From assembly GCA_947569705.1 (NCBI GenBank), contig CANOSP010000014.1, forward strand, positions 1-50,486: a DNA stretch of 50,486 bases, read 5' to 3'. The translations under genes and the position numbers were made by a program. The notes beneath the pieces are model-generated. The model was given only the letters and a program-made list of their open reading frames with translations. It searched no databases and was not told where the DNA came from. The stretch's first letter is position 1, and each line of letters opens with the position of its first letter. This document shows positions 1-50,486 of the stretch, piece by piece. The stretch is from an uncultured Erysipelotrichaceae bacterium. GTDB taxonomy: Bacteria; Bacillota_I; Bacilli_A; Erysipelotrichales; Erysipelotrichaceae.

Positions 1-2833
1 CACCCGATGTATCGACAACACCGTCTACCTCAATTACAGGTTCGACTTTTCCTTTGCCGTTCACAACATAAATTGGATTTTCCGCAAAAGTAATTATTCT
101 TGTGCCTTTATCAATATTGATTGGTAATTCGATTGTTTTATCTGCATAATTCCCTCTAGGATCATGACTTGTTGCCTGTACAATCACTTTTCCCATTTGA
201 TTATTGAGACTCGCATTCAGAATCGTTACTAAACCGCTTGGATCTACCGAGATCACATCAGTAGGACTTCCTGCTTTCAGCTGATAGCTCACTGTGCTTC
301 CGGTTGGATTACCTGCCGTATATAATTGGAATGTCTTGTTTGGTTCATAGACTTCTTTTTTGGCACTGTAATTACTTCCCGATTTCGGCAATTCATTTCC
401 TGCATTATCCGTATAAATAAAGTTCTGCGTTCCTGTCGTTACTGTAAAGGTAAGTTCCGCATATGCATCTGCTTGTCCTGTGGCTCCTTGTTTCTCTGCC
501 ACAATCGTTACTGTTCCGACTCCGTGGATTGTGATTGCCCCACTGTTTTCATTCACTTCTATTACATTTGTGGAACCGTCCTTTATTTTGTATTTTACCG
601 GATTTGTATTCGTACTGCCTTTTACACATGCGAATACTGCGACATTTGTATCTGTAACCTTAACACTTTTTGAAGTGATCATATTGACTGCCGCACTTGT
701 TTCATAAAATTGTAAGTTTTCCGCTCCTGCCACTCCGACATTCACAGTCACTGCGACATCCTTACTGCTCCAATTGTCTGAAACTCTCACCGTGAAATGA
801 TAGCTTCCCACTCCTAACTCAGAGCCTGCTTTTACTTTAATCGTTCCCTTGTTAGAACTTGTAGTAATTTGAAACATTCCCGAATCCTGTCCGGTTATGA
901 TCTCATAACGATAAGTTGTTTGTGTACCACCGATTGTATCGGGAGTCCCCTCAGTTCCTTGAATGGTTCCGATCACTCCGTTTCCCTTTACATTCGCTTG
1001 ACTCGCCGTAAAGGTCGGTGTTGTTGTATCGCTTGAAGCACTGTCCGGTGTCAATGTCGCATTCACTCCACGATAGATAATGATTTCCTTTTCTGCATAC
1101 ACAGGATCATAATTATCATTTCCTGTCGCCGGATCATCATCAGCCGTTGCCCGAATCGTTACCTTATTAAACGCATTATTCCCGTTATAAGTAACCTGAC
1201 CTGTTTCCGAATCAATTTCAATCAGACTTGAGAATCCACCTGTTTTTGAATAAGTAATCTTCACTCCCGTAATTGGTGTAGCTGTCGCGGTTTCACTCCA
1301 AGCTGTTGCCGCATCTGTCATTGACTTCTTGGTCGTATTCGGATCATCAAACGCTACTGCCAGCTTTGTTTTAGCCACTACAATATGCACAGTGGCGGAA
1401 TTCACTCCGTTTGCGGGATCCCCGTTACTGTCTATCGCATTAATTTTAAAATAATAATCTCCGGCAGTTAATCCATTCGAACCCTTCACCACCACATTTC
1501 CGTTAGATAGTGAGAATAATTGATAATCATTTTCATGTCCGCTGACACTTGTATCACTGATCATGGTTACTGTGATAGGATTTACTCCATTACTGGTGCT
1601 ATAGGTAGCGACAGTATCATTTTGATTCACGTTTTTATTAAACTCTAATCCTGCTTTCGGTGTCGCACTGATACTCAACGGATTCACAATCTGTAAGGGT
1701 AAAGAATTAGAAATTGCTGAGGAAGCTACCGGATCGGTAGAACCTTCATTATAAGCTTCGTTCACAATCGCAATCTTGTAGCTTCCGACCGGTAACCCTG
1801 TTGTATCAAACTCATATATCCCATTGCCTTTTGCGTTTTCTAACGGTTTATAATAAATAAAATTACCGTTTGAATCCTTTACAATTACAGATAATGTATT
1901 AGGATTTCCTTCACGGTCACTTCCTGCATTTGCATTCGCCGCTAAATACACTGTTGTATCCTTCGTTGCTTTAGATATACTATCGCTTTTGGCATTTTGG
2001 ATAGCGGCAAAAGAAGCACTCCTTGTCGTATCCAAATACCTCAGTTTCATACGTGCTCTGTTATTACCGGTGTTATCAATTTTCGAAATATTACCACCGC
2101 CCGATGAAGCAGATACTGCGAATACAATTTGATTTGGATTCAATAATACTGCAGGTTGAATCGGTCTTGTATTATTATAAGTCGCGGTTGATTCCCACAT
2201 CACTGTCCCACCTGAAAGATATTCAGGAGAATATTTTTGAATAAACATAGAATGTCCAACCCAAACATCATTAAGAAAAATATCGGTATCAGCCATAAAA
2301 ACTCCATTTTTATATGAAATTAAATTCTGTATATCACTACCAAATGCACCATACGATATTTGTAAAAATGGATTACCAATGAAGTATGGCATAGCATCAG
2401 AAGGAATATTGTTAAAATCTTTGGCTGTATCATCTGTTCCTTGAAGCTGAGGCTTTACATATTCACTTAATATTCTTTTATCTCTATTATCTATTGATTG
2501 ATTCATACTTTGTATCATTTTATAATAATTAGATTTAGAATAACGATAGGAATTCATTAAGTCTGATGCAGATTCATCTGTCCAAGTAATATTGCCTATG
2601 GGAATATCTGATAAAGCCAGGGTTCCACGCGTATTATTGTTCACAACCTTAAAAGAGTATTGATTCGTATATATATAAAATTTATCATACTTTTGTAGAG
2701 GCCCTACTCTTCCGTTAATATTTCCTCCAACCAAATAACCGGATGCAGCATTCAAACTATGATTATAAAAAATAAAAGTGATAGATAACGATGCAACCAT
2801 GAATATTAAGCCAATAAACACCTTTTTCCACAT
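1..2833 (-). CDS. Large secreted surface protein with Ig/cadherin-like repeats, 3' end outside window
   Basis: One frame is open from a GTG at 2833 to the left edge (944 codons, no stop). The GTG follows AAAGGAGAG by a normal distance, whereas the nearby ATG at 2835 is in another frame and stops within ten codons. The first ~30 residues form a signal peptide (MEKGVFIGLIFMVASLSI, ending near SLNAA). Residues ~30-280 are a unique domain. From ~290 on come successive beta-rich modules of about 90-110 residues with cadherin- or Ig-like endings such as GSYHFTVRVSDN and AGDYYFKINAIDSNGD, and repeated D/N-rich turns. Secretion and a surface or adhesin role are inferred from this architecture. The C-terminal anchor lies outside the window. 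Exact function is unknown. Confidence 0.8.
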   Translation of the reverse strand, partial: MWKKVFIGLIFMVASLSITFIFYNHSLNAASGYLVGGNINGRVGPLQKYDKFYIYTNQYSFKVVNNNTRGTLALSDIPIGNITWTDESASDLMNSYRYSKSNYYKMIQSMNQSIDNRDKRILSEYVKPQLQGTDDTAKDFNNIPSDAMPYFIGNPFLQISYGAFGSDIQNLISYKNGVFMADTDIFLNDVWVGHSMFIQKYSPEYLSGGTVMWESTATYNNTRPIQPAVLLNPNQIVFAVSASSGGGNISKIDNTGNNRARMKLRYLDTTRSASFAAIQNAKSDSISKATKDTTVYLAANANAGSDREGNPNTLSVIVKDSNGNFIYYKPLENAKGNGIYEFDTTGLPVGSYKIAIVNEAYNEGSTDPVASSAISNSLPLQIVNPLSISATPKAGLEFNKNVNQNDTVATYSTSNGVNPITVTMISDTSVSGHENDYQLFSLSNGNVVVKGSNGLTAGDYYFKINAIDSNGDPANGVNSATVHIVVAKTKLAVAFDDPNTTKKSMTDAATAWSETATATPITGVKITYSKTGGFSSLIEIDSETGQVTYNGNNAFNKVTIRATADDDPATGNDNYDPVYAEKEIIIYRGVNATLTPDSASSDTTTPTFTASQANVKGNGVIGTIQGTEGTPDTIGGTQTTYRYEIITGQDSGMFQITTSSNKGTIKVKAGSELGVGSYHFTVRVSDNWSSKDVAVTVNVGVAGAENLQFYETSAAVNMITSKSVKVTDTNVAVFACVKGSTNTNPVKYKIKDGSTNVIEVNENSGAITIHGVGTVTIVAEKQGATGQADAYAELTFTVTTGTQNFIYTDNAGNELPKSGSNYSAKKEVYEPNKTFQLYTAGNPTGSTVSYQLKAGSPTDVISVDPSGLVTILNASLNNQMGKVIVQATSHDPRGNYADKTIELPINIDKGTRIITFAENPIYVVNGKGKVEPVIEVDGVVDTSG

Positions 2834-3177
2834 ACTTTTACTCTCCTTTCTCTAACTCCATATAAACAAGCATCAAAAAACATATACCCCAATATAGCTA
2901 TAACCGTTGTAACTCTGACACAGCCATGGTTTTAAAAGTTCATATAAATTTAAAAAATTTTTATTCAACTTTGTTAAAATATGATTTACTGCTATCTGTA
3001 ATGCATTTTCCCATATCCTGAAATCATGTTCCTATTGTTTTTGCTTATTTTTTAATATTTCTTCGCTTTTTACGAAACTTTCATTTCCGAAACTTGTCAA
3101 TAAACATACGATTTCTATAAAATAAGCATTATAAAAACAACATCACTGTCTGAACAACACGATATAATACCGCTAAA
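2834..3177. other. Intergenic region, no gene seen
   Basis: AT-rich spacer between the surface protein start and the sigma factor stop. On the minus strand a weak promoter-like pair (TTGAAT, 18 nt, TATGAA) can be drawn upstream of the surface gene, but it is not convincing. No open frame with a ribosome binding site and no strong hairpin were seen. Confidence 0.4.
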
Positions 3178-4194
3178 CTAAAATCCGTTATAAATCAACT
3201 CAAAATCATGAAACCATTGATTATCTGCAAGTCTTTCGGCATACGCAGAATCGGAATTTTTCAATTCCTTATAAATCGGCATGATCTCATCAAAATCCTT
3301 TTTACTTTTCACTAACATATCATCTTTGCAGCACGCCCAATCCATCAATGTAAAATAATATTGCTTATACAGATTATGATCCTGTGCCTGAATCGTTTGA
3401 TCCCTATGATTGGACGGTTCTTTAAAAGCTTGAAAAGCTAATACACTGCTGCAGACACAAACTACGGCAAGTGATGCCATGATTCCGTTTAATACATGAT
3501 CGTTAAAACGATATTTCTTTTTGATTTTCACACTTGTGATCGGTAAAGGAAAAGCCGTATGATGATACATATACATAAACAACGCGGCCAAACCAAAAGA
3601 ATCCACTTTGAAATTAATCTTCGTATCATTTTCTTTTTCATAAGCTAAAATCAATTCTTTTAAACGATTCTTTCCGTATAATAAACGTGTTTTTACCGTA
3701 CCTACCGGTACCGCTAAAGCCTCTGCCATTTCCTGCATTGTCATATGCTCAAAATATCGCATAAGCAGCACTTCTCTTTGAACATCACTTAATTGCTTCA
3801 TCAATTCATGAACCAATTCCTGATCATTTTCCATATGCATCTTATATTCCGGAAGCATATAAAAACGATCTTCAACCACATGGTGTCGATACCAATTATC
3901 CTCTTGATCCATTTCTACATTACGTTTTGAGCGAAATAAATTTTTGCATTTGTTTACCACAATACGATTCATCCATGCTTTAAAATTATGCGGATCCTGT
4001 AAAGATGAAATTGATTGCTTAATTTGAATAAAGGTTTCTTGGAGAATATCTTTAGCATCGGCATCATTATGACACAATTCAAACGCAATAAAATATACAA
4101 GGCGATAGTATTGATCATACAACCGATTAAACGCTTCTTCATCTCCGTTGATTACCGCCTGTACTACAGCAATATCTACTTCATTGGCACTCAT
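3178..4194 (-). CDS. ECF-type RNA polymerase sigma factor with C-terminal membrane segment
   Basis: 338 residues; ATG preceded by AAGGAGG. Residues ~1-95 match sigma-70 region 2 (FNRLYDQYYRLVYFIAF, DAKDILQETFIQI) and ~130-185 match region 4 (LSDVQREVLLMRYFEHMT, VPVGTVKTRLLYGKNRL). An ordinary ECF factor would end near residue 185. This one continues for ~150 residues with a hydrophobic segment at ~230-255 (GIMASLAVVCVCSSVLAF) and an outer tail of ~80 residues without a recognised domain. It should direct RNA polymerase to an unknown regulon. The built-in membrane part may replace a separate anti-sigma factor; that is inference, and no anti-sigma gene is adjacent. Confidence 0.85.
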   Translation of the reverse strand: MSANEVDIAVVQAVINGDEEAFNRLYDQYYRLVYFIAFELCHNDADAKDILQETFIQIKQSISSLQDPHNFKAWMNRIVVNKCKNLFRSKRNVEMDQEDNWYRHHVVEDRFYMLPEYKMHMENDQELVHELMKQLSDVQREVLLMRYFEHMTMQEMAEALAVPVGTVKTRLLYGKNRLKELILAYEKENDTKINFKVDSFGLAALFMYMYHHTAFPLPITSVKIKKKYRFNDHVLNGIMASLAVVCVCSSVLAFQAFKEPSNHRDQTIQAQDHNLYKQYYFTLMDWACCKDDMLVKSKKDFDEIMPIYKELKNSDSAYAERLADNQWFHDFELIYNGF

Positions 4195-4218
4195 AAAGAA
4201 TCCTCCTTTTATTTTTTT

Positions 4219-4261
4219 ATCTTATGCGAATTTGTTACATATGTCAATAAGTTTGTTACAT
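4219..4261 (-). promoter_or_regulatory. Sigma-A-like promoter of the sigma factor gene with two direct repeats
   Basis: On the minus strand TTGACA (4247-4242) and TAAGAT (4224-4219) are 17 nt apart. The 10-mer TTTGTTACAT (plus strand) occurs at 4231-4240, between the two boxes, and again at 4252-4261 just upstream of the -35. The 21-bp step is two helical turns, as expected for an operator pair. The rest of 4195-4519 holds no gene. Confidence 0.5.
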
Positions 4262-4519
4262 TTTACAAATTTTTCATCTTTATTGCTTGAATAAATTTAT
4301 AATATCGTGAAACAATCTGTAACAATTAATCACTTGAAATCTTGATGAATTATAGTATAATAACACTGAGAAACAAGCTGTGAGAAAATATGATTTAAAC
4401 ATAAAAAAACATTGATTATATTATTACTATTCTTGTATATACGTTCACGATACTGAATAATTTTGGTTCAGGCTTTTATCTGTAGTTGTATATAAAAAAC
4501 TGAAATGAGGTAAAGCTTT

Positions 4520-5302
4520 ATGTACGATGCGAAACAAATCCCCTATATGTTAGATGCAAACTTCAATGATGCGATTATTTATCGAGAGACAAAGCTCAAG
4601 GAGTTGTCTTCTGTTTGTATGTGTATATGGGAAATGAAGTCAAAGCATCGAATTGATCGAGTCATTACCAATCAGATCCTTCCCGACGCCTGCATTGACA
4701 TCATTTTTGATTTTGTGAATCGACAGATCTGTTTTGCCGGCTATAGCAAGCAAACTGAATCTTTTCCGTTATATCAAGAGATTGATTATATGGGAGTACG
4801 ATTAAAACCGGGGGCGTTTTATGCGCTGTATCATATCGATGCGGATCGAATGATGGATCAAATTATACCTTTTAATGAGATTGAAACAAGCTTTTCTTTA
4901 GATGCCGTTTTTTCTTGTAAGAATTCACAAATGCGGATCGAACAAATACAGGCTTATTTGATGCAAAAAATATCTTCTATGCCTCAGCTTAAGTTTGATT
5001 TTATTCATCTTGTCGATGAGCTTTACCAAAATCCCAAGGATCAAAATGTAATAATAACGGCAGAAAAACTCGGATATAATCAGCGACAGCTTCTGCGAAT
5101 TTTTCATAAGCACTACGGAATCTCTCCTAAGGTTTTGTTAAATGTGTTAAGATTACATTTATGCCTGTCGATGCTGCAGCGCAAAACGATGAATTTAGCT
5201 GAGATCGCAGCTCAGTGCGGCTTCTATGATCAATCCCATTTCATCAAGGAAATCAAGCGATATACGGGCTTTTCACCGTTAAAGCTGATGGAATATAATT
5301 AA
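4520..5302 (+). CDS. AraC-family transcriptional regulator
   Basis: 260 residues; ATG after GAGGT at a spacing of 9. The N-terminal ~150 residues resemble the DUF6597 sensor domain of AraC regulators (QILPDACIDIIFDF, MGVRLKPGAFYALY). Residues ~165-258 carry two helix-turn-helix units, the second being the family signature (LAEIAAQCGFYDQSHFIKEI, YTGFSPLKL). It probably controls the VOC gene that starts 78 nt downstream on the same strand; that link is inferred from position only. The ligand is unknown. Confidence 0.9.
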   Translation: MYDAKQIPYMLDANFNDAIIYRETKLKELSSVCMCIWEMKSKHRIDRVITNQILPDACIDIIFDFVNRQICFAGYSKQTESFPLYQEIDYMGVRLKPGAFYALYHIDADRMMDQIIPFNEIETSFSLDAVFSCKNSQMRIEQIQAYLMQKISSMPQLKFDFIHLVDELYQNPKDQNVIITAEKLGYNQRQLLRIFHKHYGISPKVLLNVLRLHLCLSMLQRKTMNLAEIAAQCGFYDQSHFIKEIKRYTGFSPLKLMEYN

Positions 5303-5380
5303 GTTTATCTTGTCCTTTTTTTACAATACAAAGTGATTTAATATACTTATAATATATAGTATATTCAGGAGGAAATTATT

Positions 5381-5761
5381 ATGTATGAAACTGTTACCAC
5401 AAATATTATGGTGAAAAATGTAAAAGAAACAATCGCTTTTTATGAAAATGTATTGGGATTCCAAAAAGTATTGAGTGTACCTGATGACGGTGAAGTTTTA
5501 AACTTCGCAATTCTTGCCAAAGATAAGATCTCAATTATGCTTCAGGAACAACAGAATTTAATTGAAGAATATCCGACATTATCAACTGATGAGATTAAAC
5601 CAACCTTTACCTTGTTTATTACCGTTTCCGATGTCGCAGCGTTGTATAATGAGTTAAAGGATAAAGCACAGCTGGCAAAAGAGCTTCATAAAACTTTTTA
5701 CGGCAAAGATGAATTCGCTGTGTTTGACAACAACGGCAATATTTTAACAATCTCTTGTTAA
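5381..5761 (+). CDS. VOC (glyoxalase/bleomycin-resistance fold) family protein
   Basis: 126 residues, start at an ATG after AGGAGG. It opens with the typical VOC strand-helix (TTNIMVKNVKETIAFYENVLGF) and has the second half-repeat (LFITVSDVAALYNELKDK) and the closing AVFDNNGNILTISC. Such proteins bind small molecules or act as metal-dependent lyases, isomerases or antibiotic-sequestering proteins. The metal-ligand pattern is not clear enough here to choose. It follows the AraC regulator and ends before a good terminator. Confidence 0.85.
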   Translation: MYETVTTNIMVKNVKETIAFYENVLGFQKVLSVPDDGEVLNFAILAKDKISIMLQEQQNLIEEYPTLSTDEIKPTFTLFITVSDVAALYNELKDKAQLAKELHKTFYGKDEFAVFDNNGNILTISC

Positions 5762-5818
5762 AACGGATAATTTCTATTGCTGTTATTAGCTGAATGATTA
5801 TCTGAAAAGCTATATAAT

Positions 5819-5857
5819 AACCGATTGCTTTTGAATAAAAAGTATTCGGTTTTTTTG
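5819..5857 (+). terminator. Intrinsic terminator after the VOC gene
   Basis: AACCGA pairs with TCGGTT, with inner CTTTT/AAAAG pairing, and is followed by a run of seven T. It closes the AraC-VOC unit. Confidence 0.75.
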
Positions 5858-6054
5858 TGAAAGCAACCTAACAATTTCAGATCTTTTTCATTATTTTTGT
5901 TCATGAACAATCAGATGTTCATGCAATATAAGATCTTCTAAGGAAATAATCGCCTATAAACGATAGAAAGATAATAATAAGCAAAAGAACAGCAATTCAA
6001 AACAAATCGTACAAAGAAAAAAGCATATTCAATAAACATGCCTTTCATAATACA

Positions 6055-6846
6055 TCATACTAATTCTTTTCGCTCATAATGCATGATTGCCGCTGTCAAA
6101 AACAGCAGTGCAACAACAATTGTAATAAAGATAAGCATTGGATTGATCACTTCATTTATAATCACATTGCGAATATCCGCAAGGGTAAATACCGATAGAT
6201 ATTTAAGAAAAGCGACACTTGATCCCATTTCCGATATAATATTAAAAAAGTAGCCGACAAAAACAATTCCTAAGCTTACCGAAATGGTTTTCTTTGTTTT
6301 ATGAGTAAAGGTTGACATAAATAAGCTAACAGAAAATATGACGGTTGATGAAAATATCGGTGTAATACTTAAAAGAATATATGCTTTTCTGTCAAAATCA
6401 CCGCTTAAACTTAAACCGATAAAATTAAATACGCTGACACACAGTATCATAAAGATAATATATAATATTCCGCATTGGATTTTATTTAAAATGATGTCTT
6501 TTCGTGTAATCGGCAGACTGTTTAAGTACTCTATTGTTTTATCATTTTCTTCTTTCGTTAAAATCTGTGATCCCAAGATTCCGCTGTATATTCCGCTGAT
6601 TAACAGCACAAAGACAAAGCCTTCGGTTTTTAACCATCCGTATGCAGTTTCTAGACTTGCAATATCCATATTAAATGCTTTCAGCAATTCTTCGGGAAAC
6701 ATTTCCATCATATCATCAATCATTTTTTTATTTGCACTGTTGAATATTGAGGGATATACCAAATAAACAATGGTAAATAAACCGATTAATATCAAAGTCC
6801 ATATAATAAAGCTTTTACGATTGACTTTCATCTCACGCTTTAACAT
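6055..6846 (-). CDS. ABC-2 type transporter permease
   Basis: About 263 residues. The ATG at 6846 has CAGGAG 7 nt upstream, and its start overlaps the end of the ATPase gene, so the two are translationally coupled. Six hydrophobic stretches are visible: ~20-40, ~90-115 (FVFVLLISGIYSGILGSQIL), ~130-155, ~165-190, ~200-220 and ~235-258. The conserved ABC-2 patch around TKEENDKTIEYLNSLPITR lies between the second and third. It pairs with the neighbouring ATPase as an exporter. The substrate cannot be told from the sequence; an antibiotic, bacteriocin or lipid is usual for this subtype. Confidence 0.88.
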   Translation of the reverse strand: MLKREMKVNRKSFIIWTLILIGLFTIVYLVYPSIFNSANKKMIDDMMEMFPEELLKAFNMDIASLETAYGWLKTEGFVFVLLISGIYSGILGSQILTKEENDKTIEYLNSLPITRKDIILNKIQCGILYIIFMILCVSVFNFIGLSLSGDFDRKAYILLSITPIFSSTVIFSVSLFMSTFTHKTKKTISVSLGIVFVGYFFNIISEMGSSVAFLKYLSVFTLADIRNVIINEVINPMLIFITIVVALLFLTAAIMHYERKELV

Positions 6847-7732
6847 TTTCATTCTCCTGTTCATAATAATGGAAGAACATATCTTCAGGGTTTGCTTCTT
6901 CGATCAAAAGTCGTTCAACCTGATATTGAGCAAGTTTTTTTATGAGTTTATCATGGTTCATCTCATTCTTAAATCGCATCGTTTGATCACTTTTCGTAAA
7001 ATCGATGAGCTGTAATTCACTGATGATTTCATCGATTTGCGGAGAGCTGACAGTAACATAGGTTAGATTATGATTAAGTAAATCCGTAACTGTTTCCGTT
7101 TTAATAAGATTTCCGTCCTTGATGATTCCGATTCGATCACATATTTTTGATACTTCGCTTAATATATGTGTAGAATACAGTATTGTATTTCCTTTGGCTT
7201 TTTCTTCGGCTAACAGTTCATAAAATACATTTTGCATAATCGGATCCAAACCGCTTGTCGGTTCATCTAAAATCAATAACTTCGGTTGGTGCATAAAGGC
7301 TAGTATAATTCCAAGCTTTTTTAAGTTTCCCAGCGATAGATCCTCTATCTGTTTCGCTTCATCTAACTGAAATCGTTTTACTAATTCTTTTCGACGTTGC
7401 TTTAAATCATGCGTATAAAAGCTTTCATGATAATCCAACATTTCCTTTACCGACAAGTCATCATATAAATGTATTTCACTCGGTAAATAACCGATAGATG
7501 ATTTTATAACAGTGTCATTTTTATGAAGCGGTTTATGATTGTACAGGATTGTCCCGCTTGTTTTATTGATGAGATTCATAATACAGCGGATTGTTGTGGA
7601 TTTACCGGCTCCGTTGGGACCGATAAAGCCAAATACTTCACCTGGATATAGCTGTAAAGAAAGATTCTCTACACCTTTGTGTTTACCGTAATATTTAGTT
7701 AGTTCTTGAATTTCCAGTATAGGATGATCCAT
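6833..7732 (-). CDS. ABC transporter ATP-binding protein
   Basis: 299 residues; ATG after GGAGAG. Walker A GPNGAGKST at ~39-47, signature LSLGNLKKLG near 133, Walker B KLLILDEPTSGLD near 150, and the switch histidine in YSTHILSEV. The ~80 C-terminal residues form the extra regulatory domain typical of CcmA/BcrA-type exporters. It energises the downstream permease; the two genes overlap by 14 nt. It has no dedicated regulator nearby except the distant AraC gene. Confidence 0.93.
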   Translation of the reverse strand: MDHPILEIQELTKYYGKHKGVENLSLQLYPGEVFGFIGPNGAGKSTTIRCIMNLINKTSGTILYNHKPLHKNDTVIKSSIGYLPSEIHLYDDLSVKEMLDYHESFYTHDLKQRRKELVKRFQLDEAKQIEDLSLGNLKKLGIILAFMHQPKLLILDEPTSGLDPIMQNVFYELLAEEKAKGNTILYSTHILSEVSKICDRIGIIKDGNLIKTETVTDLLNHNLTYVTVSSPQIDEIISELQLIDFTKSDQTMRFKNEMNHDKLIKKLAQYQVERLLIEEANPEDMFFHYYEQENENVKA

Positions 7733-8346
7733 AGTTACTCTCCGATCTTTGCTATTTTGTTTCTGTTATCATTATATACTTTATATGAAGAAAAGACTAT
7801 ATTTTTATGGTATTTTTGATGTACATCTATTTATCGATTATCCTATTTTTATGTAACTTCTCTTGCTTTTTTATTCTATTTCCCATATAATATTCACGGG
7901 GATAATATGAAATAGACACAGCCATTTCACTCATTCTTTCTGCTGTGTCTTTTCTTTTGGTTGAGCAACTGCGTTTCTCGCGTATTTTATTGGTGAGGAA
8001 AATTAAAATGCTGTTAAAAAGGATGCGAAGTTGTTCAAAAAGCAAGCAGCCTTGAAACAATGTGCATATATATTATAAATAATGCGACAGTTTCACCCTA
8101 TCGCTTAAAAATATCAAGTGCAGAAAAGTTACTACTCAAAATACATCATCAGAATTTTTCATTTATTTGCTTGTAACAGCAGTACACCCGTAAATTCATT
8201 AACCATACTTTCAATACTTTTTACTGTTTTGATTCGTCATGTGATTTTTTAACTCAGTTAATTTTATAAAAATTGAACCTATCTCTTAAAACAATATCCT
8301 TTTTTACAGGATGATTCTTTAATTAAAAACATCGCATCTGTATACT
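7733..8346. other. Intergenic region, no convincing gene
   Basis: About 610 nt between the ABC ATPase and the adenylating enzyme. A 77-codon minus-strand frame at 7827-8060 lacks a ribosome binding site and family resemblance, and contains a hairpin (7915-7949), so it is not called. Nothing else was recognised; the stretch may be a remnant of a lost gene. Confidence 0.4.
7915..7958 (+). terminator. Hairpin with T-rich tail
   Basis: GACACAGC (7915-7922) pairs with GCTGTGTC (7942-7949), followed by TTTTCTTTT on the plus strand. It is terminator-like, but no plus-strand gene lies to its left, so it may be an orphan. Confidence 0.35.
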
Positions 8347-10212
8347 CTATTCTATTACAACATTCAGCTTTCTGGTAAAATTATTATTTATAAAAAGTTC
8401 TTCAGTATCCGTATTAAGTTTATGATAATCCACCTTGCCAACAAAAGTACGAGGAAAAGTGTCTAAAATCCGAATAACATCCGGATAATATTTTTCAGGC
8501 AAAGTTTTTGTAATAGTATGTTTGATACTCTCTATTGCATCAGCTTTTGTAATATCATAAAACTCATCTATAACAGTATGTAAAATTAATTTTCCCTTGT
8601 ATTCCATTAATTTACAAATTTTAATGCATCTGTTCTCCTTTATTCTTTCAACAATATCTAATAGATTTACCATTTCGGTATTACCATCAGTTTTTATCTT
8701 TACCATAGGCACGTCACGGTCTAGGACAAACAAACAACCATTATCATCCACATAAGCATAGTCCTTGGTGTCATACCAATTAATTCCATTTTCATCAGTA
8801 TAAAGGGATTGGCTTGTTAAATCATTGCGTCCAAAATACCCAAGCATAAGGCAAGGACTAGATATAAGCAAACGCCCGCATTGATTATAGGTTAAATCAT
8901 TAAACTCAGAATCGACAATTTTTACATTATTAAATGGAAGTGGTATTCCGGCAGAACCAACTATATTGCAATTAGGTGAAGCAAAACTAAAGCATGTGTT
9001 AACTTCAGTGGCACCATATCCTGCTTCCTGAACTATATTTGTCAAATTGTAAAAAGAATCTGCTTGATTTTTTTCACATCTTTCTCCGCCTACTACTGCC
9101 TTATCTAAATTATCAGACACTTGTTTTAAATCTTTTTTAGGTAAATGCAAAATAGAGTCCCATAGATACTGTGACCATATTCCATATTGCGGTAGATATT
9201 TTACCATATACTTCGGGATATTTTCATAAGATAAATTTAATTCTAATATATTCTCTACCCCCATGCACAAAGCCATATGTATAATATCTGAATCCCAAAA
9301 TGCGAGAAATGGCGGCACCAAAGCTAAGTGTTTAGCCCCCCTTCTAAGACCTAAGTTCGCAAGTTTGTGTTGAAAAGCTAGGGCATTATTGGCATCGTGC
9401 GAAATCAACACCGCCTTGTTTTGACCTGTTGTTCCACTAGTAAATGCAATATTACAAGGTAAATTAGGCTCATAAATACTTCTAACTTTTTTTCTATTAG
9501 ACTCGTAATGACTTAAAAACTCTTTAAAAGATAAAATTCCATTTATAGACGTATTGTCCTTTTTATTCTTTAACATCAACAAGGCTATCTTCCAATGTTC
9601 AGAATTATAAAATGGTGTTGAATATGCCAACGGCAAACGAACTTTTATAATTCTCTTACATTCTTGCATATTAAGAACGGATGAAACCTTATCTTCCAAT
9701 ATATCTAATATAAAAATTATTTTCGGTTTAATTAAGGATATTTCATCAAGCATCACATTCTTACCATTAACTATGTTATTTGAATCAAGAAAATTAAGAT
9801 TGCAAGTTATAACGCCGATCGTAGCACAGGCATACTTGAGAGCAACAAGTTCTGGAGTAGAAAGTGCAATATTACAAACAATATCGCCTTTTCGCAAATT
9901 ATAGCCATAATAAAGAATACTAGAAAACTTGTCCACCATTACCTCAAGTTGTTTAACTGTATATTTTTTCTTACCTCTATTATTTATAATTACCTGCTCT
10001 GAATAATCTGCATTACATTTAAACATAAAATCTCTTTGGTTCATTTTTGGAAATTCACTTTTCATTGCATCTTCTGTATACCACTGTTCCCAAATTCGAT
10101 CCTCATAAATTATACCTGTTTTTGGTCGATCGAGTATACGACAATATTTATAATTAATATTATTCATCAATTTCTTTTGAATATCTGTTTTTGTATCTTT
10201 TTGCTGCGCCAT
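8347..10212 (-). CDS. AMP-forming adenylating enzyme (acyl-CoA synthetase/ANL superfamily)
   Basis: 621 residues from the ATG at 10212, which has GAGGT 7 nt upstream; the in-frame ATG 39 nt earlier has no such site. The phosphate-binding loop IAFTSGTTGQNKAVLISHD lies near 255-275. The A5-type motif GYGATEVN, the A7/A8 region (YDTKDYAYVDDNGCLFVLDRD) and the C-terminal lysine motif FVGKVDYHKL are all present, so the enzyme looks complete. It should activate a carboxylic acid as acyl-AMP and pass it to CoA or a carrier protein. No carrier or CoA-pathway partner is in view. Its 5' end is only ~90 bp from the left att repeat, so its natural promoter may have been altered by prophage insertion. Confidence 0.85.
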   Translation of the reverse strand: MAQQKDTKTDIQKKLMNNINYKYCRILDRPKTGIIYEDRIWEQWYTEDAMKSEFPKMNQRDFMFKCNADYSEQVIINNRGKKKYTVKQLEVMVDKFSSILYYGYNLRKGDIVCNIALSTPELVALKYACATIGVITCNLNFLDSNNIVNGKNVMLDEISLIKPKIIFILDILEDKVSSVLNMQECKRIIKVRLPLAYSTPFYNSEHWKIALLMLKNKKDNTSINGILSFKEFLSHYESNRKKVRSIYEPNLPCNIAFTSGTTGQNKAVLISHDANNALAFQHKLANLGLRRGAKHLALVPPFLAFWDSDIIHMALCMGVENILELNLSYENIPKYMVKYLPQYGIWSQYLWDSILHLPKKDLKQVSDNLDKAVVGGERCEKNQADSFYNLTNIVQEAGYGATEVNTCFSFASPNCNIVGSAGIPLPFNNVKIVDSEFNDLTYNQCGRLLISSPCLMLGYFGRNDLTSQSLYTDENGINWYDTKDYAYVDDNGCLFVLDRDVPMVKIKTDGNTEMVNLLDIVERIKENRCIKICKLMEYKGKLILHTVIDEFYDITKADAIESIKHTITKTLPEKYYPDVIRILDTFPRTFVGKVDYHKLNTDTEELFINNNFTRKLNVVIE

Positions 10213-10300
10213 TCCAATTACCTCATAGATTATTATCGCATAAAAAAACAAGCTGGCTTTTATGCCAATTTTATGTCAGCAAAAACAAAAAGCCTTATTC

Positions 10301-10326
10301 AAAGGCTTTAAGTTACACATGGTGCG
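10301..10326. repeat. attL: Left prophage attachment site (attL)
   Basis: AAAGGCTTTAAGTTACACATGGTGCG matches 50416-50441 with one difference, and the last 16 bases are identical. To the left, on the minus strand, is a tRNA-type terminator (AAGCC/GGCTT stem, T-rich tail). Read on the minus strand, 10338-10318 would be the last nucleotides of a tRNA-Leu (T-stem CCTGT, acceptor CATCCGC, A, CCA), but the tRNA body is missing. The 40-kb spacing and the integrase next to the other copy support an att role. Confidence 0.8.
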
Positions 10327-10440
10327 GATGACAGGATTATAAATAATTTGTATTCTCATAAATTATCATGACACATCAACGCTTGTTAAGGCTCTTACAG
10401 CATTGGTGTAACTTGCTGAAATTGTGTTTTACGAAAAACT

Positions 10441-10460
10441 TTTCGGTATATTTTCGGTAT
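10441..10460. repeat. Tandem TTTCGGTAT direct repeat, possible integrase arm site
   Basis: TTTCGGTAT occurs twice at a 10-bp step 115 nt inside the left end. A similar pair, TTCCGTATAT then TTTCCGTAC, lies at 50363-50382, the same distance class from the right end. Paired repeats inside both att sites are typical of integrase arm-binding sites; assignment is inference. Confidence 0.45.
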
Positions 10461-10501
10461 AAAAAAACAGCCTACCTCTCGTGGTGAGGGAAGGTCGTTT
10501 T
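10461..10501 (-). terminator. Terminator, copy 1 of the cassette hairpin family
   Basis: On the minus strand a GACCTTCCCTC/GAGAGGTAGGCTG hairpin is followed by a run of seven T. It belongs to the same family as 11795-11834, 13292-13328 and 14500-14536. No minus-strand gene directly precedes it, because the Fic gene is on the other strand. Confidence 0.6.
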
Positions 10502-10522
10502 AAGTTCAAAAGCATAAAAGTA

Positions 10523-10590
10523 TTGCATAATTAGCATAAAAGATAGTATAATGTATTATAACTTATCAAAAACATGTATTTTTTGATAAG
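10523..10590 (+). promoter_or_regulatory. Fic promoter and leader hairpin
   Basis: TTGCAT (10523-10528) and TATAAT (10547-10552) are 18 nt apart. The leader then contains TTATCAAAAA / TTTTTTGATAA (10563-10589), a 10-bp perfect inverted repeat ending just before the AAAGGAGG ribosome site. It could be an operator or an RNA hairpin that limits translation. Confidence 0.6.
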
Positions 10591-10605
10591 AAAAGGAGGT
10601 AATTT

Positions 10606-11793
10606 ATGGGCTATGAATTATTATCTAAGCTTTTCTATAAAGATCCGGATTGCTATGAACAAAGATATAGGCAAAGATTTGATTGCGAATTATCTATAAA
10701 GCTACGAATTTTCATTCATGGTAATCAAGTTTTTTTTACTACTCCAATAGAAATGCTTAACAAAATAGAAAGAATTTTCAAAATGAATAATAATGTAAAT
10801 ATTATGGCGGCAAATCTACCAAATATTGCTATAGAATTCTTAGTGAATAAATCTTTAAAAGATGAAATTGCACTTACAAACAATATTGAAGGGGTTTCCA
10901 GTACAAAAAAAGAAATAGAGGATGCGGTTTTTAACCAGAACACTAATAAAAAAGCTAGATTTAAGGGGTTAGCAGCAAAATATATAAAACTGATTCAAAA
11001 CGATGTAATACCGTTAAATACTTGCGCAGATATTAGGAGTGTATATGACGACATTGTTTTAGATGAAATTGAAGAAAAAAGTAAACCCGATGGAAAGATT
11101 TTTAGAAAAGAAATTGTGCACGTGTTTTCTGCAACTCAAAAGGAAAAGCATAGAGGTATTATGCCAGAAGATAAAATAATAGAATACATGAATACCTGCC
11201 TTGATTTTATCAAGGATGAATCCATAAATATGCTTATTAAAGTTGCGGTATTTCATTATCTGTTTGGCTACATACACCCGTTTTATGACGGGAACGGTCG
11301 AACAAGCAGATTCATTAGTAGCAGTCTTTTAAAAGATGAATTAGGAATATTATTATCGTTAAGATTATCGTATGTGATCAAGAACAATTTAAAATCATAC
11401 TATAAGGCTTTCGATATATGTAATGACAAGAAAAACAAAGGTGATATAACCTATTTTATACTGATGTTTTTAAATTTACTAGAAGAAGCGGAAACTGACC
11501 TTGTTTACAAATTGAATGATTTAAGTGTACGATTAAATTACTATATAAGTAAATTAGATCGTTTAAAAATGGAAAAAAACAAATACAATCTTTTATTTGT
11601 ATTATGCCAAAATCAATTATTTGACGATACAGCCGTCAACGTAGATGATCTGTCTAATATCCTTTCATTAAGCAATTCTTCAATCAGAAATCTCTTAAAA
11701 GAATTAGACAAAGAAAACTACATTATAAAAATTAAATACGGTAAAAAAATAGGTTATTCAGCAAATTTAGTTAAATTTGATGAATTACCATAA
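10606..11793 (+). CDS. Fic domain protein (AMP transferase family), class II
   Basis: 395 residues; ATG after AAAGGAGG. The Fic active-site motif HPFYDGNGRTSR is complete at residues 224-235, with the catalytic histidine 224. An N-terminal inhibitory motif TNNIEG fits the class II consensus (S/T)xxxE(G/N) at 91-96, so activity should be self-restrained. The C-terminal ~70 residues look like a winged helix (LSNILSLSNSSIRNLLKELD). The family transfers AMP or related groups to protein hydroxyls. It is the only rightward gene of the left cargo zone, with its own promoter, placed as a cargo gene just inside attL. A role in host modification or defence is inferred; the target is unknown. Confidence 0.9.
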   Translation: MGYELLSKLFYKDPDCYEQRYRQRFDCELSIKLRIFIHGNQVFFTTPIEMLNKIERIFKMNNNVNIMAANLPNIAIEFLVNKSLKDEIALTNNIEGVSSTKKEIEDAVFNQNTNKKARFKGLAAKYIKLIQNDVIPLNTCADIRSVYDDIVLDEIEEKSKPDGKIFRKEIVHVFSATQKEKHRGIMPEDKIIEYMNTCLDFIKDESINMLIKVAVFHYLFGYIHPFYDGNGRTSRFISSSLLKDELGILLSLRLSYVIKNNLKSYYKAFDICNDKKNKGDITYFILMFLNLLEEAETDLVYKLNDLSVRLNYYISKLDRLKMEKNKYNLLFVLCQNQLFDDTAVNVDDLSNILSLSNSSIRNLLKELDKENYIIKIKYGKKIGYSANLVKFDELP

Positions 11794-11794
11794 T

Positions 11795-11834
11795 AAAAAA
11801 AACGTCCCACCTCTCGATTAAGAGAGATGGGATG
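11795..11834 (-). terminator. Terminator, copy 2 of the cassette hairpin family
   Basis: On the minus strand, TCCCATCTCTC-TTAATC-GAGAGGTGGGA is followed by a run of eight T. It ends the SecB-like operon. The plus-strand Fic gene stops two bases before it. Confidence 0.85.
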
Positions 11835-11844
11835 TTGTTAATAA

Positions 11845-12291
11845 TTATCCTTTATTATTCTCATCTGGTGTGATTTCTTCTTTTATGTTTGAATCAATAT
11901 CTTCTATTACCTTATTGAAATTGATAGTAGGAAGGATGATAACATCTCCTCGAGTATCCACACTTGATATACTATGTATTAATGCCCTTATGTAAGGATA
12001 CATTATAGCACTTCCATTTGTTTTTACCACATTCTCTTTTGATTTGTCTTCCAAGTCGCAATCTTCCAAAAAAGCAAATCTGCCCTTCGTTTCAATAGTT
12101 ATTTCTACTTTATGATCCCCTTGTACATCAGCCACTTTAGTTAATATAGATAAAATATATGTATCATCGACTTCTTTTAAGCCATATGCAAATTCAAAAT
12201 TATCTTCATTATCTTCTTCTAAAGAGACTACCTTATAATCAATATTTGTTATTATAAACTCTACAAATTGTATATCGCTTATCACGAGCAC
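11845..12291 (-). CDS. SecB-like chaperone, probable chaperone of a toxin-antitoxin-chaperone operon
   Basis: 148 residues. The C-terminal half carries the SecB-fold signature: an outer helix MYPYIRALIHSISS followed by DVIILPTINF, which corresponds to the PYAREL...PxNF block of SecB. The N-terminal part is the long beta-sheet region with an ELTKVADVQGDH-like segment. Firmicutes usually lack a housekeeping SecB, and stand-alone SecB-like genes next to small ORFs are typical of TAC systems. It is the last gene of a three-gene operon, and its start overlaps the stop of the 114-residue gene by 10 nt. Its inferred job is to fold and protect the antitoxin and possibly to sense phage proteins. The family call rests on motif recognition and was not searched. 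Confidence 0.72.
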   Translation of the reverse strand: MLVISDIQFVEFIITNIDYKVVSLEEDNEDNFEFAYGLKEVDDTYILSILTKVADVQGDHKVEITIETKGRFAFLEDCDLEDKSKENVVKTNGSAIMYPYIRALIHSISSVDTRGDVIILPTINFNKVIEDIDSNIKEEITPDENNKG

Positions 12292-12626
12292 GCACCTCCA
12301 TAAGATACCCCAAAACTTCTACCGTATCTAGCATTTCCTATCTTTGAAGCTTTTGTTATCGTTTCAAATATTCCTAATCCAATTGCGTGCATTTTAACAT
12401 CATCTTGTATATAACGATTATAATTTATCTTTTTACAATCGTTTTGTTTAATAGATATTTGAACTGAATCTTCATATTTACTGTTTAAATCAAGATCATT
12501 TTCTTTAAGATAATCAGCAAATAATTTAGATATGTCATCAGCATCTGTAAAACCAGCTTGTACTAAAAACTCTTTTGTATCATTGCTAAAATTATTTAAA
12601 GTAACACCTTTTCTCACATTAAACAT
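12282..12626 (-). CDS. Small unknown protein, candidate antitoxin
   Basis: 114 residues, no family recognised. It is acidic and mixed alpha/beta, opening with MFNVRKGVTLNNFSND. The C-terminus (KASKIGNARYGRSFGVSYGGACS) is glycine- and aromatic-rich and looks flexible, as expected for a chaperone-addiction tail. It lies between the ART-like gene (30 nt upstream) and the SecB-like gene (overlap 10 nt), which is the antitoxin position in TAC operons. A good GGAGGAATTGGCAT-type ribosome site precedes the ATG. The role is inferred from context alone. Confidence 0.6.
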   Translation of the reverse strand: MFNVRKGVTLNNFSNDTKEFLVQAGFTDADDISKLFADYLKENDLDLNSKYEDSVQISIKQNDCKKINYNRYIQDDVKMHAIGLGIFETITKASKIGNARYGRSFGVSYGGACS

Positions 12627-12655
12627 ATGCCAATTCCTCCTTTTACACTATAATC

Positions 12656-13231
12656 TTATGAACTCCATACAATATTCATGTCTTCATATTTTATCACTTT
12701 ATCATTTTTTATGCAAATCTGAGCTGTCTGTTTTGGTGGAAAATGTATATCATCAATTACAAATACGTGATATACTAAATCATATTTCTTAATCATATTA
12801 TCCCCATTTTTAAACAAAAAATCACAGGCATAGCCTATAAATTTATTTTGCTCATCTCTAGGTAATTCGCAAAAGTTAACAACCCGTTTGAAATCTGATT
12901 CAATAAGTATGTTTATCACTTCTTCTATGTATTTCCTATTTTTTTCAACAGTTAAATCAAAGCACCTGCTATTATCGTAACATATTTGTGTTTTAATAAC
13001 CCCAGCTTTTTCGCCTTGATTTCTCGATACTATCTGAGCCCAATATTTCGACATTTCAAAATTATTAACCCAAAAATAAACCCCATCTCCTAACCATTGG
13101 TATGTATTTTTCCTTGAGAATATGCTTTGAAATAAAGATTCATTTGAAACGCTATTATTGAATTTTTTCATTTTCATAATACTTTTGCAATTTGTGATAG
13201 TAGTACCGTGATATACAGTTAAACAATCCAT
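12656..13231 (-). CDS. Putative ADP-ribosyltransferase-fold toxin
   Basis: 191 residues from the ATG at 13231 (AGGG upstream); a GTG at 13246 is the alternative start. The N-terminus has TVYHGTTITNCKSI with His8, followed by YQWLGDGVYFWVNNFEM with Tyr52. These match the H and Y strands of PARP/diphtheria-type ARTs (HGT...GxGIYF). The third catalytic residue is not obvious, and no membrane segments are seen. It is the first gene of an operon with a small unknown protein and a SecB-like chaperone, the order toxin-antitoxin-chaperone. The inferred activity is NAD-dependent modification of a host or phage target. It could instead be an inactive ART relative. Confidence 0.65.
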   Translation of the reverse strand: MDCLTVYHGTTITNCKSIMKMKKFNNSVSNESLFQSIFSRKNTYQWLGDGVYFWVNNFEMSKYWAQIVSRNQGEKAGVIKTQICYDNSRCFDLTVEKNRKYIEEVINILIESDFKRVVNFCELPRDEQNKFIGYACDFLFKNGDNMIKKYDLVYHVFVIDDIHFPPKQTAQICIKNDKVIKYEDMNIVWSS

Positions 13232-13261
13232 TTCATACCCTACCACCTCTCTCTTAAATAA

Positions 13262-13290
13262 ATTATAGCAATATTTTTATCATTTTACAA
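13262..13290 (-). promoter_or_regulatory. Promoter of the ART/SecB-like operon
   Basis: TTGTAA (13290-13285) and TATAAT (13267-13262) with 17 nt between. It lies immediately downstream of the previous cassette's terminator, so the operon has its own expression signal in the lysogen. Confidence 0.75.
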
Positions 13291-13291
13291 C

Positions 13292-13328
13292 AAAAAAACG
13301 CCCATCTCCCATTATAGAGAGATAGGAT
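13292..13328 (-). terminator. Terminator, copy 3 of the cassette hairpin family
   Basis: Minus strand: CCTATCTCTC pairs with GGGAGATGGGCG, followed by seven T. It closes the Panacea/toxin pair. Confidence 0.85.
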
Positions 13329-13329
13329 A

Positions 13330-13794
13330 TTAACTTCCATGATCATATAATGAATGGTCGAAATCAAACCCTAATATATGCAATGCAGCTTTGCAACCAT
13401 ATGACTTATGTCCTACTAATCTATATTTATTGCCTCCAAAGCGAAACACATACAATTTTGTGTCATTCGTTAAATTCTTTTGCCTAATATTACTACAAAT
13501 GCTTCTTTTGAAATTTGATAATTCCATTGTTTCAAATCCCCCGTTATCTTTTCCTTTTGTTCTTAACTCTTCCCAGGAGCTTTGAGAAACTCTTTGTAAA
13601 AAAGATAATAAATCTCTATAAATTTCCTTAGCGTTGCCACCCTGTTTTTTTATTTGTTCAAAATTATAATTTGAATCTGATGTGATATATTGAAAATTAA
13701 AGAAAATGCTGCTATCAGGCACACAACATTTTCCTTCACTTGTTACTAATCCGGAAAGCTTATGAATCTTTTTCTGTTGCTTAATTTTATTCAA
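13330..13794 (-). CDS. Probable toxin partner of a Panacea-domain antitoxin
   Basis: 154 residues starting at a TTG (13794) that overlaps the stop of the Panacea gene by 8 nt; AAAGAG lies 7 nt upstream and no better start exists. The C-terminal third, FRFGGNKYRLVGHKSYG and ALHILGFDFDHSLYDHG, resembles the end of MqsR/HigB-like RNase-fold toxins, where a strand leads into an HxLxFDxDxxLY motif. The N-terminal part is lysine-rich. Position directly after a Panacea antitoxin makes it the likely toxin. The mechanism (ribosome- or RNA-directed) is inference from fold resemblance. Confidence 0.65.
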   Translation of the reverse strand: MNKIKQQKKIHKLSGLVTSEGKCCVPDSSIFFNFQYITSDSNYNFEQIKKQGGNAKEIYRDLLSFLQRVSQSSWEELRTKGKDNGGFETMELSNFKRSICSNIRQKNLTNDTKLYVFRFGGNKYRLVGHKSYGCKAALHILGFDFDHSLYDHGS

Positions 13795-14236
13795 TGTAAT
13801 TCTCTTTAAAATATTCCTTTATTTTAGACAAAGAAATCACATCATTTAAGTTAGTTGAATTCCAGGGCATTTCTCCATGTGTCATATTTCTCAATCCCCA
13901 CGCTGAGTATTGACCGAATGCACTGTATACCTGTTTTAAAATGCCAGTCGTTTGTGGATCAATATTAACGTGTTCTAACTGATTATCAGGTATACCTTCA
14001 GAGCCGTATTTTTTGTATATCTGATATACTTCATTTACCACAGGACCATGTTTCCACGCCAATAAATCTTCATCAAATAATGGTTCATTAGTTATTGCCA
14101 AATAACATCCTTGAGCATAATATAATAATTTTTGCAATTTTAAATTCGAGATTGAATCGGCATCAAAATCATCTTTTATAATACGATTTTCTCTCAAAAA
14201 CCAAATAGCTATCTCCTTTGCAGAATACTTTGCCAT
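13787..14236 (-). CDS. Panacea-domain (DUF4065/SocA-like) antitoxin
   Basis: 149 residues; ATG after an AGGAAG/AGGAG-type site. The Panacea signature is clear: ISNLKLQKLLYYAQGCYLA at ~28-46, then LLAWKHGPVVNEVYQIYKKYG at ~58-78, and the closing THGEMPWNST. Panacea proteins neutralise many unrelated toxins encoded beside them, or act as proteolytic adaptors. It is the first gene of a two-gene operon with its own promoter, inverted-repeat operator and terminator, which fits an autoregulated toxin-antitoxin cassette. Confidence 0.88.
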   Translation of the reverse strand: MAKYSAKEIAIWFLRENRIIKDDFDADSISNLKLQKLLYYAQGCYLAITNEPLFDEDLLAWKHGPVVNEVYQIYKKYGSEGIPDNQLEHVNIDPQTTGILKQVYSAFGQYSAWGLRNMTHGEMPWNSTNLNDVISLSKIKEYFKENYIE

Positions 14237-14266
14237 TTTCCTCTTCCTCTCTCCTTTTATAAAAAA

Positions 14267-14305
14267 ATACTAACATTGTCCGAAACTCAATTCAGTTGTT
14301 AGTAT
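14267..14305. promoter_or_regulatory. Inverted repeat in the Panacea leader
   Basis: ATACTAACA (14267-14275) and TGTTAGTAT (14297-14305) are perfect complements 21 nt apart, between the promoter and the start codon. Likely an autoregulatory operator; it could also fold in the mRNA. Confidence 0.55.
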
Positions 14306-14320
14306 GTTCTTTATACTTAT

Positions 14321-14349
14321 AGTATAATAACTTTTTTTGATTTTGTAAA
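14321..14349 (-). promoter_or_regulatory. Promoter of the Panacea/toxin pair
   Basis: TTTACA (14349-14344), 17 nt, TATACT (14326-14321) on the minus strand. Confidence 0.75.
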
Positions 14350-14388
14350 CACAAAAGTATATTTTTTTCACAATCTTAATAAGCGTTC

Positions 14389-14438
14389 ATAGTTCACTAT
14401 AGTCTTCCACAGTCCTCTATAATCTTTTATAGTATAAT
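14389..14438. repeat. Five degenerate 10-bp tandem units
   Basis: Units ATAGTTCACT, ATAGTCTTCC, ACAGTCCTCT, ATAATCTTTT and ATAGTATAAT follow without gaps, with consensus ATAGTCNNCT. The 10-bp period puts each copy on the same DNA face. They lie just upstream of the Panacea promoter, in a gene-free stretch (14350-14499). Confidence 0.5.
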
Positions 14439-14499
14439 ACAACTATTTAAAAATACTAAAAGCACAATATTTGCTTGTGAATTTTTAATTTTATTACAC

Positions 14500-14536
14500 A
14501 AAAAAAACGCCCATCTCCCTCATAGAGAGATAGGCA
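14500..14536 (-). terminator. Terminator, copy 4 of the cassette hairpin family; end of the late operon
   Basis: Minus strand: GCCTATCTCTC-TATG-AGGGAGATGGGC followed by a run of eight T, eight bases after the endolysin stop. Confidence 0.9.
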
Positions 14537-14543
14537 TTAATGT

Positions 14544-15524
14544 TTATTTTATAATCGCACCGGTTCCTGATCCGACAAAGATATTCACCTTACCGAATAT
14601 CTGCGTTTGAATCGTCACAACATCTTTTTGTGGTTTGGCTATTATTTCATAAGTTAAGCCACCGTATTGCTTAGGTGCAAGCATTCCGCACTCATTACCG
14701 ACAACGGGTGCCACATTTAACGGATACACTCGCCAAGTAGGCGCTGAGGCAGGCAATGTTACAGTCTGCTTCTTAGGAGCCTCAGGCTTAGGTTTAGCTG
14801 CTGTTGGCTTTGTTTTAACGCCGCACAACTCGTTTACTTTTGACTGTACAGCGTTGTAATCATATCCCGCAGCTTTCAGCTTCTGCTTACGTGCATCACC
14901 GTTTCCCCATTTGCCTGCAATAACTTCTTTGGCGATAGTTTCAAGGGATTTCTTGGCGTTAGGTATTGGTTTTGCGGAAGGTTTAGCCTCTGCAGGTTTC
15001 GATGCAGCTTGTACACCGATTCCGAAACATGCCAAAATGCCCTTAGCGAGCTTATCAATGCCATTGTTAAAGATTTTCACATCCTCAGCATTGGAAATAA
15101 AGCCGCATTCAATCAAACGATAACCATATCCTTTCGCATATGCTCTTGCAGGATTTGCTAAATCACTGCGTTTAGAGATTGTAACTGAGCGACCGGGAAA
15201 CATTCCTGATACGAATTTAGCTAAAGCAATATCATATTTATCAGGCTCCAATCCACCTTTAATGATAACATGTGCACCTCTCGCTGTGGCAGCTGCACTA
15301 TCCATATGTAACTCCACAATCTGATAGTCTTTTGAAATTGTTAAGCCACTAATTCCGTTATCAGCGTAATAGTTACGATTTACATCGCCGAGCATTACGC
15401 TATCTCCGCCTAGTTCTTTGATTCGTTTTCCTAACGCTCGCACACGCTCCGCTTCTTGATAGCCGTTACCGCAAGCGCCCGGATCTCCTGCGCCATGTCC
15501 GCACATCACAAATAGTTTTGTCAT
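14544..15524 (-). CDS. Phage endolysin: N-acetylmuramoyl-L-alanine amidase with CW_7 repeat
   Basis: 326 residues. Residues ~1-165 are an Amidase_3 domain with candidate zinc ligands His10 (CGHGAGDPG), Glu24 and His73 (ELHMDS) and catalytic Glu139 (IECGFISNAED). A Pro/Lys-rich linker follows. A CW_7 (Cpl-7-type) wall-binding repeat lies at ~194-236 (VIAGKWGNGDARKQKL). After a second linker, ~260-326 form a beta-rich SH3-like C-terminal domain (TWRVYPLNVAPVVG). It cuts the peptide from the glycan in the cell wall at lysis. It is the last gene of the late operon, after the holin. Confidence 0.93.
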   Translation of the reverse strand: MTKLFVMCGHGAGDPGACGNGYQEAERVRALGKRIKELGGDSVMLGDVNRNYYADNGISGLTISKDYQIVELHMDSAAATARGAHVIIKGGLEPDKYDIALAKFVSGMFPGRSVTISKRSDLANPARAYAKGYGYRLIECGFISNAEDVKIFNNGIDKLAKGILACFGIGVQAASKPAEAKPSAKPIPNAKKSLETIAKEVIAGKWGNGDARKQKLKAAGYDYNAVQSKVNELCGVKTKPTAAKPKPEAPKKQTVTLPASAPTWRVYPLNVAPVVGNECGMLAPKQYGGLTYEIIAKPQKDVVTIQTQIFGKVNIFVGSGTGAIIK

Positions 15525-15541
15525 TTTATTTGTCCTCCTTC

Positions 15542-15832
15542 TTATATAATCGGTAAAGCATGAATCTCCTTGTCCATGCCTTCAATCATACCGTTGCCGC
15601 CTAATCGCTTATATGCCTCGTACATTTCCACCCAATTTCTAAGCGCATAGGAAGGAATGGCTTTCTTCTCCATGTATTCATCATGATATTCAATCAGTTT
15701 TACTCTTAACAAGCACTTAGTTCCTTCGCTGTTAGCGCTGCGGATCAGCTTACTTTCTTTTAACAGCCATACGATATAACCTAATACAACTGGTAATGCA
15801 ATCGTATAGGTCGTCATTAGAAATTCGTTCAT
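15542..15832 (-). CDS. Small membrane protein of the lysis cassette
   Basis: 96 residues from the ATG at 15832 (GGAGAG upstream). A single N-terminal membrane segment (TYTIALPVVLGYIVWLL, ~6-24) precedes a charged cytoplasmic part with LRNWVEMYEAYKRLGGNGM, a block common in phage holin-adjacent proteins. It lies between holin and endolysin and starts two bases after the holin stop. Likely a holin partner or second holin; the family is not certain. Confidence 0.7.
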   Translation of the reverse strand: MNEFLMTTYTIALPVVLGYIVWLLKESKLIRSANSEGTKCLLRVKLIEYHDEYMEKKAIPSYALRNWVEMYEAYKRLGGNGMIEGMDKEIHALPII

Positions 15833-15833
15833 G

Positions 15834-16067
15834 CTATCTCTCCGCTTCCGGAATGCCGGCAAGAGATGTCAGCATCGATAATACTCCTGCAAGAACAGAT
15901 GCAGATACTACTACACCGATATTGACCTCTGATAGTAATGCAGCACTGCCGATAGTGGCAACAGCCGTTTGTGCCATAGTTTTAACGGCTCTTACTCCGA
16001 CCGCGTATAACCACGGATAATCCTTCTTGAATAATGCTAACTTACTGTTTTTCTGTTGTTTTACCAT
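15834..16067 (-). CDS. Phage holin, r1t-like
   Basis: 77 residues from the ATG at 16067 (GAGGA 8 nt upstream; an upstream in-frame ATG at 16088 lacks a site). It has the r1t-holin pattern: RAVKTMAQTAVATIGSAAL followed by a second hydrophobic segment VVVSASVLAGVLSMLTSLAG. Two membrane spans and a basic N-terminus fit. Oligomers would permeabilise the membrane so that the amidase reaches the wall. Confidence 0.85.
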   Translation of the reverse strand: MVKQQKNSKLALFKKDYPWLYAVGVRAVKTMAQTAVATIGSAALLSEVNIGVVVSASVLAGVLSMLTSLAGIPEAER

Positions 16068-16113
16068 TTTGTTTGTCCTCGCTTTCATTCAAAAAAAAGA
16101 AGCCTTTGCTTCC

Positions 16114-16245
16114 TTATTCAACCAATTCTTCTAATCCTGATTCAATCAAGATTTCTTTGACCTGCTCTTTCAGCTTAGCCGGTACGTCTTTATACTCAGT
16201 TTTGCCTAAAATCACACGCTGCGCAAAAAACATTGCCATCATCAT
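16114..16245 (-). CDS. CD1375-like short phage protein
   Basis: 43 residues, begins with three consecutive ATG codons (16245, 16242, 16239) after AAAGGAGG; the first or second is the likely start. The core FFAQRVILGKTEYKDVPAKL and the following KEQVKEILIESGLEEL are typical of the CD1375 family found between tail fibre and lysis genes in Firmicutes phages. The function is unknown; a link to tail assembly is suggested by position. Confidence 0.8.
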   Translation of the reverse strand: MMMAMFFAQRVILGKTEYKDVPAKLKEQVKEILIESGLEELVE

Positions 16246-16282
16246 ACACCCTCCTTTCCCTAATATAATAAAAAACACAAAT

Positions 16283-16639
16283 CTAAGCATATGCGATCAT
16301 CGCTAATTCTGCGATCAAGTCATCTTGGAATTCTTCTCGATCTGACAACGCTTGTACCTGTGCTTTCAATAACTTATTTTCTGATTGCAATACTTCAAGT
16401 GGTGATGGTTCCGGTTCTTCCGATGGTAAAGGATCTAACTCCCATAACCCATCTTTGTACATGTAATCTTGTGCATTAGCGTAGAACTCTAAAGCTTCTG
16501 CTTCGCTATTGAATTCTTTTTCCACCACTGTATCACTATCCATATATATAGCGTTTACCGATTCACATCGACCTGTTTCATCAAGTTTTACTTTAACGAT
16601 GATCTTCTCTGTTTCATCTGAAGCTTTCTTTTTACCCAT
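16283..16639 (-). CDS. Tail fibre-associated phage protein (XkdW-like)
   Basis: 118 residues; ATG after AGGAGG. The N-terminal half is beta-rich (EKIIVKVKLDETGRCESVNA), followed by a Pro/Glu linker (PLPSEEPEPSPLE) and a C-terminal helix (LQSENKLLKAQVQALSD) that is probably a coiled coil. It directly follows the receptor-binding protein gene. The shape and place match XkdW-like or tail fibre chaperone proteins; the exact role is unproven. Confidence 0.6.
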   Translation of the reverse strand: MGKKKASDETEKIIVKVKLDETGRCESVNAIYMDSDTVVEKEFNSEAEALEFYANAQDYMYKDGLWELDPLPSEEPEPSPLEVLQSENKLLKAQVQALSDREEFQDDLIAELAMIAYA

Positions 16640-16648
16640 AATTACCTC

Positions 16649-18679
16649 CTATGATACTCCATCTATTCTCAGTAATCTAACACTCGATACAGTGTTACCA
16701 TCTGTTAAATTCAATCTTTTAAGAGCCTCAACTCTGATTTCATTACCGCTTAGATTAAAATGTCCTGCAATCAGCGTAAAGCTATCACCGCCGCCTTTTA
16801 AGGCAACACTACCATACACAGATTCTTTAACAGGGACGATGATTGGATATTCATAAGTGCTGACATCAAAATACAATTCTAAGTGCTTAAAATAAAGTGG
16901 TGTATATTTTAAAGTTGCAGAATTCCCCTGAACTATACTGCCAGTCCACAAATTTACACGTCCTGATACGCACACAAGTTCTCGCATCGTCTGATTATAA
17001 ACCTGCATCCATATATTTCCGGGATTCGGTGCCGCTTCTAAAAGTAAATAAGATGATATCGTAGAAGAGATATTAAACTGTATCCTATTTCCCATGAATG
17101 GCTCATAAGGACAATTTGAAGTTCCACCGCTGTACGCATTGGCTACAGTTATTGCACCGTTTTTATCACCGGTTAAATCGGTACTCTTTGCATTCGTAAT
17201 TGTGCTTGGTTTTGTCAATAAACCGGCAGCTGCCTTTGATACATAATTACTTAAGTTATCAAACGCTACTATTCCATCCTCGCTTATTGTCAATACAGTT
17301 TTAAGCAGCGTACCGTCAGCCGAGAATTTGCGGACATGGAATTTTCCGTCTGTTCCATGATCGGCGGAAAAATAAGAACCGTCTGCTCCGTACCAAGCGA
17401 TATTTCTGTTTGGATTATCTTTAGAGCCGACAGCTAGCCTATTTGTATTAGATGCATACTTAGCATTATCCACTGTAGATTCGCCATCCACTGCATATAA
17501 TGCTGTTTTAATAACATTTCCTGCGCTGTTACAATACTCAATACGGAATCGTTCTTCTGTTCCTTCATGCCATGCGCGTATGCGATAATACTGCCCATTA
17601 TATCCGGTATAAAACTTCATTACCTTGTTGCCAGTTGTTGATGAACCGATGTCAAAACCATTTGGAGCGTTACGAGCATTATCAGCATTGATTGCTTTGT
17701 CTGCAATAAGACCATCAGCAGGAGTCAATTTCAAAACAGTTTTAGTTACATGTCCTTCCGTATCACATAAACGGATATAGAAATTGCCGTCCGTTCCATG
17801 TTGCGCAATATAATAGGTTCCGTCAGCTCCGTACCAAGCGATATTTCTGTTTGGATTGTCCACTGAACCTACGGCCAATCTGTCTGTATTGGATGCATAT
17901 CGAGCTTTTTCAACAGTAGCTACACCATCCACAGCTTGCAAAACAGTTTCTAACTTATCCCCGTTTTTATCGCATAGTTCAATCCACAAACATTCATGAC
18001 CGTTGTATTTCCAAGCGTGAATACGGTAATAATGCCCATTGTCACCAGTGTATAGTTTTAGTATTTTATTGGGATCTGCATCAGATCCGATTTCAAAACC
18101 ATTAGGAGCCTTAGAAGCATTTTCAGCAGTTTTAACTGTTTTTTCTCCTGATAAGATTTGATCGATTTGCCTTTGCAATCGTTCGCCTTCCTCAGCATTA
18201 TTGATTACATAACCGCAGACTGTGGTATCATCTCTTGTATCTGTAATCATAGACTGTTCAATACTGACTATCCCCTTATTAATGGTGACATAGCCTAATT
18301 GTAATTCATAAATATCACCATCTCTAGTTACAGATGGAATAGCTGCGCTACTGGCATTTTGTCCTTTTTTCAACTCAACTGTAATCTGCCTTAATGAAGA
18401 ATCCAATCGAACAATTATACTATCAATACGATTATATACACCGTCCGCGTTATCAATACTTATGATTTTATCATCATCATTCACGTAAAGATGACCGTTG
18501 ATAAAGGCATATCCTGAGCTAACAATGACCTGCATACCATCACCAGCTGTTATATCGAGAGAGCCACTATCACGCTTCAAAACACCTGACTCAAATAATG
18601 AAGCCAAATACAAGCACAGATCATCAGCATTATATAATCTGTCTCGATCAACCGAATTGAAAAACATCGATTTTTCCAT
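16649..18679 (-). CDS. Receptor-binding/tail fibre protein with internal duplication
   Basis: 676 residues. The N-terminal ~150 residues (FFNSVDRDRLYNADDLCLYL, then SGYAFINGHLYVNDD) match the conserved virion-attachment domain of Firmicutes phage tail fibres. The middle contains two copies of a 147-residue module starting APNGFEIGS and APNGFDIGS, each with the block NPNRNIAWYGADG. The C-terminal ~150 residues are likely the receptor-binding head. It would bind the cell surface and set host range. It is followed by an XkdW-like gene and preceded by the Gp37-like tail protein. Confidence 0.82.
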   Translation of the reverse strand: MEKSMFFNSVDRDRLYNADDLCLYLASLFESGVLKRDSGSLDITAGDGMQVIVSSGYAFINGHLYVNDDDKIISIDNADGVYNRIDSIIVRLDSSLRQITVELKKGQNASSAAIPSVTRDGDIYELQLGYVTINKGIVSIEQSMITDTRDDTTVCGYVINNAEEGERLQRQIDQILSGEKTVKTAENASKAPNGFEIGSDADPNKILKLYTGDNGHYYRIHAWKYNGHECLWIELCDKNGDKLETVLQAVDGVATVEKARYASNTDRLAVGSVDNPNRNIAWYGADGTYYIAQHGTDGNFYIRLCDTEGHVTKTVLKLTPADGLIADKAINADNARNAPNGFDIGSSTTGNKVMKFYTGYNGQYYRIRAWHEGTEERFRIEYCNSAGNVIKTALYAVDGESTVDNAKYASNTNRLAVGSKDNPNRNIAWYGADGSYFSADHGTDGKFHVRKFSADGTLLKTVLTISEDGIVAFDNLSNYVSKAAAGLLTKPSTITNAKSTDLTGDKNGAITVANAYSGGTSNCPYEPFMGNRIQFNISSTISSYLLLEAAPNPGNIWMQVYNQTMRELVCVSGRVNLWTGSIVQGNSATLKYTPLYFKHLELYFDVSTYEYPIIVPVKESVYGSVALKGGGDSFTLIAGHFNLSGNEIRVEALKRLNLTDGNTVSSVRLLRIDGVS
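17228..18109 (-). repeat. Two 441-bp tandem units inside the receptor-binding protein gene
   Basis: Units 17669-18109 and 17228-17668 keep the reading frame (147 codons). The stretch encoding NPNRNIAWYGADG is nearly identical at DNA level around 17826-17858 and 17385-17417, so the duplication is fairly recent or is maintained by gene conversion. Confidence 0.8.
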
Positions 18680-18683
18680 ATCA

Positions 18684-19769
18684 TCACCTCAATCTTTTTA
18701 TCTTTTTCATTAATGTTGGAAGTTCATTTCCGAATATCAAATCAATCTTCTTCCCTGATTGCTCGTATATTTCATTTACTCCCATGATTTGCGTATTAAT
18801 AGTAAAACCCCATTTTCTATTGATACATGTAACTGTATCACCTAAATCATAATCACGCTGATATACAAAATTGCTTTTTTCTGCATTCTTGAACGTAAAC
18901 TGTTCAGTTATCGGATGCTCTTTTAATAAAGATGCTCCACTGTCTTTCAGCAATTCCAAATACTCACCGTCTGTATATTCGCTTTCTCCATCCTCTTTCA
19001 TCATCGTCATGCCTCGCTGATCATCAAATATTTCATATCTGTTTAAACCTGATGAGTCGCCAACAGAAACGATCCTTCTGTCCTTTCCTTCACCGATACC
19101 TGCTGATAAAACTACATTTGCATGATCCATGACGGAATACACATAATTCTGATTTTTTACGTTTTCATACTCATCAGAAAACACAACATGGTCGTTTATA
19201 TTCTGATTGACTGTCCGATTCTTTCCTGAACATGTAACAACTACGAAGCTTCCATCTGACAATATCAAACGATACCCTATATCACCAAGCAAACATATTT
19301 TTTCGCATTCTTCCATTACATTCGCATAAGATGTTTGCATTTTTATGTTTTTTCCCTTTTCAGAAATATTGCATGATAAATAAGGGATTTTGCGCTTTGC
19401 ATCTTTAGGAGATATACAATGATTATTTATAAGCCTTGAAATAGCCATACCCGCAGATGTATTAAAGTGTTCACTTCCCCATATAATACGTCTTTGAAGC
19501 AAGCACTTTGAAAGTCTGCCTCGTATGACGATACTTTCTTGTCCGCTGTCGTCTTGATACAGTTGACGATACATAATAACCCCAACTTCTTCATCGTATC
19601 TTAATACAATATAATGATCTATCTGTAAAAGTTCCAAATGTTCCATGGTGAGCGGGGCATGTAGTTCAAACTCTCCGCATTCTACATGCCTTCTCTGCCA
19701 TTGAAGCGATGTTATTTTTTCAACTGCACCGATCGGATGTAAATTTTGATCCAATATTTCTAATATCAT
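18684..19769 (-). CDS. Tail protein, siphovirus ReqiPepy6 Gp37-like
   Basis: 361 residues. It begins MILEILDQNLHPIG and carries the family block TSLQWQRRHVECGEFELHAP and VGVIMYRQLYQDDSGQESIV. These proteins follow Dit and hold the tail tip or baseplate hub, the place of the Tal protein in other siphophages. Its start overlaps the Dit stop by one base. There is no lytic domain, so it is probably structural. Confidence 0.85.
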   Translation of the reverse strand: MILEILDQNLHPIGAVEKITSLQWQRRHVECGEFELHAPLTMEHLELLQIDHYIVLRYDEEVGVIMYRQLYQDDSGQESIVIRGRLSKCLLQRRIIWGSEHFNTSAGMAISRLINNHCISPKDAKRKIPYLSCNISEKGKNIKMQTSYANVMEECEKICLLGDIGYRLILSDGSFVVVTCSGKNRTVNQNINDHVVFSDEYENVKNQNYVYSVMDHANVVLSAGIGEGKDRRIVSVGDSSGLNRYEIFDDQRGMTMMKEDGESEYTDGEYLELLKDSGASLLKEHPITEQFTFKNAEKSNFVYQRDYDLGDTVTCINRKWGFTINTQIMGVNEIYEQSGKKIDLIFGNELPTLMKKIKRLR

Positions 19770-20623
19770 TAATAAACCTCCAAATACTTCTGTCTGAAGT
19801 ATATCGATACATCCAAACTGTTTACATTTTCATCAGCATCATATCTAATTGGGTTGTCACCGCAGTATAATGGAAAGAATACAGAACGATGATCCTTCAC
19901 CGCCCAAATAGACGTTGTGATACCGTCTTTTGTACTGGAAATGTATTTGTTTCCATATTCAGTACATATCTCAATCACCTCACCGCTTCTCATCGTAGTG
20001 TTTAATGCAATGATTTCATTCGTATTGATGTTCATAATATTGGGATTTACGACGTTTCCCCTTGCACGAAGTCTTATTACAAGATCACAGTTGCTATCGC
20101 CTTCATTAACAATGTTTACAATCTTTTCAGGACTTCGATAGCCTAATTCAATTCCTTCATTAGGGAATTCACAAGGAAACGAGAATCCGTTTATCCATTT
20201 CGCAATGTCAATCGCTATTAATTTAGCATCACGCCAATATGGATTAAAGCAAATGAAGCTTAACAAGCACTTACAAACCAAGCACCCAATAGGCGAAAAA
20301 TACGGAAGCTTTACCGGCGCAACCTCAATTTTTTTGTTATCGAATCCCTTATAAATCAATTCTAATCTAAGCTTAGGATTCATTAAAGTTATTAATCTGC
20401 GCCTTAATAACGACAATTCTTTTTCTGAAGATGCGCACAAAGTGCATTCAATCGTAATTGATCTACTGCTTAGGGTATTTCCTTCAACACTGACACCGTC
20501 TTGGCTGATACCTTTTGATTCGTAATGTTCAATATCTACAGACGTATCAAAAGACTGCAATACATACGGAATAGTGTTCGTTATATGTAGCTGTTGATGA
20601 TTATTGCTTAAAATAAGTTCCAT
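19769..20623 (-). CDS. Distal tail protein (Dit)
   Basis: 284 residues from the ATG at 20623 (AGGGG 7 nt upstream; a GTG two codons earlier is the alternative). The N-terminal ring domain (VLQSFDTSVDIEHYESKGIS) and the tail-family block CTLCASSEKELSLLRRRLI are present. The C-terminal half has the galectin-like beta-sandwich pattern (VNEGDSNCDLVIRLRARGNV). It caps the tail tube and attaches the tail tip. It lies directly after the tape measure gene. Confidence 0.87.
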   Translation of the reverse strand: MELILSNNHQQLHITNTIPYVLQSFDTSVDIEHYESKGISQDGVSVEGNTLSSRSITIECTLCASSEKELSLLRRRLITLMNPKLRLELIYKGFDNKKIEVAPVKLPYFSPIGCLVCKCLLSFICFNPYWRDAKLIAIDIAKWINGFSFPCEFPNEGIELGYRSPEKIVNIVNEGDSNCDLVIRLRARGNVVNPNIMNINTNEIIALNTTMRSGEVIEICTEYGNKYISSTKDGITTSIWAVKDHRSVFFPLYCGDNPIRYDADENVNSLDVSIYFRQKYLEVY

Positions 20624-20625
20624 TT

Positions 20626-23400
20626 TCACACCCCTAATGCCAGTTCCTGCATCATTATCCTAATTCTTTCAGCAGTTTCACTAGGATTTAATGCTTTCGG
20701 ACTGTTCACATTTAAAATAATACCCTTTGTATCAGCGCCTTCTTGTTTGGCTTTTGTATATGCTTCGTTTTCCTTCTTAGTCAATACTCGTTCACCCTCG
20801 TGTAAGCGTGCATTATATCCGTCAAAAGGTACATAATCAAGACCGTTGTAATGAGTACCGTTTAATATTAATCTTGTTTTTTCCATTGCTAGATCTATTT
20901 TATCTAAGCCAGTTGTTTCAAATTTAAGCATAAATGTTTTAACACCGCCATCCCATTGTTCATAACCGAGACCGCCCAACATTTGTTCCCAACGGCTTAC
21001 GACTTCTCCGGTATTAACAGATACTTGTTTAGCCAATTCCGGATATGCCCTCATCAGCTTATCAATGCCTTCACTTCTTGTCAGTTCAGCTGCCCTTACA
21101 ATACCTTCATATTCTTCATCTGCAGCTTTAATCATAGCATCAGCTGCTTCTTGTGATTCTTTACTTTTATCTTGTTTCAATCGCATCGCAATTGCAACAA
21201 CTTTATCATGTTCCTCTTGTGCAGCGGCAACGTTGTTGTCTCGAATCTCATTCATCTTTTTAATGGCATCGCCTGCCATATCAGCGTCAACCCTTTCTCT
21301 GCTGTTTTTAAGATTATGTAAAATTGTTTCCTGTTCAGCTTTACTTTGTGCCATTGACTCAATAGCGAATTCTTGCATTTGTGCATAGCATTCATTTAAT
21401 TCAGTCTGCATGTCCTTGGTGATCTCACCACCGTTTTTGTTAATTTCAGTGTATATTTCAGTCAATCGATCTCTTGTGCTTTCTACTTTCTTAATGCGTT
21501 CTTCACATTCTGTATCCACAAGTTTCAATACCTTGTTTTTTTGATCATCAGTTAAATACGTAGCTTTTGAAAAAATTGTTTCATACTCTTGTATGGCTTT
21601 ATCTCTTTGTGTTTTTGAAGCAGTAATTATTGTGTCAGCCATACCATTTACCTTATTTGTGATATTTGTTATGTTCTTATCAGTAATTTGTGTAACACCA
21701 GTATACATATTCGTAGATTCTTGTTGTACACTTTTAGATAAATCCATATATGCTTGTACTTGCTTTTGTGTTTCTTCACTAATTTTTATAGAAGTGTATT
21801 CAGTCTTTCCGGTAACTTCATTTAAACTAGCTACTGTTCTGCCTTTAAACAAATCTACCTCTGGTATAACTTCACGTGTGAGTCCTTTATAAACAGTATA
21901 TAAAGCAGCACCTGCCGCCACAGCACCCGCTGCAGGAACCGCAACAGCACCCAATGAAGCTGCCATACCTCCAATGCCCGAAGCACCTAGTTTTGTTACT
22001 CCTGTAACTTTCGCAAGTTGTCCGCCTAGTTTACCCATGAGTCCGCCGCTCTTGGCTGCCTCTGTTCCAAGACCACCCATAGCTGTGGATGTGCCTTTGA
22101 AATAAGTAGATAAACCTTTTATTGCAGGTTTTAATTTACCGTAAGTACTCACTAGATTACCGGTAACTTTAAGCAAAGGTCCTGCCGCTGCAACCGCGGC
22201 ACCCATTTTAAGAATGTTTTCTTGCTGAGCCGGCGAGAGTTCATTAAACCAATCTACAAGATCGCTGATTTTATCAGCAATCTTAGTTACTATGGGAACC
22301 AGTTTTGTACCTAGCTTGATTCCTGCGTTTTTCAGTTCGTTCAAAGCGCCCTTTAATTGCTCCGCAGGTGTTGCATCCATTTTATCAAACGCTTCCTGTG
22401 TAGCTCCTGCGCTGTTTTTCATGGATTTCAACATCTCGTCGTATTCTTTACCTTCTTTTCTGCCAAGTACCAAAGCAGCTGATCCTGCTTCTACAGAACC
22501 AAACATATCTTTAATAGACTTACCGTTCTTTTTCGCATATTCATCTAATATATTCAAGATTTCAGAAGTAGACTTTCCTTCCTTTTTCAAATCTGCAAAA
22601 CCTTTACCGGTAAGCTCTCTCAATGTTTTATCTGTTTCTGATCCACTCTTACCTAACTCAGATAGCATCGACTTTAAATAGGTACCTGCTTCTGCCGTAG
22701 CTATACCGTTTTTAGTAAGCTGAGCATAAGATGTTGATAACTCATCCATTCCAAAGTTGACACTGGAAGCAATAGGAATCACTTTACCCATACTTGCAGC
22801 CAACTCATCAACTGTCGTTTTTCCTAAGTTTTGTGTAGTTATCAGCATATCAGAGATTTTTGTAGCATCATCTGCCGATAAGCTGTAGCCATTGATTGCC
22901 GTAGTCATGACATCAACCGCTTTAGCACCGTCAGTAAATCCACCCTTAGCAAGTTTCATCGCATTAGTAGTAAATTTAACTGCTTTTGTTTGATCTACAC
23001 CTGCGGATATACTGCTATATACCGCTTCTGAGAATTCATCCACCGCTACTTTTGATTCACTGGAAGCATCTAAAATATCGTTTTTATACTTGTCGTAATC
23101 AACGATGTTTTTGTCTAACAACGTAGAAACTTTCGCAAAAGATGATTCAAAGTCTACAGCCATTTTAGTTATAGCCGTACCTGCACCAACAATAGGTAAA
23201 GTCAAAGTCTTTGTCATGGTGGATCCAAGCTTTGACATCGTATCGCCTACTTTGATAGTAGACTCCATTTGTTTAGCTACTTCTTTCGATTTTGTTACTG
23301 CTTCGGTTTTAACCTTATCCATATCGGATTTAAAACCTTTAATATCAACTTTAAAAGCCAATGATAAAGGCGCTAATTCGATACCACCTAATAATGACAT
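20626..23400 (-). CDS. Tail tape measure protein
   Basis: 924 residues; ATG after GAGGTG. The N-terminal ~60-350 segment matches the TP901-type tape measure core (AVDFESSFAKVSTLLDKNIV, TAINGYSLSADDATKISDML). A hydrophobic stretch lies at ~470-510 (GMAASLGAVAVPAAGAVAAG) and a long helical, Lys/Glu-rich region at ~570-800. It sets tail length (about 0.15 nm per residue gives roughly 140 nm) and may leave the tail during DNA entry. It is the largest gene of the late operon, in its standard place between tail chaperones and Dit. Confidence 0.95.
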   Translation of the reverse strand: MSLLGGIELAPLSLAFKVDIKGFKSDMDKVKTEAVTKSKEVAKQMESTIKVGDTMSKLGSTMTKTLTLPIVGAGTAITKMAVDFESSFAKVSTLLDKNIVDYDKYKNDILDASSESKVAVDEFSEAVYSSISAGVDQTKAVKFTTNAMKLAKGGFTDGAKAVDVMTTAINGYSLSADDATKISDMLITTQNLGKTTVDELAASMGKVIPIASSVNFGMDELSTSYAQLTKNGIATAEAGTYLKSMLSELGKSGSETDKTLRELTGKGFADLKKEGKSTSEILNILDEYAKKNGKSIKDMFGSVEAGSAALVLGRKEGKEYDEMLKSMKNSAGATQEAFDKMDATPAEQLKGALNELKNAGIKLGTKLVPIVTKIADKISDLVDWFNELSPAQQENILKMGAAVAAAGPLLKVTGNLVSTYGKLKPAIKGLSTYFKGTSTAMGGLGTEAAKSGGLMGKLGGQLAKVTGVTKLGASGIGGMAASLGAVAVPAAGAVAAGAALYTVYKGLTREVIPEVDLFKGRTVASLNEVTGKTEYTSIKISEETQKQVQAYMDLSKSVQQESTNMYTGVTQITDKNITNITNKVNGMADTIITASKTQRDKAIQEYETIFSKATYLTDDQKNKVLKLVDTECEERIKKVESTRDRLTEIYTEINKNGGEITKDMQTELNECYAQMQEFAIESMAQSKAEQETILHNLKNSRERVDADMAGDAIKKMNEIRDNNVAAAQEEHDKVVAIAMRLKQDKSKESQEAADAMIKAADEEYEGIVRAAELTRSEGIDKLMRAYPELAKQVSVNTGEVVSRWEQMLGGLGYEQWDGGVKTFMLKFETTGLDKIDLAMEKTRLILNGTHYNGLDYVPFDGYNARLHEGERVLTKKENEAYTKAKQEGADTKGIILNVNSPKALNPSETAERIRIMMQELALGV

Positions 23401-23714
23401 TATGAATCACCTCGTTTCTGAAAGTTTCGGATTGCCTCATAGTCAGGTTCTGTCTGTCTTAAGCGCCATAGCGCTTTTAAAAATTTCTTACCCTTTTCGC
23501 TTTGCATGTTGTTATGCATCCAAGCGTCTTTACGCAGCAAAAGAAAAAGGCTGATAGAAAGATTCAGGACTTCATTAAAAGAAAGTCCTGAATAATCACT
23601 GATCGCCTTTATTTCACCACTTGAAGCGTTGTAATCACTTTCCCATCCTTCCGTTTCAAAGTACTTATCAATAATCGCTTCACGTACTTTTGAATCATAC
23701 GGAAGGGGGATCAT
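23400..23714 (-). CDS. Second tail assembly chaperone (gpT-like position)
   Basis: 104 residues, ATG overlapping the preceding stop by one base (TAATG). It is a helical protein (FNEVLNLSISLFLLLRKDAW) ending in a Arg-rich tail. It sits between the first chaperone and the tape measure, where many siphophages have a frameshift product. Here it has its own start codon and no clear slippery heptamer was seen, so separate translation by coupling is more likely. Confidence 0.65.
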   Translation of the reverse strand: MIPLPYDSKVREAIIDKYFETEGWESDYNASSGEIKAISDYSGLSFNEVLNLSISLFLLLRKDAWMHNNMQSEKGKKFLKALWRLRQTEPDYEAIRNFQKRGDS

Positions 23715-24016
23715 TAGTTTGGGTCAGTCAATACTTTGTGATGAAGCATGATGATTTCTTGATAGATACGTGCTACTGCTCCTGCAGGCATTGCCTCTAT
23801 ATCATCTTTTTCAAATTTTTTACCGGATGTATTTCGATTCAATAGCCACATTACAATTTCTAATTCATCCTCACGAGTGGTCTCATCATTGTTTTGATAA
23901 TCATTCACCCTTTTTAGTTCATTATATCTAAGCTCAGGACATTTAATTAATTTGCCATCAATCAGAAAGTCAACACTGCGATTTGCATAAGCAGATAAAT
24001 CAATCGGTTTAGCCAT
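23714..24016 (-). CDS. Tail assembly chaperone (gpG-like)
   Basis: 100 residues from the ATG at 24016 (GAGGAGG upstream). It begins MAKPIDLSAYANRSVDF and has LRYNELKRVNDYQNNDET, typical of Firmicutes tail chaperones downstream of the tube protein. It overlaps the major tail gene end by 8 nt. It would keep the tape measure soluble during tail assembly. Confidence 0.72.
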   Translation of the reverse strand: MAKPIDLSAYANRSVDFLIDGKLIKCPELRYNELKRVNDYQNNDETTREDELEIVMWLLNRNTSGKKFEKDDIEAMPAGAVARIYQEIIMLHHKVLTDPN

Positions 24017-24788
24017 TGTTTGTATCCTCCTCAATCAAATATGTTTTACCGTTTTCAAGTCCTGTGATTTCAGTTCCTTCAAGAGCAGCTTTGTTTGATG
24101 CTGTTGTTAAGGTACCATCCGCCTTGGTGTACTTCACTGTACTGCCTGTCGTTACCTTGTAGATCTTGCCACTTGTAAGTCCTGTTACCTTTCCATTGCC
24201 TACGACTCCTAAAGAACCGCTTTCTAAGAAGACGCATCCAAGTGCAGCGACTTCCTCATCGCTTAACTCTTCCTCAAACTCGCCTAGCCATCCTTTGTTT
24301 TTCTCAATGGAAGCTAATTCTGCATCGATAGTCAACTCTTTGTCTCCTGAAAATTCAAGCGCAAAGCCGTTACCGCCTTGAGCAATCGTTGTCCAACGAA
24401 TTTTTTTGCCGTTTTCTTTTGTATGAACAAACCGGACAAGCACTGTGGTTAAAGGATTTTTACCGCCAAAGATTAGTTTACGCACTTTCTTAGCAGCATC
24501 AAGTACATATTTTGCTGTAGACAGCATTTGTAAACGCTCTAAATCCCATGTCAGAATACCCGTCTTAGTTGTAATTTCCTCGCCGATCGTAAAACGACGC
24601 ACAATTACGTTATACTGATTCTTCACGTCATACACTTCAGGCTTGTAATCAATCGAAAAGCCTCCTTGACAATGCCCTACGTTATTCTTTTCTGTTTCGA
24701 TTTCCTCGTTTGACGGAATTTCAGCGCCATTAAAGATCGTCATGTAAAGCTCGCCTGCTCCCATGATGATTTCATCTTTTTTACTCAT
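24009..24788 (-). CDS. Major tail tube protein
   Basis: 259 residues. The N-terminal ~175 residues form the tube core (MGAGELYMTIFNGAEIPSNE, KLIFGGKNPLTTVLVRFVHT, GFALEFSGDKELTIDAEL). The last ~75 residues form a Gly/Thr-rich beta extension (GKVTGLTSGKIYKVTTG) that may decorate the tube surface. It precedes the tail chaperones, as usual. The decoration role is inference. Confidence 0.85.
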   Translation of the reverse strand: MSKKDEIIMGAGELYMTIFNGAEIPSNEEIETEKNNVGHCQGGFSIDYKPEVYDVKNQYNVIVRRFTIGEEITTKTGILTWDLERLQMLSTAKYVLDAAKKVRKLIFGGKNPLTTVLVRFVHTKENGKKIRWTTIAQGGNGFALEFSGDKELTIDAELASIEKNKGWLGEFEEELSDEEVAALGCVFLESGSLGVVGNGKVTGLTSGKIYKVTTGSTVKYTKADGTLTTASNKAALEGTEITGLENGKTYLIEEDTNNG

Positions 24789-25140
24789 GTATTTTCCTCC
24801 ATTTCATTATGAATATTGTGTATAACTCCCACTTACCTAAAATATCATTATACAGTGTGCCGCCACCTGATAGACTGCTGCGAATTACATACTGATCTAT
24901 CAGAATTGACGGTCTGTTGCCTTCCATATCAAGCCTTTCTATAATCTGATTATTGATTTTTGATATTTCATCATAATCATCACCGATGATCCTAACTTCT
25001 AGCTGATCGCTTCTTACTACACCGCCTTGCATTGTAGTTACCTTATAACAAAGGGCAGGAAACGGTGCGGTCGCAAACAAAAGTGAAACATCTAAACCGG
25101 TTATATCCGTTAGAATATCTTTATATGCTTTTTCTATCAT
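24781..25140 (-). CDS. Tail completion/minor tail protein
   Basis: 119 residues. It opens MIEKAYKDILTDITGLDVSL with a block common to tail terminator-type proteins (APFPALCYKVTTMQGGVVRS), then a ferredoxin-like alternation (VRIIGDDYDEISKINNQII). Gene order between the HK97 gp10-like protein and the tube protein supports a tail terminator role. Overlaps both neighbours by a few bases. Confidence 0.7.
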   Translation of the reverse strand: MIEKAYKDILTDITGLDVSLLFATAPFPALCYKVTTMQGGVVRSDQLEVRIIGDDYDEISKINNQIIERLDMEGNRPSILIDQYVIRSSLSGGGTLYNDILGKWELYTIFIMKWRKIHE

Positions 25141-25613
25141 TTGCTTTTACCTGCCAATATACGAGTGATCCTTTTTTTATTTTCATCTCGTGCTGGTTCA
25201 AGAAACGGCTGCGGCTTCATTCCGTCTGTTTTATAGTACTTCTTACCGCTTTTGCCGTAAACAGGGGTAACTTTCCCTTGAAATGTCGGTAGTTTATGAC
25301 CGCCTTGTAATGCTTCCTCAGGAACATACCACGGTGTCATTCGTCCGTTTCCTTCTTCCGCATAAATACCGGTACCCTTTTCAATATAAGGTGCATAATC
25401 GAGATTACTAAACACTTTTCCGATGATCATCTCGGATGTTACTTGAGTATCATGTGAAATAGATGCCCTTAAAGTACCGTTATCGACAGGAACATTTTTC
25501 TTTGCATCGCGCTCTACTGCAAGACAGACCTTTTCCATATTTTTTGTTGCTTCTTTTATCATTTCATAGGTTGCTTGTTCAAGCGATCTGACAAATTCCT
25601 GCTGCTCAGCCAT
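25137..25613 (-). CDS. HK97 gp10-like head-tail joining protein
   Basis: 158 residues. It has the family core AVERDAKKNVPVDNGTLRAS and YAPYIEKGTGIYAEEGNGRM, with an aromatic PWYVPEE block and PFLEPARDENKKRITRIL at the end. It links head and tail or completes the tail. Its start overlaps the preceding gene by 8 nt. Confidence 0.85.
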   Translation of the reverse strand: MAEQQEFVRSLEQATYEMIKEATKNMEKVCLAVERDAKKNVPVDNGTLRASISHDTQVTSEMIIGKVFSNLDYAPYIEKGTGIYAEEGNGRMTPWYVPEEALQGGHKLPTFQGKVTPVYGKSGKKYYKTDGMKPQPFLEPARDENKKRITRILAGKSK

Positions 25614-25920
25614 AATTAATCTCTTTCAACAATAATGTTGCCATGCGCCCTGCCGTGTTGAAATAAGTAATATCCATTTCTGTACCATTAAATTCTAAAC
25701 GGTATTCCTTCCCGTCCTCAAAACCTTTGTAAGACGTCATAGCGTTGTGCGTGCTTTGTTCGTATTTTACATTTTGTACAGATTTAAAGGAATCGTTTTT
25801 GTAAACAGCGACCATAATATCACAGACTTTTACACACTTTTCCTTCAAGGCACCGGCAGCACCCTTTCCATGTTGAATTTCATACAAGGTACATGGAACC
25901 ATATCAGTATAAATACTCAT
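25606..25920 (-). CDS. Head-closure/connector protein
   Basis: 104 residues, mostly beta (CTLYEIQHGKGAAGALKEKC, YRLEFNGTEMDITYFN). The size and place between the gp6-like connector and gp10-like protein fit a head-closure (stopper) protein. There is no strong motif. Overlaps neighbours on both sides. Confidence 0.6.
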   Translation of the reverse strand: MSIYTDMVPCTLYEIQHGKGAAGALKEKCVKVCDIMVAVYKNDSFKSVQNVKYEQSTHNAMTSYKGFEDGKEYRLEFNGTEMDITYFNTAGRMATLLLKEINYG

Positions 25921-26237
25921 GGCAGTCTCCTGTATTTTTGAAGCTTTCGTCTGATTGGTTTAGGAATCGATGTAATATAGGATTCACTTGTTCCCGCCTT
26001 GCCGGATGAGGTTAGCCCCTCATTACCTGTGAGATTGATACGGATCACACAAATATCACAAATCGGCGTAATCAGACATCCTTTCATATCATCATCAGAT
26101 TTTGCGTTGATATAGGCGTATACGTCATTGAATGCATCTTGAATCGTTGCATTCATATAATCATCATTGATATATTGCATATCAGGTCTTACTTTTAATT
26201 TAGCAAGCACCTTTTCTGCAACTTCTTTATTTGTCAT
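25917..26237 (-). CDS. Head-tail connector (gp6-like adaptor)
   Basis: 106 residues of mainly helix. MTNKEVAEKVLAKLKVRP and QDAFNDVYAYINAK, followed by ICVIRINLTGNEGLTSS, recall the gp6/YqbG adaptor family with the conserved GxEGxxS-type turn. It comes right after the major capsid gene and would sit under the portal. Confidence 0.75.
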   Translation of the reverse strand: MTNKEVAEKVLAKLKVRPDMQYINDDYMNATIQDAFNDVYAYINAKSDDDMKGCLITPICDICVIRINLTGNEGLTSSGKAGTSESYITSIPKPIRRKLQKYRRLP

Positions 26238-26279
26238 AAACTCACTCCTTTAAAAGAGTAAAGGGAGCGCTCGGCTCCC

Positions 26280-27158
26280 TTATTCAGCAGGTGTTTCAGG
26301 TGTTACAGCAGCAAACTTAACGACAGCAACCTTGCTTTCATTTGTCAGCGCTACACCATAATGCTTGGTTGCACTTGGAATGTTTTTGCCCGCCAATGCA
26401 TCACGTGTATTTTCCGCCATTGTATCACGCTTTAGGAAAATAGTAATTGCAGCTGTTTCATCCTCAGTTTCGCTGTCCTCTGTCAGCTTAATAATAGGAT
26501 TCAAGTATGCGCCTTTTTCCAGTTTAACACGATTAGATACAACAACCTCGCAACCTGCAATCATACCGATTGCGCCTGTCATCATTAATTCCATAGGATA
26601 TTTATTTTTATCCAAGAAATCAGGATTTTTACGAATCTGTGTCAGCTGTTTTGAGTGAACAAACAACACTTTTGTGCTTTGTGTTTCCTCGTTGAACAAA
26701 TCAACAGCATTTACCACGCCATCATAGTCGATAATGTGTGTTGATTCATCTTGTACAAGTTTCGCTTTAGTAGCTGCTTCAACACAATCACGATCAATTT
26801 TAGAAGCAATCGCTTTCGCTAATTGGGAAGCTGCCTCATCGACGGGATTACCGTAACCGGATAAAACGGCTTCATCTGTAATTTCCACCGCTTTTCCAAC
26901 TTTCTTAATCGTGAAATTTGCTGTGCTTGTAGTAAGTTTTGCGGTACCCATCTTCGCGCCTTCTGCCACTTCCTCGGCATCTCCGATATATCCGTACTTA
27001 GCAGTTGTTACCGTGTTACCGGCTACGCCGACAAGCGTATCATCTACCTTTGCCAAAGGTGCGAAAAGAAGCTTTTCACCGATTTTTGCCGAAATCATTC
27101 CGGCTAATACCTGCGGATTAATCAAATCCGCTAACATTGTTGTTTGATTTTCTGCCAT
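26280..27158 (-). CDS. Major capsid protein, N4-gp56-like
   Basis: 292 residues. The N-terminal block MLADLINPQVLAGMISAKIG, then GNTVTTAKYGYIGDAEEVAE and TIKKVGKAVEITDEAVLSGY, are typical of N4-gp56-type HK97-fold capsid proteins. It has no long N-terminal delta domain, in line with a separate scaffold gene two bases upstream. If the SecB-like TAC system of this prophage responds to capsid proteins, as CmdTAC does, this protein would be a self-trigger to consider. Confidence 0.92.
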   Translation of the reverse strand: MAENQTTMLADLINPQVLAGMISAKIGEKLLFAPLAKVDDTLVGVAGNTVTTAKYGYIGDAEEVAEGAKMGTAKLTTSTANFTIKKVGKAVEITDEAVLSGYGNPVDEAASQLAKAIASKIDRDCVEAATKAKLVQDESTHIIDYDGVVNAVDLFNEETQSTKVLFVHSKQLTQIRKNPDFLDKNKYPMELMMTGAIGMIAGCEVVVSNRVKLEKGAYLNPIIKLTEDSETEDETAAITIFLKRDTMAENTRDALAGKNIPSATKHYGVALTNESKVAVVKFAAVTPETPAE

Positions 27159-27160
27159 TT

Positions 27161-27772
27161 TTATTTTCCTCCTGATAGTTCATCATATAGCTGCTTGTTT
27201 GAATTAAACAGCTCCATACGTTCCGCGTATTTCATTTTTGCAAATTGTTCTTTGGTGATAACAGTATCTTTTTCTTCCGGATTCACAGGTGATACCCCTG
27301 TCTTATCAGGCTTGAACATGTCCTTGTAGGATTCCTTTAATGACTTAATCTGTTCATCTAAGCCTGTGATTGTGTCATCATCATTGATTTTCAATTTGCT
27401 TTTGTCAATCTTCCCTGCCATGAGCTCGGGGTGCAATGCACCTGACAGTGCTTTTTCAATCGCCGCACTTAATTTCATGTCTACGATTTTATCAGCATAC
27501 TCTTCTTTGTCTTTCTTATTTTTCTCTAACGCATCCGTCAGTTGCTTCTGTAAATCCTCGACTGATCCGGCTTTTTGTAATTCAGCAAGTTGTTTATCTC
27601 GAGTCTTTACATCCTCATCAAGTTTCTTTTTTGTCTCCGCTAAAGAGTTGTACTGTTCCTTAGGAACCACATTTTCAGGCGCCTTCTTATTGATTTCTTT
27701 CAATGTAGCTTCTAAGTCCAGTTTACCATCTTCACCGATATACTTCTCAATAATACTTTTAATCCAGTCCAT
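27161..27772 (-). CDS. Capsid scaffold protein (GP20-like)
   Basis: 203 residues from the ATG at 27772, which has GGAGG 5 nt upstream. Nearly all helical and highly charged, with a coiled-coil centre (LAETKKKLDEDVKTRDKQLA) and the GP20-type segment TKEQFAKMKYAERMELFNSN at the C-terminus. It guides capsid assembly and is then removed. No protease gene is present, so it probably exits intact or is cleaved by a host enzyme. Confidence 0.87.
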   Translation of the reverse strand: MDWIKSIIEKYIGEDGKLDLEATLKEINKKAPENVVPKEQYNSLAETKKKLDEDVKTRDKQLAELQKAGSVEDLQKQLTDALEKNKKDKEEYADKIVDMKLSAAIEKALSGALHPELMAGKIDKSKLKINDDDTITGLDEQIKSLKESYKDMFKPDKTGVSPVNPEEKDTVITKEQFAKMKYAERMELFNSNKQLYDELSGGK

Positions 27773-27784
27773 AATTACCTCCAT

Positions 27785-27870
27785 AGCATTTATATACCGC
27801 TCGCTTGCGGTTCGGATTGTCAGCCTATACCCGACTGAAAGGGTAAATTAAAAACGTGATTACTCACGTC
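27785..27870 (-). terminator. Structured leader with terminator upstream of scaffold/capsid genes
   Basis: Minus strand: ACGTGA-GTAA-TCACGT followed by TTTTAATTT (27870-27846) is an intrinsic terminator. It is followed by two more hairpins, ACCC-TTTCAGTC-GGGT and ACCGC-AAGCGA-GCGGT, before the scaffold ribosome site. It lies inside the late operon, so it may reduce or tune read-through before the capsid genes. Confidence 0.6.
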
Positions 27871-27871
27871 A

Positions 27872-28048
27872 TTACAAGTGTTTACCAAAATACGGAAGTT
27901 TTCTTTTCGGCGGATCCTTCACATATATCACCTCTCTTTCTGTTTTGCCACAAAAAATGCAGGTACGTATTATTTTCAACGTCCTGCATTCTAATTTGCT
28001 ATCATAATAGGATGAATGTGTCTGTTCTATGTATGCATGAACAGACAT
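27872..28048 (-). CDS. Small hypothetical protein with a CxxC motif
   Basis: 58 residues from the ATG at 28048, one base after the previous stop (TAATATG). A single CIFCGK knuckle and an earlier Cys (LECRTLKII) suggest a mini zinc ribbon. No family recognised. It is the last gene before the terminator ahead of the scaffold gene. Confidence 0.55.
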   Translation of the reverse strand: MSVHAYIEQTHSSYYDSKLECRTLKIIRTCIFCGKTEREVIYVKDPPKRKLPYFGKHL

Positions 28049-28049
28049 A

Positions 28050-28235
28050 TTAAGGTACCTTAAACCCTTTTGCCTTTTGTTCTTTCCATTTTTCAAGTAC
28101 TCCTTCGCACCAATCGGGATGATCGGGAATAAGTTTCCACGGAACTATTAATCTGCCGCATGGCTCATGCTCTAAATAATCAATCAATCCGTACCATCTG
28201 ATATGTTCTTCCCAAATTTCATCATTATTTTTCAC
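28050..28235 (-). CDS. Small hypothetical phage protein
   Basis: 61 residues. The GTG at 28235 is preferred because GAGGTGAGAAAA precedes it and it overlaps the MuF gene end; the frame is also open upstream. Trp-rich and acidic (WEEHIRWYGLIDYLEHEPCG, WKLIPDHPDWCEGV). No function recognised. Confidence 0.6.
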   Translation of the reverse strand: MKNNDEIWEEHIRWYGLIDYLEHEPCGRLIVPWKLIPDHPDWCEGVLEKWKEQKAKGFKVP

Positions 28236-29676
28236 TTTTCTCACCTCGTAATAATGCAAATACTGTATGTGTAAATTCATTCCCTTTTCCTGATAGCTCT
28301 AATCTAACGCATTCAGCTAATCCTTCACTGTCCGATTGTGCTGCATATCCGGATATAGCCCTAAGCGTTGTGCTATACTTATTTTCTTCATTATAACACT
28401 TTAAACTTGCTTGCTTCAATATCGAAGTAGCAGCCATGCAATTATCCCATGCTTTTTCTTTCTCACTGTCAGAGTAATTTTTGTCTATATATAGTCCCTC
28501 AAACATATGACCTATTTCGTGATACGGCATAGTAGCAATCGTTGTTTCTGCATCAAACAACCCTTGTCTTATTTGTTTATTAAGCATTTTAGCAGCGTAA
28601 TCAGAATAGCTAAAAAATTTAGGATTCACGGCTAAAATAAATTTACTATAAGATGAACCTAATCCAACCGCCATAGTAGCGCTTTCTATCTGACAAATTT
28701 CTTCTATACTTTGATTTAGTTCCGGATAAGCGATATATATATTAGCTAATGTATTAAGCATTATCTCAGCAGCCCTGTCGTCAACATTTTTAAGATTTAC
28801 TTTAGGGATTTGCAACACATTATTACAATATCGTATCACTTCTTGTTCACTGTTAATATCACCTTTAAACTTTTGTAATTCCTCATTGATCACCGGAAGC
28901 CATGTACATCTACACCCGGGATGACACGGAAGATTCGGTGCTTTATCTATTGGATACGTCTTTCCGTGATTAGCACCGCAAGTAGGGCAAGTTCGCTCGT
29001 CTTTTGCCGCCCACCATTGCACCTGCTTCACTCCCGCATCTTTATATCCAAGCTTTGTACTTTGATTCAGATAGTTTACTGTTTCTGTGCGCACTAAACG
29101 GTGTGCTTCATTGAATGAACGATTCATCGAATTAGATAACTGAATCGCCATTTCCGTTACTGTCTTGCCTGTGGTTATTCCATTCACAATTACCGTATTC
29201 AATGTAGATTCTAGCTTCGCCATGTTTTTCCACAGTCGTTTGCTGAAATTGGAACCTTGCCATGGCTTTCTTAGCATTTGCTCCATTACCTTTTTGTTTG
29301 GCATAGAATAATCATTAACATTCAGTGATTCCATCACATTACCGTATACTGCTTCACCGCCGTTTATCATACGGTCTTTACTTTGTGCTTCTAATTGTTC
29401 GCCAAGTCTTTCACATTCCTTGTAGATAGAACCCTGCTCACCAAGCAGTTTCTGAAATCTGTATTGATCGGTTCTGCTTAAGGTTCCGTTTATTTCAGCT
29501 TTTTCAGCTAATTCAAGCAATTCACTCTTTATCTGTTTGGATGCTTCTTCATACATCTGCAGCAGATCGATATTTTTTTCCTCAAGACTGTTATAGGTTT
29601 TCCATGTTTCGTTAGCGATGCGCTTCTCCCAGTATTCACTGTCCCGATAATTCTCATTCTTCTTTGTTTTCGGCAT
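28225..29676 (-). CDS. Phage minor head protein (MuF/SPP1 gp7-like) with C-terminal zincin-like domain
   Basis: 483 residues. Residues ~1-265 are the usual MuF head protein, with an N-terminal helical part, TEMAIQLSNSMNRSFNEAHR, and the zinc-knuckle WAAKDERTCPTCGANHGKTY followed by HPGCRC. Most SPP1 gp7-like proteins end there. Here ~215 residues follow, with a metalloprotease motif HEIGH at 386-390 and a downstream EGLAE (451-455) that could give the third zinc ligand, as in gluzincins. MuF proteins carrying C-terminal effectors are a known type, and the injected protein could act in the new host. The effector role is inference. Confidence 0.82.
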   Translation of the reverse strand: MPKTKKNENYRDSEYWEKRIANETWKTYNSLEEKNIDLLQMYEEASKQIKSELLELAEKAEINGTLSRTDQYRFQKLLGEQGSIYKECERLGEQLEAQSKDRMINGGEAVYGNVMESLNVNDYSMPNKKVMEQMLRKPWQGSNFSKRLWKNMAKLESTLNTVIVNGITTGKTVTEMAIQLSNSMNRSFNEAHRLVRTETVNYLNQSTKLGYKDAGVKQVQWWAAKDERTCPTCGANHGKTYPIDKAPNLPCHPGCRCTWLPVINEELQKFKGDINSEQEVIRYCNNVLQIPKVNLKNVDDRAAEIMLNTLANIYIAYPELNQSIEEICQIESATMAVGLGSSYSKFILAVNPKFFSYSDYAAKMLNKQIRQGLFDAETTIATMPYHEIGHMFEGLYIDKNYSDSEKEKAWDNCMAATSILKQASLKCYNEENKYSTTLRAISGYAAQSDSEGLAECVRLELSGKGNEFTHTVFALLRGEKSEK

Positions 29677-31099
29677 CCTCTATATCCACCTTGTCCTGAA
29701 ACACTTCATTTTCTCCTATAAAATCCAGTTCCTTTTGAATATCATCCACCCATGCACATTTACTGAGCCACGTATCCGCTGAAATACCAAGGTTTTTCGC
29801 CCTTTGACAATTATCCAAGTTTTCAGTTTCATTGATTTTCATGTTCATATTGAAAGTGATCTTGATTTCAGGTGCTTTACTAATATCTAAATAGGAATTA
29901 ACAAAGTACATTAATGAATCAAAAGCGAAAGTAAAGTGAGTACACATAGCACTGGCTTTTAAATCTAAACTGCTGTACATAAAGGAAAGTGCGATGCCTG
30001 AAGGATTGTTACCAAACTTGTCGAAGTCTTTTAGCACTCCTTGACCGGCTTCTATAATATCTCTTTTTAGCTGTTCACTGTGTGCAATTACTGCGGTTAG
30101 ATCTGTCGAAGGTGATAATACACTGGCTCCGCTTTCCTCGTCCTCATCATTATCAAGCACCAACAAACGACTTCTTATTTCATTTCGCAACTTATCCTTG
30201 TCGCTTGAAGTATAGCCTTTGATAACATAAAGCAAATTACGAACATCATCGATATAATTCGCTGCTTCACTTCTTGAGCTATCGTAGCCATCAATCAATG
30301 ATTTAACAAACTTGATGTCCGGTGCTTCGATGAAGTTATTCTTAAACGGAATAAACGGCACTTTGCCCCATGAACACCATCCTTCTTTTCCTTGGTAATG
30401 GCTCACCGTGTTACCTGCTTCATCAAAGTTATTTTTATAATCTGACAACCACACTTTATCTTCTTTAATAAAGCATTGAACCCCTTCAGCAGTCCAGTAT
30501 TCAGCGTGTTTCCGTTCTCTTTCTTTACTACCTTCACGATAGACCTCAGTATAAAAGTAAATGCCTGCACTCAATTCCTCATGTTCATTGTCTTTCCAAA
30601 TAGGTACAAAGCGTTCATACGGCACTATCATTGTTTGGAATCTGCCTTGTTCATCTATGTATGGATGTAACCAACCTATCCCCGCGTTTGAAGCTTCATA
30701 TCCAAGTTTGGCCAGCTTATAAGGGAATTTCTTCCCTAATGTTTCCTGTACCCTTTTTAGATATTCCTCATCTTCGCAATTTAAGGTGTATTCTTTGGAC
30801 AGCGTATAGGATACCTTTTCATCTACCATGTTTTTGTAGTGTGCATGAGCAAGCTTATTATTTGCTTGGCTCTCGTCCTTTACCTTTTTACCGTTCTCGT
30901 CTAATGTATAATTAACGTGTTTTAAAATATCGTTTTCTGTTATGTAGTATTTTCTACCGTTTACTGCATTTTGATACTTTTCACTTGCTTTGAACGATGA
31001 TATTTTATTATCTATCATCGTCAGCAAATCACTGTTATTGCTTCTCAACTCGTTTGCCATAGCCTTTACACCTCTTTTCAGCTTCTTAAACAGTTTCAT
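29654..31099 (-). CDS. Portal protein, SPP1 gp6-like
   Basis: 481 residues; ATG after GAGGTG, overlapping the terminase stop. Typical portal features include YYITENDILKHVNYTLDENG near the start, YEASNAGIGWLHPYIDEQGR, and the long helix region with SGIALSFMYSSLDLKASAMC. It forms the dodecameric channel for DNA packaging and binds the terminase. The C-terminus overlaps the MuF start by 23 nt. Confidence 0.93.
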   Translation of the reverse strand: MKLFKKLKRGVKAMANELRSNNSDLLTMIDNKISSFKASEKYQNAVNGRKYYITENDILKHVNYTLDENGKKVKDESQANNKLAHAHYKNMVDEKVSYTLSKEYTLNCEDEEYLKRVQETLGKKFPYKLAKLGYEASNAGIGWLHPYIDEQGRFQTMIVPYERFVPIWKDNEHEELSAGIYFYTEVYREGSKERERKHAEYWTAEGVQCFIKEDKVWLSDYKNNFDEAGNTVSHYQGKEGWCSWGKVPFIPFKNNFIEAPDIKFVKSLIDGYDSSRSEAANYIDDVRNLLYVIKGYTSSDKDKLRNEIRSRLLVLDNDEDEESGASVLSPSTDLTAVIAHSEQLKRDIIEAGQGVLKDFDKFGNNPSGIALSFMYSSLDLKASAMCTHFTFAFDSLMYFVNSYLDISKAPEIKITFNMNMKINETENLDNCQRAKNLGISADTWLSKCAWVDDIQKELDFIGENEVFQDKVDIEDAENKEE

Positions 31100-32355
31100 T
31101 TGAATTTCACCTCTTTGCGTATGATCGTATAACAGAAGTACCTTACGGCATCCATCACATGATCTTTTTCTTTCACCGGCTTATCCTCGCCTCTTTCACT
31201 TGCCTTGCTATCCCACACATAACCGGCAAATTCCTTTTGCGCATATTCACATGTATCCATAAATTGTATAAGTTCACGTTTTAAGCATGTTCCTACAAAT
31301 CGGATACCGTTCTCTACATCGTTTTTTGCTTTTTTCACGCGGTAGCCGCGTTTCTTTAATTCAGCTTTAAAGGATGCTGCAGAAGGATCTAGGATGATTG
31401 CATTAATTGAAATGCCGTTCAAAAATGTCTCTAAATCATCCGCATACTCACTATCGGTTTTCTGCTTTTGTTTATCTCTGCCGGAATAATAGTATTCTTT
31501 TTCACATATCCATGTACCTTTAGCTGTCTTGTGCCACAAAAGAAAAACGGTAGCGTTTTGCGTACCGTAATCACAGCTCACATAATATTCAGAAAGCAAT
31601 GCGCCCTTAACCTCATTAATGATATGCTTTGCTTTATCAAACATATCATATATTAATCCTTCTGCCACCGCCCATTTCCCAAGGATGTAGCGCTGATAAA
31701 ACACACCGCTATACATGGATTGGTATCGCTCTTTTACTTGCTCAGACAAGCTAAGATTGTCATCCATGGTAAAGTGTAAATATATTAAATGCTTTTCCTT
31801 GTGTTTGTCAATCCAGCTTGTTTTAAACCAATGGTAAGGTCCTGCCGGATTACAGTTAAACCAAAACTTAGAGCCTTCTATTGAGCAGCGCCCTGTTGCT
31901 TGATTGACGAAAGATTCAGGCATCAATGCCACTTCGTCACAGAATAGGCCGGCTAATGTGATACCTTGAATTAAGTCTTGTGAGGATTCGTCTTTGCCGC
32001 CAAAGATATAGAAATAATTTTCGACGCCGTTTCTTGTGATAATCAGTAGGTTATCTGCTCGATGGTCCTTCACATGATACCCTCGACTTCGCAACATTAG
32101 CTTTAGCACTGTTACTACATTACGACGGAAGGAACCTATTGTCTTACCACACATACCGAAATTCTGACTTTGGAATGTTTCCATCGCCCATATGACAAAT
32201 GACAATGACATTACAACCGTCTTACCGGAACGAATAGCGCCGTCAGCAATGATCCCATCCATATGCTTTACTCGTGGATCAAGCCACCACTTCAATACTT
32301 TTAGCTGCTTGATACTAAATGGTTTGAAACGGAATACTGCCTTAAACCTCTTCAT
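31096..32355 (-). CDS. terL: Terminase large subunit
   Basis: 419 residues. The ATPase has Walker A DGAIRSGKTVVMSLSF near 40-55 and Walker B GLFCDEVAL near 135-143. The C-terminal nuclease has Asp clusters (YVSCDYGTQNAT, NAIILDPSA, KEKDHVMDAVRYF). PBSX/Terminase_3 type. It cuts concatemeric DNA and pumps it into the head. It overlaps the small subunit gene by 14 nt. Confidence 0.95.
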   Translation of the reverse strand: MKRFKAVFRFKPFSIKQLKVLKWWLDPRVKHMDGIIADGAIRSGKTVVMSLSFVIWAMETFQSQNFGMCGKTIGSFRRNVVTVLKLMLRSRGYHVKDHRADNLLIITRNGVENYFYIFGGKDESSQDLIQGITLAGLFCDEVALMPESFVNQATGRCSIEGSKFWFNCNPAGPYHWFKTSWIDKHKEKHLIYLHFTMDDNLSLSEQVKERYQSMYSGVFYQRYILGKWAVAEGLIYDMFDKAKHIINEVKGALLSEYYVSCDYGTQNATVFLLWHKTAKGTWICEKEYYYSGRDKQKQKTDSEYADDLETFLNGISINAIILDPSAASFKAELKKRGYRVKKAKNDVENGIRFVGTCLKRELIQFMDTCEYAQKEFAGYVWDSKASERGEDKPVKEKDHVMDAVRYFCYTIIRKEVKFK

Positions 32356-33040
32356 CGGTCCAGTCTCCTATATTCACACTTTGCAAAGCCTCAACAAATC
32401 CATCGCTTTCGTTAAGTTTGTTGTCATCAGTGTCTATTTCAAGTTTTTTACGTTGCACCTCCATAAAACGTATACGTTCTACTTGATAATCACTGGCTGT
32501 ATCGATACGTCTATCAAGAATTTTATAATATGAAGCAATCAGTCTGTCTAATTCAGATATAGCCCTGCTTCCTGCCGTTAATGATTCCACTTGTTGTCTC
32601 CAAGCCTCGCCACTTTTAGCATAAAGTATCTTTTGTGAGTACAGTATATTCGCCCACTGTATTTCGATATTATACCAAATTACATCTAACGGATCTTGTG
32701 GCATTTCTCCGATGATTTCCAAAATTGCAGGAGGAAGCCACTTTGAATACAAGCCGTGCTTTCTTGCGTTTTGATTCCGCAGATTCTTTCCTTTGGCATT
32801 TTGATTGCCCGGCTGTCCGCCTCTTTTGTTTTTCGTTGTACTCTGTTTTATCGTTGTACTTTTATCATTTTTTATCGTTGTACTCTGATCATAATCCCAC
32901 TGATCTTTACTTTTCCAAGCAGCTACTATTTTTTCAGAGATTCCAAGTTGATTGGCGATTTCTCGATTGGTGATGTTGCCTTTATAAAGATCATATATGT
33001 CATGGGCTTTCACTCGGTTCTCTGACTTCTTTCTTGGCAT
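32342..33040 (-). CDS. terS: Terminase small subunit
   Basis: 232 residues. The N-terminal helix-turn-helix (VKAHDIYDLYKGNITNREIA, QLGISEKIVAAWKSKDQWDY) binds packaging DNA. A low-complexity linker with TTIKNDKSTTIKQSTT precedes GGQPGNQNAKGK, then RKHGLYSKWLP, as in PBSX-type small subunits. The helical C-terminal part mediates oligomers and contact with TerL. Confidence 0.9.
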   Translation of the reverse strand: MPRKKSENRVKAHDIYDLYKGNITNREIANQLGISEKIVAAWKSKDQWDYDQSTTIKNDKSTTIKQSTTKNKRGGQPGNQNAKGKNLRNQNARKHGLYSKWLPPAILEIIGEMPQDPLDVIWYNIEIQWANILYSQKILYAKSGEAWRQQVESLTAGSRAISELDRLIASYYKILDRRIDTASDYQVERIRFMEVQRKKLEIDTDDNKLNESDGFVEALQSVNIGDWTDEEV

Positions 33041-33075
33041 TTCATCACCTCACTTCTTCATCCTAACAGTGTTAT

Positions 33076-33153
33076 TCACTTATTCATCTTATACAACCAT
33101 ACCAACAGCGCTACGGTTATGATAGCACTGCATATCATTTCGATTACTTTCAT
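33076..33153 (-). CDS. Very short membrane protein
   Basis: 25 residues after a clear GAAGGAGTG site. A single membrane span (EMICSAIITVALLVWLY) ends in KMNK. Many phages carry such micro-proteins at operon heads; function unknown. Confidence 0.5.
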   Translation of the reverse strand: MKVIEMICSAIITVALLVWLYKMNK

Positions 33154-33199
33154 GTTATCACTCCTTCAGCGTAAAAGAAAAGCACCGCGAGGGTGCTAA

Positions 33200-33352
33200 T
33201 TAAATTTTATTTTTCCTTCTTTGTATTTTTAGATCTAGTACCGTTTCACACACTTTTAACCTTTTATTCAAATCGTTAAGCATAAATACAATCCCTATAT
33301 CTAATAACAATAACAGACCTAAAAGTATTAATGCTACTTCGATTCCAATCAT
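33200..33352 (-). CDS. Short membrane protein
   Basis: 50 residues; ATG after AAGGAG. A membrane span at ~4-26 (IEVALILLGLLLLLDIGIVF) is followed by a basic amphipathic tail (NKRLKVCETVLDLKIQRRKN). First translated gene after the late leader terminator. Function unknown. Confidence 0.6.
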   Translation of the reverse strand: MIGIEVALILLGLLLLLDIGIVFMLNDLNKRLKVCETVLDLKIQRRKNKI

Positions 33353-33404
33353 AATCTAACACTCCTTTTTGACATTATATATTATGCCACATTTCGTTTA
33401 AGAA

Positions 33405-33617
33405 TACTCAAAAAAAGCACTCCACATCTGCAAAGTGCCTTTTCATACCGCATACACGGCATATCTCAGTTAATTTTAGTCGGCTAGCGGAGTTGCACCG
33501 CTATAGAGGGGAGATGTACTACTGCCGACATGTATTGCCGGATTGCTCCGGCTATGTGATAGAAAAGAAGAAACAAAGACTTATGGCTGAAATGATTCCT
33601 CTGTGCCATTTCTAACC
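33405..33617 (-). ncRNA. Structured late leader RNA ending in an intrinsic terminator
   Basis: On the minus strand this would be the first ~210 nt after the late promoter. Visible stems: GCCGG/CCGGC (33552-33537); a closing stem GTCGGC/GCCGAC (33529-33524 with 33484-33479) enclosing AGCGG-TGCAACT-CCGCT (33502-33486); TGCCG/CGGTA (about 33461-33446); then GCACTTTGCA/TGTGGAGTGC with seven T (33440-33410). It is GC-rich against the background and holds no open frame. It could be an antitermination leader (put- or 6S/tR'-like) or, as DNA, a cos/pac region next to terS. Confidence 0.6.
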
Positions 33618-33623
33618 ACTACC

Positions 33624-33657
33624 ATTATATCACGAAACCAACACCCAGCGACTGGGT
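33624..33657 (-). promoter_or_regulatory. Late promoter with palindromic activator site
   Basis: TATAAT (33629-33624) is preceded by TGA, giving an extended -10. At the -35 position there is no consensus hexamer but a perfect palindrome ACCCAG-CGA-CTGGGT (33643-33657). That is what is expected for a promoter that needs an activator, and the RinA/ArpU-type gene ends 5 bases upstream. Confidence 0.65.
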
Positions 33658-33661
33658 ACTT

Positions 33662-34123
33662 TTATAAAATTTTTTTAATTTTATTCGCAATCCTCTCTAC
33701 TGCTTCACCTGCATATTGATAAATTGTGTCTTTTTCATACCCTGTTTTTTCTGCTACCTGTTTAGCTTTTTTGCATTGATTTTCCATAATATACATTTTT
33801 ACAACTTTGTATTGCGGAAATGTCAACACACTTAACCATTTCTTTATAGTGCTCATTTTATCGTCAAGATCCCGCTGTTCTTGCTCGAGGGTTGCTTTAT
33901 CTACAGCAATACGGTGTTGTATGCCATCGCTAACCTGATTTCCTTCAGGCATTTTCACTACACTGCCACCTATTTTTCTGTTACTTATCCGTTTTTTTTC
34001 ACTCTCTAGTTCTTGCCACCTTGCTAGATACATATAATAATTCTTGAGTTCTTTTTTAATATGATCTCTTAGCTGTTCATCTTTGTCATATTCCCTTGGA
34101 ACGACTTCATCTCGCCAGTTCAT
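33662..34123 (-). CDS. RinA/ArpU-family late gene activator
   Basis: 153 residues. The N-terminal ~80 residues are a helical pair (KELKNYYMYLARWQELESEK) and the C-terminal part is a sigma region 4-like helix-turn-helix (QCKKAKQVAEKTGYEKDTIY, QYAGEAVERIANKIKK). In Firmicutes phages these proteins turn on late transcription. It is the last gene of the early operon and lies directly before the late promoter, so it probably binds the palindrome at 33643-33657. Confidence 0.82.
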   Translation of the reverse strand: MNWRDEVVPREYDKDEQLRDHIKKELKNYYMYLARWQELESEKKRISNRKIGGSVVKMPEGNQVSDGIQHRIAVDKATLEQEQRDLDDKMSTIKKWLSVLTFPQYKVVKMYIMENQCKKAKQVAEKTGYEKDTIYQYAGEAVERIANKIKKIL

Positions 34124-34199
34124 TTCTTTTACCTCTCTTCCTTTTTAGGGGCTTTGAAACTTTGAAATAGGTATGATTGATCGCCTGTTCCGGTGTCAT
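34107..34199 (-). CDS. Short basic hypothetical protein
   Basis: 30 residues (MTPEQAINHTYFKVSKPLKR...). ATG with GGAGGGAGAAC upstream, overlapping the previous stop as ATGA and extending 17 nt into the RinA-like gene. The overlaps on both sides support real translation. Function unknown. Confidence 0.55.
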   Translation of the reverse strand: MTPEQAINHTYFKVSKPLKRKRGKRNELAR

Positions 34200-34282
34200 G
34201 TTCTCCCTCCTCTTTCTCTAATAACCAGCGCTATTGCCATGCCGATGTCAATACCGGCAAGGAATATGATGAAGTTAATCAT
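34196..34282 (-). CDS. Very short membrane protein, paralogue of 34547-34648
   Basis: 28 residues, MINFIIFLAGIDIGMAIALV plus a basic tail. The start overlaps the DUF4176 stop (ATGA). It shares the IIFLAxxDIGMAIA core with the gene at 34547-34648, so a small duplication flanks the DUF4176 gene. Function unknown. Confidence 0.55.
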   Translation of the reverse strand: MINFIIFLAGIDIGMAIALVIRERGGRT

Positions 34283-34554
34283 CTTCCTAACTCCTCATTT
34301 CGAGTTTGAATAAATCGCTGAATCATTTCTTCTTCCTTATCTCGATACCCCAAGAAATAAACTACATCAATATCCTCATGCTGGAAAAAAAATAAATCTT
34401 TGGGTTCAATAATTCCTTCCGGATAGTAACATGCGCAATAATCAAAAATTTTCTGATCACTTTCACGCATTTGTAAACGACCGCAAATCATAATGCGCTT
34501 CGTTCCGTTTTTTAATCGTACCACACTTCCTAACGGATAAAATTCTTTAAGCAT
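34279..34554 (-). CDS. DUF4176 domain protein
   Basis: 91 residues from the ATG at 34554 (GGAGTG 6-8 nt upstream; an ATG two codons earlier and one at 34587 are possible). YPLGSVVRLKNGTKRIMICG is the DUF4176 start, followed by DYCACYYPEGII and FFFQHEDIDVVYFLGYRD. The family occurs in phages and beside type VII secretion genes; its activity is unknown. Confidence 0.78.
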   Translation of the reverse strand: MLKEFYPLGSVVRLKNGTKRIMICGRLQMRESDQKIFDYCACYYPEGIIEPKDLFFFQHEDIDVVYFLGYRDKEEEMIQRFIQTRNEELGR

Positions 34555-34648
34555 CTTCATCACTCCGATCCTTCGTCCTATCTCCACAATACACCGCTAT
34601 TGCCATGCCTATATCAACACAGGCAAGAAATATGATTAAGTTAAGCAT
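34547..34648 (-). CDS. Very short membrane protein, paralogue of 34196-34282
   Basis: 33 residues, MLNLIIFLACVDIGMAIAVY then an acidic/basic tail. ATG after AGGAGGGCAGTA, overlapping the upstream frame (TAATG). The end overlaps the DUF4176 start. Function unknown. Confidence 0.55.
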   Translation of the reverse strand: MLNLIIFLACVDIGMAIAVYCGDRTKDRSDEDA

Positions 34649-34840
34649 TACTGCCCTCCTTCTGTTTTTTCATTAATAAGATTCTTCCAATAGTCCTCTA
34701 TGTATTCAACACACGACTTGCCACTAACCCCCCCCACTCCTATCTTTCTTACATTTTTCTTTTGAACAAAAATCACAAGACAACGAATGGGGAAGATTAT
34801 ATAAAGCTATCGCAAAAACTCTCAAGACATTCTTTTTCAT
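34648..34840 (-). pseudogene. Small Cys-rich phage protein, frameshifted at a G8 tract
   Basis: The ATG at 34840 (GGAG upstream) opens MKKNVLRVFAIALYNLPH and SLSCDFCSKEKCKKDRS. The frame then runs into eight G (34735-34728) and a TAG at 34726-34724, giving 38 residues. With seven G the frame would continue to GKSCVEYIEDYWKNLINEKT and a TAA that overlaps the next ATG, giving ~63 residues with a C-x2-C-x4-C-x(n)-C pattern. So the intact gene is shifted by one base. This could be a mutation, a read error or slip-strand on/off switching. Confidence 0.65.
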
Positions 34841-34843
34841 ATC

Positions 34844-35170
34844 TTAGTTCTCCTTCTGCCGCCGATAAAAGCGGTTTTCTTCAAATGATGTAAACCATGT
34901 CTCTGTCTCAATCGAGGAAGGCGTGGGTGAATCCAACGAGATTATTTGATCATAGAAACTGTGCTTGTCATCCCACACCCACATACCTTCGTGGAGATCA
35001 TCAAAGGATAGCGGTGGGTTGTCAAAATGTTCATGGATAAGTTGTTCAAGCGTTGTGATATATGATTTCATTTTCATGCAAAATTCATCACAACATTCAT
35101 TTATATATTCAGCATCATAATTTAACTCAATGTTTTTTAGCGCCTTTTCGCATTCTTCTTTACTCAACAT
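34844..35170 (-). CDS. Hypothetical phage protein
   Basis: 108 residues from the ATG at 35170 (GGAGTAATGAAG upstream, the same arrangement as the DUF4176 gene). LSKEECEKALKNIELNYDAE, then LEQLIHEHFDNPPLSFDDLH and EGMWVWDDK. The EGMWVWD block recurs in many small phage proteins of unknown role. It lies in the string of tiny early genes. Confidence 0.6.
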   Translation of the reverse strand: MLSKEECEKALKNIELNYDAEYINECCDEFCMKMKSYITTLEQLIHEHFDNPPLSFDDLHEGMWVWDDKHSFYDQIISLDSPTPSSIETETWFTSFEENRFYRRQKEN

Positions 35171-35184
35171 CTTCATTACTCCAA

Positions 35185-35559
35185 TCATTCAATCACTTTG
35201 AATCCATTATCATCTTCTGAAACTTCTTTAGCATTATTGTCTAGCATGAATGCATATAAGTTTTCGAATGTGTATCTATCAACATCAAAGTCAGAAATAG
35301 AAACATCATTATACGAATTTGATAGATTTTCTTTTTTTCTATTCTTCAAATAATCAAAATTAACTTGCTTTAAAGAATTATTTCTTTCTATCCATCCACT
35401 ATAACTGCCAATAACTAAGAAGATATATGGCTTATTGTCTATAATAAGGAAATATTGTTTATCCCAATAATAGCCGTCATCGCTTCCATATGCATAAGAA
35501 ACAATTATATGATGATTTTTGTCTTTATAAAACATGTCGAAACCTATACGTTTATTCAT
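35185..35559 (-). CDS. Hypothetical phage protein
   Basis: 124 residues; ATG after GAGGTGG, overlapping the previous gene by 8 nt. Aromatic, beta-rich N-terminal half (GYYWDKQYFLIIDNKPYIFL) and an acidic C-terminal half. No membrane segment, no family recognised. Confidence 0.6.
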   Translation of the reverse strand: MNKRIGFDMFYKDKNHHIIVSYAYGSDDGYYWDKQYFLIIDNKPYIFLVIGSYSGWIERNNSLKQVNFDYLKNRKKENLSNSYNDVSISDFDVDRYTFENLYAFMLDNNAKEVSEDDNGFKVIE

Positions 35560-35761
35560 CTAACCACCTCAATTCTTTACACTGTTTGTTTATCGCCTCT
35601 ATATGTTTTGGTGTTAAAACTATATTTGCAACAATAATTTTTTCTGTTTTGTCAAATAAAATTTGACATGTAAAACATACTCCATACACTAAACAATCTT
35701 TAAAAGGATGATTTTCATTTAATGGTAGATTTAATTCTTCAAACATCTCTTGTGCTGTCAT
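35552..35761 (-). CDS. Small hypothetical phage protein
   Basis: 69 residues, overlapping neighbours on both sides. MTAQEMFEELNLPLNENHPF with a CLVYGVCFTCQ cysteine cluster and a helical end (HIEAINKQCKELRWLDE). Resembles no named family I can identify. Confidence 0.55.
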   Translation of the reverse strand: MTAQEMFEELNLPLNENHPFKDCLVYGVCFTCQILFDKTEKIIVANIVLTPKHIEAINKQCKELRWLDE

Positions 35762-35927
35762 AACTCATCACTCCGAGATACTGTTCCAATTCTTTAGGCA
35801 TTTCACAATATAAAGGCATTTTTTTGCCATTAAATCTGCCGCATCGATTGCATCTAACACATGTCATACCGCAGCTATCTTCATTTTTGCATTCATCAAT
35901 AGGCGGTATAGAAAGATGTATTTTCAT
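35739..35927 (-). CDS. Small Cys-rich hypothetical protein
   Basis: 62 residues from the ATG at 35927 (GAGGAGG upstream). Six cysteines in CKNEDSCGMTCVRCNRCGRF, and another in LYCEMP, suggest a compact zinc-binding fold. It follows the SSB gene. Function unknown. Confidence 0.6.
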   Translation of the reverse strand: MKIHLSIPPIDECKNEDSCGMTCVRCNRCGRFNGKKMPLYCEMPKELEQYLGVMSYDSTRDV

Positions 35928-35941
35928 TGTTTCCCTCCTCA

Positions 35942-36352
35942 TCAAAACGGCAAATCATCGGTTTCAATATCCGCCGCATAATCCGCACATTCGTTGTTTT
36001 GCACCGGATAAGCTTCATTCTGCACGTTCTCCGCTTGTTTCTTACTTTCCAAGAACTGAACACTGTCTGCAACCACTTCGGTAACATACACACGCTTTCC
36101 GTCTCTGTCGTCATAGCTGCGTGTTTGGATTCTGCCTTCCAGTCCCAACAAAGCGCCTTTTTTTACATATTGCGTCATAAAGTCCGCAGTCTTGTCCCAA
36201 GCAACACAGTTAATAAAATCTGCGTCCTGACCTTGACTCGGTACACGGCGATTACATGCAATCGTAAACGAAACCACGGAAGTACCGCTCTGTGTTTTTC
36301 TCAATTCAGGGTCTTTTGTGATTCTGCCTACTAAAACAACTCGATTTATCAT
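35942..36352 (-). CDS. ssb: Single-stranded DNA-binding protein
   Basis: 136 residues. Typical OB-fold start MINRVVLVGRITKDPELRKT, then VVSFTIACNRRVPSQGQDAD and FINCVAWDKTADFMTQYVKK, and the acidic tail ending DDLPF that recruits partners. It protects ssDNA during phage replication and recombination with RecT. Start overlaps the DUF3850 stop. Confidence 0.95.
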   Translation of the reverse strand: MINRVVLVGRITKDPELRKTQSGTSVVSFTIACNRRVPSQGQDADFINCVAWDKTADFMTQYVKKGALLGLEGRIQTRSYDDRDGKRVYVTEVVADSVQFLESKKQAENVQNEAYPVQNNECADYAADIETDDLPF

Positions 36353-36630
36353 TTTCTTACCACCTCTTTTAATACCCTCGAGCGTTCCACTGGTACCGTA
36401 TCTCTTGTAGACAGCACAACCACATCATCAGACAAATGTGGTACATTCTTAGCAACATGCGTTATCATTACAATCATATTTCGCCCTGTGTAGTACTCGT
36501 CATACTCACTAAGCACCATGTAATCGCCCGCTTGATAATCACAATCATTTATCCTGATCTCCCAGTCTTTTAACCCTTGCAATCGCAATTCAAACCATTG
36601 CGAGGCAATCTTTTTTTCATGTATTCTCAT
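36349..36630 (-). CDS. DUF3850 (ASCH-like) protein
   Basis: 93 residues. The domain block IASQWFELRLQGLKDWEIRI, NDCDYQAGDYMVLSEYDEYY and IVMITHVAKNVPHLSDDVVV is clear. ASCH/PUA-like folds bind RNA or modified nucleotides; phage copies are common near replication genes, but their role is unknown. It overlaps the methyltransferase end by 4 nt. Confidence 0.8.
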   Translation of the reverse strand: MRIHEKKIASQWFELRLQGLKDWEIRINDCDYQAGDYMVLSEYDEYYTGRNMIVMITHVAKNVPHLSDDVVVLSTRDTVPVERSRVLKEVVRK

Positions 36631-37730
36631 CTTATCATCTCCTTAAATATCGCCATCAGCACTTGTTTAACAATGCTGTTTCCTGCTTGCTTATAAAGCT
36701 GAGTATTGCTATTGACCGCCTGCGCCTTTCTGAAATCATCATCGCTGAATCCCATCAAGCGCCAACATTCAAGAGGCGTTAGTTTACGGATGCGCTGATT
36801 GTATATGTTAGGCATATATGATTTAGTTACTGCCATTGATATTGCGGCTGCATCATAGATGCGATCCTGAGTTGATGGTTGTTTGCCGTCAACTTTTGAA
36901 TTAAGACACACAGGTTCCAATGAATCGGGTATCGGTTGGACAATTAAATCCCAAGTATGTTTATCAAGACTGCCTCTGCCCGATGTCCTAATACAATTCG
37001 ATATGTCTTTATTGGCTTTACAAAACTCCTGTACCTTTCTATCCGAAAGATAATACTTTTCATCTACATTTTCCTCCAGCACAGCACATAAACGCTTTTC
37101 TAGCGGTATAGGCTTAGGAAATGTATAACTGTATTCTCCTAAAATAGAAACCATAAAACACCTGTTACGATTCTGTGGTATGCCGTAGTTCTTGGCGTTC
37201 AAAATCTTGTAATATGATTGATATCCGACGCTTTCTAAGAACGCATACCATTCATTGAAATCACGTATGTTTTTAGATCCAATCACATCTGGCACGTTTT
37301 ACATCAACAACACTTGAGGAAGCGAATCCGTTTCATTCAATTCTTTCAAGATTCGCTCAACTTCCCAAAGTAAACCGCTTCTTGTACCACTATCCTTAGA
37401 CATGCCCGCTTGCTTTCCTGCTTTTGATAAATCTTGGCAAGGAAAACTGTATGTCATAATGTATTCGTATTGTTTCTTATCAAAAATGCCAAGATCATTA
37501 CCATGCAACTGCGTTATATCACTGGGTTCAAATGATGTACCGTGAATCGCATTGTATGATTTGATCGCAAATAGATCTATCTCAACCACTCTATAGTGTT
37601 CAAAATTTGCTTCGAGATCACGCAACGCCATCGCCTGACTTCCAATACCGGCGAATAACTCAATCAGTCTTATAGGCTTTTTAATACAGTATGACGGATA
37701 CAAGCAATCAAATATGCTTGTTTGATTCAT
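36627..37730 (-). pseudogene. DNA cytosine-5 methyltransferase interrupted by an in-frame TAA at the motif VI Glu codon
   Basis: From the ATG at 37730 (AAGGAG upstream) the frame encodes motif I (RLIELFAGIGSQAMALRDLE), motif IV (TYSFPCQDLSKAG, catalytic Cys) and PQVLLM, then TAA at 37301-37299. The same frame resumes AAC GTG (NVPDVIGSKN). Motif VI should read E-N-V, so a single GAA-to-TAA change removes the active-site Glu. The rest is intact: YGIPQNRNRCFMV (motif VIII) and RKLTPLECWRLMGFSDDDF plus GNSIVKQV (IX-X). No ribosome site supports a restart at the GTG. The full protein would be ~367 residues. It is inactive unless read through. Confidence 0.85.
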
Positions 37731-37755
37731 TACCGTTTCCGCTCCTTGAGACTTT

Positions 37756-38028
37756 TCATACCTCATTAGCTCTTTTGGTTCTTGCATGATATAGATTTAC
37801 CCTTACTTTTTCAGAACATCCGCATCGCTGTAACTCCATACCCAAATCGACGCATAACTCAATCAGTGTATCAGTCTTATCCATGATTTCATTCACACGA
37901 CCACAGCTTAATGATATTCCAAGCAATCTCTTGATTTCGTTTCTTGTTCCTTCTGTCATATCACGAAGCGGAATGACATGATTACTGATTACAGCTTTAT
38001 TCTGTGCTTTTATTTCATCTTGTTTCAT
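37756..38028 (-). CDS. Hypothetical phage protein
   Basis: 90 residues; ATG after GGAGGGATGAT. MKQDEIKAQNKAVISNHVIP leads to a helix with LLGISLSCGRVNEIMDKTDT and a C-terminal RCGCSEKVRVNLYHAR. No family recognised. Its end overlaps the region upstream of the methyltransferase start. Confidence 0.55.
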   Translation of the reverse strand: MKQDEIKAQNKAVISNHVIPLRDMTEGTRNEIKRLLGISLSCGRVNEIMDKTDTLIELCVDLGMELQRCGCSEKVRVNLYHARTKRANEV

Positions 38029-38038
38029 ATCATCCCTC

Positions 38039-38215
38039 CTACAGCACCGATTCCAAAATCTGAGAAGTTGCTTCGTGCTTTTTCTGCTTTCTGACGTAAT
38101 GCTTTTGATACCAACGCTCGCACTCTGTACAATAGGCGTTGTATCTATTTTGGTGTTTCATAAATCTAAAACACTCATCTTTCTTGTACTCGCCGCACAT
38201 ACTGCATTTCCTCAT
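38039..38215 (-). CDS. Small zinc-ribbon phage protein
   Basis: 58 residues from the ATG at 38215. Two knuckles, RKCSMCGEYK and YCTECERWYQKHY, make a four-Cys zinc ribbon with a basic tail. Similar small proteins accompany phage replication genes and resemble detached HNH-endonuclease ribbons. No nuclease core is present. Confidence 0.7.
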   Translation of the reverse strand: MRKCSMCGEYKKDECFRFMKHQNRYNAYCTECERWYQKHYVRKQKKHEATSQILESVL

Positions 38216-38249
38216 ATCTAATCCTCCTCAATCTTCTCTACCTTAAACC

Positions 38250-39059
38250 TCATACACCACAATATTCGCCATTTTCGTACTGCTCTACTGTGTATCCGGC
38301 TTTATTCCAGTTCACCAATATTTTGCTGATATAATCGAAATCAAGCTTATTTCTCATCAATGCTTCACGAAGCGCATATCCTACTAGCTTCGTGTCGTAC
38401 TTAACACACCAATCAATAAACATTTGATATTCTTTCGCATTAAGTGATCGCTTAAATTCTCGTTTGAAAATTTTCAAAAGAAGTTTTTGCGGATTTTCGC
38501 CGTCGTTTTTCGTCATAAGAGAGTTTAGAGAGTTTATATTTAGTTCTTTATATTCTTTATCTTCTTTATATTCTTCTTTTTTAGTATTTGCTCCCTTTTC
38601 GCTTCGTTCTCGCTTCGTTATTTCGTTCATATAATATTCGTTATTGGTTTCGCTGTTGCTTTCGTAATACCTTGGGTCTTGATAAACACTGTATTTAACG
38701 ATGTTTATGACAATTCCTCGTGTTGCCTTCGCTGTAGTTATCATTGTTGCTGTATCGTTGCTTTCGGAGTTTGGTTCATTGTTGGCTTCATACGAACCTT
38801 CGTGAGGTGTCCTCAACCACTCTAAAATATCGAATATTTGGCTTTTCTTTGGCACCTCTTTTCGATAACCGACGTACCAATGATTATCCTCTGCTATCTC
38901 ATCTAACGAAGTGAATAACTGACCTCTTTTCAAATTACCGAAGTCATCCCAATTCGCTCTTGCTAACAGATAACACCATACTTTCCAATACAAAGGAGGT
39001 TTGTGCCATATTTCAGATTCAAGTGTTTTTCTCGCGATGATAAAGTATCCTTTTGCCAC
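38250..39059 (-). CDS. Phage replication protein (replisome organiser N-domain with DnaD-like C-domain)
   Basis: 269 residues. The N-terminal ~110 residues form the winged-helix initiator (GYFIIARKTLESEIWHKPPL, YWKVWCYLLARANWDDFGNL). A long Asn/Ser/Glu-rich linker (~115-195) follows. The C-terminal ~70 residues resemble a DnaD domain (MRNKLDFDYISKILVNWNKA). It probably binds the phage origin and recruits the host helicase. No separate DnaC-like loader is seen, so the host one may be used. Confidence 0.8.
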   Translation of the reverse strand: MAKGYFIIARKTLESEIWHKPPLYWKVWCYLLARANWDDFGNLKRGQLFTSLDEIAEDNHWYVGYRKEVPKKSQIFDILEWLRTPHEGSYEANNEPNSESNDTATMITTAKATRGIVINIVKYSVYQDPRYYESNSETNNEYYMNEITKRERSEKGANTKKEEYKEDKEYKELNINSLNSLMTKNDGENPQKLLLKIFKREFKRSLNAKEYQMFIDWCVKYDTKLVGYALREALMRNKLDFDYISKILVNWNKAGYTVEQYENGEYCGV

Positions 39060-39061
39060 CT

Positions 39062-39478
39062 CTACACCTCCTCAATACTTACCTCAACTCTCGGGCTGTC
39101 GCTATAATGTTTCGATATCGACATCTCTGTAATGTGACTATCGTCTGTATATGCGATACCGTTCAATGCATCATAGATGATCTTTTCGATGTTGTCTAAA
39201 TCCGGCTTTACCTGAGGGCGAATAAAGCCCTCTAACATGGCTTGCTTTCGCTTCTTGCTTGTTGATAAGGGGATGGGGTAAAAGGCTCTGATACAGCCCT
39301 TTACCTCGCCCTCTAACAGTTTTGCGTTTGGATACGCCTGTCGAAACATCGCTATTACCAAGTTCTCATAACTGATTGTTTCTTTTGGCGTGTATACCTT
39401 GGTATATCGCCCTCTGCTTGTTGCTTTAGGGCGCTGCTTCCCCATTGGCTTACCGGGAACGATAAAATTAAAATTCAT
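39062..39478 (-). CDS. rusA: RusA-like Holliday junction resolvase
   Basis: 138 residues. MNFNFIVPGKPMGKQRPKAT is the RusA start. The conserved acidic cluster PDLDNIEKIIYDALNGIAYT gives Asp residues for catalysis, followed by DDSHITEMSISKHY. It resolves branched replication intermediates before packaging. A 12-codon leader frame (MIYIDSKELRER) with its own ribosome site ends as ATGA on the rusA start. Confidence 0.92.
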   Translation of the reverse strand: MNFNFIVPGKPMGKQRPKATSRGRYTKVYTPKETISYENLVIAMFRQAYPNAKLLEGEVKGCIRAFYPIPLSTSKKRKQAMLEGFIRPQVKPDLDNIEKIIYDALNGIAYTDDSHITEMSISKHYSDSPRVEVSIEEV

Positions 39479-39526
39479 CTTTCTCTCAATTCCTTTGAAT
39501 CGATGTATATCATTTGTTTTTTTCTC

Positions 39527-40393
39527 CTACAGCAGATCCTGTTGTACCACTGTTTCTTGTGATATTTCTTCAATAGTTGTTTCTTGTTCCGGTTGTTCAC
39601 TAACGATGATATCTTGATTTACATTAGGTGCTTCCTCAACATCGACATAGAATGATTCTCCGTCTTGTTTGTCCTTGAAAGTCATGTCGCTTTCAAAAGC
39701 CGTTTGAAGTTCGATTGACATAATACCCCATTTTGAAATCAGTTGACGAAGCATCGTTTTGGTTGCCATGGAATCAAAATCTTTTTCCCAAAATGTATAT
39801 CCTTTTTTTACTTTGTAGCCTTGAGAATACTTTAAAGCGTGTGCTTCCATTTTTTCTTTCGACCAATACATTGTTTTCTTGAATCCATTTACTAATTCAA
39901 ACATCGCATAATATCCGATAGTTTTGGCATTTTCTCTTGCAAGTTCATCTTTCATTAGATTCACTTCTAATTCTTCATTTAAAGGATCATAGTTTATTAA
40001 CTCACCCTCTTTGATTAACAGAACATTAATTCTCTTATATTCGCCCGAGCGTATCGCTAATTGAATATATCCCTTATATCCTAGCTGAAAGGTCGCTACT
40101 TTTCCTTTTTCCTTGTCGTTATAAGGCACCATATAATACTGCCCTAGCTGCGGACTGGGTGATAAGTTTAACGTCTCCCCTAACAATGCAGAATTGATAA
40201 TTGAGAAGCCATCACATTCCTGTAGCGCTTGATTGGTTGCTACAGCGCTTGATATCGCTGTGATAAATCGTTGCGCCTTCTTTGGTTCTCCAAGCGTGTT
40301 ATTGATCAACTTCTGAATTGAATCTGTTTGAAGGATCATACTGAATTTTGGTTTTTTCTTTGATTCGGTAAGGCTATTACTCACGTTTGCCAT
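39527..40393 (-). CDS. recT: RecT single-strand annealing protein
   Basis: 288 residues. It has the RecT core: FITAISSAVATNQALQECDG, LLGETLNLSPSPQLGQYYMV, GYKGYIQLAIRSGEYKRINV, and MATKTMLRQLISKWGIMSIE. The C-terminus is acidic and Gln-rich. Together with the YqaJ exonuclease and SSB it forms a Red-like recombination set for DNA repair and concatemer formation. Confidence 0.95.
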   Translation of the reverse strand: MANVSNSLTESKKKPKFSMILQTDSIQKLINNTLGEPKKAQRFITAISSAVATNQALQECDGFSIINSALLGETLNLSPSPQLGQYYMVPYNDKEKGKVATFQLGYKGYIQLAIRSGEYKRINVLLIKEGELINYDPLNEELEVNLMKDELARENAKTIGYYAMFELVNGFKKTMYWSKEKMEAHALKYSQGYKVKKGYTFWEKDFDSMATKTMLRQLISKWGIMSIELQTAFESDMTFKDKQDGESFYVDVEEAPNVNQDIIVSEQPEQETTIEEISQETVVQQDLL

Positions 40394-41253
40394 TATCTTT
40401 GTTCCCCTCTTTCTAGCACTTTGCAGGATGGCTTATATTGCGCCACCAGTTGATTCATTGCATCGTAGAATGGTCTTGTTGCGATGAATTCTACAACGAT
40501 GCGCTCTTTCATCTCCGCTGTCTGCTTTGGAACCTCTGTAACTTCGTTTGAAACAGATACAGGTACCTGTGGTGCAGTTTTCACTTCCGGTACAGCCTCT
40601 TGCTGCTCTTTTTCATTCTTAGCAGCTACTGCCTTGTGTAACTTCGCCAACTCATCAGCTTTTTGCTTTGCCATTCCGATCATGAGCGTTTCACAATAAA
40701 CTTGCTTGATCTGCTCCTGTTCAACCGGATCTGTAGGCATGAAAAGTTGCATCATCTTGCTGTCCTCAACGATTTTATCGATTTTCGTTTGCATGCTCTC
40801 CATGATCTTCTTTTCAGTCATAGCTTTACGATCATAGTCTTTACGGTCGTATAACTGCTCAAATCTGATAGGCAAAGGCAGCGTAACAGCGTTAAACATC
40901 TCTCTGATATGCTCCATCTTGGATAGCTTCTCTTTTTCATCGATAATATCGATCCCGTCTTTTAGATTATTAGAAGCTGCCTTGATCATCTTTTCAGTAT
41001 CCATGATGATTTTCTTTGTTTCTGCCCATTGTCCGAGCTCATTTTTTTCAAAGCTAGAACGCTTTTCTTTCAGCTTAGCTTCTAAATTATTCAGCTTCGT
41101 TCTGTCTTTAGTAGCCGCTTCTTTATTCGTCTCATCGACGATGTAGTTATATGATTTCAAGCCCTCTGAAATCATTTTCTGCAAAGCTTCCGCATTGCTT
41201 ACGATTCCGTTTTCACTCATTCTTAAGTCAAGTTCGTATCTTTGTTCTTCCAT
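40393..41253 (-). CDS. DUF1351 phage protein
   Basis: 286 residues. Long helical stretches (KAASNNLKDGIDIIDEKEKL, ALQKMISEGLKSYNYIVDET) and the block MFNAVTLPLPIRFEQLYDRK identify DUF1351, found between YqaJ and RecT in Firmicutes phages. The short C-terminal part (EFIATRPFYDAMNQLVAQYK) may bind a partner. The activity is unknown; association with recombination is inferred from gene order. Confidence 0.82.
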   Translation of the reverse strand: MEEQRYELDLRMSENGIVSNAEALQKMISEGLKSYNYIVDETNKEAATKDRTKLNNLEAKLKEKRSSFEKNELGQWAETKKIIMDTEKMIKAASNNLKDGIDIIDEKEKLSKMEHIREMFNAVTLPLPIRFEQLYDRKDYDRKAMTEKKIMESMQTKIDKIVEDSKMMQLFMPTDPVEQEQIKQVYCETLMIGMAKQKADELAKLHKAVAAKNEKEQQEAVPEVKTAPQVPVSVSNEVTEVPKQTAEMKERIVVEFIATRPFYDAMNQLVAQYKPSCKVLERGEQR

Positions 41254-41270
41254 TGTTTTTGTCCTTTCTG

Positions 41271-41948
41271 TTAAAGCAGTAATATCGTTGGTGGCTCAAT
41301 GTTGCCTAAGTAATATTTGTTCCATTGTTCTTTTTCTTGGGATAAGAGCCATTTGAGATCAGCTGCTTTTTCTTCTCTTGTGAAGAAATAATGTTTTGTT
41401 TCGATTCTGATATCATTTTTATAGACTGTTTTTAGTTGTGCTTTCAAGACCACAAAATCAAAACCTGTAACATTCAATCCGTGAAGCCCCTGTATGTAAT
41501 AGTTCATCGGTAATGAACCTTTCCACTTCTCTTTCTGCATGGACTGCAGTATATTGGTTGTCTTGATTTCTAAGATACCTTTGAGACCTGTGGTTCGCTC
41601 ATAAATTAATCCATCCGGGCTATATAACATCCAAGGTTCAGAAACGGATTGAAGTATTACATTGTCCATGTACTGGACATCATATTCGGGAAAATCAAGA
41701 GCAAATAATCCTCTCAAATACTTTTCTGCTTTAGTACCATATTGAATATATGATTTATCAGATATATCATTAGGAACGATTATCCCTTTCTTTTCCTTCC
41801 ACAGTGTATTGTTATCTTTCCAAGGATTTCTACCGATCAATGTTGAGGCATCGCTACCACCGATGCCCTGTATTCTGTTCGCATGCCATTCGTCACGACT
41901 TTTGTATTTATGACATACATAATAATCGCTATCTTGATAAAGATTCAT
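41271..41948 (-). CDS. YqaJ-type viral recombinase (lambda exonuclease-like)
   Basis: 225 residues. The ATG at 41948 overlaps the upstream stop as ATGA and is preferred over a TTG at 41972. PD-(D/E)XK features are RIQGIGGSDASTLIGRNPWK, a central LYSPDGLIYE, and KGILEIKTTN with the EIK catalytic core, then YIQGLHGLNVTGFDFVV. It makes 3' overhangs for the RecT partner. Confidence 0.92.
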   Translation of the reverse strand: MNLYQDSDYYVCHKYKSRDEWHANRIQGIGGSDASTLIGRNPWKDNNTLWKEKKGIIVPNDISDKSYIQYGTKAEKYLRGLFALDFPEYDVQYMDNVILQSVSEPWMLYSPDGLIYERTTGLKGILEIKTTNILQSMQKEKWKGSLPMNYYIQGLHGLNVTGFDFVVLKAQLKTVYKNDIRIETKHYFFTREEKAADLKWLLSQEKEQWNKYYLGNIEPPTILLL

Positions 41949-42088
41949 TTGCCAAGCTGTTCCTCTCTCCAATTATCTGTTCGATCAGCTTCTATATCTC
42001 TTTGCTCGTTTTCTGAGATATAGTCTGCCTCTCCGTCATGATTGGGACTTCCCCTTGGTGCCTTAGGTTTATATCTGAAAGGAATCAT
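41945..42088 (-). CDS. Short hypothetical protein
   Basis: 47 residues (MIPFRYKPKAPRGSPNHDGE...), Pro-rich start and acidic end. Good GGAG site; overlaps both neighbours by 4 nt (ATGA at its stop, and the 3D gene stop at its start), which argues for real translation. No family recognised. Confidence 0.6.
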   Translation of the reverse strand: MIPFRYKPKAPRGSPNHDGEADYISENEQRDIEADRTDNWREEQLGK

Positions 42089-42597
42089 TTTCTTTTCTCC
42101 TTCACTTTAACTTCCGCATACCTTACGCCGATTACCTCTGATTCAGCTTCTGTACCGACAAACATATCAATGATGTTGCCTTTGATTGTACCGCCTGTGT
42201 CCTCAGCTATGTACTCTTTGCCGTCTATCAGCACTGTACTTCCTAGCGGAATCACTTCCGGATCAACTGCTATTGTCCTGCCGATTTCCGGAACGGTGCC
42301 GGTATATGTAAGTCCTGTACAGCCTTCGCAATCGGCTCCGTATGCGGTGATTTTGAACACCCCTAGAGATGTTCATTTGACTTCTTTAAGCTCCTTTACC
42401 TGAGTGTTTAACTGTTCGATTTCAAGATTCTTATCGACGATAACTTGTTCCATTTGTTCAACGATTTTCTGTTCAGCTATGTAATTGTCGTTCAGTTTGT
42501 TCCACTCTGATGTATGGTGGTCGCTCCCCCATTTCATCCATAGGCAGCATATAACAAACGTTAAGATGCAACACGCTTTCCACTGGTTTCTATTCAT
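42085..42597 (-). pseudogene. 3D-domain (RlpA-like) protein split by an in-frame TGA
   Basis: The first part (from 42597) has a membrane segment (WKACCILTFVICCLWMKWG) and a coiled coil (EQVIVDKNLEIEQLNTQVKE), ending KEVK then TGA (42375-42373). The same frame continues TSLGVFKITAYGADCEGCTG and the full 3D domain: TIAVDPEVIPLGSTVLIDGK, then AEDTGGTIKGNIIDMFV. Normal 3D proteins of phages have membrane anchor, coiled coil and 3D domain in one chain, so this looks like one gene with a nonsense codon. The GTG at 42360 has no spaced ribosome site. It would be a cell-wall glycan-cleaving or entry-related enzyme. Confidence 0.75.
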
Positions 42598-42788
42598 TTT
42601 ATTTTCTCCTCCTTACCTGTAAATCCTTCGCATAAGCCACTGGGCTTCACGTTTTTTAAACGCTTGAAGCCGCAATGCCCCGCGAAACATGGTCTATAAT
42701 GACCGCATGTGTATATGTAATGCTGCATATAATACACGCAGTTTGCACATGATTCTTTTTCGACCATGCCCTGAATAAAGTTGTACAT
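42594..42788 (-). CDS. Small Cys-rich early protein
   Basis: 64 residues; ATG after AGGAGGTTTTTTAT. Seven cysteines: ESCANCVYYMQHYIYTCGHY, then CFAGHCGFKR and GLCEGF, probably zinc-binding. It is the first gene of the early operon, and its ribosome site lies inside a terminator-like hairpin (42789-42838). Function unknown. Confidence 0.65.
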   Translation of the reverse strand: MYNFIQGMVEKESCANCVYYMQHYIYTCGHYRPCFAGHCGFKRLKNVKPSGLCEGFTGKEEKIK

Positions 42789-42838
42789 ATAAAAAACCTC
42801 CTGTTTCTATTTCATTGCGAAAGAACTCAAAGAGGTTG
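42789..42838 (-). promoter_or_regulatory. Leader hairpin containing the ribosome site, duplicated at 43210-43257
   Basis: Minus strand: AACCTC (42837-42832) can pair with GAGGTT (42801-42796), followed by TTTTAT. The 3' arm is the AGGAGG ribosome site of the 42788 gene. So pairing would both hide that site and form a terminator. The same ~50 nt, with seven differences, recur downstream of the second regulator gene. Confidence 0.6.
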
Positions 42839-42864
42839 TTTTAACTACACTAAGATGTTATAAT
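42836..42864 (+). promoter_or_regulatory. Promoter of candidate small RNA 1
   Basis: TTGTTT (42836-42841), 17 nt, TATAAT (42859-42864) on the plus strand, against the direction of the early operon. Confidence 0.6.
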
Positions 42865-42870
42865 TTCCGT

Positions 42871-42950
42871 GTAATCCTTAACCTCGTTGAGGGTTGCTGT
42901 TTATGGCAAGTGCCTTTCTGTCCGTCAAAACTGAAGCACTTGCCTTTTCT
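42871..42950 (+). ncRNA. Candidate small antisense RNA 1 (module 1)
   Basis: Predicted transcript of ~80 nt from the promoter at 42836-42864. It ends in a strong hairpin, GGCAAGTGC (42905-42913) with GCACTTGCC (42936-42944), followed by TTTTCTTATTT. The loop starts with CTTTCTGTCCGT, which is complementary to the first 12 nt of the predicted mRNA of the RHH gene at 42950-43117 and equals its operator half-site at 43132-43143. It has no ribosome site or convincing frame. The RNA itself is a prediction. Confidence 0.6.
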
Positions 42951-43117
42951 TATTTGAGTTTCTCTAAAGCCATTCTTATAATACTGGCTCTATCCAATTT
43001 GTACCTTTTAGTTAAAGTGTCTAATTCTTTTAATTCTTTATCACTAAAACGTACCTCAACTCGTTTATTTCTTGGATTTTCGACTTTAGGTCTGCCCATT
43101 TTTTTTGTTTCGGACAT
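42950..43117 (-). CDS. Ribbon-helix-helix (CopG-like) regulator 1
   Basis: 55 residues; ATG after AAAGGAGG. A GRP-type basic arm (KKMGRPKVENPRNKR) precedes the RHH: VEVRFSDKELKELDTLTKRY, then KLDRASIIRMALEKL. RHH dimers bind short inverted repeats. Its promoter contains such a repeat (43132-43175), so autorepression is likely. Its 3' end converges with candidate small RNA 1. Paralogue of regulator 2 at 43376. Confidence 0.82.
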   Translation of the reverse strand: MSETKKMGRPKVENPRNKRVEVRFSDKELKELDTLTKRYKLDRASIIRMALEKLK

Positions 43118-43131
43118 ATTCCTCCTTTCTA

Positions 43132-43179
43132 CTTTCTGTCCGTATCATAAGTATACTATTAAGCCGTACGGAAAGTCAA
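43132..43179 (-). promoter_or_regulatory. Promoter/operator of RHH regulator 1
   Basis: Minus strand TTGACT (43179-43174), 18 nt, TATACT (43155-43150). Half-sites CTTTCTGTCCGT (43132-43143) and, inverted, CCGTACGGAAAG (43164-43175) flank the -10 and overlap the -35. The predicted mRNA starts at about 43143, inside the first half-site. Confidence 0.75.
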
Positions 43180-43207
43180 GGTATTTTTTGGAAATTAACA
43201 TCTTAGG

Positions 43208-43259
43208 TTATAAAAAACCTCCTGTTTCTATTTCGTTGCGAAATCTACAAGAGGTTGTG
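43208..43259 (-). terminator. Second copy of the leader hairpin, here without a gene
   Basis: Minus strand AACCTCTTG...AGGAGGTTTTTTATAA repeats the leader at 42789-42838, with an inner TTTCG-CAA-CGAAA stem. No start codon follows at the right distance, so it probably acts as terminator of the RHH 2 transcript. Confidence 0.6.
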
Positions 43260-43265
43260 CCTATA

Positions 43266-43294
43266 TTGAAAATATATTGTATTTCTGATACAAT
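43266..43294 (+). promoter_or_regulatory. Promoter of candidate small RNA 2
   Basis: TTGAAA (43266-43271), 17 nt, TACAAT (43289-43294). Confidence 0.7.
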
Positions 43295-43300
43295 ACTGGT

Positions 43301-43380
43301 GCAATCTCTTGTAGGTTGTGTGTTGGGTAACCGTCTTACGTTCGACCAAAAACTTACACGGTTGCCCACTTTCTTTTATT
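43301..43380 (+). ncRNA. Candidate small antisense RNA 2 (module 2)
   Basis: Predicted ~80-nt transcript ending in GGGTAACCGT (43325-43334) paired with ACGGTTGCCC (43358-43367), then ACTTTCTTTTATTT. The loop starts CTTACGTTCGAC. Eleven of those bases complement the predicted 5' end of the RHH 2 mRNA and equal its operator half-site (43574-43584). The organisation is the same as in module 1 with a different sequence. Confidence 0.6.
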
Positions 43381-43558
43381 TAATAAATTCTATGATGGCT
43401 TTTCTTATTGCATCTGATTTAGATAAGCCTTTTTTTTGACAATATTCATTTAATTTATCCAAAATATCATCATCTAGCCTTATCCCAATGCGTGTATCCT
43501 TTTTTTTCATTCCTGTTAAAGGTCTACCCATCTTTTTTTTATCGTCGTTAGTAGCCAT
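43376..43558 (-). CDS. Ribbon-helix-helix (CopG-like) regulator 2
   Basis: 60 residues; ATG after GGAGGAAAG. MATNDDKKKMGRPLTGMKKK is followed by the RHH core: TRIGIRLDDDILDKLNEYCQ, then KKGLSKSDAIRKAIIEFIK. Paralogue of regulator 1, sharing the KKMGRP arm. Its operator sequence differs from that of regulator 1, so the two should be specific for their own sites. Confidence 0.85.
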   Translation of the reverse strand: MATNDDKKKMGRPLTGMKKKDTRIGIRLDDDILDKLNEYCQKKGLSKSDAIRKAIIEFIK

Positions 43559-43573
43559 CTTTCCTCCTTCCTA

Positions 43574-43619
43574 TTACGTTCGACATAAGTATTGTACACT
43601 TTTGTTCGACGTAAGTCAA
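43574..43619 (-). promoter_or_regulatory. Promoter/operator of RHH regulator 2
   Basis: Minus strand TTGACT (43619-43614), 17 nt, TACAAT (43596-43591). Half-sites TTACGTTCGAC (43574-43584) and inverted GTTCGACGTAAG (43604-43615). The mRNA should start at about 43584. Confidence 0.75.
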
Positions 43620-43672
43620 GAGGTTTTTATATGTTTTCAAAGCAAATCACAACAATCATACATTTTTATATA

Positions 43673-43708
43673 ATACGTATTGACAAGATACGTATTATAT
43701 GTTATTAT
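43673..43708 (+). promoter_or_regulatory. hicAB promoter with paired ATACGTAT operator sites
   Basis: TTGACA (43680-43685), 17 nt, TATTAT (43703-43708). The palindrome ATACGTAT occurs at 43673-43680 and 43688-43695, on either side of the -35, fitting binding by HicB. Confidence 0.75.
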
Positions 43709-43730
43709 TATTGTGCAAGGAGGTAGTCAT

Positions 43731-43919
43731 ATGCCAATGGCGTCTAAGGATATGGAAAAACTTATCCTTGCTCATGGTTGGGTGTTGAAGAATCAAGTAG
43801 GTTCTCACAGACATTACATACACCCTACCAAACGCGGAAAGGTTACCATTCCTTTTCATTCAAAAGACTTGAATCGGAAAACGGAACTTTCCATCTTGAA
43901 GCAGGCGGGGCTTAAATAA
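43731..43919 (+). CDS. hicA: HicA-type mRNA interferase toxin
   Basis: 62 residues from the ATG at 43731 (AGGAGG upstream). The dsRBD-like fold is visible: MEKLILAHGWVLKNQVGSHR with catalytic His in SHRHYIHPTKRGKVTIPFH, then DLNRKTELSILKQAGL. It cleaves mRNA when free of HicB, whose gene follows 38 nt later. Confidence 0.95.
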   Translation: MPMASKDMEKLILAHGWVLKNQVGSHRHYIHPTKRGKVTIPFHSKDLNRKTELSILKQAGLK

Positions 43920-43957
43920 GCCCTGCTAACGCTTCTCTTAAATAAGGAGGTATATAT

Positions 43958-44380
43958 ATGCTGTCTGCTTATCCCGCTATTTTCTACAAGGAAGAAAACG
44001 GATATTCTGTTGTCTTTCCTGACCTTAACTATTTAGCCACTGACGGAGAAACCTTAGAGCAAGCTCTTGCCATGTCTGTTGATTGTTTAGCTGGTTATTT
44101 ATATTCAGCTAAACTGGACAAAGAAGAAGTTCCTACACCCTCTGACCTTAAAGCTATTGACCCTTTAAAAGTAGCCAGTGAGCTTGATACAGAGGCGGGG
44201 GAGTACTTCGTCAATATCGTTACAGTTGATGTCGATGAATATGCAAAGGTACACTTCAACAAGTCAATCAAGAAAACATTAAGCATTCCTGAATGGCTCA
44301 ATCGTGAGGCTTTAGACAAAGGCATTAACTTCTCACAAGTATTGCAAGAGGCTTTAGTTGCTAAACTTCGTTCCCTTTAA
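43958..44380 (+). CDS. hicB: HicB-type antitoxin
   Basis: 140 residues. The N-terminal half is the degenerate RNase H-like HicB domain (YPAIFYKEENGYSVVFPDLN, YLATDGETLEQALAMSVDCL). The C-terminal part is an RHH (KKTLSIPEWLNREALDKGIN, FSQVLQEALVAKL) that should bind the ATACGTAT sites. It neutralises HicA. Confidence 0.95.
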   Translation: MLSAYPAIFYKEENGYSVVFPDLNYLATDGETLEQALAMSVDCLAGYLYSAKLDKEEVPTPSDLKAIDPLKVASELDTEAGEYFVNIVTVDVDEYAKVHFNKSIKKTLSIPEWLNREALDKGINFSQVLQEALVAKLRSL

Positions 44381-44392
44381 TATTTGCTTTGT

Positions 44393-44418
44393 GACACTCG
44401 CTATGAGTGTCTTTTTTT
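44393..44418 (+). terminator. hicAB terminator
   Basis: GACACTC-GCTAT-GAGTGTC followed by seven T. Two more inverted repeats (GCTCACATC/GATGTGAGC near 44460-44488 and GGATGTCA/TGACATCC near 44499-44530) follow, the latter spanning the stop of the convergent gene. Confidence 0.85.
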
Positions 44419-44510
44419 CGCACAACCTCATTCAGTTTTCAAAGAACCTTGATTTTAACGCTCACATCGTTTATAATTGATGTGAGCTATTAGTTAATGG
44501 ATGTCACTTC

Positions 44511-44864
44511 TTAGTCAGGGTTGACATCCTTTTCTTTTGCCTTATACTCATTGATAATTTTACCGATAAACTCAGAACGGCTCATATTTTCGTTCAGCCT
44601 TAGCACATCCAGTTGCGCTAATGTCTGAGCATCTAATACCAATCCCCTGTACACATCTTCACCGATCCATTCCTCGATCCATACGTAGGGGATGATTTTT
44701 TTAGTTTTGCAGGGTAACGGAATGTTAGGACGTTTCTTCTCCCATGCAGCTAACAAATCATCTCGCCAACCATATGCTGTCTCTCTTCCGATTTTATTAA
44801 CAGGATTAACTTCGTTCCACAGTTGTACAATTTCCTCTGCGTTTACGAATCTTGCAATAGGCAT
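44511..44864 (-). CDS. Putative phage DNA-binding regulator or excisionase-like protein
   Basis: 117 residues. The N-terminus (ARFVNAEEIVQLWNEVNPVN) resembles MerR/AlpA-type winged helix proteins, with TAYGWRDDLLAAWEKKRPNI next. The C-terminus LAQLDVLRLNENMSRSEFIG looks like an RHH. The combination suggests a regulator, with excisionase as an alternative, since no other excisionase candidate is seen. It is divergent from the DUF4145 gene across an operator-like inverted repeat. Confidence 0.5.
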   Translation of the reverse strand: MPIARFVNAEEIVQLWNEVNPVNKIGRETAYGWRDDLLAAWEKKRPNIPLPCKTKKIIPYVWIEEWIGEDVYRGLVLDAQTLAQLDVLRLNENMSRSEFIGKIINEYKAKEKDVNPD

Positions 44865-44884
44865 GTTATCATCTCCTTTCTGTT

Positions 44885-44929
44885 TTGACCTCTCTTTCCA
44901 TATATGGTATTATTACCTTATATGGAAAG
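44885..44929 (+). promoter_or_regulatory. Promoter of the DUF4145 gene with 11-bp inverted repeat
   Basis: TTGACC (44885-44890), 17 nt, TATTAT (44908-44913). CTTTCCATATA (44894-44904) and TATATGGAAAG (44919-44929) are perfect complements around the -10. The promoter sequence is shared with 45799-45827, but the inverted repeat is not. Confidence 0.7.
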
Positions 44930-44941
44930 GGGGTGAATAAA

Positions 44942-45643
44942 GTGCAAAAGACAATGGAAGCAATTAATATTGATAACTTTAAAGATACCATTAATGTTCG
45001 ATTTGAGCAGATAAGATTATGTCCGCGTTGCAACGTCTCAACTAACAACGATGAAAAAGTTGCATTATACATTCCTACTGTTCACCCTCTTGTTAAAGTC
45101 TACTTAGTTTGTTTCTGCACACATTGCGAATCTCTATACTTCGGTGAATACTATTGTCAAAATACTACTGGAGACAATATCTTTGCAAATGCCCCTGTAT
45201 GCACTTATCCAAGTCCGCATGAACTAAAAGATTTCTCCGAGAACATTCAAACCCTATCACCAAAGTTTGTAGAAATTTACAATCAATCATTAGAGAGCGA
45301 AAATATAGGGCTGTCCGAAATATCAGGCATGGGTTACCGTAAAGCGCTTGAATTTCTAATCAAAGATTACGCTATATCCTTAAAAAATAATGAGAGTGAT
45401 AAAATATCAAAAATGCTGTTATCACAAGTAATTGATGAATTTATTGATAATAAAAGGATTAAAACACTTGCTAAAGCTTCAGCATGGATTGGTAACGACG
45501 AAACTCATTATCAAAGAAAACACGAGAATTATGATGTCAATCACTTAAAGTCGTTCATTCAGGCTACCGTGTCAACTATCGATTCAGATTTAGAAGTTAT
45601 TAAAGCTGAAAAACTTTTAAACAACCAACAGAAGAACAATTAA
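44942..45643 (+). CDS. DUF4145 domain protein
   Basis: 233 residues from the GTG at 44942 (GGGGG 8 nt upstream). A two-knuckle zinc ribbon (RLCPRCNVSTNN, FCTHCESLYFGEY) precedes the DUF4145 helical domain (SPKFVEIYNQSLESENIGLS, EISGMGYRKALEFLIKDYAI, KTLAKASAWIGNDETHYQRK). The family is HEPN-related and often occurs in defence and restriction contexts; most members have no known activity. Its promoter is a near copy of that of the TIR/NDT-like gene 1 kb downstream, suggesting joint expression in the lysogen. Confidence 0.8.
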   Translation: MQKTMEAINIDNFKDTINVRFEQIRLCPRCNVSTNNDEKVALYIPTVHPLVKVYLVCFCTHCESLYFGEYYCQNTTGDNIFANAPVCTYPSPHELKDFSENIQTLSPKFVEIYNQSLESENIGLSEISGMGYRKALEFLIKDYAISLKNNESDKISKMLLSQVIDEFIDNKRIKTLAKASAWIGNDETHYQRKHENYDVNHLKSFIQATVSTIDSDLEVIKAEKLLNNQQKNN

Positions 45644-45774
45644 TTTTGTTCTTTTTCAATTTCTTCAAGACACTTTAAGAGAGTAATGCGAGATTCAATT
45701 ACTCTAGCCAATGCTTCCAGCACTTCAATACTTTCTTCATTTTTAATAGCCGCCAACACATCTCTGCTATTCAT
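45640..45774 (-). CDS. Small helical hypothetical protein
   Basis: 44 residues; ATG at 45774 with GGAGGTGATG upstream. MNSRDVLAAIKNEESIEVLE and a coiled, acidic end (ITLLKCLEEIEKEQN). Tail-to-tail overlap with the DUF4145 stop (3 nt). Function unknown. Confidence 0.5.
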   Translation of the reverse strand: MNSRDVLAAIKNEESIEVLEALARVIESRITLLKCLEEIEKEQN

Positions 45775-45798
45775 ACCCACATCACCTCCTCTTTTACC

Positions 45799-45827
45799 TT
45801 GACCTCTCCTTTTGGTAATGGTATTAT
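45799..45827 (+). promoter_or_regulatory. Promoter of the TIR/NDT-like gene
   Basis: TTGACC, 17 nt, TATTAT. Shares TTGACCTCTC and GGTATTATTA with the DUF4145 promoter. Confidence 0.7.
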
Positions 45828-45853
45828 TAACTCATAGAAGGGAGGTGCTATAA

Positions 45854-46537
45854 ATGGATAAAAAATGTTTTGTTATATGCCCTATTGGTGATAATGATTC
45901 TGATGTACGCAAGCGCTCTAATCAATTATTAGAGCACATCATTGAACCTGTTTGCAATGAATGCGGCTTCTCAGTTGATAGAGTAGATTTAATGAACAAT
46001 AATGGTTCTATTACAAACCAAATATTAGAATGTTTGCGAGTGTATGAACTTGTTATTGCAGACCTTTCTGATCACAATCCAAACGTATTTTACGAATTGG
46101 GATACCGTTCTTCACTGAATCTACCAATAATTCAATTAAAATCTACTGGTTCAAACATACCCTTTGACATAGCGAGCATTAAAACATTAGACTATGATTT
46201 ATCTGACCTTGATAAAGTAAAAAGACTTAAAAACGAACTGATTTCAATTATTAATAACATTGATTTCATAAACTCTGTTACCCCGAGCATCACTGTAAGC
46301 AATTCACAAATATTATCTGAAATTTATAAATTACAAGACCAAATTCAAATGATTAATGATCAAAAAAGCACATATGATTCAGAACTAATGAATATAATGC
46401 TTGATAAAGTTTCTGATAAAAAAACAGATGATCAAGTAATAATAGAGACTATGATACCTTTGTTAGTAAAAGAACCTGAGAAATTCATGGATTTAATAAA
46501 AGTTATTAATCAATCAAAATCTTTAATCAACGGTTAA
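45854..46537 (+). CDS. TIR/nucleoside deoxyribosyltransferase-like protein, candidate defence effector
   Basis: 227 residues; ATG after GGGAGGTG. The first ~135 residues have the Rossmann-like NDT/TIR pattern: CFVICPIGDNDSDVRKRSNQ, then ITNQILECLRVYELVIADLS and DHNPNVFYELGYRSS with the conserved NPNVFYELG, followed by PIIQL. The C-terminal ~90 residues are helical (LQDQIQMINDQKSTYD). This superfamily includes NAD- and nucleotide-cleaving immune effectors. No partner sensor is fused. Location in the immunity region and the promoter shared with the DUF4145 gene suggest superinfection defence; that is inference. Confidence 0.72.
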   Translation: MDKKCFVICPIGDNDSDVRKRSNQLLEHIIEPVCNECGFSVDRVDLMNNNGSITNQILECLRVYELVIADLSDHNPNVFYELGYRSSLNLPIIQLKSTGSNIPFDIASIKTLDYDLSDLDKVKRLKNELISIINNIDFINSVTPSITVSNSQILSEIYKLQDQIQMINDQKSTYDSELMNIMLDKVSDKKTDDQVIIETMIPLLVKEPEKFMDLIKVINQSKSLING

Positions 46538-46696
46538 CTCTCTCAAAATTTCCTTGAACATATGCTCGAGGAAATTTTTTAATTTAGGAACATCCCCATC
46601 TTTTAAATCTTCACAGTGAACAGTAACTTTAACCTTTTGCCCTGATTGTTCAAACGCCATAGACTTTGATAAACATTTTGAGAAATGTTCTTCCAT
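46523..46696 (-). CDS. Small hypothetical protein
   Basis: 57 residues; ATG after AAAGGAGG. MEEHFSKCLSKSMAFEQSGQ and KVKVTVHCEDLKDGDVPKLK, helical end. Overlaps the 3' end of the TIR/NDT-like gene on the other strand by 15 nt. Function unknown. Confidence 0.6.
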   Translation of the reverse strand: MEEHFSKCLSKSMAFEQSGQKVKVTVHCEDLKDGDVPKLKNFLEHMFKEILRELTVD

Positions 46697-46710
46697 AAAC
46701 AGCCTCCTTT

Positions 46711-46893
46711 CTACGTTGTATTTGGTAAACGATTTTTGGTTTGAGTATGATGTAAGAAGTTATCAATAAGCATCTGCTCAATGCGACCTTTTTCTCGCTC
46801 AGAAAACTCATATCCTTTATCTTTTAAAAAGGTTAAGATTTCCGCTATTTCCATTTGCTGCTCACGCGCTTCATTCACACTTTTTTCGTCCAT
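46711..46893 (-). CDS. Small helical protein divergent from the CI-like repressor
   Basis: 60 residues from the ATG at 46893 (AAGGAGGTG 8 nt upstream). Helical and charged (MDEKSVNEAREQQMEIAEIL, KGYEFSEREKGRIEQMLI). It has a promoter under the palindromic operator shared with the repressor gene, so it occupies a Cro-like position, but no DNA-binding motif is recognised. Confidence 0.6.
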   Translation of the reverse strand: MDEKSVNEAREQQMEIAEILTFLKDKGYEFSEREKGRIEQMLIDNFLHHTQTKNRLPNTT

Positions 46894-46923
46894 GCCTTTC
46901 ACCTCCTTGTACCTTTCGTATAC

Positions 46924-46991
46924 ATTATAGTACTCATTGAGTATGTTGTCAGCATTTTTTTGTTTACAATGTGTATTTTTTTTGTTATCAT
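46924..46991. promoter_or_regulatory. Divergent promoters and palindromic operator at the repressor gene
   Basis: Plus strand: TTTACA (46963-46968), 17 nt, TATCAT (46986-46991) for the CI-like gene. Minus strand: CTGACA (46952-46947), 17 nt, TATAAT (46929-46924). The minus promoter spacer holds the palindrome TACTCA-T-TGAGTA (46931-46943), a likely repressor site. Confidence 0.7.
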
Positions 46992-47013
46992 GTATATAAA
47001 GGAGGTAATTGGT

Positions 47014-47379
47014 GTGAATTTAAGAATTAAAGAATTAAGAAACGCAGTAGGTTTAACACAAACTGAATTCGCCGAAAAATTAGGTTTATCACGAAATGCG
47101 ATTGCCAGTTATGAAGGCGGTATTAGAACCCCAAATGATGCAATTATTAAATTAATGTGTCGTACATTCAATGTTGATTATTTTTGGTTGACTGAAGGAA
47201 AAAATGAAATGTTTTCGCGCGTTCCGGATACCATTGCTGAAAAATTAGCTAAAGATTATAATCTCGATAATTTTGGTTTAGAAATATTAAAAGCATATTC
47301 TATCATGAAACCCGATCAAAAAAAGGCATTGAAAGATTTTCTTGTTGCTATAGCTGATAAAGTAAAAAACGAAGGATAA
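47014..47379 (+). CDS. CI-like XRE-family phage repressor (short form)
   Basis: 121 residues from the GTG at 47014 (GGAGG 8 nt upstream). HTH_3 domain at 1-65: NLRIKELRNAVGLTQTEFAE, KLGLSRNAIASYEGGIRTPN. The C-terminal part (FGLEILKAYSIMKPDQKKAL) is a short oligomerisation helix pair without the LexA-like self-cleavage domain. So induction probably needs an antirepressor or protease rather than RecA-driven autocleavage. Likely keeps lysogeny through 46931-46943. Confidence 0.85.
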   Translation: MNLRIKELRNAVGLTQTEFAEKLGLSRNAIASYEGGIRTPNDAIIKLMCRTFNVDYFWLTEGKNEMFSRVPDTIAEKLAKDYNLDNFGLEILKAYSIMKPDQKKALKDFLVAIADKVKNEG

Positions 47380-47395
47380 TGTCCCTTCGTTTTTA
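47369..47395 (+). terminator. Terminator of the CI-like gene
   Basis: ACGAAGG pairs with CCTTCGT, followed by TTTTAT; it overlaps the gene's last codons. Confidence 0.75.
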
Positions 47396-47794
47396 TATGC
47401 TGATATATAAGCGATGAATAAAATCATAAACAACTATTAAAGTATCAACATCTAATCTATCAAGCATTTGATAAATCATTAGCATTATTTCTTCTTTCAT
47501 GTTAATGCTGCCCACCCTTTCTTGATTAAGATTATAACTCATATTAGATGTACAGTGAATATATTTTGCTTTGATTTCCGTAAATACGGAAATTATTTCA
47601 TTTCCATCAACAATAATGTCCACGGTGTCAACATTTAGTCCTTTAGCAATTTTTTCAAGTTGAATTAATCGAGGTGATATTTTACCGTTTTCAATATCAT
47701 TAATCGTTGTCTTGCATATCCCCGATAATTTAGATAGCTTTGATAGTGTAATACCCCTTTCAGTGCGAAGTTCCCATAATCTTGTTTTTATCAT
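47393..47794 (-). CDS. XRE-family regulator
   Basis: 133 residues from the ATG at 47794 (AAGGAG upstream). HTH at ~5-58: LWELRTERGITLSKLSKLSG, ICKTTINDIENGKISPRLIQ. The C-terminal ~60 residues include a helix with IMLMIYQMLDRLDVDTLIVV, common in small XRE proteins of unknown ligand. It converges with the CI-like gene at a shared terminator region. Could tune lysogeny or integrase expression. Confidence 0.82.
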   Translation of the reverse strand: MIKTRLWELRTERGITLSKLSKLSGICKTTINDIENGKISPRLIQLEKIAKGLNVDTVDIIVDGNEIISVFTEIKAKYIHCTSNMSYNLNQERVGSINMKEEIMLMIYQMLDRLDVDTLIVVYDFIHRLYISI

Positions 47795-47887
47795 CCTTTT
47801 TCTCCTTATAATATGGTTTCGCCCCACCCTTTTATTAAAGCAAATTAAAGTTTACGCGGAATTTATTAAAAAATCTACTGGTAAATA

Positions 47888-47916
47888 TTGGAATTTATTA
47901 CTTTTTGTGGTATAGT
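47888..47916 (+). promoter_or_regulatory. Promoter of the membrane/lipoprotein genes
   Basis: TTGGAA (47888-47893), 17 nt, TATAGT (47911-47916), 33 nt before the start codon at 47949. Confidence 0.65.
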
Positions 47917-47948
47917 ATGGATTGTTAATATAGGAGGAGAAAAAGATT

Positions 47949-48278
47949 ATGAAAAGAACGCCCGAATTTGTTTTAGGTCTTGTTGGATCGATTTTTGCAA
48001 CAGTCATAAACGCTTTTTTTGTTATTGTTGTAGGCTTTATGCCAGTAACGTGGGATGTTAGTGAAGCGTGGGGGTATTTTTGGATTGCGTTAGCTTTTAG
48101 TATTGCTGCTATTGTTTTTTCGTGTTTGGTAAACAAGAAAACCAAATTAAGCGGGATTATGATGATTATACTCGCTATACTAATTGGATTTTTTAACATA
48201 TGGAACTTTATCCCAGTGATACTATTGCTTATTTCAGGAATAATGTGTTTGGCACGAAATCTACCTGTTCAAAATTAA
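47949..48278 (+). CDS. DUF4064-like membrane protein
   Basis: 109 residues; ATG after AGGAGG. Three or four membrane spans: PEFVLGLVGSIFATVINAFF, GYFWIALAFSIAAIVFSCLV, KLSGIMMIILAILIGFFNIW and FIPVILLLISGIMCLARN. The pattern matches DUF4064. In a prophage lysogeny region it may be a superinfection-exclusion factor; that is inference. Confidence 0.75.
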   Translation: MKRTPEFVLGLVGSIFATVINAFFVIVVGFMPVTWDVSEAWGYFWIALAFSIAAIVFSCLVNKKTKLSGIMMIILAILIGFFNIWNFIPVILLLISGIMCLARNLPVQN

Positions 48279-48309
48279 ATAATAAATGTTTATCAGAAAG
48301 AGAGTTAGT

Positions 48310-48846
48310 ATGAAAAAAGTATTAAGTTTAATGTTAGTATTAGGATTATGTATCGGTTTGGTTGGATGTAGTAACGGTGATGACTCTAAAGAAACATCAC
48401 AAGGTGAAACTGAAACAAATGAAACTGTTGATCGTATTGGACTAACAAAAGCTAGAGTTATGTTAGAAGTAGAAAACGCTGAGGGTGTACAGGAGGTAGG
48501 AGTACAATTAGAGGAGAAATCACAGGAAAAATCACAGGATACAAATTTAATCATCTATACTGCCAAAAAGTCAAATTGTGAATTACAAATTGAAATAAAA
48601 GATGACGGAACTTTTACGGGTGCACAAGTAACAGGCGATATCTCAGGCGATAATGGGCAAGAGTTTGCAGCTATAGTTTCAGGTGTTGCGTGGATAAGTG
48701 ATTTCAATACCGATAGTGAGCTATACTCCAAGATAGGTGATGTACTTAAAAATCAAAAAGATAGAGAAGAAATCGGCAACCTTACACTGGGTGTAATCAC
48801 GAGTGGGACAGTGGCAAAATTCTACATCAATCTCAACGATAAATAG
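48310..48846 (+). CDS. Lipoprotein, surface-exposed
   Basis: 178 residues from the ATG at 48310. Lipobox LCIGLVGC with Cys20 after a basic n-region (MKKVLSLML). A Ser/Glu/Thr-rich linker and a beta-rich domain (LIIYTAKKSNCELQIEIKDD, FTGAQVTGDISGDNGQEF) follow. No family recognised. It is co-transcribed with the DUF4064-like gene. Prophage lipoproteins often block entry of related phages, so that role is possible. Confidence 0.8.
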   Translation: MKKVLSLMLVLGLCIGLVGCSNGDDSKETSQGETETNETVDRIGLTKARVMLEVENAEGVQEVGVQLEEKSQEKSQDTNLIIYTAKKSNCELQIEIKDDGTFTGAQVTGDISGDNGQEFAAIVSGVAWISDFNTDSELYSKIGDVLKNQKDREEIGNLTLGVITSGTVAKFYINLNDK

Positions 48847-48879
48847 CACTTACCATCAATGCTTAAAAGGAGCTTATCA

Positions 48880-49038
48880 ATGAATCAAAACAAAGAAAAC
48901 AACTTAGCCTCGCTTACTATCGAAATATCCCCTAATGAACTCACTCATTTAGAAGAATATCGTAGGCTTAGCGATGGCGAGAAAGAAAACATTGATAGAA
49001 TTATAGAGATGTGTATTAAAGCAAAAGAATCCCGTTGA
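48880..49038 (+). CDS. Small hypothetical protein
   Basis: 52 residues; ATG after AAAAGGAGC. MNQNKENNLASLTIEISPNE then a helix (HLEEYRRLSDGEKENIDRII). Last rightward gene before the integrase. It ends inside the terminator hairpin. Function unknown. Confidence 0.65.
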   Translation: MNQNKENNLASLTIEISPNELTHLEEYRRLSDGEKENIDRIIEMCIKAKESR

Positions 49039-49050
49039 GGATTCTTTTTA
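49025..49050 (+). terminator. Terminator between the rightward genes and integrase
   Basis: AAGAATCC-CGTTGA-GGATTCTT followed by TTTA; on the minus strand it is also weakly T-rich, so it may serve both directions. Confidence 0.75.
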
Positions 49051-50304
49051 CTATACACCCAGTATTTCCTTCTTTTTCAAATTGAATTCATCTTGTGTAA
49101 TGACTTCCATATCAAGCAGCTGCTTCAATTCAATCAATTCGCTGTACTTGCCTTCGGACTTCGTTTTAGTCGGCTGTACATCGTTTTCGCTACTGGATAC
49201 ATCTTTGTTAATAAAATCGCTTAACTTCTTATCAGCATTCTTAAATTGATGCGCATAAGTGCTTAACACCGTTTCAACTGTATCCCCCAATCGTTTGGCT
49301 ATATCATAGACAGTAAACTTATCACTCATATTGTTAATCAAATAAGAAGCATGACTGTGCCGGAATTCATGAATTGTAATTTTTGACAATGGCTGATCGC
49401 TATTCTCGTTCACACGATCTAGCACCTTGACCATATACCTACGTGGGTAATCATCAGGCATAGGTCGGTAGTAACCGAAAAGGAAAACCTCGTTATTGAA
49501 GCCGTACATGACCTTTTGTCTATCGTATAATGCTTGAAGTTCATTCACCACCACGTCAGGCATTGTAATATTACGGATGCTGTTCTTTGTTTTAGGATTA
49601 GTGAGTGTCCATATTTTTCCTTCAACTCGTCTTGTCATGGTCTTACGAATATGAACCGTACTATTATTGAAGTCAATATCCTGCCACTGTAATGCCAATG
49701 TTTCTCCTTTTCTTGTCCCCATCCAAAAAGAGAAAATAAAGAATGCTTTCATGTCAGGGTCATCTGCTTCATTGATAAATCGCTCGAAATCTGTAGGCTC
49801 CCAAAATTTCTTCTCTGCCTTCACCGTATCACGATCAACTCGTAATTTTACCTTTGAAAGCGGATTTATTTGAATATAGTCCTTTAGCAACGCGTATTTA
49901 AACACTTTATTCATCGCACTGTAAATAGCTTCCACATATGATTCAGAATACTTTTTTTCAAACTCCCGTATCATGCTGCGTAAATGTTCTTTAGTTATTA
50001 AATTGATTTTCTTTGATCCGATAAAAGGATATACTTTTCCTAGTCTTTCTATATTAGAAACTTTGGTAGAGCTCTTTATATTAGTGTCCTCTTGCAAAGC
50101 TTCTTCTGCAACTTCTTTAAATGTCTTATTACGCACTGAAACTTGAATTTCTTGATATTGTAATCTAAACAGCCTCTCATACTCTTTAGCCTCTTTTTGA
50201 AGTTTACATCCCTGTGCTAATTTTGTATAGCTATAATAAGTTCCATCATCCTTCTTAATTTTCCCGCTGATATACCACTTATCCTCTTTTTTGAAAACCG
50301 CCAT
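49051..50304 (-). CDS. int: Tyrosine integrase with C-terminal SHOCT-like motif
   Basis: 417 residues from the ATG at 50304 (AAGGAG upstream). The N-terminal arm-binding domain is followed by a SAM-like core-binding part (LGKVYPFIGSKKINLITKEH). The catalytic domain has Arg in WMGTRKGETLALQW, the HEFRHSHASYLI box and the nucleophile in VLSTYAHQF. The last ~30 residues (SELIELKQLLDMEVITQDEF) fit a SHOCT motif, usually an oligomerisation element. It sits ~110 bp inside attR and should catalyse integration and excision of this prophage. Confidence 0.95.
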   Translation of the reverse strand: MAVFKKEDKWYISGKIKKDDGTYYSYTKLAQGCKLQKEAKEYERLFRLQYQEIQVSVRNKTFKEVAEEALQEDTNIKSSTKVSNIERLGKVYPFIGSKKINLITKEHLRSMIREFEKKYSESYVEAIYSAMNKVFKYALLKDYIQINPLSKVKLRVDRDTVKAEKKFWEPTDFERFINEADDPDMKAFFIFSFWMGTRKGETLALQWQDIDFNNSTVHIRKTMTRRVEGKIWTLTNPKTKNSIRNITMPDVVVNELQALYDRQKVMYGFNNEVFLFGYYRPMPDDYPRRYMVKVLDRVNENSDQPLSKITIHEFRHSHASYLINNMSDKFTVYDIAKRLGDTVETVLSTYAHQFKNADKKLSDFINKDVSSSENDVQPTKTKSEGKYSELIELKQLLDMEVITQDEFNLKKKEILGV

Positions 50305-50362
50305 TGCTATCATCTCCTTAACAGTATGATAACATATACCTAATCGAATGAAAATAAAAAAG

Positions 50363-50382
50363 TTCCGTATATTTTTCCGTAC
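50363..50382. repeat. Possible integrase arm repeats at the right end
   Basis: TTCCGTATAT and TTTCCGTAC in tandem, counterpart of the TTTCGGTAT pair at 10441-10460. Located between the integrase start and attR. Confidence 0.4.
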
Positions 50383-50415
50383 GATACCATGAGAGCAAAA
50401 GAAAAGCCTTTATTT

Positions 50416-50441
50416 AAAGGCTTTGAGTTACACATGGTGCG
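50416..50441. repeat. attR: Right prophage attachment site (attR)
   Basis: AAAGGCTTTGAGTTACACATGGTGCG, differing from 10301-10326 at one base. On the minus strand it is followed by a tRNA-type hairpin (AAAGCCTTT/AAAGGCTTT, T-rich). The bases to its right do not form a tRNA T-arm. Confidence 0.8.
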
Positions 50442-50486
50442 ATGTATACGTCCGTAGCCGAACTATACAATCTTATATCAAGAAAT
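50442..50486. other. Right flank, no gene seen
   Basis: Only 45 bases remain after attR. They carry no tRNA pattern and are too short to tell host DNA from a second integrated element. Confidence 0.4.

Follow-up and report, generated by a model that had tools for sequence, protein, structure and literature searches.

Two RHH genes at the head of a prophage early operon are each faced by a predicted antisense RNA gene

We analysed a stretch of 50,486 bases, termed the window, most of which is a prophage with tape measure, terminase and integrase genes. The early operon of this prophage is found on the minus strand and includes RecE-, RecT-, RusA- and DnaD-like genes. Two modules precede this operon and separate it from a hicAB pair, a position at its head that is in line with the early-gene switch that a first-pass annotation of the sequence had proposed. 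Each module consists of an RHH gene on the minus strand that is faced by a predicted RNA gene on the plus strand.

Both RHH genes encode CopG-type regulators. RHH1 (42950-43117, 55 aa) matches the transcriptional repressor profile phrog_876 (E=4e-11) and RHH_1 (E=0.0028, which is under the Pfam cut-off), and RHH2 (43376-43558, 60 aa) matches RHH_1 over the cut-off (E=6.7e-9) as well as phrog_876 (E=1.4e-13). Moreover, the profile of the RHH group matches the CopG structure 1b01 (E=0.002). A third RHH-type protein of 117 aa with a weak phrog_876 match is encoded near the modules on the minus strand (44511-44864). The predicted promoter of RHH1 is TTGACT-18-TATACT (43150-43179), and its mRNA is predicted to begin with ACGGACAGAAAG (43132-43143), which overlaps an operator-like repeat. 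For RHH2, the promoter is TTGACT-17-TACAAT with the direct repeat ACTTAYGTCGAAC (43591-43619), and the predicted mRNA 5' end is GTCGAACGTAAT (43573-43584), all on the minus strand.

The first gene of the early operon (minus strand, 42594-42788) is an ORF for a cysteine-rich protein of 64 aa, which begins directly after the last element of module 1 and is followed by the RecE, RecT, RusA and DnaD genes. No credible separate minus-strand promoter for the early operon was found between RHH1 and 42788, and the RHH1 promoter is therefore likely to drive the early operon as well. A small Cys-rich first gene after the module is common to three loci (window 42594-42788, L071 1933-2142 and L094); no family was found for this protein. 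On the other side, a hicAB toxin-antitoxin pair is found directly beyond the tandem modules both in the window (43734-44380) and in Amedibacillus dolichus (L037 7238-7875).

The plus-strand units run convergently with the RHH genes and have the promoters and hairpin terminators that the first-pass annotation had given them. The promoter of the first RNA, sRNA1, consists of TTGTTT (42836-42841), a spacer of 17 nt and TATAAT (42859-42864), and that of sRNA2 of TTGAAA (43266-43271), 17 nt and TACAAT (43289-43294). The predicted sRNA1 of about 80-85 nt (42871-42953, both ends approximate) would form a 5' hairpin followed by a terminator hairpin (42905-42944) made of GGCAAGTGC, a 22-nt loop and GCACTTGCC, then TTTTC; the T run overlaps the RHH1 stop codon. 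The predicted sRNA2 would extend from about 43301 to 43378, and its terminator hairpin (43324-43368) is made of TGGGTAACCGT, a 23-nt loop and ACGGTTGCCCA, then CTTTC. A reading of the hairpins as bidirectional terminators was rejected, since no T run comes after them on the RHH strand.

The terminator loop of each RNA matches the start of the facing mRNA

The 50,486-base window has exactly two copies of the word CTTTCTGTCCGT, one in the sRNA1 loop (42914-42925) and one at the start of the RHH1 mRNA (43132-43143). Likewise, CTTACGTTCGAC is found in the sRNA2 loop (43335-43346), with an 11/12 copy at the start of the RHH2 mRNA (43573-43584); the window holds no other exact copies of the loop or start words. 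The words are direct repeats that flank each RHH gene, with 12/12 identity in module 1 and 11/12 in module 2. The loop of sRNA1 is the complement of positions +1 to +12 of the RHH1 mRNA and that of sRNA2 complements the RHH2 mRNA 5' end at 11 of 12 positions, just as had been noted earlier. In both modules the first matched base is the predicted +1 of the RHH transcript, the seventh nucleotide after the -10 element. When the sequence of module 1 is shuffled, the longest repeat between the 75-nt leader and the 150 nt downstream averages 6.9, and none of 100 shuffles reaches 12. Moreover, the naive odds that a 12-mer from one fixed place lands in a 22-nt loop are about 1e-6 per module. The loop/start match is well beyond chance. 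The first-pass annotation had also equated each loop with the operator half-site of its own regulator. The identity in sequence is true, but it is the same fact as the match to the mRNA start, because the operator half-site sits on +1.

Convergent RNAs, and a repeat that links the 5' end of one RNA to the other RNA, would also fit a type I toxin-antitoxin locus like par of pAD1. We consider this hardly credible, since the protein is an RHH regulator and not a small hydrophobic Fst-like toxin, and since an operon follows.

Related modules keep the match with different codes

Relatives were collected by single-protein and profile searches with the RHH proteins, and each locus was then scanned. 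Ten modules have a loop equal to the mRNA 5' end, and between them they use seven codes. They are the two modules of the window (m1 and m2), AdolL and AdolR (both L037), AdolC3 (L070), G150 (L032), G061 (L072), G063 (L071), V094 (viral contig L094) and G474 (L078, from a different family). G061 and G063 are Erysipelotrichaceae, and G099 is A. dolichus DSM 3991, and by these named relatives the window, too, is assigned to the Erysipelotrichaceae; AdolL and AdolR stand in tandem and are followed by hicAB, the same order as in the window. The seven codes are ACGGACAGAAAG; GTCGAACGTAA / GTCGAACGAG; GCCAAATAGTCA / GCCAAATAGTA; GGC(g)ACTAAGG, with one bulged base; CCGACGAACA; GGCAAGAAGT; and GACGAACGTAAT. 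Loci from the same phage were not counted separately (L039, L087, L096 and L098 for the A. dolichus locus, L086/L097 for G061), and two further duplicates were left out (L103, which is AdolC3, and L095, which is nearly the same as L094).

Within these ten modules, which come mostly from one bacterial family, a loop matches its own mRNA start over 8-12 nt, compared to a mean of 4.6 nt for unlike pairs. The sole high cross value, 11 nt, is that of the m2 leader against the G474 loop, two codes that are closely similar. The promoter of G474 is uncertain, and the script, misled by a wrong promoter call, gave its own pair a value of 5; the actual match is 12 nt. Between close relatives the loop changes along with the leader, for example from TGAC in AdolL to TTAC/ATAC in G061, and from GTAA in m2 to GAG in AdolC3. 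Conversely, the terminator stem of G063 differs from that of module 1 while the loop code is the same, so a general lack of change in the region does not account for the conserved code. The earlier observation that the match is kept although the sequences differ is borne out by the relatives, the match being found in ten modules and with seven codes.

Several candidates were rejected. The module of G064 (L046/L073) is decayed: its RHH gene is frameshifted, its leader is disrupted and its loop has no match, while pairing arms of the kind described below (A and B) are still visible. G120 (L034) has the hairpin but a match of only 6 nt, and L047 (G101) and L102/L104/L105 are without the module layout. 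In the loop of G150 (L032) a second word, ACTTACTT, is complementary to AAGTAAGT, which is found shortly before the RHH ribosome site; the order is wrong for a single continuous duplex. As to the searches, no full-length DNA relative of the region was found in phages or in 60 related genomes, only short pieces at chance level. First scans of viral contigs with RHH1 or RHH2 alone gave no matches, a profile search of genome contigs returned only already-known members and unrelated RHH genes, and a plasmid search with the A. dolichus RHH protein found no relatives.

The loop follows the mRNA start rather than the operator

We compared the position of the match with that of the likely operator, for which we took the best repeat of each RHH promoter. 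Nine modules have a clear promoter, and in every one of them the match starts at nearly the same distance from the -10 element (6, 6, 6, 7, 7, 7, 7, 7 and 8 nt after it, the distance in AdolR being counted from the GGC before the bulge). The operator-like repeat, with positions counted from 0 at the first matched base, is found at -10..+3 in G063, at -6..+6 in m2 and AdolC3, at +1..+11 in G061, at +2..+15 in G150 and at +10..+20 in AdolR, the right module of A. dolichus. Because the repeat shifts relative to +1 while the start of the match stays fixed, the loop tracks the predicted mRNA 5' end, and its identity with the operator mostly follows from the overlap of the operator with +1.

More distant relatives from Streptococcus, Clostridioides and Fusobacterium also have an operator-like repeat that overlaps +1. 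It is a near-perfect inverted repeat (e.g. TGTCTGACAAGAAT / ATTGTTGTCAGACA) and the loop is unlike it; the loop/start match is 3-6 nt, which is background. The loop/5'-end match is absent outside one group of modules. The first-pass annotation had suggested that protein and RNA read the same short code, which co-variation of loop and operator in related phages should reveal. In the matched group it is the loop and the mRNA 5' end that co-vary, but loop and operator vary independently, and we rejected a code shared by design as the main explanation.

A related possibility is that the RHH protein has a third DNA operator in the loop sequence, used for looping or for control of the convergent RNA, with the pairing between RNAs being incidental. 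The loop code does overlap the operator-like repeat in m1, m2, G063, AdolC3, G061 and G150. However, the stretch in common begins at the transcription start, and in m2, AdolC3 and G063 the upstream portion of the repeat is left out, the loop match of AdolR covers about +1..+11 although its repeat is at +10..+20, and distant modules keep the operator-like repeat without any loop match. We therefore regard a third operator as distinctly unlikely.

The same layout is found in distant phages

The layout is shared by distant RHH relatives, both in phages (loci L108-L119) and in viral contigs. We scored 26 modules from Erysipelotrichaceae, Streptococcus phages and satellites, Clostridioides and Fusobacterium. 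All 26 have a hairpin with a T run at the RHH stop codon, on the strand opposite to the RHH gene (the G150 terminator was read by eye, as the script had picked another hairpin), and all 26 have a sigma-70-like antisense promoter whose -10 element ends 66-85 nt away. A promoter with at least 9/12 matches at 60-90 nt from the stop codon is present in 26/26 modules, compared to 4/89 ORFs of the window and 2/13 other RHH-like loci; the window's own modules fall in the surroundings of the 89 control ORFs only through chance overlap. Hairpin, promoter and the A:B pairing described below are found together in 19/26 modules and in none of the 102 controls. This set of features gains support from L078, a control locus that scored unexpectedly and proved to be the tenth matched module, G474, recognised by its loop. 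The predicted convergent antisense RNA appears to be under selection, in line with the function for which the first-pass annotation had argued from two modules.

The motif UUGGCG, or its complement CGCCAA, is found in 13 of 25 loops, on either strand. Its strand varies among relatives (L034 (G120), L072, L108 and L111-L115): some carry UUGGCG on the strand of the sRNA, others on that of the mRNA, and these flips look like inversions of the loop between the stem arms. UUGGCG is the recognition-loop motif of ColIb-P9 Inc RNA, a known antisense kissing motif (Asano et al. 1998, as cited in PMC4374534 and PMC10724649). To that extent the loops resemble those of the IncI/IncFII antisense RNAs, which differ in that they belong to enterobacterial plasmid replication genes and involve no RHH protein. 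At the gathering score, Rfam gave no match in the window and no match to an antisense RNA in 18 related loci. A skipping-rope RNA (RF02924) was matched at L116 333-412, upstream of the RHH module, in an unverified gut phage record.

Competing pairings form a candidate attenuator ahead of the early operon

On the RHH strand, 3' of the gene, each module has arms that can pair in alternative ways. Arm A is covered by the antisense RNA, arm B is beyond the antisense promoter and arm C precedes the next gene. In module 1, arm A (CTCAACGAGGTT, 42880-42891, in the part covered by the 5' hairpin of sRNA1) could pair with arm B (AACCTCTTTGAG, 42826-42837) as an antiterminator, and B could instead pair with arm C (CAGGAGGTT and a U run, 42791-42803), which is both the 3' arm of a B:C terminator and the Shine-Dalgarno sequence of the next gene. 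A:B has 11/12 pairs by eye (z=-3.1), and B:C has a z of -2.6. The arms of module 2, likewise on the minus strand, are A (CTACAAGAGATT, 43303-43314), B (AACCTCTTGTAG, 43245-43256; A:B z=-4.3) and C (CAGGAGGTTTTTTAT, 43211-43224). Arm C and the adjoining stretch are near-identical in the two modules (42790-42821 and 43211-43242), the rest of which has diverged, and this suggests gene conversion or strong constraint. In module 2, this ribosome-site-like stretch is found without a gene after it.

The A:B pairing beats shuffled B arms in 26/26 modules (duplex z -1.5 to -7.5), and the z of B:C is mostly -2 to -5.6 where the next gene adjoins. Many arm assignments were read by eye, and in a few modules, e.g. 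V094, G120 and Cdif109, the scan chose an implausible arm. Changes in the arms are compensated: AACCUC/GAGGUU in module 1 is AGCCUC/GAGGCU in G063, and further pairs are CCUCUUAU/AUAGGAGG in G061 and AACACUUCUUUU/AAAAGGAGUGUU in Jav589. The B:C pairing is weak in Clostridioides, and no terminator-like C arm was found in Fus101, MT116 and Fn119. Thus, the elements known from pT181 and pIP501, an antisense RNA complementary to the antiterminator arm and a competing terminator, are seen as A:B in all 26 modules and as B:C in most. The A:B symmetry could in part be a protein site, as A:B also flanks the sRNA promoter.

Folding was computed with the antisense-covered part, arm A, either free or blocked. 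Covering A raises the predicted probability of B:C from 0.20 to 0.89 in m1, from 0.47 to 0.97 in m2, from 0.11 to 0.90 in AdolL, from 0.01 to 0.93 in AdolC3, from 0.28 to 0.99 in Jav518 and from 0.18 to 0.96 in LT110. B:C is favoured at equilibrium even with A free in G150, G063 and several Streptococcus modules, where an on/off switch would therefore need co-transcriptional folding. The candidate A:B/B:C attenuator, which was absent from the first-pass annotation, would give the predicted RNA a target before the early operon.

The antisense RNA might instead mainly keep RHH and the next gene from being translated, in the style of RNAII of pMV158, which inhibits repB translation (PMC4485353), or trigger decay by RNase III. 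Consistent with such a role, arm C doubles as the Shine-Dalgarno sequence for the following gene in the window, AdolL, G061, Jav589 and Jav570, and the site where the loop would pair is a short way 5' of the RHH ribosome site. However, arm C is followed by U runs, the terminator of Jav518, Jav430, Jav747, Jav21 and LT110 is a plain one that stands apart from any ribosome site, and module 2 and AdolR retain B:C and the U run without a gene directly after. On balance we see translational control or decay, in place of attenuation, as a possible but rather doubtful main function. Finally, the plus-strand units could be promoters that act by transcriptional interference, or insulating terminators, with an inert RNA. 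Convergent promoters can interfere mutually, but the co-variation of loop and 5' end, the competition of A:B with B:C and the conserved kissing motif would then be unexpected, and we hold this to be highly improbable.

A proposed two-layer off-switch and its relation to known systems

Taken together, the parts of the modules, their conservation, the co-variation of loop and 5' end and the competing pairings can be read directly from the sequence. They make it probable, in our estimate, that the modules are two-layer off-switches in which RHH autorepression is combined with antisense-RNA attenuation of the phage early operon. As the first gene of the operon, RHH would repress its own promoter through a paired site at about -35 to +1, as CopG does. 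The antisense RNA would start from its own promoter just past the RHH gene, run against RHH and pair with the same transcript. A:B would act as the antiterminator and B:C as a terminator with a U run, and the 3' arm of this terminator frequently doubles as the ribosome site for the gene that follows. Being exactly complementary to A, the RNA would on binding free B for C and so stop transcription or translation of the early genes. The hairpin with the terminator loop would be the recognition element, with UUGGCG as the kissing motif in many phages. In the lineage of the window, the loop would be tuned to the first 10-12 nt of the mRNA, an extra contact that may catch the emerging transcript; this contact may speed capture, block RHH translation, or both. 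Transcription of the RNAs, binding, repression and a role in lysogeny or immunity are what we infer from these elements.

The first-pass analogy to CopG and pMV158 holds in gene order, which is RHH gene, convergent antisense RNA and next operon gene in both cases. In pMV158, copG is followed by rnaII, which is convergent and located in the gap between copG and repB, and by repB (PMC4485353). Our search, run on pMV158 (L120), found the antisense promoter 50 nt from the copG stop codon. In both systems the gene of an RHH autorepressor (presumed in the phage modules) comes first, an antisense gene, predicted in the phage modules, is found right after its stop codon on the other strand, and then comes the target gene. 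However, RNAII is 48 nt long and acts on repB translation, whereas the predicted phage RNA is about 80-85 nt long, and the phage modules have the candidate A:B/B:C attenuator, tandem copies and, in one group, the 5'-end-matched loop. They also precede phage early genes (Cys-rich, then RecE, RecT, RusA and DnaD-like) and no rolling-circle rep gene. Since no rep gene follows, the phage module is not a member of a plasmid replicon family.

We propose that the module is like pMV158 in layout and like pIP501/pT181 in outcome. In pIP501 and pT181, antisense pairing pushes the nascent leader into a terminator, as is proposed here, and pIP501 also has a small repressor, CopR. In these plasmids, however, the attenuator is in the rep leader and the repressor gene is elsewhere, whereas here RHH is in the same transcript, 5' of the attenuator. 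Among phages, P22 immI is an immunity region that also combines an antisense RNA, sar, with RHH repressors, Arc and Mnt, but sar blocks ant translation, and we know of neither a loop matched to the mRNA 5' end nor an attenuator of such layout there. The c4 RNA of P1/P7 and the CI RNA of P4 are phage-made antisense RNAs that shut the early operon and set the immunity type. They come from a same-strand leader, whereas the module has a separate, convergent RNA gene (predicted). In the open-access literature, we found no paper on RHH proteins with antisense-RNA attenuators in phages.

These comparisons suggest that two-layer control, best known from small plasmids that combine CopG with an antisense RNA, is also found at the entrances of early operons in many temperate phages, and in satellite phages, from Bacillota and fusobacteria. 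The module would be a concrete mechanism for keeping prophage early genes off, and possibly for superinfection immunity. What is new in the Erysipelotrichaceae branch is an antisense RNA predicted to read the first dozen nucleotides of its target. More tentatively, and with the odds somewhat against it, the loop/5'-end code may be an RNA immunity type: the RNA of a resident prophage would recognise the very first nucleotides of the early transcript that a related phage makes on entry, and abort it. The codes would diversify like plasmid incompatibility groups and drag the operators along, because the operator sits on +1. If so, a prophage with tandem modules of unlike codes would have two immunity types. 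The at least seven naturally matched codes could also serve as ready-made orthogonal pairs. In the phages concerned, no RNA is annotated in these gaps. In the public record of Streptococcus phage Javan589 the RHH gene, too, is unannotated (L113 589-753), and the whole module is present.
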